The notes below the pieces were generated by a model that saw nothing but the letters and a program-made list of their open reading frames with translations, ran no database searches and was not told the DNA's origin. 64,000 nt of DNA, from NCBI GenBank assembly GCA_016212095.1, contig JACRHH010000004.1, positions 1 through 64,000 of the forward strand, in the 5' to 3' direction. Of the stretch, positions 1-64,000 are shown piece after piece. Each line of letters starts with the position of its first letter. Within the stretch, counting starts at the first letter, position 1. Origin of the DNA: Nitrospirota bacterium (GTDB lineage: Bacteria; Nitrospirota; Thermodesulfovibrionia; SZUA-242). The translations under genes were made by a program, and so were the position numbers.

Positions 1-177
1 AAGCACGGCGTTCGCTCCGCCGAAACCAAACGAGTTCGACAGCGCAATACGCGATTCAGGAACCGGCAAAAGCTCCTCCACGATATTGAGCGCGCAGTCC
101 GGATCGGCGTGCCGGTGATTGAGCGTGGGCGGAATCACCCCAGGCAACAGCCGGAATCTTTTTATGCGGTTAAGAAA
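1..177 (-). pseudogene. 3' fragment of beta-ketoacyl-ACP synthase II (fabF-like)
   Basis: Read on the minus strand, this open frame runs off the left edge. It encodes a typical C-terminal stretch of FabF-type condensing enzymes: a GVIPPTLN motif, an ADPDC stretch, and the glycine-rich LSNSFGFGGANAVL end that forms part of the active-site wall. A stop codon at 178-180 lies directly upstream in frame, and nothing resembling the remaining 330 or so residues (with the catalytic Cys and His) is seen in any frame before merR. I infer a 5'-truncated remnant, left by recombination or created by a misassembly. An intact gene is excluded within this window, but the true gene end lies outside it. Confidence 0.7.
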
Positions 178-250
178 TCACAGGCGGATGACTGAAGTCA
201 AGAGCTTTTTTCGAGCTTTTTTCGTGATTCACGGGAAACCAACCCTGCAA

Positions 251-607
251 TCATTTGCCAAGCCGCCGGATGATCGCCCGGAGTCCTTCCCTCACCCGCT
301 CGATGCGTTCTATCGCGGTAACAGGCGATTCTTTCTGGACAGATGCGGATTGTTCGCCGAGACGTCTGCGGACTCCGGCGATGGTGTACTTTTCCTGATA
401 AAGAAGCCTCTTTACAAGCAGTATCGTCTCGACGTCCTTGCGCAGATAAACGCGCTGACCGGAACGATTCTTGCGCGGTTTCAGGAACGGGAACTCGGTT
501 TCCCAGTAGCGCAGAACGTATGGCTCAACCTCGGCTATTCGGCTTACTTCGCCGATTTTATAGAAAAGTTTGTCTGGAACAGCTCTTTTGTCGGCAAGGG
601 CATTCAA
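251..607 (-). CDS. MerR-family transcriptional regulator
   Basis: This 118-residue protein has the MerR winged-helix signature near its N-terminus ([13 protein letters not shown], then [22 protein letters not shown] and YLRKDVE) followed by a short helical dimerisation segment. It has no cysteine-rich metal site and no long effector domain, so it belongs to the small MerR group commonly encoded beside ihfA. Its start overlaps the 3' end of ihfA by 4 bp, so the two are translationally coupled and probably co-transcribed. The ligand and target genes cannot be deduced. Confidence 0.88.
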
Positions 608-891
608 CTATCACCGCCGCTCTCAACCTGCGTCTTGAACTGAACGCTTGGTTTAAAAGTTACTACCCTCCTTGGCTCAATCTCGATTTCAACGCCTGTT
701 TTCGGATTACGGCCCCGTCGCGATCCCTTGTTGCGCACAGAGAATGTTCCAAATCCGGAAAGCTTGATCGAACCGCCCTGTGACAGAGATTCCTTGATGG
801 TTTCGAAAAGCACTTCCACCATGTCTGACGCCTCTTTTTTAGAGAGCCCGACCTTCTCGTAAATGTGGTTTACCAAGTCTGCTTTAGTCAT
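604..891 (-). CDS. ihfA: integration host factor alpha subunit
   Basis: This 95-residue HU/IHF-family protein begins [20 protein letters not shown] and carries the family signature [21 protein letters not shown] followed by the DNA-intercalating arm region. The length and the R-x-GRNPxT motif match IHF alpha better than HU. IHF bends DNA sharply and is the usual architectural partner of sigma-54 promoters, which fits the several such promoters in this window. It is the first gene of an ihfA-merR pair and overlaps merR by 4 bp. Confidence 0.93.
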
Positions 892-957
892 ATTTTTCGC
901 CTATAATACAAAGAGATATATGCCTTGTCAAGACAATTTCCTTCTTTTTGGTGCAGA

Positions 958-1974
958 CTACCATACACCCTGAATCCGAGTTTTGCAAGACGGACATTTT
1001 CCGCCGGATGCAAGATTGCTCCGAACCGAATACCCCCTGCGCTTTATAGCGATCGAACCGCAGGACGGACATAGGGTGTCCTCCCCTTCAACACCAGGAA
1101 CATTTCCGATATAGACATAGGCAAGCTCATTCCTGTAACCGATGGCGCGCGCGCGCATCAATGTTTCCACCGGAGTTGGCGAAATCGACATCATCTTCCA
1201 CGCAGGATGAAACCTCGACACATGCCACGGGATGCCTGTGTCAACAGACGCGATAAACCCGGCTATCGACTCGAACTCGGCGTCCGTGTCGTTCAGGCCG
1301 GGAATCACCAGCGTTGTAAGTTCAATCCAGACTCCAAGCGATTTCATAAGCTTGATGGTGTCGAGCACAGGCTGAAGCCTGGCTCCGCAGACCTTCTTGT
1401 AATGCCCGTCAGAAAACGATTTAAGGTCTATGTTGTTTCCGTCCAGATACGGGGCGATCGCACGGGCCGCCGCCTCGGAAGTGAAACCGTTGCTCACGAA
1501 AATGTTTTTAAGCTTACGCTTTCGCGCGAGCTTTGCCGTTTCCAGCGCGAACTCGAAGAATATTGTCGGCTCGGTGTATGTGTATGAAATGCTGTTGCAT
1601 CCGGCGTTCAGAGCGGCTTTTACGACCTCATTGGGCGTGATCTCGTCGCCCGCGATCTCGCCGCCATGATCTTTCGGATATTGTGAGATCGTGTAGTTCT
1701 GGCAATGTCCGCACTTGAAGTTGCATCCGACCGATGCTATCGAAAACGATGTGGAGCCGGGCAGAAAATGAAACAGCGGCTTTTTCTCGACAGGATCGAC
1801 ATGCGCCGCCACGACGCGCCCGTAGTTCAGGCTAAAGAGTGTTCCGTCGCGGTTCTCGCGAACACCGCAGATGCCGCGCTTGCCCGGAAGAATAAGGCAG
1901 TGGTGAGCGCAGAGGCCGCACATGACCTTGCCCGCCTCGCGCCGCTCGAAAAACATCGCTTCCCTGTCTGCCAT
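958..1974 (-). CDS. amrS: AmmeMemoRadiSam-system radical SAM enzyme
   Basis: This 338-residue protein has a radical SAM cluster motif CNFKCGHC (Cx3Cx2C) near residue 88. An N-terminal cysteine-containing segment (CGLCAHHC, GICGVRENRDG) and the NYGRVVAAHVDPVEKKPLFHFLPGS stretch are diagnostic of the AmrS/PflA-like family. A C-terminal zinc-ribbon-like pair (CPSCGS and CPSCKT) follows. In this family the enzyme occurs with MEMO1 and AMMECR1 homologues, which are absent here. The gene stands alone on the minus strand between ihfA and a toxin-antitoxin pair. The substrate is not established, so the name denotes the family only. Confidence 0.88.
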   Translation of the reverse strand: MADREAMFFERREAGKVMCGLCAHHCLILPGKRGICGVRENRDGTLFSLNYGRVVAAHVDPVEKKPLFHFLPGSTSFSIASVGCNFKCGHCQNYTISQYPKDHGGEIAGDEITPNEVVKAALNAGCNSISYTYTEPTIFFEFALETAKLARKRKLKNIFVSNGFTSEAAARAIAPYLDGNNIDLKSFSDGHYKKVCGARLQPVLDTIKLMKSLGVWIELTTLVIPGLNDTDAEFESIAGFIASVDTGIPWHVSRFHPAWKMMSISPTPVETLMRARAIGYRNELAYVYIGNVPGVEGEDTLCPSCGSIAIKRRGYSVRSNLASGGKCPSCKTRIQGVW

Positions 1975-2120
1975 CTTCCCTGCCGGACACTCCCGAAATT
2001 TAATTGTCTGTTGTGACGTAACTGGCTGTAACTGAAAATAATTTTAGCAAATTTCAGATTCAGGTCAATAGAAGAAATTGCGGCAGTGCTCGCTCGTTTG
2101 AAAATCCTCCGGTTGGCCGG

Positions 2121-2486
2121 TCACTCAATTCCCTCAATTTCGCGTGGTTCCGTGAGCAACCTGACGCCATCCAGCACCTGACGAATGCGGCTTTTGGATA
2201 ATGTTCCCATAAGTTCGCTCAACTGGCTCTTGTCAACCGAGACAAGTTGCGAAACCACAACCACGCTCTGTTTCGGCAGATTGGCTTCGCCGGGTTCAAG
2301 CAACACATTCCCCGGCGCCATCGCACGCTTCAGGTTCGATGTCAGGGCGCAAACAAGCACTGTATTGATGCGGCTGCGATTAAAGACATTGTTTTGAATG
2401 ACTACATGCGGATGACGGTAGCCTGGCGCTGAACCGGTTGGCTCCTCAAGGTCAATCCAGTAAATGTCGCCCTGATTTATCACCAT
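2121..2486 (-). CDS. MazF/PemK-family endoribonuclease toxin
   Basis: The 121-residue product starts MVINQGDIYWIDLEEPTGSAPGYRHPHVVIQNN, the characteristic beta-strand and loop opening of MazF/PemK toxins. It continues with TVLVCALTSNLKRA and the VVVSQLVSVDKSQL segment. Family members cleave mRNA at short sequences. The start codon overlaps the end of the upstream antitoxin by 7 bp, the normal coupled order for this type II module. The pair sits between amrS and an ABC exporter on the same strand. Confidence 0.88.
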   Translation of the reverse strand: MVINQGDIYWIDLEEPTGSAPGYRHPHVVIQNNVFNRSRINTVLVCALTSNLKRAMAPGNVLLEPGEANLPKQSVVVVSQLVSVDKSQLSELMGTLSKSRIRQVLDGVRLLTEPREIEGIE

Positions 2487-2743
2487 GTGCCGTCCACAGC
2501 CTTGCGATGCATGCGGCTGAGCAAGCGCAAACGCTCTTTCTCGGATGAATCGGCGGCATCGGGCTCGTCGCTGTAGGCCTGATTGATTCTATCGAGCAAA
2601 AGCATGTTTTGATGCCGGTTTAGGTAATCCTCAAGCGCAAGCACGAACAGATGGCTGCGCGAAATGTTCATCTCGCGGGCCAGAGTATCGGCTTTATCGA
2701 AAAGAGACTGTTGCATGGAAATAGCTGTCTTGATGTTTGCCAT
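2480..2743 (-). CDS. ribbon-helix-helix antitoxin of the MazF-type module
   Basis: This 87-residue protein begins MANIKTAISMQQSLFDKADTLAREMNISRSHLFVLALEDYL, a ribbon-helix-helix DNA-binding domain. A charged, probably flexible C-terminus (SDEPDAADSSEKERLRLL) would cover the toxin. It lies directly upstream of the MazF-like toxin and overlaps it by 7 bp. A perfect 7-bp inverted repeat lies in its promoter, so autorepression is likely. The N-terminal domain is RHH rather than AbrB-like, so it is not a classical MazE. Confidence 0.85.
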   Translation of the reverse strand: MANIKTAISMQQSLFDKADTLAREMNISRSHLFVLALEDYLNRHQNMLLLDRINQAYSDEPDAADSSEKERLRLLSRMHRKAVDGTW

Positions 2744-2746
2744 AAT

Positions 2747-2777
2747 GTTATACCTCGCAAATTACTAAAAGTATAAC
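2747..2777 (-). promoter_or_regulatory. putative operator/promoter of the mazF-type operon
   Basis: GTTATAC and its exact reverse complement GTATAAC are separated by 17 bp just upstream of the antitoxin start. On the minus strand the arms contain TATACT- and TATAAC-like hexamers, so an RHH dimer bound here would cover the promoter. A GAGG ribosome-binding site follows before the ATG. Confidence 0.5.
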
Positions 2778-2792
2778 AGGCTGGATGACCGC

Positions 2793-3536
2793 TTACAACT
2801 CCAGCCGTTTGACCGAAAGCCCTCCGAGCGTGAAAAACAGCGCGGCGTAGAATGTCAGAATCAGCAACGATGTAACCGGCGCGCCGCCTCCGGCGGCTAT
2901 CGCCCGCAGCGAGAGCGAGGCGTGAGTAAGCGGATAGGCCATGATTATCGACGTGAACGGTTCCGGCAGATGAGTTGGCGAGAAAAACGTGCCGGAGAGA
3001 AAAGCCATGGGCAAAATTACCACGTTGCTGAAATTAGCCATGTCCTCGTGCGACTTGGTGATCATGGCGGCAAGCACGCCAAGCGAACCGAATGCAAACG
3101 TGGTGAGGAACAACACCGCCACAAACATGAGATTGAACCGGATTTCCACATGCAGGATTGACCCGAGCGCAACCAGCAGCAGCGCCGAGAACATGCCGCG
3201 CACGCATCCGGCAAGCACGCGTCCAAGCGCAATCGACCACGGGCTGACCGGCGACACCATGATCTCCTCTATGGTGCGGTAGTAGAGCTTGCTGATGTTC
3301 AGCGTTGTGGCAACGCCGTTAAAGCTGTTGTTCATGGCCGAAAGCGCGATTATGCCGGGAAGCACGAACTCCAGATACGAGCCGCCGCCCATGCGCATGT
3401 TTCCGCCAACGCCCCAGCCGAACGTTACCAGATAGAGAACCGGCATCACGAGGCTTCCGGTGAGGAACTTCCAGAATTTCTTTCTGATCGCCAGCATCTC
3501 GCGCCAGAATATGACGTAGAATCCGGGCGCGGTCAT
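2793..3536 (-). CDS. ABC-2 type transporter permease
   Basis: This 247-residue membrane protein opens MTAPGFYVIFWREMLAIRKKFWKF and has about six hydrophobic segments (for example LVMPVLYLVTFGWGVGG, LLVALGSIL, VVILPMAFLSGTFF). The EIMVSPVSPWSIALGRVLAG loop is characteristic of NodJ/DrrB-type permeases. I chose the ATG at 3536 because it overlaps the stop codon of the ATPase gene as ATGA; the longer reading frame upstream is not supported. The permease forms an exporter with the ATPase encoded upstream. The substrate is unknown; polysaccharide, lipid or drug export are all known in the family. Confidence 0.88.
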   Translation of the reverse strand: MTAPGFYVIFWREMLAIRKKFWKFLTGSLVMPVLYLVTFGWGVGGNMRMGGGSYLEFVLPGIIALSAMNNSFNGVATTLNISKLYYRTIEEIMVSPVSPWSIALGRVLAGCVRGMFSALLLVALGSILHVEIRFNLMFVAVLFLTTFAFGSLGVLAAMITKSHEDMANFSNVVILPMAFLSGTFFSPTHLPEPFTSIIMAYPLTHASLSLRAIAAGGGAPVTSLLILTFYAALFFTLGGLSVKRLEL

Positions 3537-4375
3537 TCGAACGCCTCGCCTGTCATATGAATGAATACATCTTCTAGCGTGGTGTGGCGAATGGTAACGT
3601 CCTCCTCCATGCCGGATGCAAACGAGACAGCATCGGCGCGGGTTGGAAAGAACGCCGGTCGGCATCCATCGAACTGCCTGCAAAGCACCGCGTACCTGCC
3701 TGTTTTTTCCTTGAGCGCCGCCGGAGGGCCGAGCGCTGCAAGCCGCCCCCTGTTCATGATGCCGACACGGTCGCAGAGGAAATCGGCTTCCTCAATGTAA
3801 TGCGTGGTGAGAAAAACCGTGATTCCACCTCGCTTTAGCTCAAGCACCATCTCCCACATTTTCCTTCGGATCTGCGGATCGAGGCCGACTGTCGGCTCAT
3901 CCAGAAACAGCACCTTCGGCCTGTGCATGATCGCCCGCGCGATAAGGAGCCGCCGCTTCATGCCGCCCGACAGTTTCGACACAAGCTCATTGCGCTTCTC
4001 GGCGATTCCGGCGAAATCGAGCAGTTCGTCTATTCTGGCTCTGCGCTCACGGGTAGGCATTCCGTGCAGCCGCCCGTGGAATTCGAGGTTTTCCTCAGCC
4101 GTAAGCTCGATTTCCAGATTCAGCCCCTGTGGCGCAAGTCCGATTATCTTCTTGACCGCTATCGGCGTTTTTTCAACATCCAGCCCGTTAATTTCGGCCA
4201 TGCCGCCGCTTATCGACGCCAGAGTGGTGAGCATCCGGATGGTTGTTGTCTTGCCCGCGCCGTTTGGCCCAAGCAGGCCGAATATTTCGCCGTCGGCAAT
4301 GGAAAGATTCAGCCGGTCAACAGCGGTTAACCTGTCGTATTGTTTGGTTAATCCATCAATTCTGATCATTGTCAC
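3533..4375 (-). CDS. ABC transporter ATP-binding protein (CcmA/NodI-like)
   Basis: This 280-residue ATPase carries Walker A GPNGAGKTT near residue 36, a Q-loop in GLAPQGLNLE, the signature LSGGMKRR, Walker B VLFLDEPT and the H-loop TTHYIEEAD. The C-terminal 60 residues form the small extra domain seen in NodI/DrrA-type ATPases. It overlaps the permease gene by 4 bp, so the two subunits are translationally coupled. No periplasmic adaptor or outer membrane gene is adjacent, so an inner-membrane exporter is the simplest reading. Confidence 0.92.
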   Translation of the reverse strand: MTMIRIDGLTKQYDRLTAVDRLNLSIADGEIFGLLGPNGAGKTTTIRMLTTLASISGGMAEINGLDVEKTPIAVKKIIGLAPQGLNLEIELTAEENLEFHGRLHGMPTRERRARIDELLDFAGIAEKRNELVSKLSGGMKRRLLIARAIMHRPKVLFLDEPTVGLDPQIRRKMWEMVLELKRGGITVFLTTHYIEEADFLCDRVGIMNRGRLAALGPPAALKEKTGRYAVLCRQFDGCRPAFFPTRADAVSFASGMEEDVTIRHTTLEDVFIHMTGEAFE

Positions 4376-4537
4376 ATATTAGCATACTGACGGTTTGCAG
4401 CCGTGCCTGAACATTGCCTGAACATTGCCACTGGCCCCGGCGCTGGTTAAGGAGGGGCGGGGTGGCATGGGTGAGCATTGATTATGCGTATTACTTGGTG
4501 TAAATTGTATACGTATTAAATATGCAGGAGGCCGCCA

Positions 4538-4786
4538 ATGAACAAGAAACTAACGCTTCTGCTCGACGAATCAGTCATCGAACAGGCAAAAACCTTTGCT
4601 GAACAGCACAAGGAATCTTTGTCGGGAATGGTCGAAAAGTATTTTAAATACCTTGTTTCCGGGAATCGGAATAAAGGGACAATAGCGAAAATTTCACCGG
4701 AAATTGCAGCTTTGACCGGGATAATTCACATTCCAGATGCGGTTGACATCAAGCAGGAATACCGCAAGCACCGGGCAGGCAAGTAA
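4538..4786 (+). CDS. DUF6364-type antitoxin
   Basis: This small 82-residue protein (MNKKLTLLLDESVIEQAKTFAEQH, then SLSGMVEKYFKYL) matches the ribbon-helix-helix-like DUF6364 family, whose members usually precede PIN toxins. A strong AGGAGG ribosome-binding site lies just before the ATG. Two nucleotides separate it from the PIN gene. The upstream 50 bp are AT-rich with a TATACGTATTA palindromic core, a candidate autoregulatory site. Confidence 0.75.
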   Translation: MNKKLTLLLDESVIEQAKTFAEQHKESLSGMVEKYFKYLVSGNRNKGTIAKISPEIAALTGIIHIPDAVDIKQEYRKHRAGK

Positions 4787-4788
4787 AC

Positions 4789-5217
4789 ATGAACGGCATT
4801 TTTATAGATTCCGACATATTTATAGATTTACTGGCAAAGCGGCAGCATCATATTGAAGCAGGCGAGTTGCTGATGATGATACAGGAACAAAAAGTCAAGG
4901 CATACACCACGCCGATAGTTCTTGCAAATGTCGATTACATAATCACGAAGTTCGCAAACAAGGCGGTATCAAGGAGGGCGATTAAATCGCTCCGAAAATA
5001 TGTTTCGGTGCTTACCATGGATCAGACAATAGTGGATTCAGCGCTTGAATCGGAATTTATCGACTTTGAAGATGCGATGCAATACTATTCGGCTGAAAAA
5101 CAACAGATGGATTTCATCGTGACAAGAAACAAAAAGGATTACAGGAAGGGCGATCTCAAGGTTGTAACCGCGCGCGAGTTCGTCGATATGTATTCGGCAA
5201 GGGGGAAAGATGCGTAG
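4789..5217 (+). CDS. PIN-domain ribonuclease toxin (VapC-like)
   Basis: The 142-residue product has the PIN-domain pattern of spaced acidic residues. These are IDSDIFIDLL at the N-terminus, a central Glu/Asp pair in ESEFIDFEDAMQYY, and the late DFIVTRNKKDY motif. PIN toxins are Mg-dependent RNases. It follows its DUF6364 partner by 2 bp on the plus strand. Its stop codon lies inside a perfect 26-bp palindrome (5215-5240), so the extreme C-terminus (SARGKDA) may have been altered by insertion of that repeat. Confidence 0.85.
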   Translation: MNGIFIDSDIFIDLLAKRQHHIEAGELLMMIQEQKVKAYTTPIVLANVDYIITKFANKAVSRRAIKSLRKYVSVLTMDQTIVDSALESEFIDFEDAMQYYSAEKQQMDFIVTRNKKDYRKGDLKVVTAREFVDMYSARGKDA

Positions 5218-5240
5218 GTGCGGTTTGCAAACCGCACCTA
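5215..5240. repeat. perfect 26-bp palindrome (REP-like), possible bidirectional terminator
   Basis: TAGGTGCGGTTTG is followed immediately by its exact reverse complement. It lies between two converging genes, supplies the stop codon of the PIN toxin, and resembles the palindrome at 18923-18946 (GGGCGGTTCGCGAACCGCCC core). A transcript would form a strong hairpin, but there is no T-tract. Confidence 0.7.
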
Positions 5241-5255
5241 CCGCATAATCATTAC

Positions 5256-5825
5256 TTACATCGACTTATGACATGCGCCGCAGTTGTCGGCATTGAACGC
5301 GGTCTTGCCGTTGTGGCATTTGCCGCAGTCCTTGCCGCTATTGATTCGATCCATCGTGATTTTGTCCACGTTGGCCTTCATCCGAAACAGGCCGCTTCTG
5401 CCGTGGCATTCGCCGCACTTGAACATTGCCGCGTGTCCCTCGTGGTTAAACGTCGCAGGCATTGCGGTAAGTTTCATGTCGATGACCTTCAGGTTATGGC
5501 ACGCCTTGCACGTTTCAGGATTCAGCGTGATGCTCTGATGCGCCTTGATGAGATGGCACTGGTTGCAGTGCAGGCCCATCTGCTTGTGTGTGTCGTGCGG
5601 GAAGCCGCCCGGCTGGCCGAAACCGGCGTGGCATCCGAAACATGGAATGCCCATGCCCTTAACAGGCGAGGCCGGTTCATCAGCCGCCTTCGCAGCCGCA
5701 GCCTTCGGGGGCGATGCATGGCCGCCGCTTGCCTCGCCGTTGGTGAGAGCGCATGAAGCGGTCATGAGGGCAAGGGCAAGCGCCGCCAGAATGCCGATTA
5801 TTGGTGTAATCGAGCGCCGGAACAC
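5256..5825 (-). CDS. six-haem c-type cytochrome, probable lipoprotein
   Basis: The 189-residue protein has a signal peptide ending in MTASC, an imperfect lipobox, which suggests a lipid-anchored periplasmic protein. Six CXXCH motifs follow (CFGCH, CNQCH, CKACH, CGECH, CGKCH, CGACH). Extra histidines (PHDTHKQ, FNHEGH) could act as distal ligands, as in cytochrome c7/c3-type folds. It is the last gene after a cytochrome b and a 7-haem cytochrome on the minus strand, only 3 bp from the former. I infer that it accepts electrons from that membrane module. The terminal acceptor is unknown. Confidence 0.88.
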   Translation of the reverse strand: MFRRSITPIIGILAALALALMTASCALTNGEASGGHASPPKAAAAKAADEPASPVKGMGIPCFGCHAGFGQPGGFPHDTHKQMGLHCNQCHLIKAHQSITLNPETCKACHNLKVIDMKLTAMPATFNHEGHAAMFKCGECHGRSGLFRMKANVDKITMDRINSGKDCGKCHNGKTAFNADNCGACHKSM

Positions 5826-5828
5826 TAT

Positions 5829-6575
5829 CTACACCTCTTTCTTTTCCGGCTTGCCTTCGCCGAAATGCAGGTCGTACTCAAGCGGATGCCTGTGCTTCAA
5901 CTCGGCGGTGGAAATCTTGCCGGTTATCCAAACCCAGCTCATCGGGAAGATCTCCGGCTTCAGATGCTCGTTGTAGAAGTGCCAGAAGAGTATGAACACA
6001 ATGGCAAGCAGCGCTTCATCGGAGTGCATTATGCCGAGCAACTGCCAGATCCAGCCGCTTGTGGATTCCGGGAACAGGCCGGAAACCAGTATCGGAAACG
6101 CAAGCGCAAACCCGGAAAAACCGATTATGAACATGCCCCAGAACACCGCCCAGTAGTCGAACTTCTGCGCGTAGCTGAATTTCGCAAACTGCGGCTTTTT
6201 CCTTGTGAATCCGAGGAAGTACATGAAGTTCTGCACCACGTCCACAATATCCTTCGGAAGCGGTATGAGCGTGGTTTCCTTGCGGAACTTGAGCTTGCCC
6301 TGCGCCGTAAGGTAGATCAGGTAGCCGACATGGAATATGAAATCCAGAAGCATGGTCACTCCGGCAACCCGGTGAATAATTCCTGCGGTTTCGGCTCCGC
6401 CCCAAATTCGTATCCACCAGCTCGACACCTCGACGTGGGCATATTTCAACCCCCAGCCTGTGAAAGACAGGATCAGGAAAGTGGTGAACATCAGCACATG
6501 CTGAATCCTGAATATCAGGTCGAACCGCTCGATCTCAGCCGGGACATCCTTAGGCACACTCATTGTATGACTCAT
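5829..6575 (-). CDS. membrane cytochrome b (formate dehydrogenase gamma/Ni-Fe hydrogenase type)
   Basis: This 248-residue integral membrane protein of the di-haem cytochrome b superfamily has hydrophobic segments with conserved histidines (FRIQHVLMFTTFLILSFTGW, IIHRVAGVTMLLDFIFHVGYL, AIVFILFWHFYNEH). I placed the start at the ATG at 6575, preceded by a GAGGAG ribosome-binding site. It overlaps the 7-haem cytochrome by 26 bp and is 3 bp from the 6-haem lipoprotein. The set resembles quinone-reactive b/c modules such as the Cbc complexes of Geobacter. The direction of electron flow cannot be told. Confidence 0.87.
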   Translation of the reverse strand: MSHTMSVPKDVPAEIERFDLIFRIQHVLMFTTFLILSFTGWGLKYAHVEVSSWWIRIWGGAETAGIIHRVAGVTMLLDFIFHVGYLIYLTAQGKLKFRKETTLIPLPKDIVDVVQNFMYFLGFTRKKPQFAKFSYAQKFDYWAVFWGMFIIGFSGFALAFPILVSGLFPESTSGWIWQLLGIMHSDEALLAIVFILFWHFYNEHLKPEIFPMSWVWITGKISTAELKHRHPLEYDLHFGEGKPEKKEV

Positions 6576-7527
6576 TTTTGGTCTCCTCCTCTTCCTCTTT
6601 CTTCCTGAAAACCACGTCGCGGATGTCGGAATATGCCTCAAGCAGCACATGGGCTATCGTAAACGCGATGGTTCCCATCGTGAGAACGATCAGGCCAAGC
6701 TCTGCGTAATGCGGAATCGGCCCGGCGGGCTTGTGCGTTATCGCGCCCACGAATGTTGCGTTCGCGCCCTTGTGGCAGTTGCCGCATGTTTTTGTCTTGT
6801 TGATGGTTCCGAAGACCGGCGACGCCGGATCGCTTTTGGACTTGATGTCGTGATAACCGTGGCAGTTCACGCAGGTTGGAGCCTTGGTATGGCCCAGCGT
6901 GTACTTCTTGCCGTGAAAGCTTTCGTTGTAGCTTTCCATGATATTCGCCTCGTGGCCGTATTTCGCCGCCAGCTTCTCGTCGGCATGGCAGTTTGCGCAG
7001 GTGGCAACCACATGTTTCCGGTTAACCGGCGAATTCTCGTCGGTTGATTTCACGATGCCGTGAGGCCCGCCGTGACAGTCGAGGCATAGCGCCCCGTCGG
7101 CTGCTCCCTTTTCAGCGATGTTTTTGCCGTGAACGCTCGTCATCACGCTCTGGTAGACATCGGAATGGCATGTGGAACATGCGCTGTAGGCAACAGGATC
7201 GACCTTCGCCTTTTTAGCTATGGTCGATGACAGCTTCTTAAGATCGTCCGCAACCGCCTGATCCGGCGCAGTGTGCGGATTTTCCGTGAACGCCTGATGG
7301 CACTCCGTGCAGGCCATTGAGCCATGCACCGAAGCCTGGAATAAATTGGAATTGATCCTGAGTTCAATCTCAGCGCCCGACGCCGTTGTTGCCTTGCCGC
7401 TCATCGCGTTGTGGCAAAGCAGGCAACTTGTGGCGTTTGCGGACGCAGTGCCGCTGCCGGTCATGCCGGGCAGGGCAATAAGCGCGAATGCCGTTAAAGC
7501 CGTTGCCAGTCTCCTCGTTTTTTTCAT
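6550..7527 (-). CDS. seven-haem c-type cytochrome with C-terminal membrane anchor
   Basis: The 325-residue protein begins with a cleavable signal peptide (MKKTRRLATALTAFALIALPG). It has seven CXXCH motifs: CLLCH, CTECH, CSTCH, CLDCH, CANCH, CVNCH and CGNCH. A single transmembrane helix near residues 278-298 (LGLIVLTMGTIAFTIAHVLL) is followed by a charged cytoplasmic tail rich in Lys and Glu. This fits a periplasmic haem domain tethered to the inner membrane beside the cytochrome b it overlaps. The long haem spacings and paired extra His residues (HGGPHG, HGYH) resemble the cytochrome c552/NapC-associated family. Confidence 0.88.
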   Translation of the reverse strand: MKKTRRLATALTAFALIALPGMTGSGTASANATSCLLCHNAMSGKATTASGAEIELRINSNLFQASVHGSMACTECHQAFTENPHTAPDQAVADDLKKLSSTIAKKAKVDPVAYSACSTCHSDVYQSVMTSVHGKNIAEKGAADGALCLDCHGGPHGIVKSTDENSPVNRKHVVATCANCHADEKLAAKYGHEANIMESYNESFHGKKYTLGHTKAPTCVNCHGYHDIKSKSDPASPVFGTINKTKTCGNCHKGANATFVGAITHKPAGPIPHYAELGLIVLTMGTIAFTIAHVLLEAYSDIRDVVFRKKEEEEETKNESYNECA

Positions 7528-7546
7528 AGGGCCTCCTGCCGACCTC

Positions 7547-7888
7547 CTACTTTTTTGCAGCAGCCTGAGCCGCCTTTTCAGGCGCGGGCCTCAGTGCTTC
7601 CGATACCGTATCCGTGATCCATGCCAATGTTGTTCCGAGCACCGAGCCCACAACCACGCTGACAGCCGACACGCAGACCAAACCCATTATGACGCCGACC
7701 ACCAGAAACATCCTGACGATTATGCCCGGATCAACCGGCCCTCCGCTTAGATGCGTCAGAAGAATCAGCATTCCGGCGCTTCCAAAATGAAACGCGGGAA
7801 CAATTCCGAATGCAAGAAAGATGATTCCCCCGATTGCAGCGCCGATGTTCCGGCCTGTCCTTAAAGCGTTAACCCTTTCGTCCGTCAT
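7547..7888 (-). CDS. small membrane protein A of a three-member paralogous family
   Basis: I do not recognise a named family. The 113-residue protein has about three hydrophobic helices and a GGPVDPGIIVRMFLVVGVIMG core. The same core order (G, xPV, GI, R-(M/L)-(F/I)-V) appears in the products at 7934-8254 and 8393-8965, so these are paralogues. It lies 19 bp upstream of the 7-haem cytochrome on the same strand and is probably co-transcribed with it. A membrane role supporting the cytochrome module is inferred from context only. Confidence 0.75.
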   Translation of the reverse strand: MTDERVNALRTGRNIGAAIGGIIFLAFGIVPAFHFGSAGMLILLTHLSGGPVDPGIIVRMFLVVGVIMGLVCVSAVSVVVGSVLGTTLAWITDTVSEALRPAPEKAAQAAAKK

Positions 7889-7933
7889 GATTAAGTCCCT
7901 CCTTCCAGGATTTTGCTTGAACCGATCAAACGA

Positions 7934-8254
7934 TCAGTGTTTTTCAGCCTTCACGGCATCCTTCAACGCGGCTGCCCGCGCCGCGTCCACAATGTAACCC
8001 GCCGCCCATCCAAGCGTTGCGCCCGCAACGGTGAAGAGCAGCCCAGTCACCATGACGCCGACAAGCATCGATACCGCAACGATCATTCGTGCCGCTATGC
8101 CGTCGTCAACAGGATAACCAAGCAGGGTTCCGGCGATGCTCAAGCCCATCACGCCACCAAGAAACGAGCCGCGCAACAATCCGAACACCGCAAACAGCAG
8201 AAGCCCTGCCCCAGCGCCTGAGTACATCAGTTTTCCTCTCATTGTTCCCTTCAT
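7934..8254 (-). CDS. small membrane protein B of the same paralogous family
   Basis: This 106-residue hydrophobic protein has three predicted helices and the core GAGAGLLLFAVFGLLRGSF, GGVMGLSIAGTLLG, then PVDDGIAARMIVAVSMLVG. It is clearly related to the N-terminal half of the PilZ-tailed protein encoded upstream (GAGAGLTAFFLFGF, SFLGGIMGINLAG). I chose the ATG at 8254, which has an AGGAACC ribosome-binding site, over longer readings. A sigma-54-type promoter lies 40-55 bp upstream. Its function is unknown. Confidence 0.78.
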   Translation of the reverse strand: MKGTMRGKLMYSGAGAGLLLFAVFGLLRGSFLGGVMGLSIAGTLLGYPVDDGIAARMIVAVSMLVGVMVTGLLFTVAGATLGWAAGYIVDAARAAALKDAVKAEKH

Positions 8255-8291
8255 CGCAGGTTCCTCCTTTATACTTGGCTGCCCTGATGAT

Positions 8292-8308
8292 TGCAGTTTT
8301 AGTGCCAA
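8292..8308 (-). promoter_or_regulatory. putative sigma-54 promoter upstream of small membrane gene B
   Basis: On the minus strand the sequence reads TTGGCAC, five bases, then CTGCA. The invariant GG and GC are separated by exactly 10 nt, as in -24/-12 promoters. A start site near 8281 would leave a leader of about 27 nt before the ATG at 8254. A 7934-8254, 7547-7888, 6550-7527, 5829-6575, 5256-5825 transcription unit would follow. Confidence 0.6.
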
Positions 8309-8392
8309 GCCAATCGCATTGATAAATAATGGTTTATTGGCTTTTGATGATTGCAATGACGCGAATTCGTTTGCAGTTTTGCGAAACAGGAA

Positions 8393-8965
8393 CTAATTGA
8401 AATGAAATCCGGCGCGGAAAGTCCTGCCGTCATTGCTTGTCCAGGCCACTTTCATGGAGCCGCGCGCCGAATCGCGCTTCGAGGGGCAGATGCAGTTGAC
8501 AACATCGCCCTGATTGATTGCGATGGCAGAGCTGAAGACAAGCCCGACTCCGCTTTCGGAAATGTCAACAAGGCTTGCCTCATAGATTGCGCCCATGGAC
8601 ATTACCTTCACTTCCGCCGTATCCCGTGAACGGCTGAAACGTCTGCGTTCGGCGTATTTGTCGGCCTTCTCGGCCTTGCCTCTCCACAATGTCATTGCGT
8701 GAACCGCGTCCAGAGCCTCGCCAACAACCCGCCCGGCTGCCGTTCCGGCAAGTGTGAACATTGTTGCGGACAGCACAATCCCTCCAAGCATGGATAACGA
8801 AACAATCAGGCGCGGAAATATGCCGCTATTCACCGGAAAGCCGAACAGTGCTCCGGCAAGGTTAATTCCCATGATGCCGCCCAGAAAGGAAAAATGCAGA
8901 AATCCGAACAAAAAAAATGCGGTAAGCCCTGCTCCCGCTCCGACATACGATGCCAGTTCCTTCAT
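8393..8965 (-). CDS. small membrane protein C fused to a PilZ (c-di-GMP-binding) domain
   Basis: Residues 1-90 of this 190-residue protein are homologous to proteins A and B (GAGAGL, SFLGGIMG, GFPVNSGIFPRLIVSLSMLGG). Residues about 105-190 form a PilZ domain with the arginine-rich ERRRFSRSR switch, the DISESGVG motif (the D/NxSxxG signature) and a closing SMKVAWTSN...FRAGFHF strand pattern. Proteins with these motifs bind cyclic di-GMP. I infer a membrane sensor whose partner family is encoded next to it within a cytochrome cluster. It has its own sigma-54-like promoter. To my knowledge this fusion is not a named architecture. Confidence 0.8.
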   Translation of the reverse strand: MKELASYVGAGAGLTAFFLFGFLHFSFLGGIMGINLAGALFGFPVNSGIFPRLIVSLSMLGGIVLSATMFTLAGTAAGRVVGEALDAVHAMTLWRGKAEKADKYAERRRFSRSRDTAEVKVMSMGAIYEASLVDISESGVGLVFSSAIAINQGDVVNCICPSKRDSARGSMKVAWTSNDGRTFRAGFHFN

Positions 8966-9012
8966 TTCCGCTGTCTCCCTGTTTTTGTTGATTCAGATAA
9001 TGGATGGCATAG

Positions 9013-9028
9013 GCACGTTTGATGCCAA
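9013..9028 (-). promoter_or_regulatory. putative sigma-54 promoter upstream of the PilZ-tailed gene
   Basis: The minus strand reads TTGGCAT, five bases, then CGTGC, with 10 nt between GG and GC. The -24 half is good, but the -12 half deviates from TTGC. It lies about 40-60 bp upstream of the ATG at 8965. The remaining 9029-9186 stretch shows a GGATAAC/GTTATCC inverted pair but no gene. Confidence 0.45.
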
Positions 9029-9186
9029 GGGATAACCAAATCGGTGAATAGCTTATTTATCGTGTTATATCGTAGAGTTATCCATCTTGACATAACTCTT
9101 TGCTTTACATGGCGCACTACGTTGAATTGCCGCGTATTTCGCGATTGTGCGAATTCAATTCGCGGCCATGCGAAAAAACGGGAGAA

Positions 9187-10029
9187 TTAATAGACGAATG
9201 AGCCGGGATTCTTTAAGGCGTGACAGCGGTCGCACAGGCCCTTGGCCGCCTGTTTGCCTATGACCCAGGAATGCGGCTTGTGACATGCCATGCATTCCAT
9301 CTTGACACGCTCAAGATGCTTGCCGTGCAGCCCGGCCTTGACCTCGTTGCCGTGGCATGAGCCGAGGCAGTCCTTGCTTTCCATTTTCATGCGCTGATGT
9401 GGATGGTGGCATTCGTAACACTCAAGATGCGACATCACGCCCTTGCGCGGCACATCGCCGTGGCACTCGAAGCACTTTGAGCTTGTCACCAGCTTCTTTG
9501 CGTTCTCGCCGAAGCCGTGACAGGTGAGGCAATAAAGCCCGGCGGTTCCCATGCCGTGAACGGTCTTGTCGCTGTGGCACTTCTGGCAGCGCGACTGATC
9601 GGGCTTGAAGGCGTGCGATCCTCCCGCATGGCATTCGCGGCATGAAAGATTCCGCATGAACACATGGCGGGCGTGGCCGTATGACACCCTGAGCGTGAGC
9701 GAGCCTTGCGCCGCATCCTGAAGGTGGCACTTCACGCAGCCGTCCCACGGGCGAAGACGTCCGTGCGTCTGGCTGACATGGGTGACGTTTCCGGCGACAA
9801 AGGCAACCAGCAGGCGGTTCTCCTCAAGCAGGCTGATCTCATGACAGTGCTGGCAGAGTATCTGGTTATGCCTGCTTGTGCTCCACGACTTGTATCCCTC
9901 CTGCATGAGGTGGCATAGCGAGCAGAAATCCGGGTCTTTCTGCGTGTAGTCGTAATAGCGCTTTCCCGCTATCGCGGCCAGAGCGCAGACAAGAAGCACC
10001 AGAATGAGTATGCCGCCCTTCCCCTTCAT
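9187..10029 (-). CDS. undeca-haem-type periplasmic cytochrome c with N-terminal anchor
   Basis: The 280-residue protein has an N-terminal hydrophobic anchor (GGILILVLLVCALAAIAG). A NapC/NirT-like opening follows, with haem motifs CSLCH and CQHCH near residues 36-62. In all there are ten CXXCH motifs and one CX3CH variant (CLGSCH). Dispersed histidines (GHARH, SHAF, HPHQR, HGKHLE) are candidate distal ligands. It lies 13 bp downstream of a small membrane protein gene, with a sigma-70-like promoter before both. I infer an electron conduit between the quinone pool and periplasmic acceptors. The exact haem number depends on whether the CX3CH site binds haem. Confidence 0.85.
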   Translation of the reverse strand: MKGKGGILILVLLVCALAAIAGKRYYDYTQKDPDFCSLCHLMQEGYKSWSTSRHNQILCQHCHEISLLEENRLLVAFVAGNVTHVSQTHGRLRPWDGCVKCHLQDAAQGSLTLRVSYGHARHVFMRNLSCRECHAGGSHAFKPDQSRCQKCHSDKTVHGMGTAGLYCLTCHGFGENAKKLVTSSKCFECHGDVPRKGVMSHLECYECHHPHQRMKMESKDCLGSCHGNEVKAGLHGKHLERVKMECMACHKPHSWVIGKQAAKGLCDRCHALKNPGSFVY

Positions 10030-10041
10030 GCGGTCTGCCTG

Positions 10042-10353
10042 TTAATGCTTGTCCTCTCCCATGAATTTAAGAAAACGGTATATGAATACCGATCCGGCGG
10101 CGCCGAAAAATCCGCCGATTGCCGCAAGCGCCAGAAGAATAAGCAGGAAAAAAATGTAAACGATGAAGCTGTCCGGCGAGAAAGTGGAATGGAAAAGCTT
10201 GCCGATATCTTTTGCGATGGCATCGCGCCATGTCCCCTTTAGTGTGTCGGCGTATACCGAGTCCATCAACAGGGCAACGGCCACGCTCAGGATTGCTCCC
10301 GCGCCGGAACCGATAAGAAAGAATTTTTTAGCCTTGTTAGTCTGCTTGCCCAT
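10042..10353 (-). CDS. small membrane protein preceding the 11-haem cytochrome
   Basis: I do not recognise this 103-residue protein. It has an N-terminal helix (FFLIGSGAGAILSVAVALLM), a soluble 35-residue loop with TWRDAIAKDIGKLF, and a second helix (IVYIFFLLILLALAAIGGFFGAAG), ending in a charged tail. The GSGAGA stretch near the first helix faintly resembles the paralogous family downstream, but I would not assign it to that family. It starts the transcription unit and ends 12 bp before the cytochrome, so a role in that complex is inferred. Confidence 0.7.
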   Translation of the reverse strand: MGKQTNKAKKFFLIGSGAGAILSVAVALLMDSVYADTLKGTWRDAIAKDIGKLFHSTFSPDSFIVYIFFLLILLALAAIGGFFGAAGSVFIYRFLKFMGEDKH

Positions 10354-10417
10354 ATGCTTTCAATCTTCAGTTCTCGGTTCGGCGAAGAACGCCGAAGGTG
10401 GACGCGAGGCCGATATA

Positions 10418-10446
10418 TTAATACTGCACCTGTCTACGGTTGTCAA
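10418..10446 (-). promoter_or_regulatory. sigma-70-type promoter of the 11-haem cytochrome unit
   Basis: On the minus strand TTGACA (10446-10441) is followed after 17 nt by TATTAA (10423-10418). The -35 box overlaps the stop codon of tsaD, which is transcribed in the same direction. The position is about 65 bp upstream of the ATG at 10353. Confidence 0.55.
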
Positions 10447-11444
10447 TCTGTTGATATGCCTAACGGAAGATATGCCGCCGGGTTCAGGTCGAGCGATGCG
10501 AAATCGCCATCCATGAAATGATGATGCGCGGCAGCGGCGATCATGGCGGCGTTGTCGGTGCAGAGCGAAATGGACGGAAGCGACAGCCTTAATCCCGCGC
10601 GCATGGCTTCCGCAGCAAATCGCTCCCTCAACCGGCTGTTTGCCGCCACCCCGCCGGACAGGGCTATCGTGGAAAGTCCAAGCCGCTCCGCTTCCCTCAC
10701 GGTTTTTGTGACAAGCACGTCAACCACACTTTCCTGAAATCCGGCTGCGATGTCACGAACAGGAATCTCCGGATTGTCGTGGTGAAAGTTCATTACCGCC
10801 GTCTTCAGCCCGCTGAAACTGAAGTCGCGCCTGTCGCCACGCATCGGGCGCGGCATGACGGCGCGCGACGAGTCGCCTTCGCGCCCAAGCCTGTCGATCA
10901 GCGGGCCGCCGGGGAATCCGGCTCCCAGAATCTTTGCAACCGTGTCGTAGGCCTCGCCGGCGGCGTCGTCGAGGGTTCGCGCAACCTCGATATATCGGCC
11001 CGGCGAAACTGCGTGGTACATGCTTGTATGGCCGCCCGACACTACCAACGCCAGAAAGGGGAACTCCGGCGGCTCCGGTTCAAGGAAGTTGGCGTAGATA
11101 TGCCCTTCGAGGTGGTTGACAGCAATCAGCGGCTTGCCATTAGCGTATGCCAATGCCTTGGCGAACGAGCAGCCGGCCAGAAGCGAGCCGATCAGGCCCG
11201 GCCCCATGCAGACGGCAATGGCGTCAATGTCGGCAAGTAATGTTCCTGCCTTGTCGAGCGCCTCCGACGTAACCGGCCAGATCATCTCCATGTGCTTGCG
11301 GGACGCCAGTTCAGGCACAACTCCGGCGAACTTCATATGCACCGATTCCTGACTTGAAACAACGTTCGACAGTATCCGGCGTCCGTCTTCAACCACGGCT
11401 GCCGACGTGTCGTCGCAGGATGTGTCTATGCCCAGAATCATCAT
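10443..11444 (-). CDS. tsaD: tRNA threonylcarbamoyladenosine transferase TsaD
   Basis: The 333-residue protein opens with the ILGIDTSCDDTSAAVV ASKHA-fold motif. It contains the metal-binding histidines in PELASRKHMEMI and NHLEGHIYANF, then VSGGHTSMY and a C-terminal ALSGGVAANSRLRERF nucleotide-binding segment. TsaD transfers the threonylcarbamoyl group to A37 of ANN-decoding tRNAs with TsaB, TsaC and TsaE, none of which is encoded here. The length is normal for bacterial TsaD. It ends immediately before the cytochrome promoter. Confidence 0.96.
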   Translation of the reverse strand: MMILGIDTSCDDTSAAVVEDGRRILSNVVSSQESVHMKFAGVVPELASRKHMEMIWPVTSEALDKAGTLLADIDAIAVCMGPGLIGSLLAGCSFAKALAYANGKPLIAVNHLEGHIYANFLEPEPPEFPFLALVVSGGHTSMYHAVSPGRYIEVARTLDDAAGEAYDTVAKILGAGFPGGPLIDRLGREGDSSRAVMPRPMRGDRRDFSFSGLKTAVMNFHHDNPEIPVRDIAAGFQESVVDVLVTKTVREAERLGLSTIALSGGVAANSRLRERFAAEAMRAGLRLSLPSISLCTDNAAMIAAAAHHHFMDGDFASLDLNPAAYLPLGISTD

Positions 11445-11496
11445 AACGTCGGATCATGGTATCGGCCAGCAAACGGGAAAAGCAAGCGTTGACCTG

Positions 11497-11536
11497 ACAA
11501 TTGCCGTTCCACAATTGTAAGCAAGACAACAATTGT
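11497..11536 (+). promoter_or_regulatory. cluster of ACAATTG(T/C) palindromes containing a NifA-type upstream site
   Basis: ACAATTGC (11497), ACAATTGT (11511) and ACAATTGT (11529) lie in a row upstream of the sigma-54 promoter. The last two create a perfect TGT-N10-ACA (11516-11531), the NifA upstream activator consensus, about 53 bp before the -24 GG. Either an activator or an NtrC/other regulator could use these sites. Confidence 0.45.
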
Positions 11537-11582
11537 GTATTGGCGCCTCTTTATTTAATACACATTATCAATGAGTTGCATC

Positions 11583-11598
11583 AGGCACGATGTTTGCC
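11583..11598 (+). promoter_or_regulatory. sigma-54 promoter of the HTH-amtB operon
   Basis: GGCACG, four bases, TTGC with GG at 11584-11585 and GC at 11596-11597 gives the exact 10-nt spacing. Transcription from near 11609 would give a very short leader containing the AGGAG ribosome-binding site at 11610-11614. No sigma-70 promoter is evident nearby. Confidence 0.7.
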
Positions 11599-11622
11599 GA
11601 AGCACATACAGGAGCGTGACAT

Positions 11623-11943
11623 ATGGGACTCAGGGAAAAGATGGTTGAAATCGAGCGTGAAGAGATTCTGGGAGCCCTGACAGACTGCGGATGGGTCATG
11701 GCAAAGGCGGCCCGGAGACTTGGAATCACGGAGCGGATGATCGGCTACAAGATAAAGAAATACGGCATTCAGGAGGAGGAAACAAATCATGTGCGCGAGC
11801 TGGAGGTGAGAGTGCCGGCCGCAAACAGCGACGCATCGGTGAAAGCATCAATTGCCGAACCTAACGAAACCGTTGTGGTTTTACGTTTGAAGATCATGAA
11901 ACCGGAGGAACAGGAAAATGTGTCAAGAGAAAAGAGACCGTGA
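11623..11943 (+). CDS. stand-alone Fis/NifA-type HTH protein
   Basis: The first 50 residues of this 106-residue protein (IEREEILGALTDCGWVMAKAARRLGITERMIGYKIKKYGI) match the C-terminal DNA-binding domain of NifA-like sigma-54 activators. There is no GAF domain and no AAA+ domain. The remaining 55 residues are variable and end in a possible beta strand (TVVVLRLKIM). It lies 36 bp upstream of amtB behind a sigma-54 promoter. It may compete with or assist a full-length NifA at its sites, or arise from a truncated nifA. It is not itself a sigma-54 activator. Confidence 0.8.
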   Translation: MGLREKMVEIEREEILGALTDCGWVMAKAARRLGITERMIGYKIKKYGIQEEETNHVRELEVRVPAANSDASVKASIAEPNETVVVLRLKIMKPEEQENVSREKRP

Positions 11944-11979
11944 AAACGGTCATCCCAACAAAGTCTGGAGGTTAATGCC

Positions 11980-13563
11980 ATGAAAAGATTACCCGGCATA
12001 CTGCTTGCCATCACGCTGCTGCTGTTCTGTTTCGCAGTGTTCGCATTTGCAGGTGACGCGCCAACACCCGATCCGATCGGCGCAAACTCAGGCGGCATTG
12101 GCGACATGGTCGGTTATGCGGCCAACGGGCCGACAGCCGACGACATGAAGGCTATCGACGAGGTCAGGAAAACCGAGCCGTTTGCTGTGAAAGTTGCGGA
12201 CGCGGTGGGGAAAAACCGTATCGCAATCAACATTGTCTGGACACTGGTATGCGGATTCCTTGTCATGTTCATGCAGGCCGGTTTCGCGATGGCTGAAACA
12301 GGGTTTACCCAGGCCAAGAACGCGGGGCATACCATGGCGATGAACTTCATGGTCTACGGCCTTGGACTTCTGGGCTACTGGCTCTGCGGCTTTGCCCTGC
12401 AGATGGGCGGAGCTGGCCCGTTCGCATCACTTGGCGGCGGCGCAACCATGAACAGCGAGTTTACAATAAGCCTGTTCGGCAAAGACTTCGGCCTGTTCGG
12501 CATGAAGGGCTTCTGCCTCGGCGGAGACGCTTACGACGCCGCCATCTACACAATGTTCCTGTTCCAGATGGTCTTCATGGACACAACCGCCACAATCCCA
12601 ACCGGCTCGATGGCGGAACGCTGGACGATGAAGTCGTTCATCGTGTACGCGTTCTTTATCTCCGCCATCGTTTATCCGCTTTACGGCAACTGGGTATGGG
12701 GCGGCGGATGGCTTTCGGCTCTAGGCAGAAACTTTGGCCTCGGACATGGGCATCTCGATTTCGCCGGTTCCTCGGTCGTGCATCTCACAGGCGGCATGGC
12801 GGCGCTGGCGGGCGCAATCGTGCTTGGCCCAAGGCTCGGCAAATATGGGCCGGACGGCAAGCCACGCGCCATTCCTGGCCATCACGTCCCGATGGCGGTT
12901 GTGGGATGCTTTATCCTTGCCTTCGGCTGGTTCGGATTCAACGCCGGCTCTACTCTTGCCGGAAGCGACTTCAGGATCGGCGTTGTTGCCACAAACACCA
13001 TGCTTGCTGGCGGCGCGGCGGCGTTCTCGTCATGGCTTTACATGTCCATGCGCTACGGCAAGCCCGACATCTCTATGTCGGCAAACGGAATGCTGGCCGG
13101 GCTTGTTGCCATAACAGCGCCATGCGCGTTCGTAACATCGTTGTCAGCGGTAATCATCGGCGCAATCGCAGGCGTTCTGGTTTGCATCAGCGTTTTCTTC
13201 ATTGAACGCACGCTGAAGGTTGACGATCCGGTTGGCGCAGTCTCGGTTCATGGCGTTAACGGCGCATGGGGAGTGATTGCCCTTGGCCTGTTTGCGGACG
13301 GCACCTACGGCGACGGCCTAAACGGCGTGGCGGGAACTGTGAAGGGGCTTTTCTATGGCGACTCGTCCCAGTTCGTAGCGCAGGTGATAGGAACGGTTAC
13401 CAACATGATCTTTGTTTTCGTGGTCATGTACGCATTCTTCAAGGTACTCGACAAGATCGTTCCTCTCAGGGTTCCGGCGGGGCTGGAGATGGAAGGGCTC
13501 GATCAGTCGGAAGTGGCGGTTACAGCCTATCCGGAGTTCAATCTGACCAAGTCGCACAGATAG
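11980..13563 (+). CDS. amtB: ammonium transporter AmtB
   Basis: This 527-residue Amt-family channel has a signal peptide and about eleven membrane segments. The conserved motifs include GFAMAETGFTQAKNAGHTM, the first pore histidine in SSVVHLTGGMAAL, GWFGFNAGSTL and the second pore histidine in VSVHGVNGAWGV. It imports ammonium/ammonia under nitrogen limitation. It is longer than E. coli AmtB because of an N-terminal periplasmic extension of about 60 residues. A glnK gene usually accompanies amtB, but none is adjacent here; a NifA-type HTH gene precedes it instead. A strong terminator follows. Confidence 0.95.
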   Translation: MKRLPGILLAITLLLFCFAVFAFAGDAPTPDPIGANSGGIGDMVGYAANGPTADDMKAIDEVRKTEPFAVKVADAVGKNRIAINIVWTLVCGFLVMFMQAGFAMAETGFTQAKNAGHTMAMNFMVYGLGLLGYWLCGFALQMGGAGPFASLGGGATMNSEFTISLFGKDFGLFGMKGFCLGGDAYDAAIYTMFLFQMVFMDTTATIPTGSMAERWTMKSFIVYAFFISAIVYPLYGNWVWGGGWLSALGRNFGLGHGHLDFAGSSVVHLTGGMAALAGAIVLGPRLGKYGPDGKPRAIPGHHVPMAVVGCFILAFGWFGFNAGSTLAGSDFRIGVVATNTMLAGGAAAFSSWLYMSMRYGKPDISMSANGMLAGLVAITAPCAFVTSLSAVIIGAIAGVLVCISVFFIERTLKVDDPVGAVSVHGVNGAWGVIALGLFADGTYGDGLNGVAGTVKGLFYGDSSQFVAQVIGTVTNMIFVFVVMYAFFKVLDKIVPLRVPAGLEMEGLDQSEVAVTAYPEFNLTKSHR

Positions 13564-13590
13564 CCGGCACTACATAACCGGCCTGAAACA

Positions 13591-13632
13591 AGGCGGGAAC
13601 ACCCAAACGGGATGTTTCCCGCCTTTTTTTTG
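13591..13632 (+). terminator. rho-independent terminator after amtB
   Basis: AGGCGGGAACA and TGTTTCCCGCCT pair over 11 bp around a short loop and are followed by a run of eight T residues. It lies 28 bp after the amtB stop. Confidence 0.92.
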
Positions 13633-13717
13633 CAACAGACCCCACTGGCAGTATGATATGCTCGTTTTACGCGGCGGCATACGCCGTTGATGACAACAAA
13701 TTACAGGAGGAAGTGAC

Positions 13718-14131
13718 ATGAGCGACAAGTGTCCAAGCGAAGATTTAAGCAGGCAGCACGGAGCATTCAGTTGGTGTGAGTTGATGACCACGGACGTTGA
13801 TGCCGCCAAGAAGTTTTATGATCGTCTGTTCGGCTGGCAGATGCAGGACGTGCCGATGGAAGGGGTGAGCTACACACTGTTGAGCGCGGGAGGCAAGGCC
13901 GTGGGCGGAATGATGGCGATGCCGCCGGAGGCCAAAGGCGCGCCGCCGTGCTGGGGTGTGTATGTAACCGTTAACGACGTTGACGCAACCGCAAAACTGG
14001 CAGCCGAGCTTGGCGCGAAAACGCTGGTTCCGCCTACGGACATACCGGGCGTGGGCCGCTTTCATGTGTTTCAGGATCCGCAGGGAGCGGCGATTTCGGT
14101 TATCACCTATGCGGCTGGACACGGGATGTAG
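13718..14131 (+). CDS. VOC-family (glyoxalase-like) protein
   Basis: The 137-residue protein has the paired beta-alpha-beta-beta-beta pattern of the vicinal oxygen chelate superfamily. FSWCELMTTDVDAAKKFYDRLFGW begins the first module and PCWGVYVTVNDVDATAKLAAELGAK the second, ending FHVFQDPQGAAISVI. This resembles the YdeN/27 kDa antigen Cfp30B-like group of uncertain substrate. It has its own AGGAGG ribosome-binding site and stands alone between the amtB terminator and the hicAB module. No reaction can be assigned. Confidence 0.85.
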   Translation: MSDKCPSEDLSRQHGAFSWCELMTTDVDAAKKFYDRLFGWQMQDVPMEGVSYTLLSAGGKAVGGMMAMPPEAKGAPPCWGVYVTVNDVDATAKLAAELGAKTLVPPTDIPGVGRFHVFQDPQGAAISVITYAAGHGM

Positions 14132-14169
14132 CAGATTATCCGAATACCCGGATTCGCCTCACATGAAAC

Positions 14170-14205
14170 GCGCCGCGCCTTCATAAGCTTTCCACCGATA
14201 ACAAC
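14170..14205 (-). other. relic of an nhaA 3' end
   Basis: On the minus strand this stretch reads VVIGGKLMKARR, close to the true NhaA C-terminus AIIGGRLMKVRR encoded at 14954 onward. The nucleotide match (CTTCATAAGCYTTCCRCC core) lies on the far side of the hicAB module. It looks like a duplicated gene end flanking an insertion. Confidence 0.5.
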
Positions 14206-14312
14206 AGGCGATAACAACAGGGCAGCCTGACCGCGCCAATGAACGCACAGCTTAAAAAATCGACAGTTTTACGCGGTCAGGTTGCCCCGTTTGTTAGATG
14301 CCGAAGTTGCAA

Positions 14313-14645
14313 TCAAGCGTGAGCGGCCTTGTTCAGCGTCTCGGCTGCCCATTGGTTCAGGCTCTTGCCGGCTGCTTCCGCAGAGGCGGCAACTGCCGCG
14401 TGGATTTCGGCGCTGACGCGGATAAGGAGCTTGCCGGAATACGGCTTGTTTGGCCGTTGGGCAAGCGCTTCACAGGCGGACAGGTAGCCGTCGACCGCTT
14501 CCCGGAAAGCGTTTTCCAGTTCGCTGACCGTTTCTCCATGGAAGCCGACAATATCCCGTATGCCGATAACATGTCCGACAAAAATGTGGTCTTCGGCGTC
14601 AAACTCAACACGGGCGGCGTAGCCCTTGTATGTCATTCCGCTCAT
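14313..14645 (-). CDS. hicB: HicB-family antitoxin
   Basis: The 110-residue protein combines a degraded RNase H-like HicB domain (YKGYAARVEFDAEDHIFVGHVIGIRDIVGFHGETVSELENAFREAVDGYL) with a C-terminal ribbon-helix-helix domain (LLIRVSAEIHAAVAASAEAAGKSLNQWAAETL) for autorepression. It follows hicA and overlaps it by 4 bp. This toxin-first order is typical of hicAB. Confidence 0.92.
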   Translation of the reverse strand: MSGMTYKGYAARVEFDAEDHIFVGHVIGIRDIVGFHGETVSELENAFREAVDGYLSACEALAQRPNKPYSGKLLIRVSAEIHAAVAASAEAAGKSLNQWAAETLNKAAHA

Positions 14646-14896
14646 GGCTTTACTCCCAATTCGGTTAAAAAGTTACGGGCATCCTTCACCCGGTACCGGA
14701 GCGAGGCCTTGTCCGGGTGCGGACGATGGAAGGTGATGCGGAGCCCATCCTTTTCAAAAGTTACAGTGGAACCGCTTCCTTCCAAAACCCGGCAGCCAAT
14801 GGCTGCCAGCAATGATTCAATTTCACGCCATTCCATATTGCCGTTTACCGGATCGGTGAATATGGCCTTCAGCGTCTTCCGGTGCTTGCTGTTCAT
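14642..14896 (-). CDS. hicA: HicA-family mRNA interferase toxin
   Basis: From the ATG at 14896 the 84-residue product starts MNSKHRKTLKAIFTDP, the opening of a widespread HicA subfamily, and ends FHRPHPDK...VKDARNFLTELGVKP. The double-stranded RNA-binding-like fold and HicA's conserved late His (FHRPHP) are present. A TTG at 14932 would add 12 residues, but it lies within the -35 box of a strong promoter, so I reject it. With a start site predicted near 14897, translation would be nearly leaderless. The gene precedes hicB and overlaps it by 4 bp. Confidence 0.88.
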   Translation of the reverse strand: MNSKHRKTLKAIFTDPVNGNMEWREIESLLAAIGCRVLEGSGSTVTFEKDGLRITFHRPHPDKASLRYRVKDARNFLTELGVKP

Positions 14897-14903
14897 GTTG
14901 GTA

Positions 14904-14932
14904 ATGATAGCTAAATGTGTTAGCGTCGTCAA
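14904..14932 (-). promoter_or_regulatory. hicAB promoter with embedded operator
   Basis: On the minus strand TTGACG (14932-14927), a 17-nt spacer and TATCAT (14909-14904) form a near-consensus sigma-70 promoter. The spacer holds the inverted repeat GCTAA-N5-TTAGC (as read on either strand), a good candidate for the HicB operator. The predicted start site falls 1-2 nt before the hicA ATG. Confidence 0.65.
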
Positions 14933-14953
14933 AGGCTAATCACCGTGACAATT

Positions 14954-16111
14954 TCAATCTATACGTCGAACCTTCATAAGCCTTCCGCCTATGATCGCTG
15001 CAATGGCGCAGGCGAAACTTAGGAGCGCGCCCATCTTCGCCGCGCCCTGAAGCGTCGGATTAGTGAAGGCCTCGCCCGCCACGAAAAGGGCAACGGTGAG
15101 GCCGACACCCGCTACAAGGCCGATCAGAAGCAGTTCCCTGTTGCCGATCCTTGCCGGAAGCGGATAGCCAAGCCGCTCGCCAATCTTGCCCATCACGAAT
15201 ATGCCGGTGGTTTTGCCCACGGCAAGCGAAGCAAGCACAAGCCATGTGGCAGTGCCGATCGAGCTGAACTCCACGCCGGAATTGGCCAGGCCGAACATGA
15301 ACAGGCCAAAATCGACAACCACCTTCCATTCATGCTCGAAACTTGCAAGCGGAGACATATCGAGCGGGTCTTCCTCGAACACATGCATGGTTTCACGCGG
15401 AGCATGTGGAAGGAACGGAACGATGAACACCAGCGCCAGCGCCGGATGAAGATGCGCCTTGAAAAGTCCGGCCCAGCTCAAGCCTCCGCCCAGAAGAAGA
15501 TACGGCCAGTAATTGCGAACATCGCGGCGGCGAAGCATCGCGGCAACCGCCATGCCCGCAAATGAGAGGGCAAGCCACTGCGGCGCGGCTGGAACATTCG
15601 GATCGGGGTAGAAAACCGCGATGATGGCAAGGCCTATGCCGTCGTCCACAATCGCAAGAAGCAGAAGGAACGAAATAGCCGGATGACGCCTGCCGAAAAC
15701 CACCGAGGCAACAAGCCACGCAAGCGCGATGTCGGTGGCGGTCGGGATGCCCCATCCGCGCCGAAGCGCCGGATCGCCGATTATCGCATTCAGCGCCAGA
15801 TAAACCAGAACAGGCCCGGTTACTCCTCCGAGCGTAGCCAAGATCGGATTTACAGCCTTGCGTAACGGATGGAGATCGCCGCCCGGCAGGCAGCTTTGAG
15901 TGATCTCAACCGCTGCAATGCCGAAAAACAGCGTCATGAACAGGTCGTTGACGATGAAATGGAAGCTGAAAGCGCCAAACAGCATGTCATGCGGATCGTG
16001 GATGAAATGATGATAGCCGTCGGGCGCAAGATTCGCCCAGGCAATGGCGGCGCAAACTCCGGCAAGCAGCGGGACGGAAAACTCCCTGAGAAGATTAATA
16101 TGACGTTTCAC
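14954..16111 (-). CDS. nhaA: Na+/H+ antiporter NhaA
   Basis: The 385-residue protein shows the NhaA hallmarks: PLLAGVCAAIAWANL in the first helix, FFGIAAVEI, the GIPTATDIALAW unwound-helix motif and the paired ion-binding aspartates in LLLAIVDDGIGLAI. About twelve membrane segments are seen. It exchanges Na+ for H+ across the inner membrane and is a single-gene unit. Compared with E. coli NhaA the central loop is longer (HVFEEDPLDMSPL). A fragment resembling its 3' end lies 750 bp downstream, beyond hicAB. Confidence 0.94.
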   Translation of the reverse strand: MKRHINLLREFSVPLLAGVCAAIAWANLAPDGYHHFIHDPHDMLFGAFSFHFIVNDLFMTLFFGIAAVEITQSCLPGGDLHPLRKAVNPILATLGGVTGPVLVYLALNAIIGDPALRRGWGIPTATDIALAWLVASVVFGRRHPAISFLLLLAIVDDGIGLAIIAVFYPDPNVPAAPQWLALSFAGMAVAAMLRRRDVRNYWPYLLLGGGLSWAGLFKAHLHPALALVFIVPFLPHAPRETMHVFEEDPLDMSPLASFEHEWKVVVDFGLFMFGLANSGVEFSSIGTATWLVLASLAVGKTTGIFVMGKIGERLGYPLPARIGNRELLLIGLVAGVGLTVALFVAGEAFTNPTLQGAAKMGALLSFACAIAAIIGGRLMKVRRID

Positions 16112-16179
16112 ATCGGTTCCTTAAGTGGTGATTCTACAGGCAACCCGCGCTTTTCGGCCATTTTTACCGGTCATGCGCA

Positions 16180-17091
16180 TCACATCGCAACCATCTCCTC
16201 ATACTCCTGGCCAATCCGCGACATCAGCGTTTCAGTCTCCATGTCCCTGTCCTCGCCCAGAAGCCCCACTGCGTCGGCCCGGCATCGGCGGCAGTGCGTC
16301 ATCATCGGCATGAATTCGCCGCATGATTTCCTGACATCGGCAACAAGCTCCTCGTCCGGCGGCGCGATGTGGGCAAAGTCGCCCTGCGGGATCATCGGTA
16401 TGATGTTCATCGTTGCCGCGCCCAACGCCGAGGCTCGCGCCGCCACTCTTGCCAGTTCTAGATCGTTCACACCCGGAACAAGCACCGAGTTCACCTTCAC
16501 GGTCATGCCAGCCTGCGTCGCGGCGCGAAGCCCTTTCCACTGGTTTTCCACCATCAGCCTGCCCGCCTCAACGCCGCGAAGCACTTCGCCGCTATAATTT
16601 ACCCATGAATAGATCGCCGCAGCCGTTTCCGCCTTGACGGAGTTGATCGTTACGGTGAGATGGCGCAGTCCGGCATCAAGAAGTTCGCCCAGCCTGTCGG
16701 GAAGCGCAAGCCCGTTTGTGGAAACGCACGGGATGATGTCCGGATACTCGCGCCGGATCATATGCAGAAGCACGAATGTTTCGTTGTTTGCAAGCGGATC
16801 GCCCGGCCCGGCCACGCCGATAACGCTCAGGCGGCCCTCGTCGCGGCTAACCATCGCCCGCACGCGCTCCATCGCCTGCGCGGCATCCAGAATAACGCTC
16901 GACACGCCCGGCCTCGATTCGTTCACGCAGTCGAATTTCCGCACGCAGTAGCGGCATTTGACGTTGCAGGCCGGCGCAACCGGCAGATGCAGCCTGCCGT
17001 AGCGGTGATGCGCCGCCTTGGTAAAGCACGGATGACGCTCGGTTCCGCTGTTGCTGCGCGGCATGGCCGGGCCAAATGAGATGGGTTTCAT
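16180..17091 (-). CDS. nifB: nitrogenase cofactor biosynthesis radical SAM protein NifB
   Basis: From the ATG at 17091 the 303-residue protein begins MKPISFGPAMPRSNSGTERHPCF and carries the NifB signature CNVKCRYCVRKFDCVNESRPG with the radical SAM Cx3Cx2C motif. THCRRCRADAVGLLGED near the C-terminus supplies the ligands for an additional cluster. NifB builds the carbide-containing NifB-cofactor (8Fe-9S-C). There is no fused NifX domain, so this is the short stand-alone form. It lies 13 bp after nifV on the minus strand, probably in a nifQVB operon. Confidence 0.95.
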   Translation of the reverse strand: MKPISFGPAMPRSNSGTERHPCFTKAAHHRYGRLHLPVAPACNVKCRYCVRKFDCVNESRPGVSSVILDAAQAMERVRAMVSRDEGRLSVIGVAGPGDPLANNETFVLLHMIRREYPDIIPCVSTNGLALPDRLGELLDAGLRHLTVTINSVKAETAAAIYSWVNYSGEVLRGVEAGRLMVENQWKGLRAATQAGMTVKVNSVLVPGVNDLELARVAARASALGAATMNIIPMIPQGDFAHIAPPDEELVADVRKSCGEFMPMMTHCRRCRADAVGLLGEDRDMETETLMSRIGQEYEEMVAM

Positions 17092-17104
17092 GGTCGATTC
17101 TCCC

Positions 17105-18238
17105 TTATATTGCGATGCTGACATCGCCGATTGTTTCAAATGCCTTGCAAAGCTGTTCGTCGCTAAGCGGCTGTTTTTCCGACAGATGCCGCCATTTGAC
17201 GGCATCGAGAATCGCGGCGGCCTCCGCGTCGCCCACGTTCAGGCCGAGTTGATTCAGCCGAAACGCAATCGCCTTCCTGCCCGAATGCTTTCCTATGGCG
17301 ATTTCGCGCTTCATGCCGATTTCCGCCGGATCGTAGGCCTCGTAGGTGGCCGGGTGCTTTAGCACGCCGTCGGCGTGAATGCCGGATTCGTGCGAAAATA
17401 TCATGGCTCCGGCAACCGGCTTGCCGGCAGGAATGGGCCTGCCGGACGCAAGCGCAACATACTGGCAGAGCGGACGAAGCGCCGCGCTTTTAAATCGAGT
17501 GTCGTAGCCAAGCGAATGCTTGAGCGCCATCGCAATTTCCTCAAGCGCCGCGTTTCCGGCCCGCTCGCCGATGCCGAGCACCGTGGTGCTCACATGCGTT
17601 GCGCCCGCCCGCACGGCGGCAATGGCGTTGGCCGTGGCCATGCCGAAATCGTTGTGGGCGTGAATCTCAACCGGCAGCGGCAGAATCGAGACAAGCTCGC
17701 GGATGCGGGCGAACATGCCGATGGGATCGAGCATTCCGGTGGTGTCTGAAAAGCGCAGCCGGTCGGCCCCATAGCGTTCGGCGAGAAGCGCAAATTCGAT
17801 CAGGAAATCCGGATCGGCCCGCGAGGCGTCTTCCGCGCCCATGCAGACAAAAAGCCCGTTCGATTTCGCGTAGTCCAGCGCAAGAGCCAGCCGGTTCAGC
17901 ACCCACGGCCTGTCCTTGTTCAGCTTGTGACGGATGTGAATATCCGAAACCGGCAGAACCATGGCAACCGAGCGCACTCCGGCGCGGATCGACGCGTCTA
18001 TGTCGCTGATGAGCGCCCGGTTCCACGCCGTAACACGCGCCCTTGTGCCAAGCGCCGCAACAGCCGCAACCGCTTCCATCTCGATGCGTCCGGACGCCGG
18101 CGTTCCTGCCTCGATCTCGTCAACGCCAAAATCGTCAAGAAGCCGCGCAATGGCCACCTTCTCGGCTGCGGTAAAGGCTACACCGGCGGCCTGCTCGCCG
18201 TCGCGGAGCGTTGTGTCACAAAGAAATACATGGCTCAT
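17105..18238 (-). CDS. nifV: homocitrate synthase NifV
   Basis: The 377-residue DRE-TIM-type enzyme starts [22 protein letters not shown] and includes the metal-binding [14 protein letters not shown] motif and the [19 protein letters not shown] segment near residue 290. It condenses acetyl-CoA with 2-oxoglutarate to give R-homocitrate, the organic ligand of FeMo-co. Its place between nifQ and nifB supports NifV over isopropylmalate synthase. It is separated from nifQ by 134 bp holding a hairpin and a GC-rich repeat. Confidence 0.94.
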
Positions 18239-18285
18239 GTCAGACCTCCGTATCGATCGACTCCCCCCGGCTTAGCATTAACCAA

Positions 18286-18310
18286 CCATTTTGCCGTTAC
18301 GTCAAAATGG
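18286..18310. repeat. hairpin between nifV and nifQ
   Basis: CCATTTTG and CAAAATGG are separated by nine bases. The hairpin lies in the nifQ-nifV gap next to the GC-rich repeat and has no T-tract, so termination is uncertain. An RNA-stability or processing role is equally possible. Confidence 0.4.
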
Positions 18311-18328
18311 CTGGCCTCATTTGAGGGC

Positions 18329-18373
18329 ACTCCCCCCTTGCCCCCCTCAATGAGGGGGGGGCAAGGGGGGAGT
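18329..18373. repeat. GC-rich hairpin repeat, copy 1 (nifQ 3' end)
   Basis: ACTCCCCCCTTG, CCCCCCTCA, a two-base turn, then the near-exact reverse complement form a hairpin over 40 bp. It abuts the nifQ stop codon. Related copies occur at 21670, 24464 and 45365, with a looser relative at 58680. Confidence 0.85.
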
Positions 18374-18759
18374 TATTCCGGGCCGAAGCATTTCTCAAAA
18401 TCGCTGCACACGCCGCAGCTTGGCGATTTGCACACATACAGGCCTTCCCGTTCGCACAACTGCTTGTAGAAAAACTTCTTCCACTTCATGTCGCGCGCGT
18501 TTCTGTCGAACAGCGGCCTGAAATGGCGGGCCAGCAGAAGCGACAGCTCGCCCCTGTTGGCCAGACGCATGTCCTGCCACAGGTGATTCTGTCCAAGGCA
18601 GGCGGCGGCCACGAATGCGGCAACATCCTCGGTTTCCCCGGTCGGGCCGCTTGCATGTTCCAGCAGAAGCCCAAGCAGGTCTTCATATTCCTCCCGCCTG
18701 TGTTCCGGCACGAAATATCTCGGATATTCGCACCGCAGTTCGCATTTCATGTCGCTCAT
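18373..18759 (-). CDS. nifQ: NifQ-like molybdenum-processing protein
   Basis: The 128-residue protein ends with CKSPSCGVCSDFEKCFG, the Cx4Cx2Cx5C motif that defines NifQ and binds a Mo-Fe-S cluster delivered to NifEN. The upstream FVAAACLGQNHLWQDM and NRGELSLLLARHF segments also match NifQ. It is shorter than the 165-180 residues common in proteobacterial NifQ. A strong sigma-54 promoter lies 38-53 bp upstream. It is the first gene of nifQ-V-B. Confidence 0.87.
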   Translation of the reverse strand: MSDMKCELRCEYPRYFVPEHRREEYEDLLGLLLEHASGPTGETEDVAAFVAAACLGQNHLWQDMRLANRGELSLLLARHFRPLFDRNARDMKWKKFFYKQLCEREGLYVCKSPSCGVCSDFEKCFGPE

Positions 18760-18796
18760 GGCTCACCTTCAACCGGATTCATATGCAACAAATATG

Positions 18797-18812
18797 GCAA
18801 GCGCTGTGCCAG
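18797..18812 (-). promoter_or_regulatory. sigma-54 promoter of nifQ
   Basis: On the minus strand CTGGCAC, five bases, TTGC is a near-perfect -24/-12 element with 10 nt between GG and GC. The predicted start lies about 25 nt before the nifQ ATG. Confidence 0.85.
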
Positions 18813-18835
18813 ACGGCATGAACGCGCTTTTAGAC

Positions 18836-18858
18836 TGTTGTTTCAAGCTGTTACATGT
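18836..18858 (-). promoter_or_regulatory. shared upstream element of nifQ
   Basis: Read on the plus strand, TGTTGTTTCA, four variable bases, GTTACATGT is 17/23 identical to the element upstream of nifH (26916-26938). It lies at the same distance from the -24 CC (26 bp). It contains TGT-N11-ACA, one base longer than the NifA consensus. It is a candidate activator site. Confidence 0.5.
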
Positions 18859-18922
18859 CGATCGTTTCAGGGTTGGAGCGGTGCGAGGGAACAATTTTGT
18901 TGGGCAACCTGCAAAATGTTGC

Positions 18923-18946
18923 AGGGGCGGTTCGCGAACCGCCCCT
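18923..18946. repeat. perfect 24-bp palindrome (REP-like)
   Basis: AGGGGCGGTTCG is followed by its exact reverse complement, between the ferredoxin gene and the nifQ promoter. It is of the same type as the palindrome at 5215-5240 (both have GCGGTT/AACCGC arms). Confidence 0.75.
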
Positions 18947-18979
18947 ACGTGGGGATTGCGTCAGTCAATATTATCGAAT

Positions 18980-19249
18980 CTATTCGTACCCGTGGCACTT
19001 CTTCGAGCAGATCCTGCCGCATGCGCCGCAGCCTATGCAGTTGTCGCGGTTTACCACCGTCATGATCTTGTTGCCCATGTCGTCGCCGTATTCGTCGTCT
19101 CCGGCAAACGGCTTGTCGGCCAGATCGAGCACATCTCTGCCGCAGACCTTGTAGCAGCGTCCGCAGCCGATGCATTTTTCTACGTCGATCTTCAGGATGA
19201 ACGTCTGCTTCCACGGCTTTCCGCCGAACGTCATTGCCGCTGTTTCCAT
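18980..19249 (-). CDS. nif-associated 2[4Fe-4S] ferredoxin (FdxB/ferredoxin III type)
   Basis: The 89-residue protein has two four-cysteine cluster motifs, CIGCGRCYKVC and CIGCGACGRIC, separated by about 35 residues, plus an extra KKC near the end. The DVLDL, EYGDDMGNKIMTV spacer is typical of nif-specific ferredoxin III. Such ferredoxins donate electrons during nitrogenase turnover or cofactor assembly. It lies 12 bp after nifI2, in the same operon. Confidence 0.88.
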   Translation of the reverse strand: METAAMTFGGKPWKQTFILKIDVEKCIGCGRCYKVCGRDVLDLADKPFAGDDEYGDDMGNKIMTVVNRDNCIGCGACGRICSKKCHGYE

Positions 19250-19261
19250 AACGGGCCTCCG

Positions 19262-19684
19262 CTAGAGAATCGCCGCGTCGCCGGTTTCGCCGGTGCGAAT
19301 GCGCAGGGCGTCGGCAATGGGCAGCACGAAGATTTTGCCATCGCCCGGCTTGCCGGTGCGGTTAACCTTTGTGATCGTCTCAATTACCTTTTCCACCGGC
19401 ACTTCCGACACCACGATGGTGAGCAGGTTCTTCGGAACCCAGAAGACCGGCTTGGTGAGCGTTGAGTCTCCGGCCATCGAAGACGGCGTCGGATACTTGT
19501 ATATCTTCGAAACGCTCTCAATGTTGCCCGGCATGTCGGGGTCGATGCTCTCCATGATGTTTCCGCCCTGCCTGCCGCGTCCGTTCACGCTGTGAACGGT
19601 TACGGATACCACGCCTATGTCCACCAGAGCGGCAAGCGTCTCCTTCTGTTTGCTTTGGCGTATTATCGCCATCAGCTCTTTCAT
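19262..19684 (-). CDS. nifI2: nitrogenase-regulatory PII protein NifI2
   Basis: The 140-residue PII-family protein (MKELMAIIRQSKQKETLAALVDIGVVSVTVHSVNGRGRQGG) has a long T-loop insertion (MESIDPDMPGNIESVSKIYKYP) and the conserved PGDGKIFVLPIADALRIRTGE segment. The insertion distinguishes NifI2 from GlnB/GlnK. With NifI1 it binds and inhibits NifDK when fixed nitrogen is sufficient and is released by 2-oxoglutarate. It overlaps nifI1 by 4 bp. The pair usually lies between nifH and nifD; here it follows nifX. Confidence 0.9.
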   Translation of the reverse strand: MKELMAIIRQSKQKETLAALVDIGVVSVTVHSVNGRGRQGGNIMESIDPDMPGNIESVSKIYKYPTPSSMAGDSTLTKPVFWVPKNLLTIVVSEVPVEKVIETITKVNRTGKPGDGKIFVLPIADALRIRTGETGDAAIL

Positions 19685-19995
19685 AGCCCTTCTCCGGTGC
19701 GAACCGTGTAGGCCGATTCAACGTCGGAAACGAATATCTTTCCGTCGCCTATGAAACCAGTCTTCGAGTTGTCGGTGATGATCGACATCACCTTCGGAGC
19801 ATCCTCGTCGTTCACCACAAGCAGAAGCATAACCTTCGACAGCAGGTCGTAATGCACCGGCCCCACCTGCAACCCCTTCTGCTTGCCCCGCCCGAACACA
19901 TGCGCCTTTGTCATGGCCGGAAATCCGGCTCCCTCCAGCGCAAGCACCACATCGTCTTCCTTCTCCGGTCGTACAATCGCACGTATCATCTTCAT
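19681..19995 (-). CDS. nifI1: nitrogenase-regulatory PII protein NifI1
   Basis: This 104-residue PII-like protein begins MKMIRAIVRPEKEDDVVLALEGAGFPAMTKAHVFGRGKQKG and ends with the FIGDGKIFVSDVESAYTVRTGE nucleotide-binding strand. It lacks the tyrosine-containing T-loop of GlnB and is shorter, as expected for NifI1. It lies just upstream of nifI2 (4-bp overlap) and 1 bp after nifX. Together the pair provides ammonia switch-off of nitrogenase. Confidence 0.9.
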   Translation of the reverse strand: MKMIRAIVRPEKEDDVVLALEGAGFPAMTKAHVFGRGKQKGLQVGPVHYDLLSKVMLLLVVNDEDAPKVMSIITDNSKTGFIGDGKIFVSDVESAYTVRTGEGL

Positions 19996-19996
19996 G

Positions 19997-20404
19997 TCAA
20001 ATGTCTCCTTTTTGGTTATTGATCATTCTCCGAAGCCACGGCGGCGGCGTGCCGCATATGGTGTTCAGGAGCTTTTCTGCCGATTCCTCAATACCGGTTG
20101 GCTCTGTAACCTTCACCGGCATTATTCCCTTGCGCGAAAGCCGCGCCGCCGACGGCCCGCCGATCTCGGTCATGTAGATGATCGAGCAGTCGGCAAGTTT
20201 TTCCACCTTGTCGCCCACGGCAATGTCGTGGGCCGCGCCCATGCCCTTCGTGCTTTCAACCGCCTTGTCGCGTCCCTCGGCGAACACCCTGTCCTCGACG
20301 CGGCGGTATCCGTCCCTCGAAAAGTCGTAGATCACGAATCTGCCCGCCCGCCCGAAATGCTCGTTCACGTAATTCCCGTCAGTTGTCGCAAATGCCACTT
20401 TCAT
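19997..20404 (-). CDS. nifX: FeMo-cofactor carrier NifX family protein
   Basis: The 135-residue protein begins MKVAFATTDGNYVNEHFGRAGRFVIYDFSRDG, the NifX/NafY-type cofactor-binding opening with its conserved His-Phe-Gly. It continues with CSIIYMTEIGGPSAARLSRKGIMPVKV. NifX binds NifB-co or FeMo-co precursors during transfer to NifEN. Its start overlaps the nifEN stop by 4 bp. The C-terminal PPPWLRRMINNQKGD tail is longer than in minimal dinitrogenase-cofactor domains. Confidence 0.92.
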   Translation of the reverse strand: MKVAFATTDGNYVNEHFGRAGRFVIYDFSRDGYRRVEDRVFAEGRDKAVESTKGMGAAHDIAVGDKVEKLADCSIIYMTEIGGPSAARLSRKGIMPVKVTEPTGIEESAEKLLNTICGTPPPWLRRMINNQKGDI

Positions 20405-23001
20405 GCTTCACCTCCAATAAGCGCGTTTCCGATCATGTTGACCATGTTCAGCGTTCCGGCGTAGCCGACGGTTACGATTGAGTTGAAACCCAGCCGCCCG
20501 AACACCGGAAATCCGATCTCAAGATGCTTTATGCCGAGCGATTCCGCCGTCTGCCTGCCATGAGAACCGGCAATCAGCAGATCGAAAGAGCCAGATATGG
20601 AACCGTAATCGCCGGTAATGATTTCATCAGCGATAATCGCCTTTGCGGATGCCGCCCCAGTCGGCACGACGGCCATCGCCGTTGCAGCTCCCATTTCGGC
20701 TATGAGCGACGACATTCCCGCCGCCGCGTCGGCTTCCTGCGCGATAATAAAGCGCCTTCCGCCGATGATTGAATGCGCGTCCCTCATCCCGTCAATCAGG
20801 ATTTTCCGCTGCCGCGCAAGCCGCGCTGGAATCTCCCGGCCCGTAAGTTCCGAAAGCAGCGCGACAAGTCTGTCTGATGCCGCAAGCCCGGTGACGGAGG
20901 GGAGCTGAAACCACGGCGCGCCGCATCGCTCGAAAAGTTTTTTACCGGCAGCCTCCAGCGAGCAGCCGATAACCAGCGTTGCCGCCGACCGGCCCATGCC
21001 TTTGATGTCGGCCAACGTTGTTCCGCCCTCGGCCAGCGGGCCGAAGCTTGCGCGGCTTCCGTCAAGCGCCGACAAATCCGGCAGAATGATCGGCTCAAGC
21101 CCGAACGCCTCGACCATGCCGCGAAGCTCGTTTATGTCGGCAGGCGTGAGAAAACAGCCGGCCAAGATGTTCACGCGACTCGCGTTGCGCTCCGCCACAG
21201 GCTCGGCAAGCATTGCCAGTCTTTCCACCACGGCGGCGTATCCATCCTGGAGGCCGCCGTGGTAGTCGGGCGTCGGGATGTGGATAATCTTTACATCCGG
21301 CGCTTCCGTGTCCTTCAATACCCTTCCAATGTCGTCGCCCTTCACTTCCGAAAGCCCGGTTGTGAGAACCGCGACAATATCGGGCTGGTTATGCTCGGCA
21401 ACCTCCGCAACGGTTTTTGCAAGCCGCTCCTCGCTTCCCATCACCACGTCTTCCACGAAAAGCTTCGTGCTCGCCATTGCTATAGGCTCGCGGAAATGCT
21501 TTGTAAGCAGAACCTTGCCAAGGAAATTGCAGCCCTGCGCTCCGTGCAGAACAATCGCCGCCCTGTCGATTCCCTGCATGGCCATGGCCGCGCCTATCGA
21601 GGGCGAATGCTTTAACGGGTTGATGCTGACCGACTCCCCTCTTCCACCCTTCAGTGAACGGGAAAACGACTCTCCCCTTGCCCCCCTCATTGAGGGGGGT
21701 GGCGAAGCCGGGGGGAGTTTTCCGCCGAAAAACCAGATCGACACGCTTATCGCCTCGGCCAGATTCACCAGCCCGTCATATCCGGCGTATGCCGCGTGGC
21801 GCTCCTGATTCACGTCAACAAATGCAAAGCCTTCCTTCATCGCCAGATACTGGTTGCGCCCGCCGGCAATCAGGATGTCGGCGCTATTTTCCTTCATCAG
21901 CCCGCGAAGCTTCGCAGGCGTCACATTCTCGTGAAGCGGCGCGTCCGGGCCTAAAATCACGCGCATCTTCTCCTCATCCTCGAACGTGCTTTTCTTCGTG
22001 CCGACCGCGACAATCTCCATGCCCAAGTCGAGAAGCGCGGATATGATCGACCAGCTTTTCACGCCGCCGGTGTAGAGCACCGCCTTTTTGCCGCGAAGAT
22101 GCGCATATGCCGAAAGCCGCTTGGCAAGACGCGCTTCTTCGTCGGCAATGACCGCTTCCACTCTTGCGGAAATGTCCTCAAACCGTGAACCTATCGCGCG
22201 AAGCGCCCGCGACATCTCGCTTCGCCCGAAGAACGACGCCTCGACAAAAGGAATGCCATGCCGCGCCCTCATGCCTTGCGCCACGTTGATGAGCGCCCGC
22301 CCGCAGACCACCACGTTCAGCGCCGCATGGTGGGCGCGGGTGATTTCGTCGAAGGTTGAGTTGCCGGTCATGCGGGCCATGATGTTGATTCCGGCCCGCC
22401 GCAGAACCGGCTCCACAAGCAGCAAATCGCCCGCGATGTTGTATTCGCCGATAAGGTTGATCGAATGCGGCGGAGCCTGAGCCGCCTCCGATCTCCCTAT
22501 CACGTAATCGAGCAGAACCTCGCCCGCTATGCGGTTTCCGAGATTTTTAGGCCCGACGAAGCCGGGCGCGTGAACAGGAATCACGCGGCAGCCGGTTGAA
22601 GCCTCGGCCTCGCGGCATATGGCGTCGATGTCTTCGCCGATAAGCCCGCTCACGCATGTGGAATAGACGAAAACCGCCTTCGCGCCGGAGTCGGCCAGCG
22701 TCTCGCCGATGGCCCGGCGCAGATTCGCCTCCGCGCCGTAAACGATGTCGATCTCGTTCATGTCGGTTGTGTAGGCGCGCCTGTGCAGAATGCCCTTGTC
22801 CGAGACAGTGCCGCGCGATTCCCACGAGTTGCCGCAACAGGCAATGGGCCCATGCACCAGATGCGCGGCGTCGGCGATGCACTGAAGCACGATCATCGCA
22901 CCGTCGAAGGCGCAGGATTCGCCGCCGCGAGCGCGGCAAATTCCTTCGTTAGTGTTCTTCTCGCAGGCGTGTTCGTACAGCTTGTCGATTGTTGCGGCCA
23001 T
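20401..23001 (-). CDS. nifEN: fused FeMo-cofactor scaffold NifEN
   Basis: This single 866-residue frame holds a NifE domain (about residues 1-425) and a NifN domain (about 470-866). The NifE part has GICRARGGESCAFDGA, HGPIACCGNSWESR and STCVSGLIGEDI. The NifN part has INPLKHSPSIGAAMAMQGID and LHGAQGCNFLGKVLLTKHFREP. NifEN matures the Fe-only precursor into FeMo-co. The linker (LPPASPPPSMRGARG and on) is the translation of a GC-rich repeat, copy 2 at 21670-21717, so the repeat may have joined the genes or entered an existing linker. It is 11 bp from nifK and overlaps nifX. Confidence 0.95.
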   Translation of the reverse strand: MAATIDKLYEHACEKNTNEGICRARGGESCAFDGAMIVLQCIADAAHLVHGPIACCGNSWESRGTVSDKGILHRRAYTTDMNEIDIVYGAEANLRRAIGETLADSGAKAVFVYSTCVSGLIGEDIDAICREAEASTGCRVIPVHAPGFVGPKNLGNRIAGEVLLDYVIGRSEAAQAPPHSINLIGEYNIAGDLLLVEPVLRRAGINIMARMTGNSTFDEITRAHHAALNVVVCGRALINVAQGMRARHGIPFVEASFFGRSEMSRALRAIGSRFEDISARVEAVIADEEARLAKRLSAYAHLRGKKAVLYTGGVKSWSIISALLDLGMEIVAVGTKKSTFEDEEKMRVILGPDAPLHENVTPAKLRGLMKENSADILIAGGRNQYLAMKEGFAFVDVNQERHAAYAGYDGLVNLAEAISVSIWFFGGKLPPASPPPSMRGARGESFSRSLKGGRGESVSINPLKHSPSIGAAMAMQGIDRAAIVLHGAQGCNFLGKVLLTKHFREPIAMASTKLFVEDVVMGSEERLAKTVAEVAEHNQPDIVAVLTTGLSEVKGDDIGRVLKDTEAPDVKIIHIPTPDYHGGLQDGYAAVVERLAMLAEPVAERNASRVNILAGCFLTPADINELRGMVEAFGLEPIILPDLSALDGSRASFGPLAEGGTTLADIKGMGRSAATLVIGCSLEAAGKKLFERCGAPWFQLPSVTGLAASDRLVALLSELTGREIPARLARQRKILIDGMRDAHSIIGGRRFIIAQEADAAAGMSSLIAEMGAATAMAVVPTGAASAKAIIADEIITGDYGSISGSFDLLIAGSHGRQTAESLGIKHLEIGFPVFGRLGFNSIVTVGYAGTLNMVNMIGNALIGGEA
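21670..21717. repeat. GC-rich hairpin repeat, copy 2 (inside nifEN linker)
   Basis: CTCCCCTTG, CCCCCCTCA, TTGAGGGGGG, TGGCGAAGCCGG and a closing GGGGAG follow the same pattern as copies at 18329, 24464 and 45365. It is read in frame as part of the linker between the NifE and NifN domains. Confidence 0.85.
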
Positions 23002-23012
23002 GACACGTATTC

Positions 23013-24422
23013 CTATCTGAGCAGCTCGAAATGCGGATCGTCGCTCTTTCTGTCGGTTTCGTCCATGAATGCGTTGGCAATCCAGGTAATCAGATTGAGA
23101 ACGCCCTTGTAGCCGATGGTTGCGTAGCGGTGCATGTTCACCCGGTCTACAATCGGGAAACCTATGCGGATGTGCGGAATTCCGGCGTCGCGCGCGGCGT
23201 ATTTGCCGTGCGAGTTGCCGATCAGCATGTCAACCGGCTCGGTCATCAGAAGCGAGCGCATGTGCCAGAGATCGCGCCCGTTATGAACCTGCCCCGACAT
23301 GCCATAAGGCGATGAGGCAAGCAGCGCCTCCATCTCCTTTGCAAACTTCCTGGTTCCGTTGGTGGAAACGATATGAACCGGCTCGCCGCCCATCTCCATG
23401 AGGAAACGAACCAGCCCAAGCATCGTGTCCGGGTCGCCAAACAGCGAGAACCTCTTGCCGTGGAAATACGGATGCGCGTCTGTCGCGGCGTCAACCGCAA
23501 GGCCGCGCTCGCGTTTTATCGCTTCAGGCACGGGCTTGCCGGTGATTTCGGAAACCTTCACCAAGAATGTGTCGAACGCGCCAATGCCCAGCGGATAGTT
23601 GAACTCGGCTGCCTGCTGGCTATACTTCGTTTTCAGCATGCCGACGGTCTTCGGCGCGGCATACGCCTGCATCGACACTACCGCCGCCGCGTTCACGCAG
23701 TCGGCAGCCTCGGCAAGCGTTGTGCCGCCGTTATACATCTTGTATTCGCCGGTAAGCGGCGAATCGAACGATGTGGAATTGTCGGCAAGCACCGTGCAGT
23801 CAACGCCCATCAGGCCCATGTAGCGCCTGATCTCGCGTATGTTTTCGATATGCGCGTCGAAGCCCGGAATGATGTTCAGCTTTCCGTTTCGCCAGCCGTT
23901 GTTGAACTTCCCGGCTGACATGGTTTCGATTATGCCGGATAGCATCGAGTCGTATCCGGTAAGGTGCGAGCCGATAAAACTTGGCGTGTGGGCGAACGAC
24001 ACAGGGAAATCTTCCGGAATCGAGCCTGCGTCGCGGGCGTTCGAGATGAACGCCTTCAGGTCGTCGCCGATAACCTCGGCCATGCATGAGGTACACATGG
24101 CGATCATCTTCGGCTTGTAGATTTCGTAGGCGTTTTTCAGCCCCTCGATCATGTTCGCCCTGCCGCCGAATACGGCGGCGTCTTCGGTCATCGAGTCCGA
24201 CACAGCCGGAAACGGCTCGCGGAAATGGCGAGACAGGTTGTTCCTGAAATAGGCGGCGCATCCCTGCGAGCCGTGCTCGTAGGGCAGCGTGCCTTCAAAT
24301 CCGGCGGCGCAGAAGAACGATCCAAGCGGCTGGCACGCCTTGGTTGGGTTTATGACGAGAGCCTTGCGCGCGAAGTTCAGATCGCGGTACTCGGCTGTAT
24401 TAATCCATTCGGCAACATTCAT
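23013..24422 (-). CDS. nifK: nitrogenase MoFe protein beta subunit NifK
   Basis: From the ATG at 24422 (AGGAA ribosome-binding site) the product is 469 residues. P-cluster cysteines are visible in NPTKACQPLGSFFCAAG, GSQGCAAYFRNNLSRHFREP and CTSCMAEVIGDD. The 50-residue N-terminal extension of Azotobacter NifK is missing, as in Group II/III nitrogenases. The C-terminal FGDPD, TNGT and NLITWIANAFMDE segments are normal. It lies between nifD and nifEN. The 123-bp gap to nifD carries a GC-rich repeat. Confidence 0.97.
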   Translation of the reverse strand: MNVAEWINTAEYRDLNFARKALVINPTKACQPLGSFFCAAGFEGTLPYEHGSQGCAAYFRNNLSRHFREPFPAVSDSMTEDAAVFGGRANMIEGLKNAYEIYKPKMIAMCTSCMAEVIGDDLKAFISNARDAGSIPEDFPVSFAHTPSFIGSHLTGYDSMLSGIIETMSAGKFNNGWRNGKLNIIPGFDAHIENIREIRRYMGLMGVDCTVLADNSTSFDSPLTGEYKMYNGGTTLAEAADCVNAAAVVSMQAYAAPKTVGMLKTKYSQQAAEFNYPLGIGAFDTFLVKVSEITGKPVPEAIKRERGLAVDAATDAHPYFHGKRFSLFGDPDTMLGLVRFLMEMGGEPVHIVSTNGTRKFAKEMEALLASSPYGMSGQVHNGRDLWHMRSLLMTEPVDMLIGNSHGKYAARDAGIPHIRIGFPIVDRVNMHRYATIGYKGVLNLITWIANAFMDETDRKSDDPHFELLR

Positions 24423-24463
24423 TGGTTTAATTCCTTTCAACTTAATATCGAAGCCCACTCAAT

Positions 24464-24513
24464 AACTCCCCCGGTTTCGCCCCCCCCTCAATGAGGGGGG
24501 TAAGGGGGGAGTT
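24464..24513. repeat. GC-rich hairpin repeat, copy 3 (between nifD and nifK)
   Basis: AACTCCC, CCCCCCCTCA, ATGAGGGGGG and GGGGGGAGTT form a hairpin in the intergenic space of two genes whose products are needed in equal amounts. A partial CCGGGGGTGA unit follows at 24531. Confidence 0.85.
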
Positions 24514-24545
24514 AACTTTCTGCAGAGAAGCCGGGGGTGAGGTTC

Positions 24546-25979
24546 TTACCACGGCGCTTTCACCAGCTTCCACGTTGGCGAGTTGATTGCCATGTCCATG
24601 TCGCGGGCGAATATCGGAAATCCGTCGTAGCCGTGATACGGGCCTGAGTAATCCCACGAATGCATCTGGCGAAACGGCACGCCCAGCTTCTGGAAAACGT
24701 ACTTTTCCTTGATGCCCGCGCCCACCAGATCGGGCTGAAGCTTCTTCACAAGCCCGTCCAGTTCGTGCTCCGTCACGTCGTCGTAGATCACCGTGCCCTC
24801 TTTCAACTGAGGGATGGTGCGCTTGTAGTCGTCGGCGTGGGCAAACTCGTAGCCGGTTCCGATTATATCCATGCCGAGGTCTTCATACGCGCCGATCACG
24901 TGACGCGGGCGAAGGCCGCCCACATAGAGCATCACCCGCCTGCCCTCAAGGCGCGGACGGTATTTCGCAAGCACCGCGTCCATCGCGGGCCGATACTTGG
25001 CGATAACCTTTTCGGCGTTCTCCATGATCTTGTCGTCGAAGCGCGAGGCTATCGCGCGCAGCGAAGATTCGATCTTGGACGGCCCGAAAAAGTTGTACTC
25101 AAGCCACGGAATATCGTATGTCTCCTCCATGTGGCGCGCGATGTAGTTCATCGAGCGGTAGCAGTGGATCAGGTTCAGCTTCACCGCGTGGGTGAGCTTC
25201 ATCGTCTCCAGCTCGCCGTCGCCCGACCACATCGCAACAACGCGAAGGCCGATCTCTTCAAGTATCTTGCGGCTGGCCCACGCGTCGCCGCCGATGTTGT
25301 AGTCGCCGATAATCGCCACGTCGTAAGGGCCGGGATCGGCCAATTTGCCCTTGCCAAGCACATGGTCGCGTATGGTGTCGTTTGCGATATGATGCCCAAG
25401 CGACTGGCTGACGCCGCGAAAACCCTCGCACCGAACAGGAATTACCGGAAGCTTAAGCTCGGTCTGCATCTTTTTGGCCGAGGCCTCGATGTCGTCGCCG
25501 ATCAGGCCGATCGGGCATTCGGACTGAACCGATATGCCCTTGGCAAGCGGAAACAGGCCGGAAATCTCGCGGCAGATGTCTTCAAGCTTCTGCGCGCCGC
25601 CGTAGACGATGTCTTTCTCCTGATAGTCGGACGAAAACTGAAACGGCACAAAATTGTCCACGCCCGGACGGCCCTGCGCCAGATTGCGGCGCGTGCTCCA
25701 CGAGTAGTATCCGCAGCCGATAGGGCCGTGGCTAAGGTGAACCATGTCACGGATCGGCCCCCAGACCACGCCCTTCGATCCGGCGTAGGCGCAGCCGCGC
25801 GCCGTCATCACGCCCGGAATCGACTTTACGTTCGACTTCACGGCACATGTGGAGCAGTCCGAGCCCGCCGGTGAATCCTTCACCGCGATATGCCCGGCTC
25901 GCTTCTTGAGAGTCTTCTCGGAGTAAACCTCCAGTATTTCGTCAACAATCTGTTCTGTTTTTTCAACAACCGCGCTCAT
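24546..25979 (-). CDS. nifD: nitrogenase MoFe protein alpha subunit NifD
   Basis: The 477-residue protein has the P-cluster cysteines in [24 protein letters not shown] and [11 protein letters not shown]. The FeMo-co ligands are the Cys in [12 protein letters not shown] and the His in [15 protein letters not shown]. Together with NifK it forms the N2-reducing dinitrogenase. A Mo-type enzyme, rather than vanadium or iron-only, is supported by the nifEN, nifQ and nifV neighbours. It is 11 bp downstream of nifH. Confidence 0.98.
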
Positions 25980-25990
25980 AATCGTTCTCC

Positions 25991-26938
<948 letters not shown>

Positions 26939-27008
26939 ACGGCTTGAAGAGATTCGGCATCGCCGATTCATCCAGAATTGTTGATGTCGGATTAAAAGTG
27001 TAGGGTTT

Positions 27009-27025
27009 GCAGGCAGGATGCCTGC
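27009..27025. repeat. short palindrome upstream of nifH
   Basis: GCAGGCA and TGCCTGC flank three bases. It lies in the 366-bp gap between nifH and gmk, which otherwise holds the nifH promoter elements and the tandem array starting at 27099. Confidence 0.4.
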
Positions 27026-27098
27026 TTGCGTGGGCAGGACTAATTCGGCATGGCAATCCAGATGAGATTCAAATCATTCCAGACAGCTTCACTTATAA

Positions 27099-27249
27099 TG
27101 TAACCAACCCGTAGACGGGGTTTATGTAACCAACCCGTAGACGGGGTTTATGTAACCAACCCGTAGCCTGGGGGTATGTAACCAACCCGTAGACGGGGTT
27201 TATGTAACCAACCCGTAGCCTGGGGGTATGTAACCAACCCGTAGACGGG
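27099..27249. repeat. 26-bp tandem repeat array, six units
   Basis: Units of 26 bp begin with TGTAACCAACCCGTAG and continue either ACGGGGTTTA or CCTGGGGGTA. There are five full units and a 21-bp sixth. Within the array CCCGTAGACGGG forms a small inverted repeat. The array runs into the gmk coding region and supplies its last 14 or so codons and stop. Because 26 is not a multiple of three, each unit shifts frame. Confidence 0.92.
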
Positions 27250-27805
27250 CAGCCATGATGATACACCGAAGCTCGTCAAGCGCCTGCTCGAACATATCGT
27301 TCAGCACAAGATAATCGTATTCGTTGAGGCATGAAAGTTCGTCACGGGCCTTGGCAAGCCTGCGACGGATTACATCATCGGAGTCTGACCTGCGGTTTCG
27401 CAGCCTGCGTTCAAGTTCCTCCATGGATGGCGGGGCAATGAATATGAACACGCCGTCGAGGTCGCGTTTGCGTATCTGTCTCGCCCCCTGAACATCGATG
27501 TCCATCAGCACGTCATCTCCGGCTTCAAGCGCTCCGGTCAGGCGGTCAAGAGCCGTGCCGTAATAATTGCCATGCACCTGCGCCCATTCCGCGAATCTGT
27601 CCTCATCAACCATGCGTCTGAAAGCCGCCTCGTCGATGAACGTGTAATCGCGTCCGTCCACCTCGCCCGGCCTCGGCTGGCGCGTGGTGTGCGAAACCAG
27701 ATGGCGAAGGCGATGGTCGTTCATCACCAGCTCGCGACAGAGCGTTGTCTTGCCGGCACCGGATGGAGCCGAAACCACAAACAGATTTCCCCTACCCTTC
27801 GGCAT
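27200..27805 (-). CDS. gmk: guanylate kinase
   Basis: From the ATG at 27805 the 201-residue protein begins [23 protein letters not shown] with its P-loop. It has the GMP-binding [18 protein letters not shown] motif and the lid segment [17 protein letters not shown]. It phosphorylates GMP to GDP. The final 15 residues ([15 protein letters not shown]) are encoded by the tandem repeat array rather than by normal gmk sequence. The natural end should be near IIMAARLR. It overlaps the remA-like gene by 14 bp, as often seen in yicC-remA-gmk operons. Confidence 0.93.
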
Positions 27806-28094
27806 AGTCGTCTCTCTCCCTCGATTCATTGAATTTCTGGCCTTCGCCAAAGCGCTGGCCAACTGTCTCCGACTGAAGGGCCGAAAGTATCACATGGTCG
27901 CTGTCCGTCACGATTATCGCCCGCGTTCTCCTGCCCTGCGTTGCGTCTATCAGCTTGCCCCGCTCGCGGGCTTCATCACGTAACCGCTTCAGCGGCGACG
28001 ATCCGGGCGCGACAATCGCAATAACGCGTGAAGCTGCCACCATGTTTCCGAAGCCGATGTTTATCAAAGGAGGCAGATGATCTGATTTCTTCAT
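27792..28094 (-). CDS. RemA/DUF370-family regulator
   Basis: The 100-residue protein contains the DUF370 core [63 protein letters not shown]. In Bacillus RemA is a DNA-binding ring protein controlling matrix genes. In Gram-negative bacteria the gene sits conserved between yicC and gmk with no proven target. Here the order yicC-remA-gmk is kept, and its end overlaps gmk by 14 bp. Confidence 0.88.
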
Positions 28095-28109
28095 ACGGAA
28101 GATCTCTCT

Positions 28110-28961
28110 TTATTGAATGTTTTGAAGTTGTTCGCGCGCCTTTTCGAGTTGATCCTTGATTTCGATCACGATATGCGCTATTTCAGAACGTCCAGCCTTC
28201 GACGCTATCGTGTTGGCCTCGCGGAATAACTCCTGCGTGAGAAAATCGAGTTTCCGCCCCACGCCGCCGCCGCCTTTCAGAAAGCCACGAAACTGTGCCA
28301 CATGGCTTGCTGCGCGCACAAGTTCTTCAGTAATGTCGGCGCGTTCGGCATAGAAGAAAATTTCCTGAGCTAGCCTAGCGTCCTCAACCGGAAGCGGAAG
28401 TCCTATTCCGTCGATCCTCTCCTTCAGGTTGGTTCGCACCCGCTCGGCATGTTCGGCTGCGTACGGGGCGATTTCCTTGAAGAAGCCCTCTATTGCGTCG
28501 ATTCTGGCCGTGAGGTCGGACTTCAGGGCGCGCCCCTCGGCAAGCCGCATATCGTCAAGCTGATCCAGCGCCTTGTCAAGCAGATCCCCCACTATCTGAA
28601 CTGCCGATTCATCCACTTCAACCTGTTCATAAATCTCGCGGATTGTGGCAAGCGTAGCTATGTCGATTGTGCCTGGAACGCCAAGTTCTTCCTGAATGCT
28701 GAGAAGTCCGTCATAAATGCGTCTTGCCACATCGTGATTCAGCTGGAGTGATGCGCCGCCATCCTTCAGCGGCTTGACAAACACATCGAGCCTGCCACGC
28801 GAAAGATGTTTTCTGATTTGATCCTTGAGACGCTGCTCGGCGGCGTACAATGAAGGCGGCAGCTTCAGTTGAATGTCGAGATGCTTGTGGTTCACCGACC
28901 GTATTTCGATCCTGAACCCGGCGTCCTCGGCAACGCCGTATCCTGTCATGCTGTATATCAT
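28110..28961 (-). CDS. YicC-family endoribonuclease
   Basis: The 283-residue protein opens MIYSMTGYGVAEDAGFRIEIRSVNHKHLDIQLKLP and ends with GRKLDFLTQELFREANTIASKAGRSEIAHIVIEIKDQLEKAREQLQNIQ, both diagnostic of YicC. Recent work on this family describes RNase activity. It is the first gene of a yicC-remA-gmk operon and is divergent from ccoN. The 203-bp intergenic region has a TTGACA box at 29099 but no convincing -10. Confidence 0.92.
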   Translation of the reverse strand: MIYSMTGYGVAEDAGFRIEIRSVNHKHLDIQLKLPPSLYAAEQRLKDQIRKHLSRGRLDVFVKPLKDGGASLQLNHDVARRIYDGLLSIQEELGVPGTIDIATLATIREIYEQVEVDESAVQIVGDLLDKALDQLDDMRLAEGRALKSDLTARIDAIEGFFKEIAPYAAEHAERVRTNLKERIDGIGLPLPVEDARLAQEIFFYAERADITEELVRAASHVAQFRGFLKGGGGVGRKLDFLTQELFREANTIASKAGRSEIAHIVIEIKDQLEKAREQLQNIQ

Positions 28962-29164
28962 GGGTTACGTAACTTGAGGAACATTACAGAATAATCAGGG
29001 AAAAGTCAAAGCAGTTGCGGTTGCCGATTGTTGTTACGAGCATTGTCATCCGGCAGACATGATTCCATGTCATTGGAAAACGCGCCACTTGAAAACTTGT
29101 TGACAATCTCCCGGAAATGCGATTTCCTTTAGTAACATCCATCGTTGATTCAGGGAGAGAATAC

Positions 29165-30562
29165 ATGAGGCAGGAAGAATCATACGAAGACGGTGCAGTA
29201 AAAGGATTTATCTTTTCGTCCCTGTTCTGGCTGGTTATCGGTTTGGTTGTCGGCTTGCTGATCGCAGCCCAGCTATTTGCGCCAGCTCTGAACCTGTTGC
29301 CTTGGCTCACCTACGGACGTCTCCGCCCTGTCCACACAAACGGATTGGCATTCGGCTTTGCGGTAACAGCGATAATAGGAGTTTCATATTACGTTGTTCA
29401 GCGCCTTGCCCGCGCGCCGCTGGTGTTTCCGGGTCTTGCCCGCGCATCGCTATGGCTTATGAACATAACCGTGGCGCTTGGCGCCGCAAGCCTTTTCATG
29501 GGCTTCACATCGTCGAAGGAATACGCCGAACTCGAATGGCCCATCGACATTTTGGTGGTGGTCGTCTGGGTGATGTTTGCGGTTAACATGGTTGCCACGC
29601 TCATCAAGCGGCGGGAAGAGCAGATGTATATCTCGCTCTGGTATTTGCTGGCCACGGTCGTTGTTGTGGCGCTTCTGTACATCGTCAACAACCTGGCGAT
29701 CCCGGTAAGCTGGTTCAAGTCATACTCCGCTTACGCCGGAGCCAACGACGCCAACGTGCAATGGTGGTACGGGCATAATGCCGTTGCCTCATTGTTTACG
29801 TTCCCTATTCTCGCCTTCTTCTACTACTTCCTGCCCAAAAGCACCAACCTGCCGATATACAGCCACCGGCTTTCGATAATCGCTTTCTGGTCGCTTGTGT
29901 TCGGTTACATGTGGACAGGCGCTCATCACCTGGTCTACACGCCGATTCCGGACTGGATTCAGACGATGGCGATTGCTCTCAGCATATTCCTTATCGCGCC
30001 GTCGTGGGGATCGGTGATAAACGGTTACTACACGATGCAGGGAAGCTGGGCAACGGTGCAGTCTAACTATCTGGTGAAGTTTTTTCTTTGGGGAATCACG
30101 TTCTACGGGCTTCAGACCATTCAGGGGCCGACTCAGGCTATTCGCTGGATCAGCCAGTTCGTGCATTACACCGACTACATTCCAGGCCATGTTCACATGG
30201 GAACAATGGGATGGGTGACGATGATAATCTCCGCTTCGTTCTACTACCTCGTTCCGAAGCTGTACAACACGTCACTGTACAGCATTAAACTGGCCAATAA
30301 TCATTTCTGGCTTGTGCTTGTCGGACAACTCATCTTCTCTATCACCATGTGGATTACCGGTCTTCAGCAGGGCGCAATGCTTACTGCAACCAACGAGGAT
30401 GGCTCGCTACGTTATTCGTTCCTCGAAACGCTTGTTCATAACTACCCGTACTGGATGATGCGATTTGCCGGAGGAATAATCTACTTCGCCGGAATTGTCA
30501 TATTCGTCTATAACCTTGCAAAGACAACGGCGAATCGGGGCGGAAGGGAGGCAGCGGCATGA
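29165..30562 (+). CDS. ccoN: cbb3-type cytochrome c oxidase subunit I
   Basis: From the ATG at 29165 (GGGAGA ribosome-binding site) the 465-residue protein has twelve or so helices. The haem b histidine is in RPVHTNGLAFG, the cross-linked CuB ligand pair in WWYGHNAVASL, the CuB histidines in WTGAHHLVY, and the haem b/b3 histidines in YIPGHVHMGTMGW. A cbb3 oxidase reduces oxygen with high affinity, which suits protection and energy supply under microaerobic nitrogen fixation. It starts the operon ccoN-O-Q-P-G. A longer start at 29117 lacks support. Confidence 0.95.
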   Translation: MRQEESYEDGAVKGFIFSSLFWLVIGLVVGLLIAAQLFAPALNLLPWLTYGRLRPVHTNGLAFGFAVTAIIGVSYYVVQRLARAPLVFPGLARASLWLMNITVALGAASLFMGFTSSKEYAELEWPIDILVVVVWVMFAVNMVATLIKRREEQMYISLWYLLATVVVVALLYIVNNLAIPVSWFKSYSAYAGANDANVQWWYGHNAVASLFTFPILAFFYYFLPKSTNLPIYSHRLSIIAFWSLVFGYMWTGAHHLVYTPIPDWIQTMAIALSIFLIAPSWGSVINGYYTMQGSWATVQSNYLVKFFLWGITFYGLQTIQGPTQAIRWISQFVHYTDYIPGHVHMGTMGWVTMIISASFYYLVPKLYNTSLYSIKLANNHFWLVLVGQLIFSITMWITGLQQGAMLTATNEDGSLRYSFLETLVHNYPYWMMRFAGGIIYFAGIVIFVYNLAKTTANRGGREAAA

Positions 30563-31422
30563 GCATCTACCGGAAACCCGTTATTTTCATTATAGTATCG
30601 CTGGTTGTAGTGCTTGTCGGTTCGGTAGTATCAACCTTCATACCGCTCTTCATGCCGTCGATGGAGCCTGCGCTGGAAGGCATCACTCCGTATAATCCTA
30701 TTGAGCTTGAGGGACGCGACATCTATATCCGCGAAGGCTGCAACAACTGCCACACCCAAACCGTGCGCCCGCTTTTGTTCGAAACAGCGAGATATGGCGA
30801 ACCGTCGAAACTTGGCGAATTCGTTCACGACCGCCCGCATCTCTGGGGATCGAAGCGCACCGGCCCGGATCTTGCCAGAGTGGGCGGCAAATATCCGGAC
30901 TCTTGGCATTACAAGCATATGGAGAACCCTCAGGCGATGTTCAAGGATTCCAATATGCCGCCTTACGCATGGCTTGCAGGCAATCGGCTCGACACATCGC
31001 TTGCTGAGAAAAAGATGAAAACGCTTCATTTCCCATTTGCCGACGCCGAGATAAGGGCGCTTGACGGAAAGACAGAGATGGACGCACTGGTTGCATATCT
31101 CCAGAAACTTGGCAGGACTAAGAAGCCCCAGCCGCTTGCCGCAACAACCCAAGGCGCGGCAACGGCTGTTGAATCGCCGGCAGTTGCCGAGGGCCACAAA
31201 ATATTCGATGAGAACTGCGCCGGTTGTCATGGTGCGGATCTTGCCGGCGGACTCGGCCCGAACCTGACGGACGCCGAGTGGAAATTCGGCGGGTCGGATG
31301 CGGATTTAATATTGTCAATAACTGAAGGACGCCCAGGCGGAATGCCATCGTGGAAGTCGGTTCTCGATCAGGACAAGACAGGCAAGGTCGTGGCATATAT
31401 CCGAAGCAGGGCGAAGGGGTAA
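30559..31422 (+). CDS. ccoO: cbb3 oxidase subunit II with an extra C-terminal cytochrome c domain
   Basis: Residues 1-190 are a normal CcoO: an N-terminal membrane anchor, the haem motif in EGCNNCHTQTVRPL, then DRPHLWGSKRTGPDLARVGGKYPD and the Met ligand region SNMPPYAWL. After an Ala/Thr/Pro linker (QPLAATTQGAATAVESPAVAEG) a second cytochrome c domain follows with CAGCH and a Met in GRPGGMPSW. This gives 287 residues against about 200-240 in canonical CcoO. The start overlaps the ccoN stop by 4 bp. The extra domain resembles one half of a di-haem CcoP. Confidence 0.92.
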   Translation: MSIYRKPVIFIIVSLVVVLVGSVVSTFIPLFMPSMEPALEGITPYNPIELEGRDIYIREGCNNCHTQTVRPLLFETARYGEPSKLGEFVHDRPHLWGSKRTGPDLARVGGKYPDSWHYKHMENPQAMFKDSNMPPYAWLAGNRLDTSLAEKKMKTLHFPFADAEIRALDGKTEMDALVAYLQKLGRTKKPQPLAATTQGAATAVESPAVAEGHKIFDENCAGCHGADLAGGLGPNLTDAEWKFGGSDADLILSITEGRPGGMPSWKSVLDQDKTGKVVAYIRSRAKG

Positions 31423-31426
31423 GGCT

Positions 31427-31567
31427 ATGAGTATTACATCAGCGGCATTCTTGCTGTTTACCATATTGCTGGCGGCCACTTACGGATGGATTGTATTCCG
31501 GACGTACCATCCCAAGGAAAAGCGCCGCCTTGAGGAACCAAAGTTTACAATGCTTAATGACGGCTGA
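31427..31567 (+). CDS. ccoQ: CcoQ-like small membrane subunit
   Basis: This 46-residue reading frame sits between ccoO and ccoP. It has one transmembrane helix (AAFLLFTILLAATYGWIVF) and a basic-then-acidic tail (RTYHPKEKRRLEEPKF) typical of CcoQ, which stabilises the oxidase. It starts 4 bp after the ccoO stop with an AAGG ribosome-binding site. Its size is at the low end for the family. Confidence 0.8.
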   Translation: MSITSAAFLLFTILLAATYGWIVFRTYHPKEKRRLEEPKFTMLNDG

Positions 31568-31588
31568 GAATTTTAGGGAGGCTGCACT

Positions 31589-32065
31589 ATGTCTGATACG
31601 TTTGACGGCATAAAGGAAGGTCACAGCCGTATTCCGAAAGGCGTGATGGTGCTTTTCATCGGCCTTGCCGCATGGGCGGTCTGGTATGTTTTTTCATTCA
31701 CTCCGACGTTCAGCGGATGGAGCCAGGGCAAGATTTACGAGGAGCGGCTCGCATCGTCCAGGGCGGCGGTGAAGGAAATTCCATACGAAAATCCTTACGA
31801 GAAAGATCCCAAGGCAATCGCTGAAGGCAAGGGTATTTACGAGGCGAATTGCGCCTCCTGTCACGGAGCAAACCTGAAGGGCGGCGTAGGGAACGATCTT
31901 ACGGCACACTTCAAGTATGGCGAAACCGACAAGGACAAGTACCTCAGCATATTCAGCGGGCGCGGCGGCGGAATGCCCGGCTTTGGCGATCAGCTTGGAC
32001 GCGACCGCACATGGAAGGTTCTCGCGTACATGGACTCCGTGCGCGAATACGGCATGAAGCCGTAA
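31589..32065 (+). CDS. ccoP: short mono-haem CcoP-like subunit
   Basis: The 158-residue protein opens with a CcoP-like DTFDGIKEGHSRIPKG segment, a membrane helix (VMVLFIGLAAWAVWYVFSF) and the FSGWSQGKIYEERL linker. It has only one cytochrome c domain with CASCH and the Met of GGGMPGFG. Canonical CcoP is about 300 residues with two haems. The missing domain is probably the one fused to CcoO. An AGGGAGG ribosome-binding site precedes the ATG. Confidence 0.9.
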   Translation: MSDTFDGIKEGHSRIPKGVMVLFIGLAAWAVWYVFSFTPTFSGWSQGKIYEERLASSRAAVKEIPYENPYEKDPKAIAEGKGIYEANCASCHGANLKGGVGNDLTAHFKYGETDKDKYLSIFSGRGGGMPGFGDQLGRDRTWKVLAYMDSVREYGMKP

Positions 32066-32090
32066 GTTTCCGCAGATAGAGCTGCGCCGA

Positions 32091-33281
32091 ATGCATGCCC
32101 GCCGCCATTTCAAGCCTTGGCGGCGTGCGTTTTATCTTCTCCAGGCATCGGTCATGATAGGCCTGCCGTTTCTGCGCGTGGGCGGAGAAAGCGCCTTGCG
32201 CTTCGACATACCGGCTCTCAGGCTGCTTTTCTTCGGGCGCGCGCTCTTCATCGAGGACTTCTTCCTTTTTCTTCTCGCGATGCTCCTGTTTGTAATGATC
32301 TTCGTGTTTCTTACCATTCTGCTTGGACGCGTTTGGTGCGGATGGTTCTGCCCGCAGAGCGCGATCATCGAATTGCAGACGATGTTTCGCGGCGCATTGC
32401 GGCGCTTTCGGCTTCCGGACAACATTGCGAACATAGCGTTTCATGCCTCTGCAATCGCGCTGTCGATGCTGATTTCGGCCACGCTCATCTGGTATTTTCT
32501 GCCGCCCGCCGAAATGCTGGAAATGCTCGTGTCCGGCTCGCCGCTTGTTCGCGGGTTCTGGATTGTTCAGGCTGCGCTTGTTTATCTGATGGCAACTTTA
32601 TGGGGGCGGCGGTTCTGCCGCTACGTGTGCCCGTATGCCAGAATGCAGGGTGCGCTGTTCGACAACAGCACACTTCGCATCGAATTCGATGAAAACAGGC
32701 GCGACGAATGCCTGAACTGCGGCCTCTGTGCAAAGGTCTGTCCGACCGGGATCGACATACGGGACGGCCTTCAGACCGGCTGCGTCGCCTGCGCCGAATG
32801 CGTTGACGCCTGCCGCGACATGACCGGGAAGCGCGGAATTGCGCCGCTTGTGCGGTACAGTTTCGGCGCAAGGCTGTTTATTCGCCCCCAGAGCATCATT
32901 AGCGCCATCGCCATTGCGGCGTTCGCCGCGCTTTTTGGCGCGCTCGCCTTCAGCGGCCCGGATTTCGACATGACCGTGAGCCGGACGCCCGGCCCGCTTT
33001 TCGCTCTAACCGCCGATGGCAGCGTGATTAACCATTACCGCGTCAGCGTCAGGAACAAAACCGGCGTTGAACGGGAGTTTCGCCTGAGCATTGCAGGCAA
33101 TAACAGGCTTGCGCTGGCCGGAAACAACACTCTGACGGTCGGCCCGAACGGCTTCAATGCGGTACATGCGGCGGTTGTCTGCGCTTCTCCGTGCAAGGCT
33201 GCGGCAAGCGGGCAGGTTGTGTTCGTGCTCAATGGCGGGGGCGAGGCAATAAGCCGCGAAGCGGCGTTTTTCGGGCAATAG
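32091..33281 (+). CDS. ccoG: cbb3 oxidase accessory protein CcoG (RdxA/FixG)
   Basis: The 396-residue protein has several helices, the CGWFCPQ and CRYVCPYARMQ membrane-proximal cysteines and a polyferredoxin-like section with CLNCGLCAKVCPTGIDIRDGLQTGC and CAECVDAC. The C-terminal domain is Ig-like (DMTVSRTPGPLFALTADGSVINHYRVSVRNKT). CcoG is a cupric reductase supplying Cu+ for cbb3 assembly. It is shorter than the usual 460 residues. It is last in the cco operon; ccoI, ccoS and ccoH are absent here. Confidence 0.93.
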   Translation: MHARRHFKPWRRAFYLLQASVMIGLPFLRVGGESALRFDIPALRLLFFGRALFIEDFFLFLLAMLLFVMIFVFLTILLGRVWCGWFCPQSAIIELQTMFRGALRRFRLPDNIANIAFHASAIALSMLISATLIWYFLPPAEMLEMLVSGSPLVRGFWIVQAALVYLMATLWGRRFCRYVCPYARMQGALFDNSTLRIEFDENRRDECLNCGLCAKVCPTGIDIRDGLQTGCVACAECVDACRDMTGKRGIAPLVRYSFGARLFIRPQSIISAIAIAAFAALFGALAFSGPDFDMTVSRTPGPLFALTADGSVINHYRVSVRNKTGVEREFRLSIAGNNRLALAGNNTLTVGPNGFNAVHAAVVCASPCKAAASGQVVFVLNGGGEAISREAAFFGQ

Positions 33282-33318
33282 CAATTAGCGCGGATATTGC
33301 CTTGAAGGCAGCTTCACC

Positions 33319-33367
33319 CGCCGCTGGCGTCATTGGCCGCCGCTGGCGTCATTGGCCGCCGCTGGCT
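33319..33367. repeat. 19-bp tandem repeat, about 2.5 units
   Basis: CGCCGCTGGCGTCATTGGC occurs twice in direct succession, followed by the first 11 bases of a third copy. It lies in the 126-bp gap between ccoG and the converging ABC transporter gene. Confidence 0.85.
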
Positions 33368-33407
33368 ACCCTTGGCGATATACGAACTTCGCATATCATT
33401 AATAGCA

Positions 33408-34100
33408 TCACCCCTCGCCGCCGTTAATAACCCCGTCCTTCATCCGGTAAATCCTGTCGAAGCCGTCCAGCATCCGGACGTCGTGGGTTACGGCAATCAC
33501 GCCGACGTTACGCTCTTTCGCCAGCTTTCGCAGCAGCGCGATAACCTTCGCCCCGCGCTCGGTATCGAGCGAGGCTGTCGGCTCGTCGGCCAGAATGAGG
33601 CGCGGGCCGTGGACAAGGGCGCGGGCAATCGCCACGCGCTGGCGCTCACCGCCGGAAAGCGTGGCCGGATACTTGTCGGCGCGATTCGCAACTTCAAGAT
33701 AATCGAGCAACTCCATCGAGCGGCTTCGCGCCTCGGCCTTCGGCGCGCCCACAAGCTCGGCGGCGATTGTCACGTTTTCGATGATCGTAAGAAACGGAAT
33801 GAGGTTGTGGGCCTGGAAAATAAACCCCATCTTCTCGCGCCGAAGCCTTCGCAGATCGCCGATGCGCCATCTGCCGCCGGAGTAAACATCCTCGCCGCCA
33901 ATGCGCATCAGGCCGGATGTAGGCTCAAGAATGCCGCCGATGCACATGAGCAGTGTTGTCTTTCCGGAGCCGGACGGGCCGAGAATTGCCGACACCTCGC
34001 CCTCGGCAAGCTGCACATCCGCGCCCGCAAGCGCCACCACCTCGGTGTCGCCGGAGCCGAAAACCTTGCGCAAACCGCTTGTAAACACAACCTCTTTCAT
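33408..34100 (-). CDS. ABC transporter ATP-binding protein (MacB/LolD type)
   Basis: The 230-residue ATPase has Walker A GPSGSGKTT, Q-loop FIFQAHNLIP, signature LSGGERQRVAIARAL, Walker B LILADEPTASLD and the H-loop VTHDVRML. I chose the ATG at 34100, five residues inside the longest frame, because it has a GGAGG site and does not overlap the permease stop at 34105. It is the last gene of a tetR-adaptor-permease-ATPase operon. Confidence 0.93.
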   Translation of the reverse strand: MKEVVFTSGLRKVFGSGDTEVVALAGADVQLAEGEVSAILGPSGSGKTTLLMCIGGILEPTSGLMRIGGEDVYSGGRWRIGDLRRLRREKMGFIFQAHNLIPFLTIIENVTIAAELVGAPKAEARSRSMELLDYLEVANRADKYPATLSGGERQRVAIARALVHGPRLILADEPTASLDTERGAKVIALLRKLAKERNVGVIAVTHDVRMLDGFDRIYRMKDGVINGGEG

Positions 34101-34104
34101 GAAA

Positions 34105-35256
34105 TCAGCCTCCAAGAGCGCGCGCCGGATCTACCCGGAGCGCGGAGCGTATGCCGGATATGCTGGCGATTACGCATATGACCATGACAACAGCAAAAAG
34201 CGCCTGAAGATCGAACGGGTTGGCTATCATCCGTTTGGGGAATTTGCTGTATGTAAGCTGAAACAGCACAAAACCGATCCAGTAGGCCGCAAATCCCATG
34301 AGAAGCGCCTGTTCAAGAATCAGCCGCACGATCACCGAATCGGGCGAGCCGATCAGCTTCAGCGTGGCTATCTCCCGCGTCTTCTCCATCGTCTGCGTGT
34401 AGATAACAAGCGCAATGACAGCCATCGAGACAATAATCAGGATTGTGCGGAAAAGCCACAACTGCATCTTTGATTTCTCCACCATTCCGCCGGTCAGAAT
34501 CTTTTCCTGATCCGCCGCCGACATTGCCCGCAGGTGTTTCCAGCGCGAGATGTCGTCGATGACGCGCTCCATGGGCCGCCCGTCCGCCAGCCTGAGCACA
34601 ACGGCGTTAACTATATGCGTGTCCGCTCCCGGCGCTTTTTCTCCGGCCCGCGCCCTGTCGTTGCGGATTGCGGCGTTGTCCTTCTTGAACAGAAGCTCCT
34701 GCGCGTCGGGAAGTGTGAGGTAAACAACCGGATCGCCGCCCGGCGAGACTACGTTGTCGCTCACGATGCCTACAACCGTGTATCCGTCGTTGCCCAAAGT
34801 GATGACATCGCCCGCGCTGAGGCCGGAGCGAACTCCGGCCAGCATTTCGTAATGGCTTCGCCTGATCGGGCGGCCCTCGATTATGTTGACCGGCCCGCCA
34901 AGTTCGAGCGCCTGATCGTAGCCTACGGCAAACAGCCTTAGCGGTTTTTCCTTCCACTGCGTCTGGAACGTCTGAAATGAAAGCGCGCCGGAAGCGACAA
35001 CGCCGCTCATGCCCCTGAGCGTCTTTTTCAGGTCTTCGGGAAGGCGCGAGTCTTCGGCGAACGGGCCGTTTGTGCCTTCCTGAACCACCCAGACATCGGC
35101 GTCCGTCGCGTTTAAGAGCGACGTTGCGTCGTCGATGATGCCGCGATATATGCCGCTCATGCCCATGACCACAAGCATGAGCAGGCCCACGCCCGCGCAT
35201 GTCATCATGAACCGCCTCGGATTGCGGCGGATGTCCCGAACTGCCAGATCCATCAT
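34105..35256 (-). CDS. ABC transporter permease (MacB/DevC type, FtsX fold)
   Basis: The 383-residue protein has an N-terminal helix (FMMTCAGVGLLMLVVMGMSGIYRGI), a periplasmic MacB-PCD domain (about residues 40-260) and three C-terminal helices (TILIIVSMAVIALVIYTQT, LLMGFAAYWIGFVLFQL, LFAVVMVICVIASISGI). The SIRSALRVDPARALGG ending is typical of FtsX-like permeases. It lacks a fused ATPase, so it pairs with the next gene. With the adaptor upstream it forms a tripartite exporter. An outer-membrane TolC-type gene is not adjacent. Confidence 0.9.
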   Translation of the reverse strand: MMDLAVRDIRRNPRRFMMTCAGVGLLMLVVMGMSGIYRGIIDDATSLLNATDADVWVVQEGTNGPFAEDSRLPEDLKKTLRGMSGVVASGALSFQTFQTQWKEKPLRLFAVGYDQALELGGPVNIIEGRPIRRSHYEMLAGVRSGLSAGDVITLGNDGYTVVGIVSDNVVSPGGDPVVYLTLPDAQELLFKKDNAAIRNDRARAGEKAPGADTHIVNAVVLRLADGRPMERVIDDISRWKHLRAMSAADQEKILTGGMVEKSKMQLWLFRTILIIVSMAVIALVIYTQTMEKTREIATLKLIGSPDSVIVRLILEQALLMGFAAYWIGFVLFQLTYSKFPKRMIANPFDLQALFAVVMVICVIASISGIRSALRVDPARALGG

Positions 35257-35268
35257 GATGCGCCCTCG

Positions 35269-36510
35269 CTAACGGCCTGAACCAGGCAGGCGGATACGTT
35301 TTCCCTCAACAATCGCGCGGCCCGCCTTTGCGTCCGGCAGAATCACCATGTCGCCGGGCGACAGTCCGTCAATCACCTGCACAAGCTTGTCGCCCCAAAC
35401 GCCGGTGGTAATTCTCGTGAATGTCGCCCGCCCGCCAACCGCCCTGAAAACGCCCTCCTTCCCATCTCGCACGGTCAAAGCGCCGGATGGAATCGTCAGG
35501 CCGTCCGCATCACGCCCCTTTATAAAAACCTCGGCCTGTTCGCCAAGCCTGAAGCGGGAAGCATCCACAGCGGCAAACGAAACATCCACCTCCATCTCCT
35601 CGGTTACGCGGTCTGAAACGCGCCCGATTCTTGCCACCTTGCCCGTCAGAGCCCTGCCCTTGTCGCTTCGCAGGATTATCCGCGCCTCGCTTCCGGCCAC
35701 AATTGCGCCGCCTTTTGCCTCGTCGATGTTCGCCTTCACCCATACGGTGGACGGATCGGCGATACGGAATATCGGGCTTCCCGGCACAACCGTGTTTCCC
35801 ACCTCAGCCTCGCGGCTGACGACAACGCCGTCAATAGCGGCTGTAACCACCGCGTCGGCAAGCCGCGCGCGGGCGGCATCCCACGATGACGACGCGGCCC
35901 GCTCCTCGTGCCGCGCCGCCTCCAGCGCATGTTCCGAGCGCCTGATCTCCGTCTCGGCAACCGAACGCTCGGCTTCCATCAGATCGCGCTGCCTCATCGC
36001 CTCATCCAGCGATGCCCGTTTTTCGTCGAGAGCCTGCCCCGGAACCAGCCCTTCGGCAGACAACGCCTCATATCGCTCCAGCGTCCGCCGGGCAAGTTCC
36101 GCCGATGCGGCAGACCGCGCAAGCGCGGCATCCGCCGCCTTGAGACTGGCCTTCGCGCGCGCCACCGCCTCGACGGCAGACAAAACATTGGAGCTGCCTT
36201 TCCGGCGAAGATCGTCGGCGTTTTGGGCAAGCGCGGCAAGATCGCCGCTTTCAAGCTCGGCAAGAACGCTTCCCTTTCGGACGAAGTCGCCATGATCGGC
36301 ATGGAGCTTCTTTATCCGGCCAGTAATCTTGCTCCCGGCTGTCGAGACAACGCGCGCTTCAACCGTTCCGGTTCCGTAAATCTCCTCCGACACCCGTCCG
36401 TGCTCCGGCGTCACATAGGCGACGGCAGGCGGACTGAACATGCGAAATCCGGCCAGCAGCGCAACCGAAACAACAACGGCAGCGGCTCCTATCAATTTCA
36501 ACTTCTTCAT
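35269..36510 (-). CDS. periplasmic adaptor (HlyD/MacA/DevB family)
   Basis: The 413-residue protein has an N-terminal signal anchor (LIGAAAVVVSVALLAGF), a lipoyl-type half motif (RVVSTAGSKITGRIKKLHADHGDFVRKGSVLAEL), a long Ala/Glu-rich coiled-coil hairpin (residues about 100-215) and the second lipoyl half (DAVVTAAIDGVVVSREAEVGNTVVPGSP). Beta-barrel and membrane-proximal domains follow. It links the inner-membrane ABC permease to an outer-membrane channel. The 54-bp gap to tetR contains a large inverted repeat. Confidence 0.92.
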   Translation of the reverse strand: MKKLKLIGAAAVVVSVALLAGFRMFSPPAVAYVTPEHGRVSEEIYGTGTVEARVVSTAGSKITGRIKKLHADHGDFVRKGSVLAELESGDLAALAQNADDLRRKGSSNVLSAVEAVARAKASLKAADAALARSAASAELARRTLERYEALSAEGLVPGQALDEKRASLDEAMRQRDLMEAERSVAETEIRRSEHALEAARHEERAASSSWDAARARLADAVVTAAIDGVVVSREAEVGNTVVPGSPIFRIADPSTVWVKANIDEAKGGAIVAGSEARIILRSDKGRALTGKVARIGRVSDRVTEEMEVDVSFAAVDASRFRLGEQAEVFIKGRDADGLTIPSGALTVRDGKEGVFRAVGGRATFTRITTGVWGDKLVQVIDGLSPGDMVILPDAKAGRAIVEGKRIRLPGSGR

Positions 36511-36526
36511 GGGTCACCTCCTGAAC

Positions 36527-36560
36527 GCCCTTAATGCGAGCAATTACTCACATTAAGGGC
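36527..36560. promoter_or_regulatory. inverted repeat between tetR and the adaptor gene
   Basis: GCCCTTAATG and its exact reverse complement CATTAAGGGC flank 14 bases that include the near-palindrome GAGCAATTACTC. It could be a TetR operator or an attenuating hairpin. A related TGAGCAA motif occurs upstream of tetR at 37180-37192. Confidence 0.5.
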
Positions 36561-36564
36561 AAAA

Positions 36565-37155
36565 TCATACCGCAATCAACCTCGTGAAATTAGCCCACAA
36601 ACGGGCTATTTCTTCCTCCATCGAGAACGTGAATCCGCTCAAAGACCAGCGCAGCACGGCGAACTGGATCATGCCGAGAAATGTTTTGGCGGTGTCCTCA
36701 ACACATATGTCCGGCCTGAATACGCCCTTTCCGACGCCCTCGGCAAGCACTTCCTCGATAATCGCGATGTAGGATTTGATCCGAAGCGCAAGCTTTTCCC
36801 GCAACATGCGGTTTCCCAGATGCACATCCTCGGAAAACACCAGACGCGGGATTCCGCTTTTCTCCTTGACCTCCCTGACATGCGACTCCAGAATCATCCG
36901 CAGTTTCTCGTCCGGCGCAGCGGAAAGCCGCGAAAACGCAGATCCCCTGTCCATGATGACGCGGCCAATTTCATCGACAATCGCCTCAAGAATCGCCTGT
37001 TTTCCGCTGAAATGCCGATACAGGTTCGCCTCCGACATGCCAAGGCGTCCGGCCAGTTTTGCGGTTGTCAGCCCACGAACGCCAGCCTCGCCTATCAACG
37101 TAATCGCCGCCGCCACTATCTCGGCCTGACGTGTTTTCGTATCTTTCTTTTCCAT
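36565..37155 (-). CDS. TetR-family regulator
   Basis: From the ATG at 37155 the 196-residue product begins MEKKDTKTRQAEIVAAAITLIGEAGVRGLTTAKLAGRLGMSEANLYRHFSGKQAIL, a classic TetR N-terminal helix-turn-helix. The C-terminal ligand domain includes VFSEDVHLGNRMLREKL and a terminal TFSMEEEIARLW segment. It is transcribed ahead of the adaptor-permease-ATPase genes and probably represses them and itself. An upstream ATG 26 residues earlier in the longest frame is not supported. Confidence 0.9.
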   Translation of the reverse strand: MEKKDTKTRQAEIVAAAITLIGEAGVRGLTTAKLAGRLGMSEANLYRHFSGKQAILEAIVDEIGRVIMDRGSAFSRLSAAPDEKLRMILESHVREVKEKSGIPRLVFSEDVHLGNRMLREKLALRIKSYIAIIEEVLAEGVGKGVFRPDICVEDTAKTFLGMIQFAVLRWSLSGFTFSMEEEIARLWANFTRLIAV

Positions 37156-37359
37156 GAGCATTACAAGTGTTAGTGCTTGCTCACATTGTAGCTCAACATG
37201 TGTCCGCAAGGCAAATGCGGTGTAGTCCATTGTCAAGGTTGCTCAAGATATGCCGCCGGCATCCGATAAATCCAATTCAAGGGGATATTCAGTCACGATT
37301 GACATGGCGCGGAACGGTAGTGTTCCGCCAATCAATACGTTCATGGAGGACAACATTCA

Positions 37360-38142
37360 ATGAAAACCGGATATGGATTCATCGCGATGCTTGGGCTTGC
37401 GGCACTGCTTCTTTTGCCGATGAGGGTGGCTTCAGCCGAGGATGTCAGGATTCACGGTTCCACAACCATACAGAAACGGGTGCTTGAACCCGGCAAGGAG
37501 GCGCTTGAAAAGGCCACCGGCATCAAGCTGGTGATGGTTGGAAACGGAACAGGGAACGGCCTTGAGGATCTTGTGAACGGCAAATGTGACGCTTCCGGAG
37601 CCTCCGAGGAACTGGCCGACGCAGTGGCCAGCATGAAGGCCGCAACCGGCAAGGAAGCGCCCGCAGACCTGAAGGGCAATGTCATAACAAGCGATTTCAT
37701 CAAGGTCATCGTCCATCCGTCAAATTCTGTCGGCAAGCTGTCGAAACAGCAGTTGAAGGATCTTCATACAGGCAAGGTTGACAACTGGAAGAGCGTTGGC
37801 GGCCCTGATCTTCCGGTAATAGTGGTCACATCGCATCTGGGTTCGGCAACCAAGAAGGTCTTCCAGAAGATGATGATGGACAACGAGCCATATGTAACTG
37901 GAGCCATCGAGGTTGAAACCACGCGCAAGGAGATAGACAACGTTGCGGAGTTTCCCGAAGGCATCGGAGCGGTGAGCCTTGGATTTATCAATCTGCCCGG
38001 CAACAAGGAGAAGGTCAAGATCGTGGACACCCCGGAAATCAGCCGTCCGCTCATGCTGATTACAAGAGGCGAACCATCGGCAGCCGTCAAGAAAATTATC
38101 GCTTTCTTTACGGGTGAGGGTAAAAAGTTCATCAAGGACTGA
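37360..38142 (+). CDS. PstS-like periplasmic phosphate/anion-binding protein
   Basis: The 260-residue protein has a signal peptide ending MRVASAED and the PstS-type ligand elements [44 protein letters not shown] and [11 protein letters not shown]. The fold is a Venus flytrap-type binding protein. No pstC, pstA or pstB is nearby. Instead a chemoreceptor gene starts 12 bp downstream. I infer a sensing role, presenting a bound anion to the chemoreceptor, though a scavenging role cannot be excluded. Confidence 0.87.
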
Positions 38143-38153
38143 GAGAGATTGCC

Positions 38154-40631
38154 ATGACGATCAAAAAGAAGCTCATTCTCAACGTCATTGTTGTTCTTGT
38201 GATGATTGCATCCGTTACCGTCACAGGCTTCACCGGCATGAGCTTCGTGAGGAACAGCATAACCGTTCTCACACAGCAATCCACTCCGTATCAGCTAAAA
38301 ACCATCGAATATCAAAGAGCGTTGCAGGAACATGCGGCCAATCTCATGCGGGTTGGCGCATCGAATACTCCGTCCGAACTCCAGATCGCGAAAAGCGACG
38401 CATCGAAAACGCTTTTCGCGCTTAAAACCGTATCGGATGAGCTTGCGGAACTTCAGGGCGGCTTATCATCGGACAATACAGCCAGGCTCCGGGATATATC
38501 CGTGAAGATGTACGGCATAACCGAGGCTCGCATCAATGCCAACGACAGCGCGCGGGCAGCGAACGAGCAGATGAACGCGAAACTGGCGGATATTTCCCGG
38601 AAACTCGACCTGTTCAACAGTTCGATGAAGAATCTGCAGAAAACGTCGATGTCCCAGGTAGCCTACTCCAACGCAAGCGTAAAGGAGATCGGGCGGCGCG
38701 TGAAGAGCCTGAACAAGCTTGTCGCGGCGCTCAAGGATCTCAAGCAGTCGATCACGGAGATGTCCGCCGCCAACTCGAAATCCGCGCTCACCGTGGCCCG
38801 AAGCCATTTCAACAGCGCATCGAGGTGGATTCAACAGAACGAACTGGTAAAGGCTGAAGGATCGTCGGGGGCTTTCAAGGAGCTTGCAGACGGCCTTGCG
38901 GAGGTAAACGGCAAGGTGAGCGGGCCACAGGGTCTTGTCGAGTTGAAAGCATCCATCATCGGAAGTCCGGACGAGGAACAGGGCAGGAAGTTCTCCGATG
39001 CGGTGGCCATTGTCATGCAGAAGCTTTCACAGATGACGGTGATTCTGTCCGACGCCGATGAAAAGGCGTCGGAGAGTTCAGGCTCGGAAAGCGGCAAATT
39101 CGATGAATCGCTTGCCGGCTCCACCAGAACCGGCGAGATGCTGGCACTGAACAGCGAACTCGTTTCCATCGGTTTCGACATCAAATCCGGCATAAAGGAG
39201 CTTTTCGCCGCCGGGAGCGGATCGGAAATTGAAAGACTGGCTTCTGTAATTAAAACCAGATTCGGCACGGCTGACGATCTGTGCAAAAAAATCTCGACAT
39301 CGCTTTCATCAATCGAGCGCAACGAGGAAGCCCGGCTAATTCGCGGTGTGGCTGTCTCGATCGGCGAGATCAGAAACCTCTTGTTTTCGGACAGCGGCGT
39401 GGTCGCAAAGCTTCTGAATGTCGCCATGGTGAGCGAACAGGAAAAACAGCAGGCACAAGCGCTCAGGCGGCTTCTTGAATCGGGGCGCGCCGAGGGCGCG
39501 AAGGTGGTTAGTTCCGCGCAGGGCGAGCAGGAAAAGACAATTGCCGCCGTCAACAGGATGGCCATCACAAGCCTTACACTCACGATTGTGATGGGAATCG
39601 GCGCTGTGATACTTGGCATCGCCTTCGGCGTGTGGATATTCCATTCGATCGACAGGCCGCTCAAGGAACTGATGGCGGTGGCGCAGGATATTGCCGATGG
39701 CGACCTCACGGTGTCGGCTAAAACAGGCGCTGATGAAATCGGACATCTTGCGGAAAGCATGAACCTCATGACGAATTCGTTTCGCTCCGTGATCGGCGGC
39801 ATAGTTCAACTGTCTTCCAACGCTTCCGACACTCTTGCCAAACTTAGGGGCGAGGCGGAAAGAACGGCTGATGGAGCCCGCAACCAGGCCGCCCAGTCGC
39901 ATCGCATCGCAAACGCCGCCGATGAAATGAGCAAGACCATCAGCGACATAGCCAGAAACACGGCTGTCGCGTCGGACAGTTCCACGCAGGCGGTGAACGC
40001 GGCGTCCGGCGGCAAGGCTGCATCGGAAGGAACTATCCGCACCGTCAACGGCGTATTTACCGCAACGGAGGAACTATCCGGCTCTGTTGAGAAACTGAAC
40101 AGCAGGGTATTGGAAATCGGCGATATAGTTACCGCCATCAAGGATATTGCCGATCAGACAAATCTGCTTGCGCTGAATGCCGCAATCGAGGCGGCTCGCG
40201 CCGGTGAACACGGGCAGGGTTTTGCGGTGGTTGCCGACGAGGTGCGCAAGCTCGCCGAGCGCACAATATCGGCCACATCGGAAGTCTCCGGGAAGATCGC
40301 TGCGGTGCAGATAGACTCGGAACGCACATTCGCAGCCATGACAGAGGCGTCGAACGAGGTGCGCAAGGCACATGACGACATAAAACTTGTCGAACAGTCG
40401 TTTAACGAAATCGTCGATTCGGTACGGAATTCAGGCTCGCTCATAACCCAGATCGCGGTCACTGTGGATGAGCAATCGGCGGCGGCAAAGAATGTTGCCG
40501 GAGATACCGAAAAAACGCTGCATATCGCCATGGATCAGGAACGCTCCGCCGCCATCGTCACGGACGAACTTGCCAGATTAAGCGGAATGATCGAGGAACT
40601 CGACAGGGTTACAAAAGGTTTCCATACATGA
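38154..40631 (+). CDS. methyl-accepting chemotaxis protein
   Basis: The 825-residue receptor has TM1 near residues 8-28, an unusually long periplasmic region of about 440 residues rich in helical heptads, TM2 near 475-500 ([23 protein letters not shown]), a HAMP domain ([20 protein letters not shown]) and a cytoplasmic signalling domain. The hairpin tip is [38 protein letters not shown]. It ends VTKGFHT with no CheR/CheB pentapeptide. It is 12 bp downstream of the PstS-like gene and may respond to its liganded form. No che genes lie here. Confidence 0.93.
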
Positions 40632-40779
40632 AGATGTAAAGATGCCGGTAAAGATGATCAATGATAGAATTGCATTATAGTGGAAATGCCTGAATCGGCG
40701 GCTGGCGTTGCGCGCTGAATGTATTGTCCCGGTTTCGGCTTCCCGCCCGGATTGATTGACGGGCTGAAGGCGGTGGTTC

Positions 40780-42876
40780 ATGAAACTGCGGGCGATTATT
40801 CTGATCCTGGCGGTTCTTGCTGTCGGCATGGCGACTGCCGGCGGCATGTACGTTTATATCTCCTTCAAGGATGCCGGAATCGAGGACATACACAGGGAGG
40901 TTGACGCAAACGTTGAAACCCTTGCCGGACAGATAAGCGTTTATCTCGACGTCAACCTGCGGACGGTTCAGGCGATGGCCGGTGTCGATTACCTGCGGCG
41001 AGCGCTTGAAGGGCAAAACGGCGACCTCGACAGGGTAAACGACCTGCTCGATCATTTCCACGAGGCGATGAAAGTGGATATCTGTTATCTGCTTGACGAG
41101 CACGGCAATACGATCGCTTCTTCCAACCGCAACGATCCGGACAGCCTCGTCGGCAAAAACTATGCGTTCCGTCCTTATTTCAGGCAGGCGATGACGGGCG
41201 TTCCGTCGGTATACCTGGCCCTGGGCGTGACAACGCATAAAATGGGCGTCTACTACAGCTATCCGGTGTACGGCATCGTCAGGGACAAACCTGTCGGGGT
41301 GGCCGTGATCAAGATGCCGCTCGACTATCTTGAGGAAAAGATAGGACGCTATCCCGACGGGATAATGCTGGTGGCCGACCGGAGCGGCGTTATATTCATG
41401 TCGAACCGGAAGGACTGGATATATCGTATGCTCTGGAGGGTGACGCCTGAGGTAACTGCCGGAATCGCGGCGTCGCGTCAGTTCGGAGCCGGGCCATGGG
41501 AATGGACAGGCATGGAGAAAAAGGAGGCCGGCATTGCATCCGACGGATCGGGCGGCAGGCATATGGTTCATGAATCCCTGGTCAGGAACTCCCCAGGCTG
41601 GAAGGTGACAGGGTTTTACGACATGAATCCGGCCTCGAAAAGGATTTACACGCCAATGCTCAGGAATATCGGTGTTGCGGCGTTGGCGTCATGCGTAATG
41701 CTTGGGCTTATTGTCTGGTTTCTGTACGTAAAGGCCGATCGTGAGATCGCGCTAAGGAAGGATGCCGAGGACAATCTTCAGCGGGAACGCGACAAGATCC
41801 GCAAGTATCTCGACACAGCCGGAGTGATGCTTACGGTGCTTGATGCGTCGGGCAGGGTGGTTATGCTCAACAGAACAGGCCGTGAAATGCTCGGCTGCGA
41901 CGACAGGAGCGTGACAGGGCTCGACTGGTTCGAAAACTTCGTGCCGAAGCGGATCAGGGATGACATGAAAAGCACGTTTCATCATCTGATGGATGGCGAT
42001 CTTGGGCGGTTCGAGAATTTCGAAAGCTCTGTGATGACCATGAACGGGCAGGAACGTATCGTCCTGTTTCACAACGCCATACTTGATGACAAAAACGGCG
42101 TCGTCAACGGCATCCTTTTTTCAGGCACCGACATAACTGAACGCAAAAGGATTGAGGATGAGCTTTTGGTGGCCAGGAAGCTCGAATCGGTTGGAATCCT
42201 GGCAGGAGGAATCGCCCACGATTTCAACAATCTGCTGAATGCGATTCTCGGATATATATCGCTTGCCAAGATGAACCTTGGCAAGGATGACTGGATTTAC
42301 AAGCTGCTCGACGAGTCGGAGAAGGCATCAATAAAGGCTGGAATGCTGACGAGGCGGCTCATAACGTTCTCGGAGGGAGGACGGCCCGTTATAACAGAGG
42401 TGTCGGTTCCGGAAATAATCAGGAACATGGATTGCGCTTCCCTGTCGCCTGAAGGAAGCGTGTCGTGCAAATTCAGGGTAACGGGCGATTCGTGGAAGAT
42501 ACGCGCCGACGAAGGTCAGATAGAGCAGGTGATCGGAAACATGCTGGCCAACGCGCGCGAGGCCATGCCTGCCGGCGGCGAGGTGGAGTTGCTGGTGGAA
42601 AACGTGGTTGTGACCGCTGATGACGGCCTGCCGTTGGCCGACGGGAAATACGTCAGGTTTTCCGTTAAGGACACAGGCGCGGGCATTCCCCCGGAGAACC
42701 TCCCGAAGATATTCGATCCGTATTTCACCACCAAGGAGATGGGCACGAAACGCGGGGTTGGGTTGGGGCTTGCCATTTGCCGATCCATCGTCATGAAGCA
42801 TCACGGATTGATCACGGTGGAATCGGAGGCGGGCAAGGGAACCATATTCCATGTTTACCTCCCCGCTGTCGTTTAA
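40780..42876 (+). CDS. sensor histidine kinase with extracellular dCache-like and PAS domains
   Basis: The 698-residue protein has TM1 at residues 5-24, a periplasmic Cache-type domain (residues about 30-290), TM2 near 298-318, a PAS domain (about 335-460, ending GTDITERKRIEDEL), the phospho-acceptor box ILAGGIAHDFNNLLNAI and a HATPase domain (NMLANAREAMP, DTGAGIP, RGVGLGLAIC). It lacks a fused receiver, and no response regulator is adjacent. The gap of 148 bp from the chemoreceptor suggests a separate unit. Confidence 0.92.
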   Translation: MKLRAIILILAVLAVGMATAGGMYVYISFKDAGIEDIHREVDANVETLAGQISVYLDVNLRTVQAMAGVDYLRRALEGQNGDLDRVNDLLDHFHEAMKVDICYLLDEHGNTIASSNRNDPDSLVGKNYAFRPYFRQAMTGVPSVYLALGVTTHKMGVYYSYPVYGIVRDKPVGVAVIKMPLDYLEEKIGRYPDGIMLVADRSGVIFMSNRKDWIYRMLWRVTPEVTAGIAASRQFGAGPWEWTGMEKKEAGIASDGSGGRHMVHESLVRNSPGWKVTGFYDMNPASKRIYTPMLRNIGVAALASCVMLGLIVWFLYVKADREIALRKDAEDNLQRERDKIRKYLDTAGVMLTVLDASGRVVMLNRTGREMLGCDDRSVTGLDWFENFVPKRIRDDMKSTFHHLMDGDLGRFENFESSVMTMNGQERIVLFHNAILDDKNGVVNGILFSGTDITERKRIEDELLVARKLESVGILAGGIAHDFNNLLNAILGYISLAKMNLGKDDWIYKLLDESEKASIKAGMLTRRLITFSEGGRPVITEVSVPEIIRNMDCASLSPEGSVSCKFRVTGDSWKIRADEGQIEQVIGNMLANAREAMPAGGEVELLVENVVVTADDGLPLADGKYVRFSVKDTGAGIPPENLPKIFDPYFTTKEMGTKRGVGLGLAICRSIVMKHHGLITVESEAGKGTIFHVYLPAVV

Positions 42877-42927
42877 TCCCACCCCGTTATTCATGCTAGA
42901 ATGCCGGGTGGAATATCCGGCATCGCC

Positions 42928-43716
42928 ATGATAAACAAAACAATTCCCCTATACCAGATCGACGCCTTCACAAGTCGCGTGTTTTCGGGCAATCCGGCTG
43001 CCGTATGCCCGCTCGATGATTGGCTACCTGACGCCATCCTGCAATCTGTTGCCGCCGAAAACAACCTCTCGGAAACAGCGTTCTTTGCTCGCGAAGGCAA
43101 CGGTTACCGCATTCGCTGGTTCACCCCGGTTTGCGAGGTCAACCTTTGCGGCCATGCCACGCTGGCTTCGGCGTTCGTCATTTTTACCCAAATCGATACA
43201 AATTTGAATCGCGTGGTCTTTGCGTCGCGAAGCGGCGAACTTGCAGTTGAGCGGGCGGGCGACAGAATGGTCATGGACTTCCCGTCCGACACGCCTGTTC
43301 CATGCGCCGCGCCTCCAGCGCTTTCGGAAGCGCTCGGCATCGAGCCTGTTGAGACGCTTGCCGCGGCTGATTACATGGCGGTTCTGCCGTCGGAGGCTGA
43401 CGTTCGCCGGATCGCACCCGATCTTCACGCCATGAAGGCTCTTGACCGTCGCGGCGTGATAGTGACAGCGCGAGGGGAAGATTGCGATTTCGTCTCGCGC
43501 TTTTTCGCTCCAAATTACGGCATCGATGAGGACCCTGTGACAGGTTCGGCGCATTGCGAGCTTGCGCCGTATTGGGCGGGGAAGCTCGGAAAGGACGAAC
43601 TTCAGGCCCGTCAGGTCTCAAGGCGCGGCGGAGAGCTGGTTTGCAGTGTTCGCGGCAACAGGACGCTGATTTCCGGCAATGCCGTGCTGTTTCTGGCTGG
43701 CGCTATAACCATTTGA
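42928..43716 (+). CDS. PhzF-family isomerase-like protein
   Basis: The 262-residue protein begins MINKTIPLYQIDAFTSRVFSGNPAAVCPLDDWL with the conserved catalytic Glu in AAENNLSETAFFA. The RIRWFTPVCEVNLCGHATLASAFVIF motif and the late EDPVTGSAHCELAPYW segment match the PhzF family (diaminopimelate epimerase fold). Most members outside phenazine clusters have unknown substrates, and no phenazine genes are present. The start at 42928 is a choice between two nearby ATGs (the other at 42901); neither has a good ribosome-binding site. Confidence 0.88.
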   Translation: MINKTIPLYQIDAFTSRVFSGNPAAVCPLDDWLPDAILQSVAAENNLSETAFFAREGNGYRIRWFTPVCEVNLCGHATLASAFVIFTQIDTNLNRVVFASRSGELAVERAGDRMVMDFPSDTPVPCAAPPALSEALGIEPVETLAAADYMAVLPSEADVRRIAPDLHAMKALDRRGVIVTARGEDCDFVSRFFAPNYGIDEDPVTGSAHCELAPYWAGKLGKDELQARQVSRRGGELVCSVRGNRTLISGNAVLFLAGAITI

Positions 43717-44496
43717 ATGAACGCGCTTTTTCTGCTTAAAAAGATAGTTTCGCAGTTTCTGTCTCCGGTAACATTCTGTCTCTGCCTGGCGTTTGCGGGC
43801 CTGTATCTGGCCCGTTTCACAAAAAAGCGCCGCGCCGGTCTGGTCACGGCGTTTTCCGGAGTTTTGATCCTCACGCTGTTGTCGTATAACTTTGTAGCCG
43901 TTTTTCTTGTTTCAGGGCTTGAAGGCAGTGTAATTTCATTTGAGAAAACATATCCGCATGGAAGCGAGCCATTGCGTTTTGTAGTGGTTCTGGCCGGAAG
44001 CAGCAAGGCTAATCCCGATGTCTCGGCTGCGCGCCAGCTTGGCGCAAGCACGCTGGAGCGGCTTGTTGAGGGAATCAGGATTTACCGCAAGTTCCCCGGA
44101 AGCAAATTGCTGGTTTCCGGCGGCGCCGTCTTCAGCACGACACCGGCTGCTGTGCTCATGCGGGAAGCGGCAATGGAGATGGGCGTTCCTGGCGAGGATA
44201 TCATTCTTGAAGACCGGTCTCTCGACACTCACGACGAGGCTGTAATGATAAAGCCGATGGTTGGCGATGCCCCGCTTGCCCTTGTCACCTCTGCATCGCA
44301 CATGAAACGGTCGCTATTACTGTTTCGAGGGCAGGCAATGAAACCGTATCCGGCTCCTGCCGGAAGCGTTGCAAGTGGCAGCGCGGCGCTGAATCCGGCA
44401 TCATTTTTCCCGGAAGCAAGCGCGCTTCAGAAATCGGAGATGGCGTTGCATGAATATCTGGGAATCGCGTGGGCCATGATAACCGGAAGGATGTAA
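43717..44496 (+). CDS. YdcF/ElyC-family membrane protein (DUF218)
   Basis: The 259-residue protein has two N-terminal helices (FLSPVTFCLCLAFAGLYL and AGLVTAFSGVLILTLLSYNFVAVFL) and a DUF218 domain: RFVVVLAGSSK, ERLVEGIRIYRKFPGSKLLVSGG, DIILEDRSLDTHDEAV and LVTSASHMKRSLLLFRG. This is the layout of ElyC/SanA-like envelope proteins. It begins immediately after the phzF-like stop codon. Its biochemical role is not established. Confidence 0.87.
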   Translation: MNALFLLKKIVSQFLSPVTFCLCLAFAGLYLARFTKKRRAGLVTAFSGVLILTLLSYNFVAVFLVSGLEGSVISFEKTYPHGSEPLRFVVVLAGSSKANPDVSAARQLGASTLERLVEGIRIYRKFPGSKLLVSGGAVFSTTPAAVLMREAAMEMGVPGEDIILEDRSLDTHDEAVMIKPMVGDAPLALVTSASHMKRSLLLFRGQAMKPYPAPAGSVASGSAALNPASFFPEASALQKSEMALHEYLGIAWAMITGRM

Positions 44497-44503
44497 GCGC
44501 ATT

Positions 44504-45289
44504 TCAATGCAGCTCCATCCTCTCCCCCAACCCCTCGCCAAGCATGTTTAGCGCAAGCGCTGTTACGCCGATCATGAGGCCGGGGAATATCACCATCCAC
44601 GGCGCGGAGGTGATGAACACCCTGCTTGCGCTTATCATGCCGCCCCATGTGGGCGCGGGCGGCTGAACCCCAAGCCCAAGAAAGCTGAGCGCCGCTTCCG
44701 ACAGCATGAACCCGCCCATCTTCATGCTCACCGCAACCATCGCCGTGGGCAGGCACTGCGGAAAAAGATAGCGCCATAATATCCGGACATCGCTCGCGCC
44801 CATCGCGGTTGCCGCCTCGATCTGGAGCGATTCCCGAAGCACTATCACCTGCCCGCGCACCAGTCGGGCAAGCCCAACCCATCCGACCGCGCCGATGGCA
44901 ATAAGCACCGAAAGATACCCCGGCGGCATGATTATAGAGATTCCAATCGCAAGCAGAAGCGTGGGAAACGAAAGCAGAAGATCGACAAACGCCATAAGCG
45001 CAATATCCACCGCGCCGCCAACGTATCCGGAAACCAGCCCCACGGCCATGCCCAGCGAGAACGTGAGCGCCGACGCGCCGATCACTATCAGCATCGAAAT
45101 CCTGCCGCCGTGCAGCGTTCGGGCCAGAATGTCGCGCCCCTTGTTGTCGGTTCCAAGCGGATGCTCCGGCGAAATCGGCATTTTTATACTGTCAAGATCG
45201 ATCAGAAGCGGGTCTTTGTCGTACACAAGCGGCCCGGCGAAACAGGCAGCCAGAACGATCGCAAGAATAATCGAGGCGGCGCGGGTCAT
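44504..45289 (-). CDS. dppC: dipeptide/oligopeptide ABC transporter permease (DppC type)
   Basis: The 261-residue protein has six membrane segments and the binding-protein-dependent EAA loop (EAATAMGASDVRILWRYLFPQCLP). Its periplasmic PISPEHPLGTDNKGRDILARTLHGGRISM opening is characteristic of DppC/OppC. It forms the permease with DppB encoded 193 bp upstream. No ATPase genes (dppD, dppF) lie in this cluster. The gap to dppB contains a GC-rich repeat and a copy of a dppB-like 3' end. Confidence 0.92.
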   Translation of the reverse strand: MTRAASIILAIVLAACFAGPLVYDKDPLLIDLDSIKMPISPEHPLGTDNKGRDILARTLHGGRISMLIVIGASALTFSLGMAVGLVSGYVGGAVDIALMAFVDLLLSFPTLLLAIGISIIMPPGYLSVLIAIGAVGWVGLARLVRGQVIVLRESLQIEAATAMGASDVRILWRYLFPQCLPTAMVAVSMKMGGFMLSEAALSFLGLGVQPPAPTWGGMISASRVFITSAPWMVIFPGLMIGVTALALNMLGEGLGERMELH

Positions 45290-45295
45290 CTTTTG

Positions 45296-45320
45296 CCAAC
45301 TCTTGGATCGAGAGCTATTT
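45296..45320 (-). other. second copy of the dppB C-terminal coding end
   Basis: On the minus strand this stretch encodes ALDPRVGKR just before dppC, matching the true DppB end VLDPRVRKR encoded at 45483-45510. The shared core is GGATCGAGA on the plus strand. A GC-rich repeat lies between the two copies. Confidence 0.5.
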
Positions 45321-45364
45321 TACCAGCGGCGCACTTATTCCAATTTCTAATCGACAGTTCCATT

Positions 45365-45413
45365 ACTCCCCCCAAGCCCCCCTCAATGAGGGGGGTGGCG
45401 AAGCCGGGGGGAG
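45365..45413. repeat. GC-rich hairpin repeat, copy 4 (dppB-dppC gap)
   Basis: ACTCCCCCC, AAGCCCCCCTCA, ATGAGGGGGG, TGGCGAAGCCGG and GGGGAG repeat the pattern seen in nifEN almost base for base, including the TGGCGAAGCCGG segment. Confidence 0.87.
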
Positions 45414-45482
45414 CCGAAAACATGGCCGAACAAACAGACACAGGTTGTCCGAATGATTTAAAAACGGGATTACAAGTGACGT

Positions 45483-46403
45483 TCATCGCTTTCTCACACG
45501 CGGATCGAGAACGCTGTAGAGCAGATCGACCGCCAGATTAATCCCGACGAACACCATGGTTCCGGCAAGCACTGTGCCCATCACCACCGGATAGTCGCGC
45601 TTGATGATCGCGTCCATCGCGTAGCGCCCCACCCCGTCCCAGCCGAATATCGTCTCTGTGAGCACCGCGCCGTTCAGGTAGCTGCCGAAATCCAGACCGA
45701 TAACCGTAACCAGCGGAATGAGCGCGTTTCGAAGAAGATGAACCAGCACAACGCGCCACCGGGCGATTCCCTTGGCACGCGCGGTTGTCATGAACTGGTG
45801 CCGCATGATGTCGGTTGTGACGGTTTTGGTAATTCTGGCAACCGATGCAAGCGCCGGAAGCGCGAGCGTGAGCGCCGGAAGCGCGAGATAGTGCATGTCG
45901 CCGGTTCCGGACGGCGGAAACAGCCGCAGTTTAAGGCTTAGCAAAAACATCAGCACAAGCCCGATCCAGAAGACCGGCAGGCTTACCCCGGCCATTGTGA
46001 CGATGCTCACGGCTTTCTCGACCATACGCGAACGGGCGAGCGTCATGAACAGGCCAAGCAGCACGCCAATCGGCACGGCAACGGCCATGGCGGCGCAGGC
46101 AAGCGCAAGCGTGTTCGGGAATTTTTCAACAATATCGCGCGCCACCGGACGGTTCGTGAAATACGACCTTCCAAGCTCGCCGCGCGCAAGCAACCCCAAG
46201 TAACCGGCGTATTGAACCAGAAACGGCCTGTCGGTTCCAAGCTCGCGGCGTATGTTTTCTAGCGCGGCGGCCCCGGCCTTCTCGCCCGCAAGCGCAAGCG
46301 CCGGATCGCCCGGAATTGCGCGCATCAGCAGAAACACCAGAAACGTGATGCCGATGGCAAGAAGTGGAATGGCCGCAAGACGCTTAAGCAGGTAACGGTT
46401 CAT
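45483..46403 (-). CDS. dppB: dipeptide/oligopeptide ABC transporter permease (DppB type)
   Basis: The 306-residue protein begins MNRYLLKRLAAIPLLAIGITFLVFLLMRAIPGDPALAL, the standard DppB/OppB start. It has six helices, the EAA-like loop TTARAKGIARWRVVLVHLLRNALIPLVT and the terminal INLAVDLLYSVLDPRVRKR. It pairs with DppC. The substrate-binding protein gene lies upstream, but a small plus-strand gene (46490-46759) interrupts the layout. Confidence 0.93.
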   Translation of the reverse strand: MNRYLLKRLAAIPLLAIGITFLVFLLMRAIPGDPALALAGEKAGAAALENIRRELGTDRPFLVQYAGYLGLLARGELGRSYFTNRPVARDIVEKFPNTLALACAAMAVAVPIGVLLGLFMTLARSRMVEKAVSIVTMAGVSLPVFWIGLVLMFLLSLKLRLFPPSGTGDMHYLALPALTLALPALASVARITKTVTTDIMRHQFMTTARAKGIARWRVVLVHLLRNALIPLVTVIGLDFGSYLNGAVLTETIFGWDGVGRYAMDAIIKRDYPVVMGTVLAGTMVFVGINLAVDLLYSVLDPRVRKR

Positions 46404-46489
46404 ATGCGTATTGAAGGGGGGCCGGAGGAGATTTCATGTTTTGCAAGCTAGGGGTTACTCCCCGCCAAACACTGTGATATATTATCCCC

Positions 46490-46759
46490 ATGTCAACGCT
46501 TACATTCGACACGCTACGGTTTGCCAACCGGCTGAAAAAAGCCGGCGTTCTTCCGGCGCAGGCGGAAGCCGAGGCCGAGGCGCTCTCTGAAGTTCTTGAA
46601 GTCAACCTGAAAGAGCTTGCCACAAAGGAAGACCTCCGGCGGGAAATAAAAGACCTCGAAGTTCGCATCGACGGTGAACTCAAGCTTCTTAAATGGATGC
46701 TCGGCGTTGTCATTGGCGGCGTAATTGCTCTCGTCATGAAGGCATTCTTTCCTGGCTGA
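46490..46759 (+). CDS. coiled-coil small membrane protein (DUF1640-like)
   Basis: The 89-residue protein starts MSTLTFDTLRFANRLKKAGVLPAQAEAEAEAL, continues with a heptad-rich segment (LKELATKEDLRREIKDLEVRIDGELK) and ends with one transmembrane helix (WMLGVVIGGVIALVMKAFF). This is the layout of the DUF1640/CCDC90-like family, which is related to mitochondrial MCU regulators but of unknown bacterial role. It lies in the opposite orientation between dppA and dppB, so it splits a transporter operon and is likely a later arrival. Confidence 0.85.
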   Translation: MSTLTFDTLRFANRLKKAGVLPAQAEAEAEALSEVLEVNLKELATKEDLRREIKDLEVRIDGELKLLKWMLGVVIGGVIALVMKAFFPG

Positions 46760-46760
46760 T

Positions 46761-48338
46761 TCATTTTCCCATATACCCATCAGAACGCTCCACCCGCGTA
46801 TCCATTCCCTTGTCGATTGTGTATATCGGATATAGCCGAAAACCCCGCACCCACGGCTGGCGCACAGCGTAATCGGTTCGATGCCAGAAGAAGATCCACG
46901 GCGAATCGGCGGCAATAGCGTTTTCGGCGGCGCTGTAAATATCGGCGTTGTTTGCGGTGCGCCTTCCCTGCTCAATCAGCTTGTCAACCTCGACGTTCCT
47001 GTAACGCGTCCGGTTTCCAGCAGGGCCGAGGTTCGATGAATGAAACAGCGGAAACAGGAAATTCTCGGCGTCGGGATAGTCTGCCCACCAGCTTAGCCAG
47101 AACATGTCCGGCTCGCCCTTATTAATGGCATCCTTGAAGGCAGACCACTCAAGCCTGCGAATTTCAAGCGAAATACCCACATCGCGCAGATAGCTCTGAA
47201 TTATCTCCGCCATGTCCACAGTCTCCTGCTCGGCGTTGACATACAGGGTTATTCGAAGGCCTTCTTCACTCTTGCCCTCTCCTTCAGGAGGGGGATGGGG
47301 GAGGCCAAGCATCTTCCTCGCCAATACCGGGTCGTATTCAACCGTCGGCGGCGCTGGCCACTTGCGAAGCACCGGAGGAATTGGGCCATCAGCCGCAATT
47401 CCGCGCCCCTCGTAAAACGTGGCAAGTATCTTTTTCCGGTCAATCGCATGGGCAACCGCCTGCCTGATCCGCCTGTCGTTCATCGGCGGCCTGTCGCAGT
47501 TCATGCCAAGATAATAAGTGTTCAGGCCGGGCAGTTCCAGAATCAGCGGATTCCAGAATTCGGACTCCCTGAACCGCTTGTATTCCGAAGCCGGAATGCC
47601 GATCACATCCAGGTTGCCGGTTTCAAATTCTGCAATTGCAGTAAGGTGTTCGGGGATTATTTTATATACAATGCCCGACAGAGCGGGCGCGCCGCCCCAA
47701 TAATCAGACCGCGCTTCCAGAACCAGCTCGCGGTCGCGCCGCCACGATTTCACCCGATAAGGCCCGGTTCCAACCGGCGAGCCGCCGAATTCAGGGCCGA
47801 GGCGTTCGACAGCTTTTCTGTCAACGATATACGCCGCAGTCATCGTCATCAGGCCGGGAAACGGCGAAAAAGGCTCCGACAGCGTTATCCGGAACGTTGC
47901 TGCGTCAACCGCCTCCATCGATGCCACCTTCCCGAACACCCAGCCGTTCGGAGATTTTACCGACGGATCGAGCACGCGCCTGAACGAGTAGAGCACGTCA
48001 TCGGCTGTAACCGCGCGGCCATCCGGAAAACGCGCGCCGCCACGAAGGTGGAACGTATAAATTTTGCCGTCATCCGACACATTCCAGTTGCTTGCAATGT
48101 CTGGAACAATGCGCATGTCGGCGTCAAGTTTCAGAAGCCCGTTAAAAAGCTTGGCGGCAATCGAGCCGGACTGGACATCGGTTATCAGCGCCGGATCGAG
48201 CGAGCCCGGATCGCTGCCAAGGCGCAGATAGAGATGATTAGGCAGACGGTCGCCAGCCTTCATGCAACCGGAGAATAATAAAAGAAACAATAGCGCGGCA
48301 AAAAGAGAGCCGAGGCAATCCGGACGACGGAACATCAA
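46761..48338 (-). CDS. dppA: peptide ABC transporter substrate-binding lipoprotein
   Basis: The 525-residue protein has a lipoprotein signal (LFAALLFLLLFSGCMKAG) and SBP_bac_5 motifs: LRLGSDPGSLDPALITD, GKIYTFHLRGGARFPDGRAVTADDVLYSFRRVLDP and GLNTYYLGMNCDRPPMNDRRIRQAVAHAIDR. It delivers peptides or similar ligands to DppBC. Residues about 348-360 (GLPHPPPEGEGKSEEG) come from an in-frame repeat-like insertion at 47266-47315. Its start overlaps the dgt stop by 4 bp, so it follows dgt in the same transcript. Confidence 0.9.
   Translation of the reverse strand: MMFRRPDCLGSLFAALLFLLLFSGCMKAGDRLPNHLYLRLGSDPGSLDPALITDVQSGSIAAKLFNGLLKLDADMRIVPDIASNWNVSDDGKIYTFHLRGGARFPDGRAVTADDVLYSFRRVLDPSVKSPNGWVFGKVASMEAVDAATFRITLSEPFSPFPGLMTMTAAYIVDRKAVERLGPEFGGSPVGTGPYRVKSWRRDRELVLEARSDYWGGAPALSGIVYKIIPEHLTAIAEFETGNLDVIGIPASEYKRFRESEFWNPLILELPGLNTYYLGMNCDRPPMNDRRIRQAVAHAIDRKKILATFYEGRGIAADGPIPPVLRKWPAPPTVEYDPVLARKMLGLPHPPPEGEGKSEEGLRITLYVNAEQETVDMAEIIQSYLRDVGISLEIRRLEWSAFKDAINKGEPDMFWLSWWADYPDAENFLFPLFHSSNLGPAGNRTRYRNVEVDKLIEQGRRTANNADIYSAAENAIAADSPWIFFWHRTDYAVRQPWVRGFRLYPIYTIDKGMDTRVERSDGYMGK
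47266..47315. repeat. GC-rich imperfect hairpin inside dppA
   Basis: CTCTTGCCCTCTCC, TTCAGGAGGGGGA and TGGGGGAGGC form an imperfect hairpin translated as PHPPPEGEGKSEE. This peptide is a known hallmark of genic insertions of such repeats. It is different in sequence from the copies at 18329 and the others. Confidence 0.55.
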
Positions 48339-49495
48339 AATGTCCGGGGCAGTTTCTGTGGCACGAACAGCCTGTTGAATGTGTAGATGAGATAATCGTC
48401 GGTCATGCCCGCGATGTAATCACGCACCTTTTCTGCCTGCGATGTCGATTCGATATACGACGCATCCATGTCGGCAAGAAACGCGGCCACCGGCGAGTTT
48501 TCACGCCCCGCAGTCAGATCGTCGAGCAGGTGTGCGAAAACAAGCTCGAACGAGCGCTCCAGCTTCGCCTCCTCTGTCTTTATGCGCGGGTTCAGGTAGA
48601 TGTGCCTGTAGTTGAACTTCTTCAGTTCGCCAAGCGCGCCGCCAACATCCGCGCCGTATGAAAGCGTGTCGCTGTCCATGCTGTGCTCGATCATGCTTTC
48701 AACAAGGCGGTAAACTATCTTGCCGTTTGTGTCGCCAAGCACGTTCACTATTTCCGCCGGTATGTCGGAACGCTTTATCAATTTCAGCCTTATCGCGTCT
48801 TCGAAATCGCGCCCGATGTAGCTGATCGTGTCGCAAAGTTTCACAAGGCAGCCTTCCATGGTCATCGGGTTCATCGGAGCGCTGCTGCCCATGCGCTTGC
48901 GCGAGGCAAGTTCATCAAGCTCGTCGAAGCTTCTTGCCGGTTCAGGCCTGATGCCGTCAATGTGCGTCTCGCCGTCGTGGCAGACTATTCCGTCCAGAAC
49001 CTGTATCGAGAGATTCAGCCCCCTGCCGTTCTTCTCGATCCGGTCGAGCGCATGAAGGCTCTGAATGTTGTGATGAAAATGTCCGATTTCATTGCTGCGG
49101 CAGAGGCGAGAAAGAATCCGCTCTCCCGTGTGCCCGAACGGGCAGTGGCCTATGTCGTGGCCAAGCGCGATCGCCTCGATCAGGTCTTCGTTCAGCGCAA
49201 GCACGCGGCCAATAGTGCGGGCGATTTTTGAGAGCAACTGGATATGAATTACCCGCCGGGTGATATTGTCGTTTTCCTGGAGCGAGAAGACCTGCGTCTT
49301 GTCGATGTAGCGCGTGAACGAGCGCGAATGCAGGATGCGGTCGGCGTCGATGGCAAACGCTGTGCGGAAATCGGTTGACGCGGATTTATCGGCGCGGCGG
49401 CGCACAGACGCTGTGCTTGGCGTTGCTCGCGGCCCAAGCACAGCTTTTTCCTTGGACAGGAAACGATCCGACAGCTTTCCGGTTAGCGATGTCAT
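48335..49495 (-). CDS. dgt: deoxyguanosinetriphosphate triphosphohydrolase-like protein
   Basis: The 386-residue HD-domain protein has the start motif RILHSRSFTRYIDKTQVF and RRVIHIQLLSKIARTIGRVLALNEDLIEAIALGHDIGHCPFGHTGERIL, with the catalytic His and Asp pair. The late MTMEGCLVKLCDTISYIGRDFEDAI segment carries the final aspartate. Such enzymes cleave dNTPs to nucleosides and triphosphate. It resembles the type 2 family named dGTPase-like. It lies directly upstream of dppA with a 4-bp overlap, an unusual pairing. Confidence 0.9.
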   Translation of the reverse strand: MTSLTGKLSDRFLSKEKAVLGPRATPSTASVRRRADKSASTDFRTAFAIDADRILHSRSFTRYIDKTQVFSLQENDNITRRVIHIQLLSKIARTIGRVLALNEDLIEAIALGHDIGHCPFGHTGERILSRLCRSNEIGHFHHNIQSLHALDRIEKNGRGLNLSIQVLDGIVCHDGETHIDGIRPEPARSFDELDELASRKRMGSSAPMNPMTMEGCLVKLCDTISYIGRDFEDAIRLKLIKRSDIPAEIVNVLGDTNGKIVYRLVESMIEHSMDSDTLSYGADVGGALGELKKFNYRHIYLNPRIKTEEAKLERSFELVFAHLLDDLTAGRENSPVAAFLADMDASYIESTSQAEKVRDYIAGMTDDYLIYTFNRLFVPQKLPRTF

Positions 49496-49532
49496 CCGAA
49501 CCCCGTCGAAACGATCTTCTATTGGCGTAATG

Positions 49533-49886
49533 TTACTTCTTCGTCGGCTTCTTGGCAGCGGCCTTTTTCGCGGCAGGCTTTGAAGTCGTCTTTTTCGCGG
49601 CAGGCTTCGCCGCCGCTTTCCGGGTTGCGGCCTTCTTGATAGCGGGCTTCGGGGCCGGAGCCTTTGCCTCCGCTTTCTTGGGGGCAGCCGTTTTATCGAC
49701 AGTTTTTGGGGAAGCAGCCTTTTTTGTGGCAGCCGTCTTCCCGGCTTTAACCGCGGCCCTGGTGGTTTCTATCCCGCAGCATATGACAGGTTTGATCAAA
49801 TCCGGATTGCCCGTCGTGGACAGACCAATCTCGGCCCCGCATACGTCACAAGACATGTTGATCACCTTCACAGGTTTTTTCGCCAT
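49533..49886 (-). CDS. zinc-ribbon-like domain fused to a histone H1-like Lys/Ala tail
   Basis: The 117-residue protein has an N-terminal part (residues 1-42) with CDVCGAEIG and a later CC pair (VICCGIE), a probable metal-binding knuckle. Residues 45-117 are almost only Lys, Ala, Pro and Thr in AAxKK-type repeats (KKAATRKAAAKPAAKK), like bacterial histone H1-like or HU-tail proteins. I infer a nucleoid-associated, DNA-compacting protein. The cysteine domain is not one I can name. It lies between dgt and alaC on the minus strand, 30 bp from alaC. Confidence 0.8.
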   Translation of the reverse strand: MAKKPVKVINMSCDVCGAEIGLSTTGNPDLIKPVICCGIETTRAAVKAGKTAATKKAASPKTVDKTAAPKKAEAKAPAPKPAIKKAATRKAAAKPAAKKTTSKPAAKKAAAKKPTKK

Positions 49887-49915
49887 CCGAATACCCCTTT
49901 CGTCAACAGATGAGA

Positions 49916-51082
49916 TCAGAAAAGCTTTCTGATTCCCCGCGTCGCTTGCCTGATGCGATGCTCGTTCTCAACAAGCGCAAAGCGTACATGATCGTCTCCG
50001 GCCTCGCCAAATCCGATGCCCGGCGACACCGCCACATTCGACTTCTCAAGCACATGCTTGCAGAATTCCAGTGAACTCAAATGCTTGTATTTTTCCGGGA
50101 TCGGAGCCCAGACAAACATCGTGGCCTTCGGCGGCTCTATCGGCCAGCCCGACTGAGCCAGCCCGTCTATAAGCGCGTTGCGGCGCGATTCGTGGATCTT
50201 TCTGATCTCTTCCACGCAGTCCTGCGGGCCGCGAAGGGCGATGATCGCGGCAATCTGAATGGGCTGGAACATTCCGTAATCGAGGTAGCTCTTGATCTTG
50301 ATCAGCGCGTTTACCACTTCCTTGTTGCCGCAGCAGAAGCCCACGCGCCATCCGGCCATCGAATAGCTCTTGGTGAGCGAGAAAAATTCCACGCCAACAT
50401 CCTTCGCGCCCGGAACCTGAAGAAAGCTCGGAGCCTTGTATCCGTCGTAGAGAAGATCGGCATAGGCGAAATCGTGAACAACGATAATGTTGTTCTCCTT
50501 GGCGAAATCGACAACACGGGCGAAGAACTCGGCCTCGATAACCTCGGTTGTGGGGTTATGGGGAAAATTGAGCACAAGCACCTTTGGCCGCGGCCAGGTG
50601 TTTTTGTATGCCTTCTCCATTTCCTCGAAAAAGTCGTAGTTCTTGCCGGTTGGAATGCTGCGAACCTCCGCGCCCGCCAGAATGGCCGAGTAGGGATGGA
50701 TCGGATAGGCAGGCGACGGGGTCATAACCGTATCGCCCGGCCCAACCATCGCATACATCAGATGGCTTAATCCTTCCTTCGCGCCGATGGTGACAACCGC
50801 CTCGGTTTCGGGATCGATATCGACATCGTACCGCCGCTTGTACCATTCCGAAATAGCGCAACGAAGCTGGGTTATGCCCTTCGACGCAGAATACCGGTGG
50901 TTGCGCGGATTGCGCGTGGCCTCGCACATCTTGTCCACAATGTGCTGCGGGGTAGGCAGGTCGGGGTTTCCCATGCCCAGGTCTATGATGTCCTCGCCCC
51001 TGCGGCGCGCCTCCATCTTCAGCGCGTTCACAATCGCAAACACATAGGGGGGAAGACGCTTTATTCTCGAAAATTCATGCAT
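49916..51082 (-). CDS. alaC: pyridoxal-phosphate aminotransferase (AlaC-like)
   Basis: The 388-residue class I/II aminotransferase begins [45 protein letters not shown]. The PLP lysine is in [17 protein letters not shown]. The PHNPTTEV and [10 protein letters not shown] motifs are also present. This subgroup makes alanine from pyruvate and glutamate; LL-diaminopimelate or methionine aminotransferase relatives are the alternatives. It is the downstream partner of lipA, with which it overlaps by 8 bp. Confidence 0.9.
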
Positions 51083-51920
51083 GAATCATCTCCTCGGCTT
51101 TCATGGAACTTCTTGCAAGCGGCGCGGACGCAACGTTTCTGAATCCCATCGCCATGGCGCGCGCCCGGTACATCCCGAAAATCTCCGGCTCAACATATTC
51201 CTTCACCGGCAGGTTTGTCCTGCGCGGGCGAAGATACTGCCCAACTGTCAGAAGGTCGCATCCGGCTTCGCGAAGATCCGTAAATACATCCGTCACCTCG
51301 TCGAAGGTTTCACCAAGTCCTACCATTATTCCTGACTTGGTGACGGTTTCCGGACTTATGCGTTTTACCGTGGCAAGCAGGTCGAGCGAACGCCGGTAAA
51401 CCGCCCTTGACCGCACTTCCGGATAAAGACGCGGCACGGTTTCAACATTATGGTTAAACACATCCGGACGCGCATCCAGCACAATTTTGAGCGCCGCTTC
51501 ATCGCCGCCGAAATCGGGGGTGAGCACCTCGACCTTCGCTTCCGGAATGGCCGCGCGAATAGCCTCTATCGTTTTCGCAAACTGCATCGCGCCGCCGTCA
51601 ACAAGATCGTCTCTGGTCACTGAGGTGACAACAACATATTTCAGGCCCATTTCAAGACATGCCTCTGCCACGCGCGCCGGTTCGTCCGCTTCCGGCGCGC
51701 CGGGTGTTCCGTGCTTGACGGCGCAAAAACCGCAGCCGCGGGTGCAGGTGTCGCCGAGAATCAGAAATGTGGCGGTAGCGCGCTCAAAGCACTGCCCCTG
51801 ATTCGGGCATCGCGCTTCCTCGCATACCGTGCTTAGTTTCATGCCGCGAAGAATTTTTCTTGTATCGTGGCATCCCCTGTTTTTTCTTGTTTCTTCTTTT
51901 ATCCAGTCGGGCAAACGCAT
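51075..51920 (-). CDS. lipA: lipoyl synthase
   Basis: The 281-residue radical SAM enzyme carries the auxiliary cluster motif [12 protein letters not shown] (Cx4Cx5C), the radical SAM motif CTRGCGFC (Cx3Cx2C) and the C-terminal ligand Ser in [12 protein letters not shown]. It inserts two sulfurs into octanoylated lipoyl domains. lipB is not adjacent. The start is the ATG of [14 protein letters not shown]. It overlaps the aminotransferase start by 8 bp. Confidence 0.96.
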
Positions 51921-51998
51921 GACGTAAATTATATAATGAGAGTTTGGTTTGTCAATGAAACAAGATATTGGAAAACGCTGAAATGATCTATTGTTGCA

Positions 51999-52724
51999 AT
52001 GTTTGCTGATATTGGATTTTCACTCATCGCCGGCCTTCTCGGCAGCGCTCACTGCGTGGGAATGTGCGGCGGTTTTGTGCTTCTGTACTCGTCACGGGTG
52101 CGGCAAGCAACGCCTTTGCAATCGCATTTGCTTTACAACGGCGGACGAATCACCACATACGTCATCATCGGAGCCATCAGCGGAGCCGTCGGATCATTGC
52201 TGGATATGGCCTTCATGCGAAACGCAGCGCTTCTTGCTTCATCCGTTCTGCTGGTTGCAAGCGGCGCACTAATGCTGTTTGGTTCCGGCGACGGCATTTT
52301 CGGATCCGGTCTTTCCGGAACATGGCCGATGGTATTGCTCAAACGGGCAATTGAAAGGCTTCGCCACGGAACCGGCGGATGGCCATTGTATCCGCTCGGA
52401 CTTGCGCTGGGCCTTGTGCCATGCGGACTGGTCTATACGATGGCGGTCAAAGCCGCTTCCAGCGCGGATCCTGTTACAGGCGGGCTTGTCATGCTTGCGT
52501 TTGGCCTTGGCACGTTCCCGGCGCTGGCGGCATTCGGCGCGCTGTCCGGATTTCTCACATCACGTTACCGGCAGATTTTCCAGAAGGCTGCGGCGGTTTT
52601 GATAATCATGATGGGAGTATCCGGGCTGGTTCGATGGACAAACTTGACCGATTCGGCACATGACACTGACAACAGTCGGGAAAGCGTCCGCGAATGCGGC
52701 CACAACAAACATCAAATGCCATAG
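51999..52724 (+). CDS. TauE/SafE-like (DsbD_2) cytochrome/metal biogenesis membrane protein
   Basis: The 241-residue protein has six helices. The opening GLLGSAHCVGMCGGFVLLYS with its HCxGMCGG motif and the later LALGLVPCGLVYTMAV are typical of the DsbD_2 family encoded near cbb3 oxidase assembly genes. The C-terminal tail is histidine-rich (SAHDTDNSRESVRECGHNKH). A role in copper or thiol handling for cytochrome assembly is inferred. It is alone on the plus strand, convergent with the TlpA-like gene. Confidence 0.85.
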   Translation: MFADIGFSLIAGLLGSAHCVGMCGGFVLLYSSRVRQATPLQSHLLYNGGRITTYVIIGAISGAVGSLLDMAFMRNAALLASSVLLVASGALMLFGSGDGIFGSGLSGTWPMVLLKRAIERLRHGTGGWPLYPLGLALGLVPCGLVYTMAVKAASSADPVTGGLVMLAFGLGTFPALAAFGALSGFLTSRYRQIFQKAAAVLIIMMGVSGLVRWTNLTDSAHDTDNSRESVRECGHNKHQMP

Positions 52725-52743
52725 AGACGCACTGCCGGCTGTC

Positions 52744-53850
52744 TCAGTCCTTCCGCAGCTTCCGCAGTTCCAGCGCCTTGCTGTAATCGGCATTTGCCGC
52801 TTTCATGTCGCCGAAGATCTCATGCGCAACGCCGCGATACCGGTAGGCATCGGCATCGTTTGCGTTGATCCCGATAGCCTCGCCAAAATGCTTCATGGCG
52901 CCGTCCCTGTCGCCGAGCTTCGCAAGCGCAAAGCCAAGGAGATAATGCGCCGGCGCGTAAAAGCCGTCAGTCTCAACGGCGCGTTGAAGAAACCCGGACG
53001 CTTCCTTGGCGCGTCCTTCGGCGATGCGTAATTCGCCAATCGCTGTCAGCGCAGCCGTATCCTTCGCGTCGAGCGACAGGGCTTTCTCAAGCAACATTCC
53101 GGCTTCGGCGGCCTTTTCGCTTCGCATGTAATAACGCGCAAGCGCCACATATGCGCCGGAGAATGCCGGATCGGCCTCCACCGCCTTTGCAAACCATGTT
53201 TCGGCCATGGCGGCGGTTGTCTTCTTTTCCAACGCTTTCAGCCCCATGTTCATGAAACGAAGCGCCTTTTTGTCGGGCCTGTGTCCAGATTCAGCCGCAA
53301 GTGGCTCCCGTTGCCTGCCGCCTGAAAGAAGCCCGTTCAGGTAATCGGTCATCGCCTCCGAGCCTACCAGGGGGAAGCCCGAAAGCTCGTACAGAATCGT
53401 CTTTTTCGCGTCCATGATAACTGTGGTGGGTACGGCGATCACGCCGAAAGACTGGAACATCGAAAGATCGGCATCCACAAGCACCGGCATTTTCAGCCCC
53501 GCCGCCCGCGCCTTCTCCCTGATCCGCGCAACAGTTTCAGCTCCGGACTCCTGCTCCTCGACAGCAACGGCAATCATGCGAAGTTTTTTCCACGAGTTGG
53601 CCTTGTAAACCGCGTCCATCCTGGAAAGGCAACTTGATGATGCCTTGCTCCACGTTGACCAGAAAATGATAACCGTGACCGCGTCATCCGCGAAGTATTC
53701 GGCATCGCTGTGAGTTCTTCCGTCAAGATCGACGACACTGAACGATGGTGCTGTCATTCCCGGCTGAAGCATTGCGAGGCTTGCATCGGCTGGAGTCAGA
53801 AAGGCGATCAGGATTGCAACGAGAATCGCCGGCATACTGACGGCAAACAT
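52744..53850 (-). CDS. TlpA-like thioredoxin-fold protein without CXXC, fused to TPR repeats
   Basis: From the ATG at 53850 the 368-residue protein has a signal peptide (AILVAILIAFLTPADA), a redoxin domain (LQPGMTAPSFSVVDLDGRTHSDAEYF, VTVIIFWSTWSKAS, VPTTVIMDAKKTILYELSG) and about four TPR units (residues about 225-368). Both cysteines of the usual WCxxC are serines (WSKAS). It is therefore unlikely to be a disulfide reductase and may bind partner proteins, for example in cytochrome maturation. It starts 11 bp after the 20-haem cytochrome. Confidence 0.85.
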   Translation of the reverse strand: MFAVSMPAILVAILIAFLTPADASLAMLQPGMTAPSFSVVDLDGRTHSDAEYFADDAVTVIIFWSTWSKASSSCLSRMDAVYKANSWKKLRMIAVAVEEQESGAETVARIREKARAAGLKMPVLVDADLSMFQSFGVIAVPTTVIMDAKKTILYELSGFPLVGSEAMTDYLNGLLSGGRQREPLAAESGHRPDKKALRFMNMGLKALEKKTTAAMAETWFAKAVEADPAFSGAYVALARYYMRSEKAAEAGMLLEKALSLDAKDTAALTAIGELRIAEGRAKEASGFLQRAVETDGFYAPAHYLLGFALAKLGDRDGAMKHFGEAIGINANDADAYRYRGVAHEIFGDMKAANADYSKALELRKLRKD

Positions 53851-53861
53851 CCGGAGCCTGC

Positions 53862-55622
53862 CTACTTCCTGTTTCTTACCGGCTTTTCGCGGTCGTACTT
53901 GAAATCCTGATGACATCCCGATGTGCATCCGCCGCCCGTTGCCGTTTTGGTGTAGCTTATCGGCAGTTCCCAGCCTGATGTGCCGAACGGCACGCTGTAG
54001 CGAATATGCTTGGGGTTGTTGGAGCCATGCATGTCGTGACATGCCTTGCATGTGCGCCCCTTCGTGGTCTTGTGAACATGCAGGTAATGCATGTTCTGCT
54101 TGCCGTTCCTGAAGCCGGTGAGCGTGCCGGTCTGCGGCCTTTCAACGAGGGTGTTTTCGTGGCAGTTGAAGCAGAGGCTGTAGTTCTTTGTGTCGTATTC
54201 AGCATAGAACACATTCGGGTAAAACTTCACAAGCATCCGGAAATTGTCCGATCCGTGCGGATCGTGACACGCGCTGCAGTCGCCCTGCTTTATCGGGCCG
54301 TGAAGATTGGCGCTGTTCATTATCTTGGCCTTCATGTTTGTGAGCTTGTTCGCGCCCTCGCCCATCGTTTTGTCATGGCAGTTCAGGCAGAGGTTCATCG
54401 GCTGATCCGCAAGCTGTTTCGGGAATTCGGAAACATGAGGCAGATGGCAGGCAAGGCATTTTTTTTCGTTGTTAAGCGCTCCGTGCTTCACCGTCGCCTT
54501 GTCGATTTGCGCCATCTTGTCGGGATGGCATTTCGCGCAGAGATCACGGCCCGGCTCGGCGACCAGGTTATACCGGAATTCAGCCGCATGAGGGCTGTGA
54601 CAGTTCGTACACTTGTCGGCAACCGGCTTATGCACATGCCTGGCGTTCTTTATCTCCTCCTGCTTGTCCATATGGCACTGGAAGCAGAGGTCGTCCACGG
54701 ACGATGAAAGAAGCCCCTTCTGCTCGCTCTGATGCGGCGAATGGCAGAGCATACATCCTCCGGCAGCGACAGGGCCGTGAACGTAATTACCGGAAACCAG
54801 CTTGCGGTCGTGGCACTGGAAGCATAGTTCGGGCGGCAGGGTGTTAAGCTGTGCCTGGCGTTCATTGAGGTGCGGATTATGACAGACCGTGCAATCGCCA
54901 TCCTTGACCGGCTTGTGAACAACCGGCTTCACCGACTGATTTTGGTGGCAGGTGTAGCAAAGATCAGGATATTTGAAAGCCAGAAGCTTTTTCTGGGCGG
55001 AAGCATGGGGATTGTGACAGGCAAGGCACATGCCGCCCTCTACAGGCTTGTGCAATTTCGGCCCCGGAAAATTAGCGTGGCAACCATAGCAAAGCTCCGG
55101 CACGGCGGTTACCAGCAGTTTGCGCTTCTCGTTCGAATGCGGATTGTGACAGGTGGTGCATCCCATGGACAGCGCCTCATGAACGCTTGCGCCCTGAAAG
55201 CTCTTCTTGTCGTGACACTGGAAGCAAACTTCGGGCTGGCCTGAATTTTTAAGGAGTTTCGGCGCGTCAGCCGAATGTGGATCGTGACAGGAAGTGCATC
55301 CGCTTGCAAGCGGGAGATGCTGGACTTTCTTGCTGAATCCGGATTCGTCATGACATTTGTAGCACAAGTCGGGTTCGGAGGCAGCAAGCCCCTGGGGGTT
55401 CTTTCCAGCCTCGAACTTGAATGTTTCCATGTTGTGCGATGAAGTGTGGCAAGGCTCGCACCCCATCCCTATTGCCGGGTGAACTACCTTCCCCGCATCC
55501 TTTCCGGGATGGCATTCGGTGCAGGGAGGCGTATCCGACGCAATAGCCGTTGAGGCGACAGCGAACAGGCATATTATCATCAAGACAAGATTGCGTAATT
55601 GTCTCGCGCGTATATTAAACAT
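53862..55622 (-). CDS. 20-21-haem periplasmic or extracellular cytochrome c
   Basis: The 586-residue protein has a signal peptide (NLVLMIICLFAVASTAIAS), then twenty CXXCH motifs and one terminal CX3CH (CTSGCH). Many motifs lie in repeated pairs: CxxCHDP/CHNP-H followed about 25 residues later by LCxxCH. This doubled-CXXCH pattern marks the long nanowire-like cytochromes of metal reducers. It is an electron conduit candidate between periplasm and exterior. A redox-dead TlpA-TPR gene follows. The exact number depends on whether the CX3CH site binds haem. Confidence 0.9.
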   Translation of the reverse strand: MFNIRARQLRNLVLMIICLFAVASTAIASDTPPCTECHPGKDAGKVVHPAIGMGCEPCHTSSHNMETFKFEAGKNPQGLAASEPDLCYKCHDESGFSKKVQHLPLASGCTSCHDPHSADAPKLLKNSGQPEVCFQCHDKKSFQGASVHEALSMGCTTCHNPHSNEKRKLLVTAVPELCYGCHANFPGPKLHKPVEGGMCLACHNPHASAQKKLLAFKYPDLCYTCHQNQSVKPVVHKPVKDGDCTVCHNPHLNERQAQLNTLPPELCFQCHDRKLVSGNYVHGPVAAGGCMLCHSPHQSEQKGLLSSSVDDLCFQCHMDKQEEIKNARHVHKPVADKCTNCHSPHAAEFRYNLVAEPGRDLCAKCHPDKMAQIDKATVKHGALNNEKKCLACHLPHVSEFPKQLADQPMNLCLNCHDKTMGEGANKLTNMKAKIMNSANLHGPIKQGDCSACHDPHGSDNFRMLVKFYPNVFYAEYDTKNYSLCFNCHENTLVERPQTGTLTGFRNGKQNMHYLHVHKTTKGRTCKACHDMHGSNNPKHIRYSVPFGTSGWELPISYTKTATGGGCTSGCHQDFKYDREKPVRNRK

Positions 55623-55688
55623 GGCCTAAAGATGTTAGGTGAAGAGCCTCTGTTTGTCAAATCAGCTTCATTGGCCAAAGTGGCCAGA

Positions 55689-57614
55689 TCAGCCGCTGCC
55701 GCCTGAAAGCCTTGCAAGCATTTTTCTTAGTTCGGAAGTCCGATCCATGCCGCCGTACCGGCTTTCATAGTACAGCCGCGCCGCCTCCCTGGCCTCCTTG
55801 GGCCCGCCCGATTTCGCCACTCGCGCTCCGTGCTCAAACGGCGTTTCGTCATCCCTCGCCCCATATCCAAGCCGCGCGAGTTTGCGCCTGATCTTCATGT
55901 ATTCGCGCCCGGCAGGTGAAAGCGCATGTTTCCTGTGGTGAACCCTCAAACGCCTGATCAACTGAATGAGGGCAATTGCGGCAATCGAAACTGAAAGCGG
56001 AACGATCACCTTGCGCAACTTGGGCGGCCCGCCGACTATTTCAGGCGTCACGATGTCGATGCCTGTTTCGATGGTTCTGAGCGCGTTACGCTGGTCGAGC
56101 GACGAGAAGCCGACGACATATTTGAGCCACGCCAGCTTGATCGTATCGAAGTAAAGATCCATTGACGGCTTTACAATAAACGGCGCAGGCGGCGTCGGAT
56201 CGAACCGCTTCCAACCGCCGTCGATATACGCCTCAACCCACGCATGGGCGTCGCTCTGCCGCACAATGACATATCTGCCAACCGGGCTTGCCGCGCCCCC
56301 CATGAATCCGGTCACTACACGCGCGCGGATTCCAACGCTTCGCAGCATAAGCGTCATCGCCGTTGCAAAATGCTCGCAGTACCCTGTGCGTGTGTTCGCA
56401 AGAAAATCCTCGATCGGGTTCACGCCCGCAGGCGGTGGGGGCGGATTAAGCGAATAGCTGAAACGGTTCCGCAGGAACATGCCTATCCTCATCGCGCGCT
56501 CGTAATCGCTTGCGGATGTCCCGGTTGCTTCAGCGGCAATCCGTGGAATATTTTTGAGCGAAGGCGGAACCTGAAGGTAGTATATCGGCGCATCCGATTC
56601 GTCGGGCGGAAGAGACGTGTCGGACCAGACCGTATAGCTGATCCTGCCGCGAGGCTCCCTGGCAAGCCTGACAACCTGCCTGTCGTCGCTCATCATGGCT
56701 CCGGCATCGCTCTCTATCTCAACCGGACGGGCAAGCGCGATCAACACCTTCGAATTAATCGGCTCAAGGTATATCGTCTGCTTCACAAGCGAAGCCCTGT
56801 AATCGCGCGAGCGAAGGCGGAACCTGTTGTCGATGGGGGTGATGGCGCGCTCCGCTCCGCCGTACCGGTGCCAAGCCGTGCCGTCGAAAACCTCCATCGT
56901 CGTGCCGCGCCAGTAGAGCGGACGCGGAGCCGCGCCGTCGATTTCCGCGCGCATGACGATAGTGTCGTCCCGTTTCACGCCTTCATAAGAACCGAACTCA
57001 ACCGCATCGGTAAATCCGGTTGCGTTAATCTTTTTGACATGCGATTTACCCCAAAGCCCAAGATGCCCGGCACGTGGAAATGTAACGAAAAACAGGGCGA
57101 GAAGCAGCAGCATCCAGAATGATGTGCGGGCTGCCGCGCCGGTTACCGGAACCGGGTTTTCGTTATGCGACTCGTTAAGGTAGCCGTCCATTTGCGAATA
57201 GACAAGGTTCACCATGAAGACCAGAAGCAGGGCCGCAAACCAGATGGAAAGAGTCATTTCGGAAACCAGCACCACCTGCAACAGTCCCATGAAATGAACC
57301 TGCGTGTGATCCTCATGACCGGCGATGTCGAAGCTTTTGAGCGCCTGAAACGCTATCGTAAGGTGCGTGACCGCGATAAGTATGTCGCGCGACGCGGCTG
57401 CATCCAGCATGAACAGCGCAAGTTCAAGGAATACCAGAAGCCCCACGGTGCGGCGCGGCAGCGACGGCAGGTTGCGGTAAGTTCTAATGTAACCTATCGG
57501 GATGAATATGGCAGGCCATGTAAAAAGAGGGTTTGTCGCGCCGGTAAGCACCAGCGCAACGGACGCCGTCATTGCGGTCAACGCCGTTGAAAGCCTAAAC
57601 GATGTCCGCCGCAT
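55689..57614 (-). CDS. transglutaminase-like membrane protein (TgpA/DUF3488 type)
   Basis: The 641-residue protein has about six N-terminal helices (residues 10-195). A periplasmic transglutaminase core carries the catalytic Cys in NTRTGYCEHFATAMTLMLRSVGIRARVVTGF and the His and Asp in SDAHAWVEAYIDGGWKRFDPTPP. A helix near residue 540 and a DUF4129-like C-terminal domain follow. The acyl-transfer substrate is unknown. It is the third gene of a moxR-DUF58-transglutaminase operon and overlaps the DUF58 gene by 20 bp. Confidence 0.9.
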   Translation of the reverse strand: MRRTSFRLSTALTAMTASVALVLTGATNPLFTWPAIFIPIGYIRTYRNLPSLPRRTVGLLVFLELALFMLDAAASRDILIAVTHLTIAFQALKSFDIAGHEDHTQVHFMGLLQVVLVSEMTLSIWFAALLLVFMVNLVYSQMDGYLNESHNENPVPVTGAAARTSFWMLLLLALFFVTFPRAGHLGLWGKSHVKKINATGFTDAVEFGSYEGVKRDDTIVMRAEIDGAAPRPLYWRGTTMEVFDGTAWHRYGGAERAITPIDNRFRLRSRDYRASLVKQTIYLEPINSKVLIALARPVEIESDAGAMMSDDRQVVRLAREPRGRISYTVWSDTSLPPDESDAPIYYLQVPPSLKNIPRIAAEATGTSASDYERAMRIGMFLRNRFSYSLNPPPPPAGVNPIEDFLANTRTGYCEHFATAMTLMLRSVGIRARVVTGFMGGAASPVGRYVIVRQSDAHAWVEAYIDGGWKRFDPTPPAPFIVKPSMDLYFDTIKLAWLKYVVGFSSLDQRNALRTIETGIDIVTPEIVGGPPKLRKVIVPLSVSIAAIALIQLIRRLRVHHRKHALSPAGREYMKIRRKLARLGYGARDDETPFEHGARVAKSGGPKEAREAARLYYESRYGGMDRTSELRKMLARLSGGSG

Positions 57615-58755
57615 CGATCACCAGGTCGAAAGCCGGATAATTACCGCCAGAACTGCCGCCATCTGATACTGTCACGGCTATCGCATAGCTGCCGGAGGGC
57701 GGGGAAACGCTTTCGCGACGGCTTCCGGCCATGCCGATTCCTGCCAGGATTTCAAAAATTGAATAGAGATGCAGACGTGAGTTTGCAAACGGCGTTTCAT
57801 GCCCGTCTGAAGACATGAACATCACGGCATAGTCAAGATCAATCAATCGCGCTGAAACTGACGCGGCAATTGACACCGCCTTTTCGAACGTGTCCGGATT
57901 CTGTCGTGCCGCGTTATCAAGATACACAAACGCTCGCTGCGTGTCCTGCAACGAATACTCCTTGACCATGATCTCCGCGGATCGCGCCGACGCCTTCCAG
58001 TGTATGCTGCGGTAACTGTCGCCGGGACGGTATTGGCGTGTATAAAAGTATTCGTCTCCGCCGCCCTCTCTCATGCCGCGTCCATTCCCGCGCGCGGCAA
58101 TGCTGTCGGCAAGAATCGTATCGACATCGACCAGACGCGGATAGACCAGGATAGTCCGTTCAACCGGAACACGTCTGGTTCGAACAAGAAGCCCGAATGG
58201 AAATCCGCTGGACAGAAGCACTCCGCCTATCATAAGTAGCCCACGCTTTTCCGGCGTGAACGCGCATGAGCATCTGCCAGTGCCTTCGCTTAGCAACCGT
58301 CCGATCCTGCACCCTTGCGAATTTTTCACGCCATCGATATGCACGAATATGTCGAAGGCCGAAAATCGCTTGCGCTTGCTGATCAGGCTTAAAGTCACGG
58401 CGGCTGGGCTTCCGGCAAAAATCTGTTCCGACGCCCCTGTTTCGATTGCCAGGCCACGCATGTTGGCGCGGACAGCAAACCACGACACTATCAACATGCT
58501 TGCCGTCATGGACAGGATCAAATATATAAGATTGTTGCCGGTATTGACCGCGGCAAGCCCAAGAAGAAGGGTGAAGAGTATGAAGCGCCAGCCCTGCACG
58601 CTGGGAAGCGTGCCCGGTTTGATACTTACGCTGGGAAGCGTGCCCGGTTTGATACTTACGCTGGGAAGCGTGCCGAAAAAATCCCCCCGCCTTCGGCTCC
58701 CCCCTTTCCCAAAGGGGGGCAGCAGGGGATTTAATAACTGCTTTTCGGCTCTCAC
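57595..58755 (-). CDS. DUF58-domain membrane protein with repeat-derived N-terminus
   Basis: The 386-residue protein has two helices near residues 55-90 (FILFTLLLGLAAVNTGNNLIYLILSM), a DUF58 region with GEYF-like DEYFYTRQYRPGDSYRSIHWKASARSAEIMVKEY and a von Willebrand-like tail. The start is a GTG overlapping the moxR stop (GTGA). Its first 50 residues come from a GC-rich repeat (LLPPFGKGGSRRRGDFFG) and a three-unit 30-bp tandem repeat (GTLPSVSIKP). That segment may be dispensable. The family acts with MoxR, possibly in metal or complex assembly. Confidence 0.87.
   Translation of the reverse strand: MRAEKQLLNPLLPPFGKGGSRRRGDFFGTLPSVSIKPGTLPSVSIKPGTLPSVQGWRFILFTLLLGLAAVNTGNNLIYLILSMTASMLIVSWFAVRANMRGLAIETGASEQIFAGSPAAVTLSLISKRKRFSAFDIFVHIDGVKNSQGCRIGRLLSEGTGRCSCAFTPEKRGLLMIGGVLLSSGFPFGLLVRTRRVPVERTILVYPRLVDVDTILADSIAARGNGRGMREGGGDEYFYTRQYRPGDSYRSIHWKASARSAEIMVKEYSLQDTQRAFVYLDNAARQNPDTFEKAVSIAASVSARLIDLDYAVMFMSSDGHETPFANSRLHLYSIFEILAGIGMAGSRRESVSPPSGSYAIAVTVSDGGSSGGNYPAFDLVIDAADIV
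58598..58674. repeat. 30-bp tandem repeat in the DUF58 gene
   Basis: ACGCTGGGAAGCGTGCCCGG plus TTTGATACTT occurs twice in full and a third time in part. As 30 is divisible by three, it codes for repeated GTLPSVSIKP units in frame. Confidence 0.9.
58680..58733. repeat. GC-rich hairpin repeat, divergent relative (DUF58 5' end)
   Basis: AATCCCCC, CGCCTTCGGCTCC, CCCCTTTCCC, AAAGGGGGG and CAGCAGGGGATTT follow the same architecture as the other copies but with a CTTTCCCAAAG centre. It codes for the first 20 residues of the DUF58 protein. Confidence 0.7.
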
Positions 58756-59675
58756 ACCGGCGGCGGAATCCGGCGCAGGATGTCGCCAACCGCGTCTGCC
58801 GCCGTCGGCCCGCCTCCGCCGCTTCTCATTATGATGCGGTGCGCCAGAACCGGAACCGCAAGCGACTTGATGTCATCCGGCACAAGGTAATCCCTGCCGT
58901 CGCAATAAGCCATCGCCCTTGCAGCAGCAAGCATGAACATCGCGCCGCGCGTGCTTGCGCCAAGCCTGATCGCAGGAGATTCGCGTGTTGCCCTGACTAT
59001 CGCAAGCAGGTACTCGACAAGCGAGACGTCCGCGCGCACTTCAGCGGCCTGTTTCCTCATCGTTACCAGATCCTCAGTTGTAACTGCCGGCGCAATCCCC
59101 TCGGCGCTCTCGACTCCGGACAGGTTGAAAAGCACCGTTTTCTCGTCCTCCATTGCGGGATACCCCATCGAAAGGCTCATCATGAAGCGGTCAAGCTGGC
59201 TCTCCGGCAGCGGGAAGGTTCCGTGAAACTCAACCGGATTCTGAGTGGCTATCAGCATGAACGGCAAGGGAAGATGGTGAGTAACACCCTCCTGCGATAC
59301 CCGGCGCTCGTTCATTGCCTCAAGAAGCGCGGATTGTGTTTTCGGATTATTGCGGTTGATTTCGTCGGCCAGAACGATGTTTGCGAAGATCGGCCCCTTG
59401 CGGAACTCGAATGCGTCTGTTCTACGGTCGTAAACCTGAGTTCCCAGGATGTCCGACGGCAGCAGATCGCTGGTGAACTGGATTCTCTGAAAACTTCCAT
59501 TGATTACACGAGCCAGCGCATGGGCAAGCGTCGTTTTTCCGACACCCGGCACATCCTCAATCAACAGATGGCCGCCGCCTGTCAGGCAGACCACGGCCTT
59601 GATTATTACATCATCTTTTCCACGAATTACTGCGGAAATGCTCCTGACAATCGTTTCAATCCTGTTCCGCACCAT
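58752..59675 (-). CDS. MoxR-family AAA+ ATPase
   Basis: The 307-residue protein has Walker A DVPGVGKTTLAHALA, Walker B plus sensor region LADEINRNNPKTQSALLEAMNERRVSQEG, and IATQNPVEFHGTFPLPESQLDRFMMSL. This is the pattern of MoxR chaperone ATPases. It is the first gene of the moxR-DUF58-transglutaminase operon. MoxR proteins usually insert metals or mature oxidoreductases; the client is unknown here. Confidence 0.93.
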   Translation of the reverse strand: MVRNRIETIVRSISAVIRGKDDVIIKAVVCLTGGGHLLIEDVPGVGKTTLAHALARVINGSFQRIQFTSDLLPSDILGTQVYDRRTDAFEFRKGPIFANIVLADEINRNNPKTQSALLEAMNERRVSQEGVTHHLPLPFMLIATQNPVEFHGTFPLPESQLDRFMMSLSMGYPAMEDEKTVLFNLSGVESAEGIAPAVTTEDLVTMRKQAAEVRADVSLVEYLLAIVRATRESPAIRLGASTRGAMFMLAAARAMAYCDGRDYLVPDDIKSLAVPVLAHRIIMRSGGGGPTAADAVGDILRRIPPPV

Positions 59676-60056
59676 ACCCCCCTGACATACGATTCGATCA
59701 CATAATCATATTCCGGTTCTCGCAAACCGCAAGTAAGCGCCTAAATCTTGTCGGTATTTTTTACATGAAACTCAACATAATTATCCGCGAGACAGCTCAA
59801 TATCGGATTTGCAGAAAAAATGCGTTACAAATAAGCCCTAAACTCATTGAGTTATAGAATTAATTGTTAAAATTACGCCTGTCGCATTTTTTTACACTCG
59901 ACGAGTGAAATCTATCGATTTTGAAGGATTTCCCTTGTTTTACCTTGGTTTCCATCTGATGGCCCACGTTTTGCAATCTAAAAACAACAAGAAATAGAGG
60001 ATGCGAACTGTGGAGGGGGCTTCTTTATTTCGCAAAAAACGGCGGAAAATAACATA

Positions 60057-60140
60057 CCCCGCCGGGCAATTTAGCCAACACGGCGGATTGATAAAACACC
60101 CCGCCGGGCAATTTAGCCAACACGGCGGATTGATAAAATC
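60057..60140. repeat. 42-bp tandem repeat, two units
   Basis: Each unit begins CCCCGCCGGGCAATTTAGCC and ends ACACGGCGGATTGATAAAAC or similar. The copies are essentially identical. Being a multiple of three, it would read as 14-residue repeats in the plus frame. Confidence 0.88.
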
Positions 60141-60147
60141 CGCCGTG
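60121..60147. repeat. hairpin at the end of the 42-bp array
   Basis: CACGGCGGAT and ATCCGCCGTG pair perfectly across a 7-base loop. No T-tract follows on either strand. Confidence 0.6.
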
Positions 60148-60211
60148 AAGAACGAACACCCGCAAGCAGCGGTTAATAATAGAGAAGTTCGTCAGTACCA
60201 GAGAGAGACAC

Positions 60212-60466
60212 ATGGGGAGCCGTATGCAAAAAGTAGTCGAAAACAGGTGCAGGCCATCAGACAGCAATCGTAGCCATTATGAAAAGCGCCGTATCAGGAA
60301 AACCGAGATTTGGCTATTACTAACCTTTCTTATGATTCTGACAGTAATAACCCTGTTCGACAGCAATATTGAGCGTTCCGAATCATACCGTGAAATTTCG
60401 AAGTTGCTTGGTGGCATGTTTCTGGCTGTGCCGGTCTTTTTCGCTTACACATTCAAAAGGCTCTGA
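60212..60466 (+). CDS. hypothetical small membrane protein
   Basis: The 84-residue frame has two hydrophobic segments (IWLLLTFLMILTVITLF and LLGGMFLAVPVFFAYTF) linked by a polar turn (DSNIERSESYREISK), after a basic 30-residue leader. A GAGAGAGA stretch precedes the ATG at 60212; an alternative ATG at 60224 has GGGGAG. It is convergent with sdhD, ending 7 bp from it. I do not recognise a family; the membrane pattern alone supports it. Confidence 0.4.
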   Translation: MGSRMQKVVENRCRPSDSNRSHYEKRRIRKTEIWLLLTFLMILTVITLFDSNIERSESYREISKLLGGMFLAVPVFFAYTFKRL

Positions 60467-60472
60467 TCCGGT

Positions 60473-60790
60473 TCATCTTCCGGCAAAACTCGCCGCAGCC
60501 AATGAAAGCGCTGCACCGGCAAGAATAATTATCGTCTGCAATGCACGCAATATTTTGATTGAACGCGTGTATTCGCGGGCCATTCCCCACACGCCTGTCA
60601 TCGCGTGCAGGATCACGCCCCCAAGAAGCGACATCTCGAACCATCCGGACGATACAATAGTTGCGTAAAATGAATCCTGTTGCAGTCCAATCGTTGAACC
60701 CAGACGCATCACGATGAAGTGAATCGCAATTGCCGGAAGCAGTAACACCGCAGTAATGCGCTGAATCAGCCACAAAACAGCGCCGGTCAT
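60473..60790 (-). CDS. sdhD: succinate dehydrogenase/fumarate reductase membrane anchor
   Basis: From the ATG at 60790, overlapping the sdhC stop as ATGA, the 105-residue protein has three helices. It starts MTGAVLWLIQRITAVLLLPAIAIHFIVMRLG, with a haem-ligand candidate histidine in the first helix and another in VILHAMTGVWGM. It is the third gene of the B-C-D order. The sequence is divergent, so the assignment depends on position as well as on the RITAV and HAxxG motifs. Confidence 0.85.
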   Translation of the reverse strand: MTGAVLWLIQRITAVLLLPAIAIHFIVMRLGSTIGLQQDSFYATIVSSGWFEMSLLGGVILHAMTGVWGMAREYTRSIKILRALQTIIILAGAALSLAAASFAGR

Positions 60791-61119
60791 CCGCAGCACC
60801 ACCAGATTGAACGCGCGCCGAGCACAAACAGCGCGAAGCCTGTCATGGCCGCGCCAACCATCAACGGATTTCGAAAGCGTGTTGGTGTTCCCAAATCGTG
60901 CAGAATAACCCTGAGTCCGTTCAGCGCGTGGGCTGTCACGATGCCAAGAAGAAACATGTCGGCAAATTTTCCGACACTTCCCGGCATTGCCTCAGCAATC
61001 GCATCGGAACCGTATGCGCCGCTTCGCATATACATGTGGCCCACAAGATAGAGCGTGAGCGCGATGCCGGTAATCCTGTGAAGCGCCCATGCCGCCAGCC
61101 CGCCGCGCATTCCTGTCAT
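60787..61119 (-). CDS. sdhC: succinate dehydrogenase/fumarate reductase cytochrome b subunit
   Basis: The 110-residue protein opens MTGMRGGLAAWALHRITGIALTLYLVGHMYMR, the SdhC motif with the conserved His-Arg and Ser/Thr of the quinone site. IVTAHALNGLRVILHDLG follows with the axial haem histidine. A third helix is near the end. It overlaps sdhB and sdhD each by 4 bp. Confidence 0.9.
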   Translation of the reverse strand: MTGMRGGLAAWALHRITGIALTLYLVGHMYMRSGAYGSDAIAEAMPGSVGKFADMFLLGIVTAHALNGLRVILHDLGTPTRFRNPLMVGAAMTGFALFVLGARSIWWCCG

Positions 61120-61850
61120 GGTTTTTTACCACCGGAAAACGCCTTTTTAACGGCAAGACGCTTCAGTTCGCCGATCCGGCCTGTAATGTCAATCTCCTTC
61201 GGGCAGGATTCAACGCATTCGAATATTCCATGACACCGCCAAATTCCATCCGGCCCGGATATTTTATCCAGACGCTCGCCGCCAGCCCTGTCGCGTGAAT
61301 CGGAAATGAACCGCGCCGCCTTGAGAAGAGCCGACGGGCCGAGATATTCGCCGTCCGCCCTGTAGATCGGGCATGATGACGAGCAGCATCCGCACATTAT
61401 ACAAGTGATCGGCTCAAGAATTCGCTCCTGCTCGGTCTGCGTTTGCAGCCGTTCGCGCTGCGGCGGAGGCTCATTGTTCACCAGATACGGCATCACTGCG
61501 TCGTGCCTGTCGAAAAATCCGTCGAAATCAACAACCAGATCGCGAATTACCGGAAAGCCCTGCAACGGCTCGATTATTGTTTGATGCGGCAGGTCTTTCA
61601 TCAGCGTCCGGCATGCAAGCATGTTGCGCCCGTTAACCTGAACGGCGCAGGAGCCGCACACGCCATGGCCGCATGACCGGCGGAAGGCGAGGCTGGAGTC
61701 GTGCTCGGCCTTGATGGTTTCGAGCGCATCCAGCAGGCGCGCGCCCGGAGGCATCGGCAATGCGAACGAACCCCGCCGCTCGCAGCCGCCGGGTTCAGGA
61801 TCGAAGCGTCTGATATTGATAACGTATTGATTCAACGGAATCGGCTGCAT
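61116..61850 (-). CDS. sdhB: succinate dehydrogenase/fumarate reductase iron-sulfur subunit
   Basis: The 244-residue protein carries the [2Fe-2S] cysteines in FRRSCGHGVCGSCAVQVNG with ACRTL, the [4Fe-4S] motif CIMCGCCSSSCP and a third cluster motif CHGIFECVESCPKEI. I used the ATG at 61850; a TTG at 61865 would add five residues, and neither has a strong ribosome-binding site. No flavoprotein gene (sdhA) lies upstream, where a toxin-antitoxin region begins. The catalytic subunit must be encoded elsewhere, or the locus was disrupted. Confidence 0.93.
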   Translation of the reverse strand: MQPIPLNQYVINIRRFDPEPGGCERRGSFALPMPPGARLLDALETIKAEHDSSLAFRRSCGHGVCGSCAVQVNGRNMLACRTLMKDLPHQTIIEPLQGFPVIRDLVVDFDGFFDRHDAVMPYLVNNEPPPQRERLQTQTEQERILEPITCIMCGCCSSSCPIYRADGEYLGPSALLKAARFISDSRDRAGGERLDKISGPDGIWRCHGIFECVESCPKEIDITGRIGELKRLAVKKAFSGGKKP

Positions 61851-61938
61851 TTCAGAATCACACAAGTTTACTGCAAATACCGGACAAACGCCATGTGCTC
61901 ATACCGATACAGTGACTAATTTCCTTGACTTTTGCCGT

Positions 61939-61970
61939 ATCGAACTCGTTGCGGCATGAGCCGGTGGCCT
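61939..61970 (+). repeat. 32-bp duplicate of the hicB-hicA junction
   Basis: This stretch is identical over 32 bp to 62753-62784, which spans the end of the second hicB and the start of hicA (core ATCGAACTCGTTGCGGCATG). No hicB or hicA reading frame surrounds this copy, so it is a relic of a lost cassette or of a duplication. Confidence 0.8.
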
Positions 61971-62062
61971 TCAGCCTGAAGAATCTGCATCAACTGTTGA
62001 AATACACCTTGCGCAAGATACTGTACGTTACATCGTACTAATTTCTATCGGCAAGGTGACAA

Positions 62063-62344
62063 ATGCAACGCATAAGGATTAATCGGGACATCAAGCCAAT
62101 GTCTGAATTCCGGACGGGAATAGCCCTGTTTGTAAAACAGGTTCATGACACGAAAAGGCCATTGGTGCTCACCCATCACGGCAAGGGCGTTGCCGTCCTT
62201 CTCGATGTGGATGAATATGAGTCCATGCAGGACAAGATCGAGCTGCTTCAGGATATTCAAACGTCAATCAGCCAGGTGGAAAGCGGAGCCGGGGTGGAGC
62301 ATTCCGATGCAAAGGCTGCGGTGCTGAAGCGGATAGGGATGTGA
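62063..62344 (+). CDS. Phd/YefM-family antitoxin
   Basis: The 93-residue protein has the Phd/YefM pattern: INRDIKPMSEFRTGIALFVKQVHDTKRPLVLTHHGKGVAVLLDVDEYESMQDKIELL. The N-terminal half forms the DNA-binding fold, and the helical C-terminal tail would neutralise a RelE/ParE toxin. Its stop overlaps the GTG start of a deleted toxin gene. It may now act as an orphan antitoxin. Confidence 0.9.
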   Translation: MQRIRINRDIKPMSEFRTGIALFVKQVHDTKRPLVLTHHGKGVAVLLDVDEYESMQDKIELLQDIQTSISQVESGAGVEHSDAKAAVLKRIGM

Positions 62345-62466
62345 GAATAGTCTGGTCGCCTCTGGCGGTGGAAGACACGCGCATAGTTATTCTTACAGTT
62401 CGGCACGGCAGGCAAATATTGCCCGTGGATGAAATCACCGCAAACCATATTGAAAATTCCACTTGA
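62341..62466 (+). pseudogene. ParE/RelE toxin with an internal in-frame deletion
   Basis: The frame starts at a GTG overlapping the antitoxin stop (GTGA) and encodes 41 residues. RIVWSPLAVEDTR matches a ParE N-terminus. It is joined directly to IVILTVRHGRQILPVDEI, the ParE C-terminal strands. About 50-55 residues between these parts, including most of the helical hairpin, are missing without a frameshift. The product is unlikely to be toxic. It is too short to be an intact family member (about 95 residues). Confidence 0.8.
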
Positions 62467-62488
62467 CATCCTCCGCACCCGGCGGCTA
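62462..62488. repeat. left direct repeat flanking the hicBA cassette
   Basis: CTTGACATCCTCC followed by GCACCCGGCGGCTA matches the copy at 63051-63077 with two mismatches. The two copies bracket 589 bp containing hicB and hicA. Confidence 0.8.
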
Positions 62489-62566
62489 CTTCACCCCAAA
62501 CAATCGCCGGTGTCAGCACGCATGGTATAATGCGAAAACGATAATATTCAATTTGCCGGAGGCCGC

Positions 62567-62773
62567 ATGAATTTCCACATTGAGTATGAACGGGAAGCCG
62601 ATGGGCGCTGGTTGGCGGAAGTGCCTGAAATTCCAGGCGTTCTCACCTACGGCAACACTGCCGACGAAGCGATGGCTAAAGCGGAAACACTGGCGCTTCG
62701 CGCGCTTGCCGAACGCATTGAAACCGGTGAAAACCGCCCAATGGCAATCAACATCGAACTCGTTGCGGCATGA
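62567..62773 (+). CDS. hicB: HicB-like antitoxin (short form)
   Basis: The 68-residue protein starts MNFHIEYEREADGRWLAEVPEIPGVLTYGNTADEAMAKAETLALRALAERIETGE, a HicB/UPF0150 domain without a DNA-binding tail. A GGAGG site precedes the ATG. The toxin gene follows after 4 bp. Here the antitoxin comes first, opposite to the hicAB pair at 14.3-14.9 kb. Confidence 0.9.
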   Translation: MNFHIEYEREADGRWLAEVPEIPGVLTYGNTADEAMAKAETLALRALAERIETGENRPMAINIELVAA

Positions 62774-62777
62774 GCCG

Positions 62778-62981
62778 GTGGCCTCGGCAAAGGCCAAACA
62801 TGTTCTTGCCGCACTGGTTGATATCGGCTGGAGAATCAAGCGCCAATCGGGATCGCATCGTACATTAGCTCGCGATGGTTGGCCCGATTTTGTATTCGCT
62901 TTTCATGACGGCGAAGAAATCGGGCCTCGAATGCTTGCCCGCATTGCCAAGCATACCGGACTTGAGCCAAGCAATTTGTGA
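62778..62981 (+). CDS. hicA: HicA-family toxin (YcfA type)
   Basis: From a GTG at 62778, in frame with the coding potential, the 67-residue protein reads VASAKAKHVLAALVDIGWRIKRQSGSHRTLARDG and ends FHDGEEIGPRMLARIAKHTGLEPSNL. GSHRTL contains the catalytic histidine of HicA mRNA interferases. The ATG at 62770 is out of frame. The GTG start and the 4-bp gap from hicB suggest coupled, reduced translation. Confidence 0.88.
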   Translation: MASAKAKHVLAALVDIGWRIKRQSGSHRTLARDGWPDFVFAFHDGEEIGPRMLARIAKHTGLEPSNL

Positions 62982-63050
62982 GCCTGTCCAATATTTATTG
63001 AACCCGCAACCAGGCAATGCGTCACAAGCCAGATTTCCCTGCAAATTTCC

Positions 63051-63077
63051 CTTGACATCATCCGCAACCGGCGGCTA
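63051..63077. repeat. right direct repeat flanking the hicBA cassette
   Basis: CTTGACATCATCC followed by GCAACCGGCGGCTA matches the left copy with two mismatches. The interval from 62982 to 63174 holds no gene. Confidence 0.8.
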
Positions 63078-63174
63078 ACGTAACGGCATTCGTTTATTAC
63101 GCCGAGGGGGAAGCAGTGCCGGGTGATCTGCCAGCTCCAGGGTTTTCAAGCATGAGTAACGAGTTAGAACTGCC

Positions 63175-64000
63175 ATGTTCGCAGGGGGAAAGAACCACTT
63201 TGATAAAAATTTCATACAACTGGTTGGGGATAACGAGAAACCAGTTAATCACTTTACTTTAGTGCCTTCCGCGCTTATGCCGCGATTCTACCGTAAGAAG
63301 AACATACGAAACAAATGGCGGAGCCCCAAAAAACTATCCGCCCAAGCCATTCGCAAATTCATGGAGGAGATGCGCGCAGAAATCGCTACCCTCCAAACCC
63401 AGCAAGATGACTTATCACGACGCTCCTCACATCGCCGCTTGATCAGCGACCGCATCAACGCCGAAATACGCCCGCTCCAAGAACGGATGCTAGCAATTCT
63501 GGATAATCCCGCTGCCCGCAAAAACGCCCTCCACGCTTTTTTCTCTGATAGCCCTTACACCGACGAAGCTCTAGTGCAGCTTCGCCCGTTACAGAACTTT
63601 ATCACCTCAAGGCTCGCAATAATTCCAGAGGACGTTGATACGGCATTACACACCGCTGAACACAAAATCTCGGAACTCACACGCGCAGTTGCCGAATACG
63701 AGGCGGCTCTTGTCCCGCATCTCAAGCGCGAAGAACGTCTGAAAGAAGCTCAGGAGAAGAAACAATTCCAGAAACAACGTATTGCCGAACTTCGCGCGAA
63801 AGAAGCTCAGGAGAAGAAGCAACTCCAGAAACAACGTATCTCCGAACTTCGCGCGGCAGCCGCCAGCGCGAACGGCACAACGCGCAAACTTGGCTCCAAG
63901 GTTCGCAACCGAATCGTCAAGGAAAAGCATTGTCCATACTGTGGTGATCCGTTGGGACTCACCCCACACGCGGATCACATCTATCCCGTCTGCAAGGGCG
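63175..64000 (+). CDS. coiled-coil HNH endonuclease, runs off the window
   Basis: From the ATG at 63175 the frame is open to the right edge (275 residues). It reads as a basic N-terminal segment (MPRFYRKKNIRNKW), long charged helices (MEEMRAEIATLQTQQDDL, then KREERLKEAQEKKQ) and, at the end, an HNH start with CPYCGD and HADHIYPVCKG. A 19-residue unit beginning KEAQEKKQ is tandemly duplicated (57 bp, 63742-63855). It could be a mobile or defence nuclease. The start is uncertain (63175 or 63277, neither with a clear ribosome-binding site). I cannot name a family. Confidence 0.7.
   Translation, partial: MFAGGKNHFDKNFIQLVGDNEKPVNHFTLVPSALMPRFYRKKNIRNKWRSPKKLSAQAIRKFMEEMRAEIATLQTQQDDLSRRSSHRRLISDRINAEIRPLQERMLAILDNPAARKNALHAFFSDSPYTDEALVQLRPLQNFITSRLAIIPEDVDTALHTAEHKISELTRAVAEYEAALVPHLKREERLKEAQEKKQFQKQRIAELRAKEAQEKKQLQKQRISELRAAAASANGTTRKLGSKVRNRIVKEKHCPYCGDPLGLTPHADHIYPVCKG

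Follow-up and report, generated by a model that had tools for sequence, protein, structure and literature searches.

Organization of the locus

Three small membrane-protein genes, referred to here as A, B and C, lie on the minus strand within a cytochrome gene cluster of the window (the whole stretch of 64,000 nucleotides that was analysed). An earlier note, made from this sequence alone, had placed three open reading frames here between a seven-haem and an 11-haem cytochrome. All three proved to be real genes at the proposed coordinates, flanked as described. In the direction of transcription the order is D, NapC-type 11-haem cytochrome, C, B, A, heptahaem cytochrome, cytochrome b and hexahaem c7-type cytochrome. 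The features are as follows.

5256–5825, minus strand: hexahaem c7-type cytochrome (haem motifs, domain searches)
5829–6650, minus strand: CbcB-like cytochrome b (PF01292; homologues suggest a start near 6566)
6550–7527, minus strand: CbcA-like membrane-bound heptahaem cytochrome c (PF09699, PF14522, CXXCH count)
7547–7888, minus strand: A, an A-clade hairpin membrane protein, 113 aa (homology, tree)
7934–8254, minus strand: B, a B-clade hairpin membrane protein, 106 aa (homology, tree, AlphaFold2)
8292–8307, minus strand: sigma-54 −24/−12 element of B, TGGCACTAAAACTGCA
8370–8385, minus strand: palindrome (putative upstream activating sequence) of B, TTCGCAAAACTGCAAA, 78 bp upstream of the −24 element
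8393–8965, minus strand: C, a B-type hairpin domain (residues 1 to ~100) with a C-terminal PilZ domain (106–189), 190 aa (PF07238, homology, tree)
9012–9027, minus strand: sigma-54-like element of C, TGGCATCAAACGTGCC, weak
9138–9153, minus strand: weak palindrome upstream of C, TTCGCACAATCGCGAA
9159–9174, minus strand: second weak palindrome upstream of C, TTCGCATGGCCGCGAA, 21 bp from the first
9187–10029, minus strand: NapC/NrfH-anchored 11-haem cytochrome (PF03264, haem motifs)
10042–10353, minus strand: D, a small membrane protein, 103 aa, adjoining a kinase/response-regulator pair in relatives

The heptahaem cytochrome has seven CXXCH motifs and a hydrophobic C-terminal segment, and it matches the doubled CXXCH motif family PF09699 at 33.3 bits (cut-off 20.6). 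The CbcB-like protein matches PF01292 at 41.0 bits (cut-off 30.1), and its gene is also found next to CbcA in relatives. The 11-haem protein carries 10 CXXCH motifs and one CX3CH motif. Its match to PF03264 is marginal (24.7 bits vs 24.1), and the cut-off of the NrfH equivalog was not reached.

Pairwise tests and shuffles bore out the proposed paralogy of the three products, which in C covers the first 105 residues. B and C share 48% identity (E about 1e-25) and A and B 30% (E 4e-8), while A matches C with an E-value of 2e-5; for every pair, the observed score was reached by none of 2000 shuffles. The core motif ascribed to all three products was slightly overstated. It is present in B (YPVDDGI..RMIV) and C (FPVNSGI..RLIV), but A has GPVDPGI..RMFL. 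D was considered as a fourth paralogue and ruled out, its similarity to A, B and C in pairwise tests not being convincing.

A family of helical-hairpin membrane proteins

By sequence comparison, the hairpin part of A, B and C is an undescribed family of membrane proteins of about 105 residues, divided into clades A and B. Searches of Pfam, NCBIfam and PDB sequences with the membrane part, which might have belonged to a known unrelated family, returned no family that describes it, and a fold search of the hairpin in the PDB gave nothing significant. Besides PilZ, weak matches of single members to TctB, Oleosin, OsmB, DUF3561 and ssl2009 were seen among 40 members; these stray matches are not convincing. 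A profile built from the 40 members detected the family in 88 of the 396 genomes that made up the phylum sample. Scans of genome contigs with C and with B as queries gave no confirmed relative, and tblastn against plasmids gave no match.

In a tree of 145 members, clades A (62) and B (83) are each coherent and cleanly separated under midpoint rooting. The commonest unit is a gene pair, B then A. Invariant residues are mostly glycines (G13, G17, G25, G46 and G66), together with F21, and R56 is nearly invariant. AlphaFold2 modelled B as a two-helix hairpin (residues 5–45 and 53–105; mean pLDDT 88). Each helix, at about 40–50 residues, exceeds what a bilayer needs. A proline occupies position 28 in 36 of 40 members, and a further proline lies in the turn. 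Because positive charge is found at the N-terminus and in the tail behind the second helix, the two ends of the protein are tentatively placed in the cytoplasm, which would put the PilZ head of C there as well; helices longer than the bilayer make this placement less certain.

The window genome holds a paralogous array on another contig (L056:9340-13640, G000:C11) in the order DUF4079, A, B, A, with two composite promoter sites (palindrome plus sigma-54 element, described below). The two A copies on this contig are almost identical, and the array adjoins complex-I/hydrogenase-like subunit genes on the opposite strand.

A shared sigma-54 promoter and palindrome

Two sigma-54-like sites had been reported at the locus. 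Both are present, one before B and a weaker one before C, and such sites are far above chance in relatives. A strong −24/−12 element at a nearly fixed distance precedes 67 of 77 first genes of family units, compared with 32 of 720 control genes (4%), the controls being other genes in the same loci. Upstream of it, the palindrome TTTGCA-N4-TGCAAA, with at most two mismatches, was found in 64 of 70 upstream regions against about 0.9 in shuffles. It starts 49–51, 57–60, 77–80 or 88–90 bp upstream of the −24 element, i.e., on one face of the DNA. The shared sigma-54 promoter and palindrome, as the general control of the family, are the strongest result of this analysis and extend beyond the focus of the earlier note.

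The composite site occurs in 68 of the 396 genomes, and the reversed pattern gave a handful of matches. In the 2.97 Mb window genome, the strict palindrome TTYGCA-N4-TGCRAA has three sites, each upstream of a hairpin unit and one of them that of B; the chance expectation is about 0.7, an estimate that assumes equal base frequencies. A looser palindrome pattern taken alone has 19 sites in this genome, with no genome-wide enrichment. Among the fetched loci, composites lie before hairpin genes in 63 cases and at contig ends in 10, and the remainder precede cbcA (3), nrfD (1), a kinase gene (1) and other genes or none (7). These loci were mostly picked for hairpins, and only the 396-genome composite count is unbiased. 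About a dozen fetched CbcBA loci lacking hairpins have no composite site.

The promoter and palindromes of C are weak and off the usual positions, and the palindromes lie farther upstream than those of a second PilZ fusion found in G001, a sister genus within the same family as the window organism. Sigma-54-like matches 57 bp before D in relatives were set aside: in those genomes D comes immediately after the regulator gene, and the sites seem to fall inside the regulator's coding sequence.

At loci L247–L256 and L259–L262 (genomes G053, G288, G047, G294, G283, G311, G238, G389, G244 and G155), the contigs stop within about 350 bp past a composite promoter, a pattern expected if the assemblies broke at hairpin units present in several near-identical copies. 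In G182 (L245:4831-5380, partly N), where genes for ResB and cytochrome c assembly lie downstream, no more than about 100 bp separate a composite promoter from a hairpin with a T run that looks like a terminator; a small RNA is possible there.

Candidate activator

A dCache histidine kinase, an NtrC-type sigma-54 response regulator and D adjoin many of the clusters. The clade of this regulator is set apart in score (at least 97 bits vs at most 87 for the next), and its recognition helix is near-invariant, reading DLATLYRK and rarely DLVTLYRK or DIATLYRK. It was found in 78 of 88 genomes with the hairpin family and in 9 of 308 without it, counts that ignore shared ancestry; 10 family-bearing genomes lack it at the cut-off used. 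Of the 68 site-bearing genomes, 62 have it. This co-occurrence, together with the adjacency, makes the NtrC-type regulator the likely activator of the palindrome-bearing promoters.

In the window genome, the regulator orthologue and a dCache-PAS kinase are encoded on contig C14, unlinked to the locus, and in G001 the regulator/kinase pair lies beside NapC and D. The regulator gene nearest the paralogous array (L056) was set aside as a candidate, as it falls outside the clade, whereas the one on C14 falls inside. In another genome, a composite promoter (L061:9531, minus strand) lies 156 bp before the histidine kinase gene, and the two-component system may regulate itself there. A literature search for a Geobacter regulator named BccR gave no match.

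The palindrome resembles the Vibrio LuxO site, TTGCAWWWTGCAA (PMC10162802). As with NtrC-type sigma-54 regulators such as LuxO/SypG, the same core half-site is arranged as a palindrome, the promoter is sigma-54-dependent in type and the activator carries a REC domain. Here, in contrast, the spacer is one base longer, and the system belongs to another phylum, has a dCache kinase as partner and would act on respiratory targets.

Linkage to electron-transfer modules

In Geobacter sulfurreducens, adjacent genes encode the membrane-bound heptahaem cytochrome CbcA (PF09699) and the b-type cytochrome CbcB (PF01292) (PMC7726332). Cbc5, a set of five genes, also comprises additional c-type cytochromes and a single membrane protein, CbcE (PMC11434368), and CbcBA operates near −0.2 V (PMC12307469). 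The window pair is like Cbc5/CbcBA (GSU0590–0594) in its heptahaem PF09699 CbcA and adjacent PF01292 CbcB, but the window has in addition two to three hairpins, the PilZ fusion and protein D. By domain families and adjacency, the window cytochromes fit a menaquinol:cytochrome c module of the Geobacter Cbc5/CbcBA type, with the activity being predicted. The earlier author knew of no described system in which c-di-GMP controls such a module. The hairpin family is undescribed; the cytochrome part is of the known Cbc5/CbcBA type.

B and A recur beside CbcA-like, CbcB-like, c7-type and NapC-type cytochromes, and the canonical cluster, seen in L264, runs D–NapC–site–B–A–CbcA–CbcB–c7–RR–HK. B hairpins also precede NrfD, 4Fe-4S and c-type cytochrome genes in about ten relatives. 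These NrfD/FeS/multihaem modules, which we take to be comparable to Cbc4, Qrc and Dsr-like ones, are absent at the window locus, however. At two loci (L151:4543-5676 and L145:4596-5732), a signal-peptide-like protein (377–378 aa) has a composite site before it and an NrfD module upstream.

The membrane part does not always neighbour multihaem cytochromes. A multihaem gene lies within 5 kb in 18 of 41 family loci with full flanks, compared with 2 of 19 background windows. Constant adjacency was rejected, with about half of the family loci having no cytochrome gene within 5 kb. As such loci exist, and the dozen or so fetched CbcBA loci without hairpins are free of the site, the partnership of hairpins and cytochromes is not one-to-one. 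At the genome level, the family was found in 62 of 69 genomes with a strong CbcB and in 26 of 327 without (phylum sample, shared ancestry ignored). The loss of gene linkage in other genomes, which had been named as evidence against the association, was thus seen in part for adjacency, while the shared promoter was kept. Recurrent gene order, genome-level co-occurrence and the shared promoter architecture all tie the family to an electron-transfer module.

The PilZ fusion

C is the only one of the three products with a PilZ domain, as first noted (PF07238, E 1.6e-9; 38.5 bits against a gathering cut-off of 22.5). Like known PilZ c-di-GMP receptors, it has both binding motifs intact, RRFSR (RxxxR) and DISESG (DxSxxG); unlike them, it sits on a B-type hairpin anchor of an undescribed family. 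Only two of about 150 family ORFs have such a tail, C and the one in G001 (37.7 bits), and R108, R112, D134, S136 and G139 are identical in both. The two fusions form one clade within B (support 0.90), and both carry a sigma-54 element; the G001 fusion has two near-perfect palindromes 20 bp apart in addition to its sigma-54 site. From the tree and the domain searches, the PilZ tail is a single, lineage-specific fusion onto a B-type hairpin in two genera and not the defining feature of the family. The AlphaFold2 model of full-length C (pLDDT 64) was too poor for use.

The window genome encodes 11 GGDEF and seven PilZ domains, so c-di-GMP signalling exists in this organism. In Geobacter metallireducens, c-di-GMP levels are reported to affect extracellular electron transfer genes (PMC12285248). 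The proposal of c-di-GMP control over an electron-transfer module stood as regards the module linkage and a PilZ domain with intact motifs, but the fusion is confined to one clade in two genera. Such control is plausible as, at most, a local, lineage-specific add-on.

Proposed mechanism and alternatives

A, B and C are read here as paired hairpin inner-membrane proteins of one sigma-54 respiratory programme, accessory to quinone–cytochrome complexes and, in this organism, tunable by c-di-GMP; a probability of about 0.5 is assigned to this reading. A membrane histidine kinase (dCache, here also PAS) would sense an extracytoplasmic condition and phosphorylate the NtrC-type regulator. The regulator would then bind the palindrome, present once or twice on a single DNA face ahead of the −24 element, and open the sigma-54 promoters. 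Under the control of these promoters would be the hairpin genes plus a menaquinol–cytochrome module whose type, CbcBA or NrfD/FeS, varies between genomes. Conserved glycines run along both helices of the A and B hairpins, which probably pair and serve as accessory partners of the menaquinol–cytochrome complexes in the inner membrane. One B copy appears to have gained a cytoplasmic PilZ head, which could let c-di-GMP adjust how the machinery is assembled or where it is placed.

The hairpins might instead not be partners of the cytochromes but serve general membrane adaptation (membrane shaping, intracytoplasmic membrane or lipid packing), with the same sigma-54 regulator inducing them at the onset of low-potential respiration. 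Family units often stand alone yet keep the promoter, the long helices with their prolines would suit such a role, one member weakly matches Oleosin (E 0.0027), and Geobacter forms intracytoplasmic membranes when the anode potential is low, through an as yet unexplained mechanism (PMC10082016). Nevertheless, the Oleosin match is single and weak, the PDB fold search gave no match, and the recurrent gene order with CbcA/CbcB and NrfD modules suggests closer coupling; this explanation is considered unlikely. A doubtful but somewhat stronger contender concerns C alone: its PilZ head may serve another process, such as motility or polysaccharide production, with only the anchor and promoter being common. 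The fusion is lineage-specific, the G001 copy (L057) has aminotransferase and ferredoxin-type genes rather than cytochromes as neighbours on its short contig, and the many GGDEF and PilZ domains allow many c-di-GMP outputs. In the window, however, C is inside the cytochrome cluster, and both fusions have the promoter architecture of the regulon.

It is quite unlikely that some activator other than the often-adjacent NtrC-type regulator recognizes the palindrome. Six site-bearing genomes lack the regulator clade at the cut-off used, and its gene is unlinked in the window genome; on the other side stand its presence in the great majority of site-bearing genomes, the near-invariant recognition helix and the composite site before the kinase gene in L061. 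A more speculative version is regarded as a long shot. Under the sigma-54 two-component programme, paired hairpins would adapt the inner membrane to low-energy respiration by reshaping or packing it around quinone–cytochrome complexes; in one lineage the packing would be under the direct influence of c-di-GMP via the PilZ-headed hairpin.

The promoter analysis defines a regulon that can be tested, with an exact promoter code, for electron-transfer modules of the Geobacter type; the phylum concerned is known mainly through genomes, and an undescribed, widespread membrane-protein family is joined to the regulon. Should the hairpins be partners or membrane organisers, they would represent a missing component of inner-membrane electron transfer, and the PilZ fusion provides a direct molecular test of how c-di-GMP could reach respiration. 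Elsewhere in the window, two gene pairs (2121–2743 and 4538–5217) resemble toxin–antitoxin modules (MazF-like, PIN-like), as judged from their translations.
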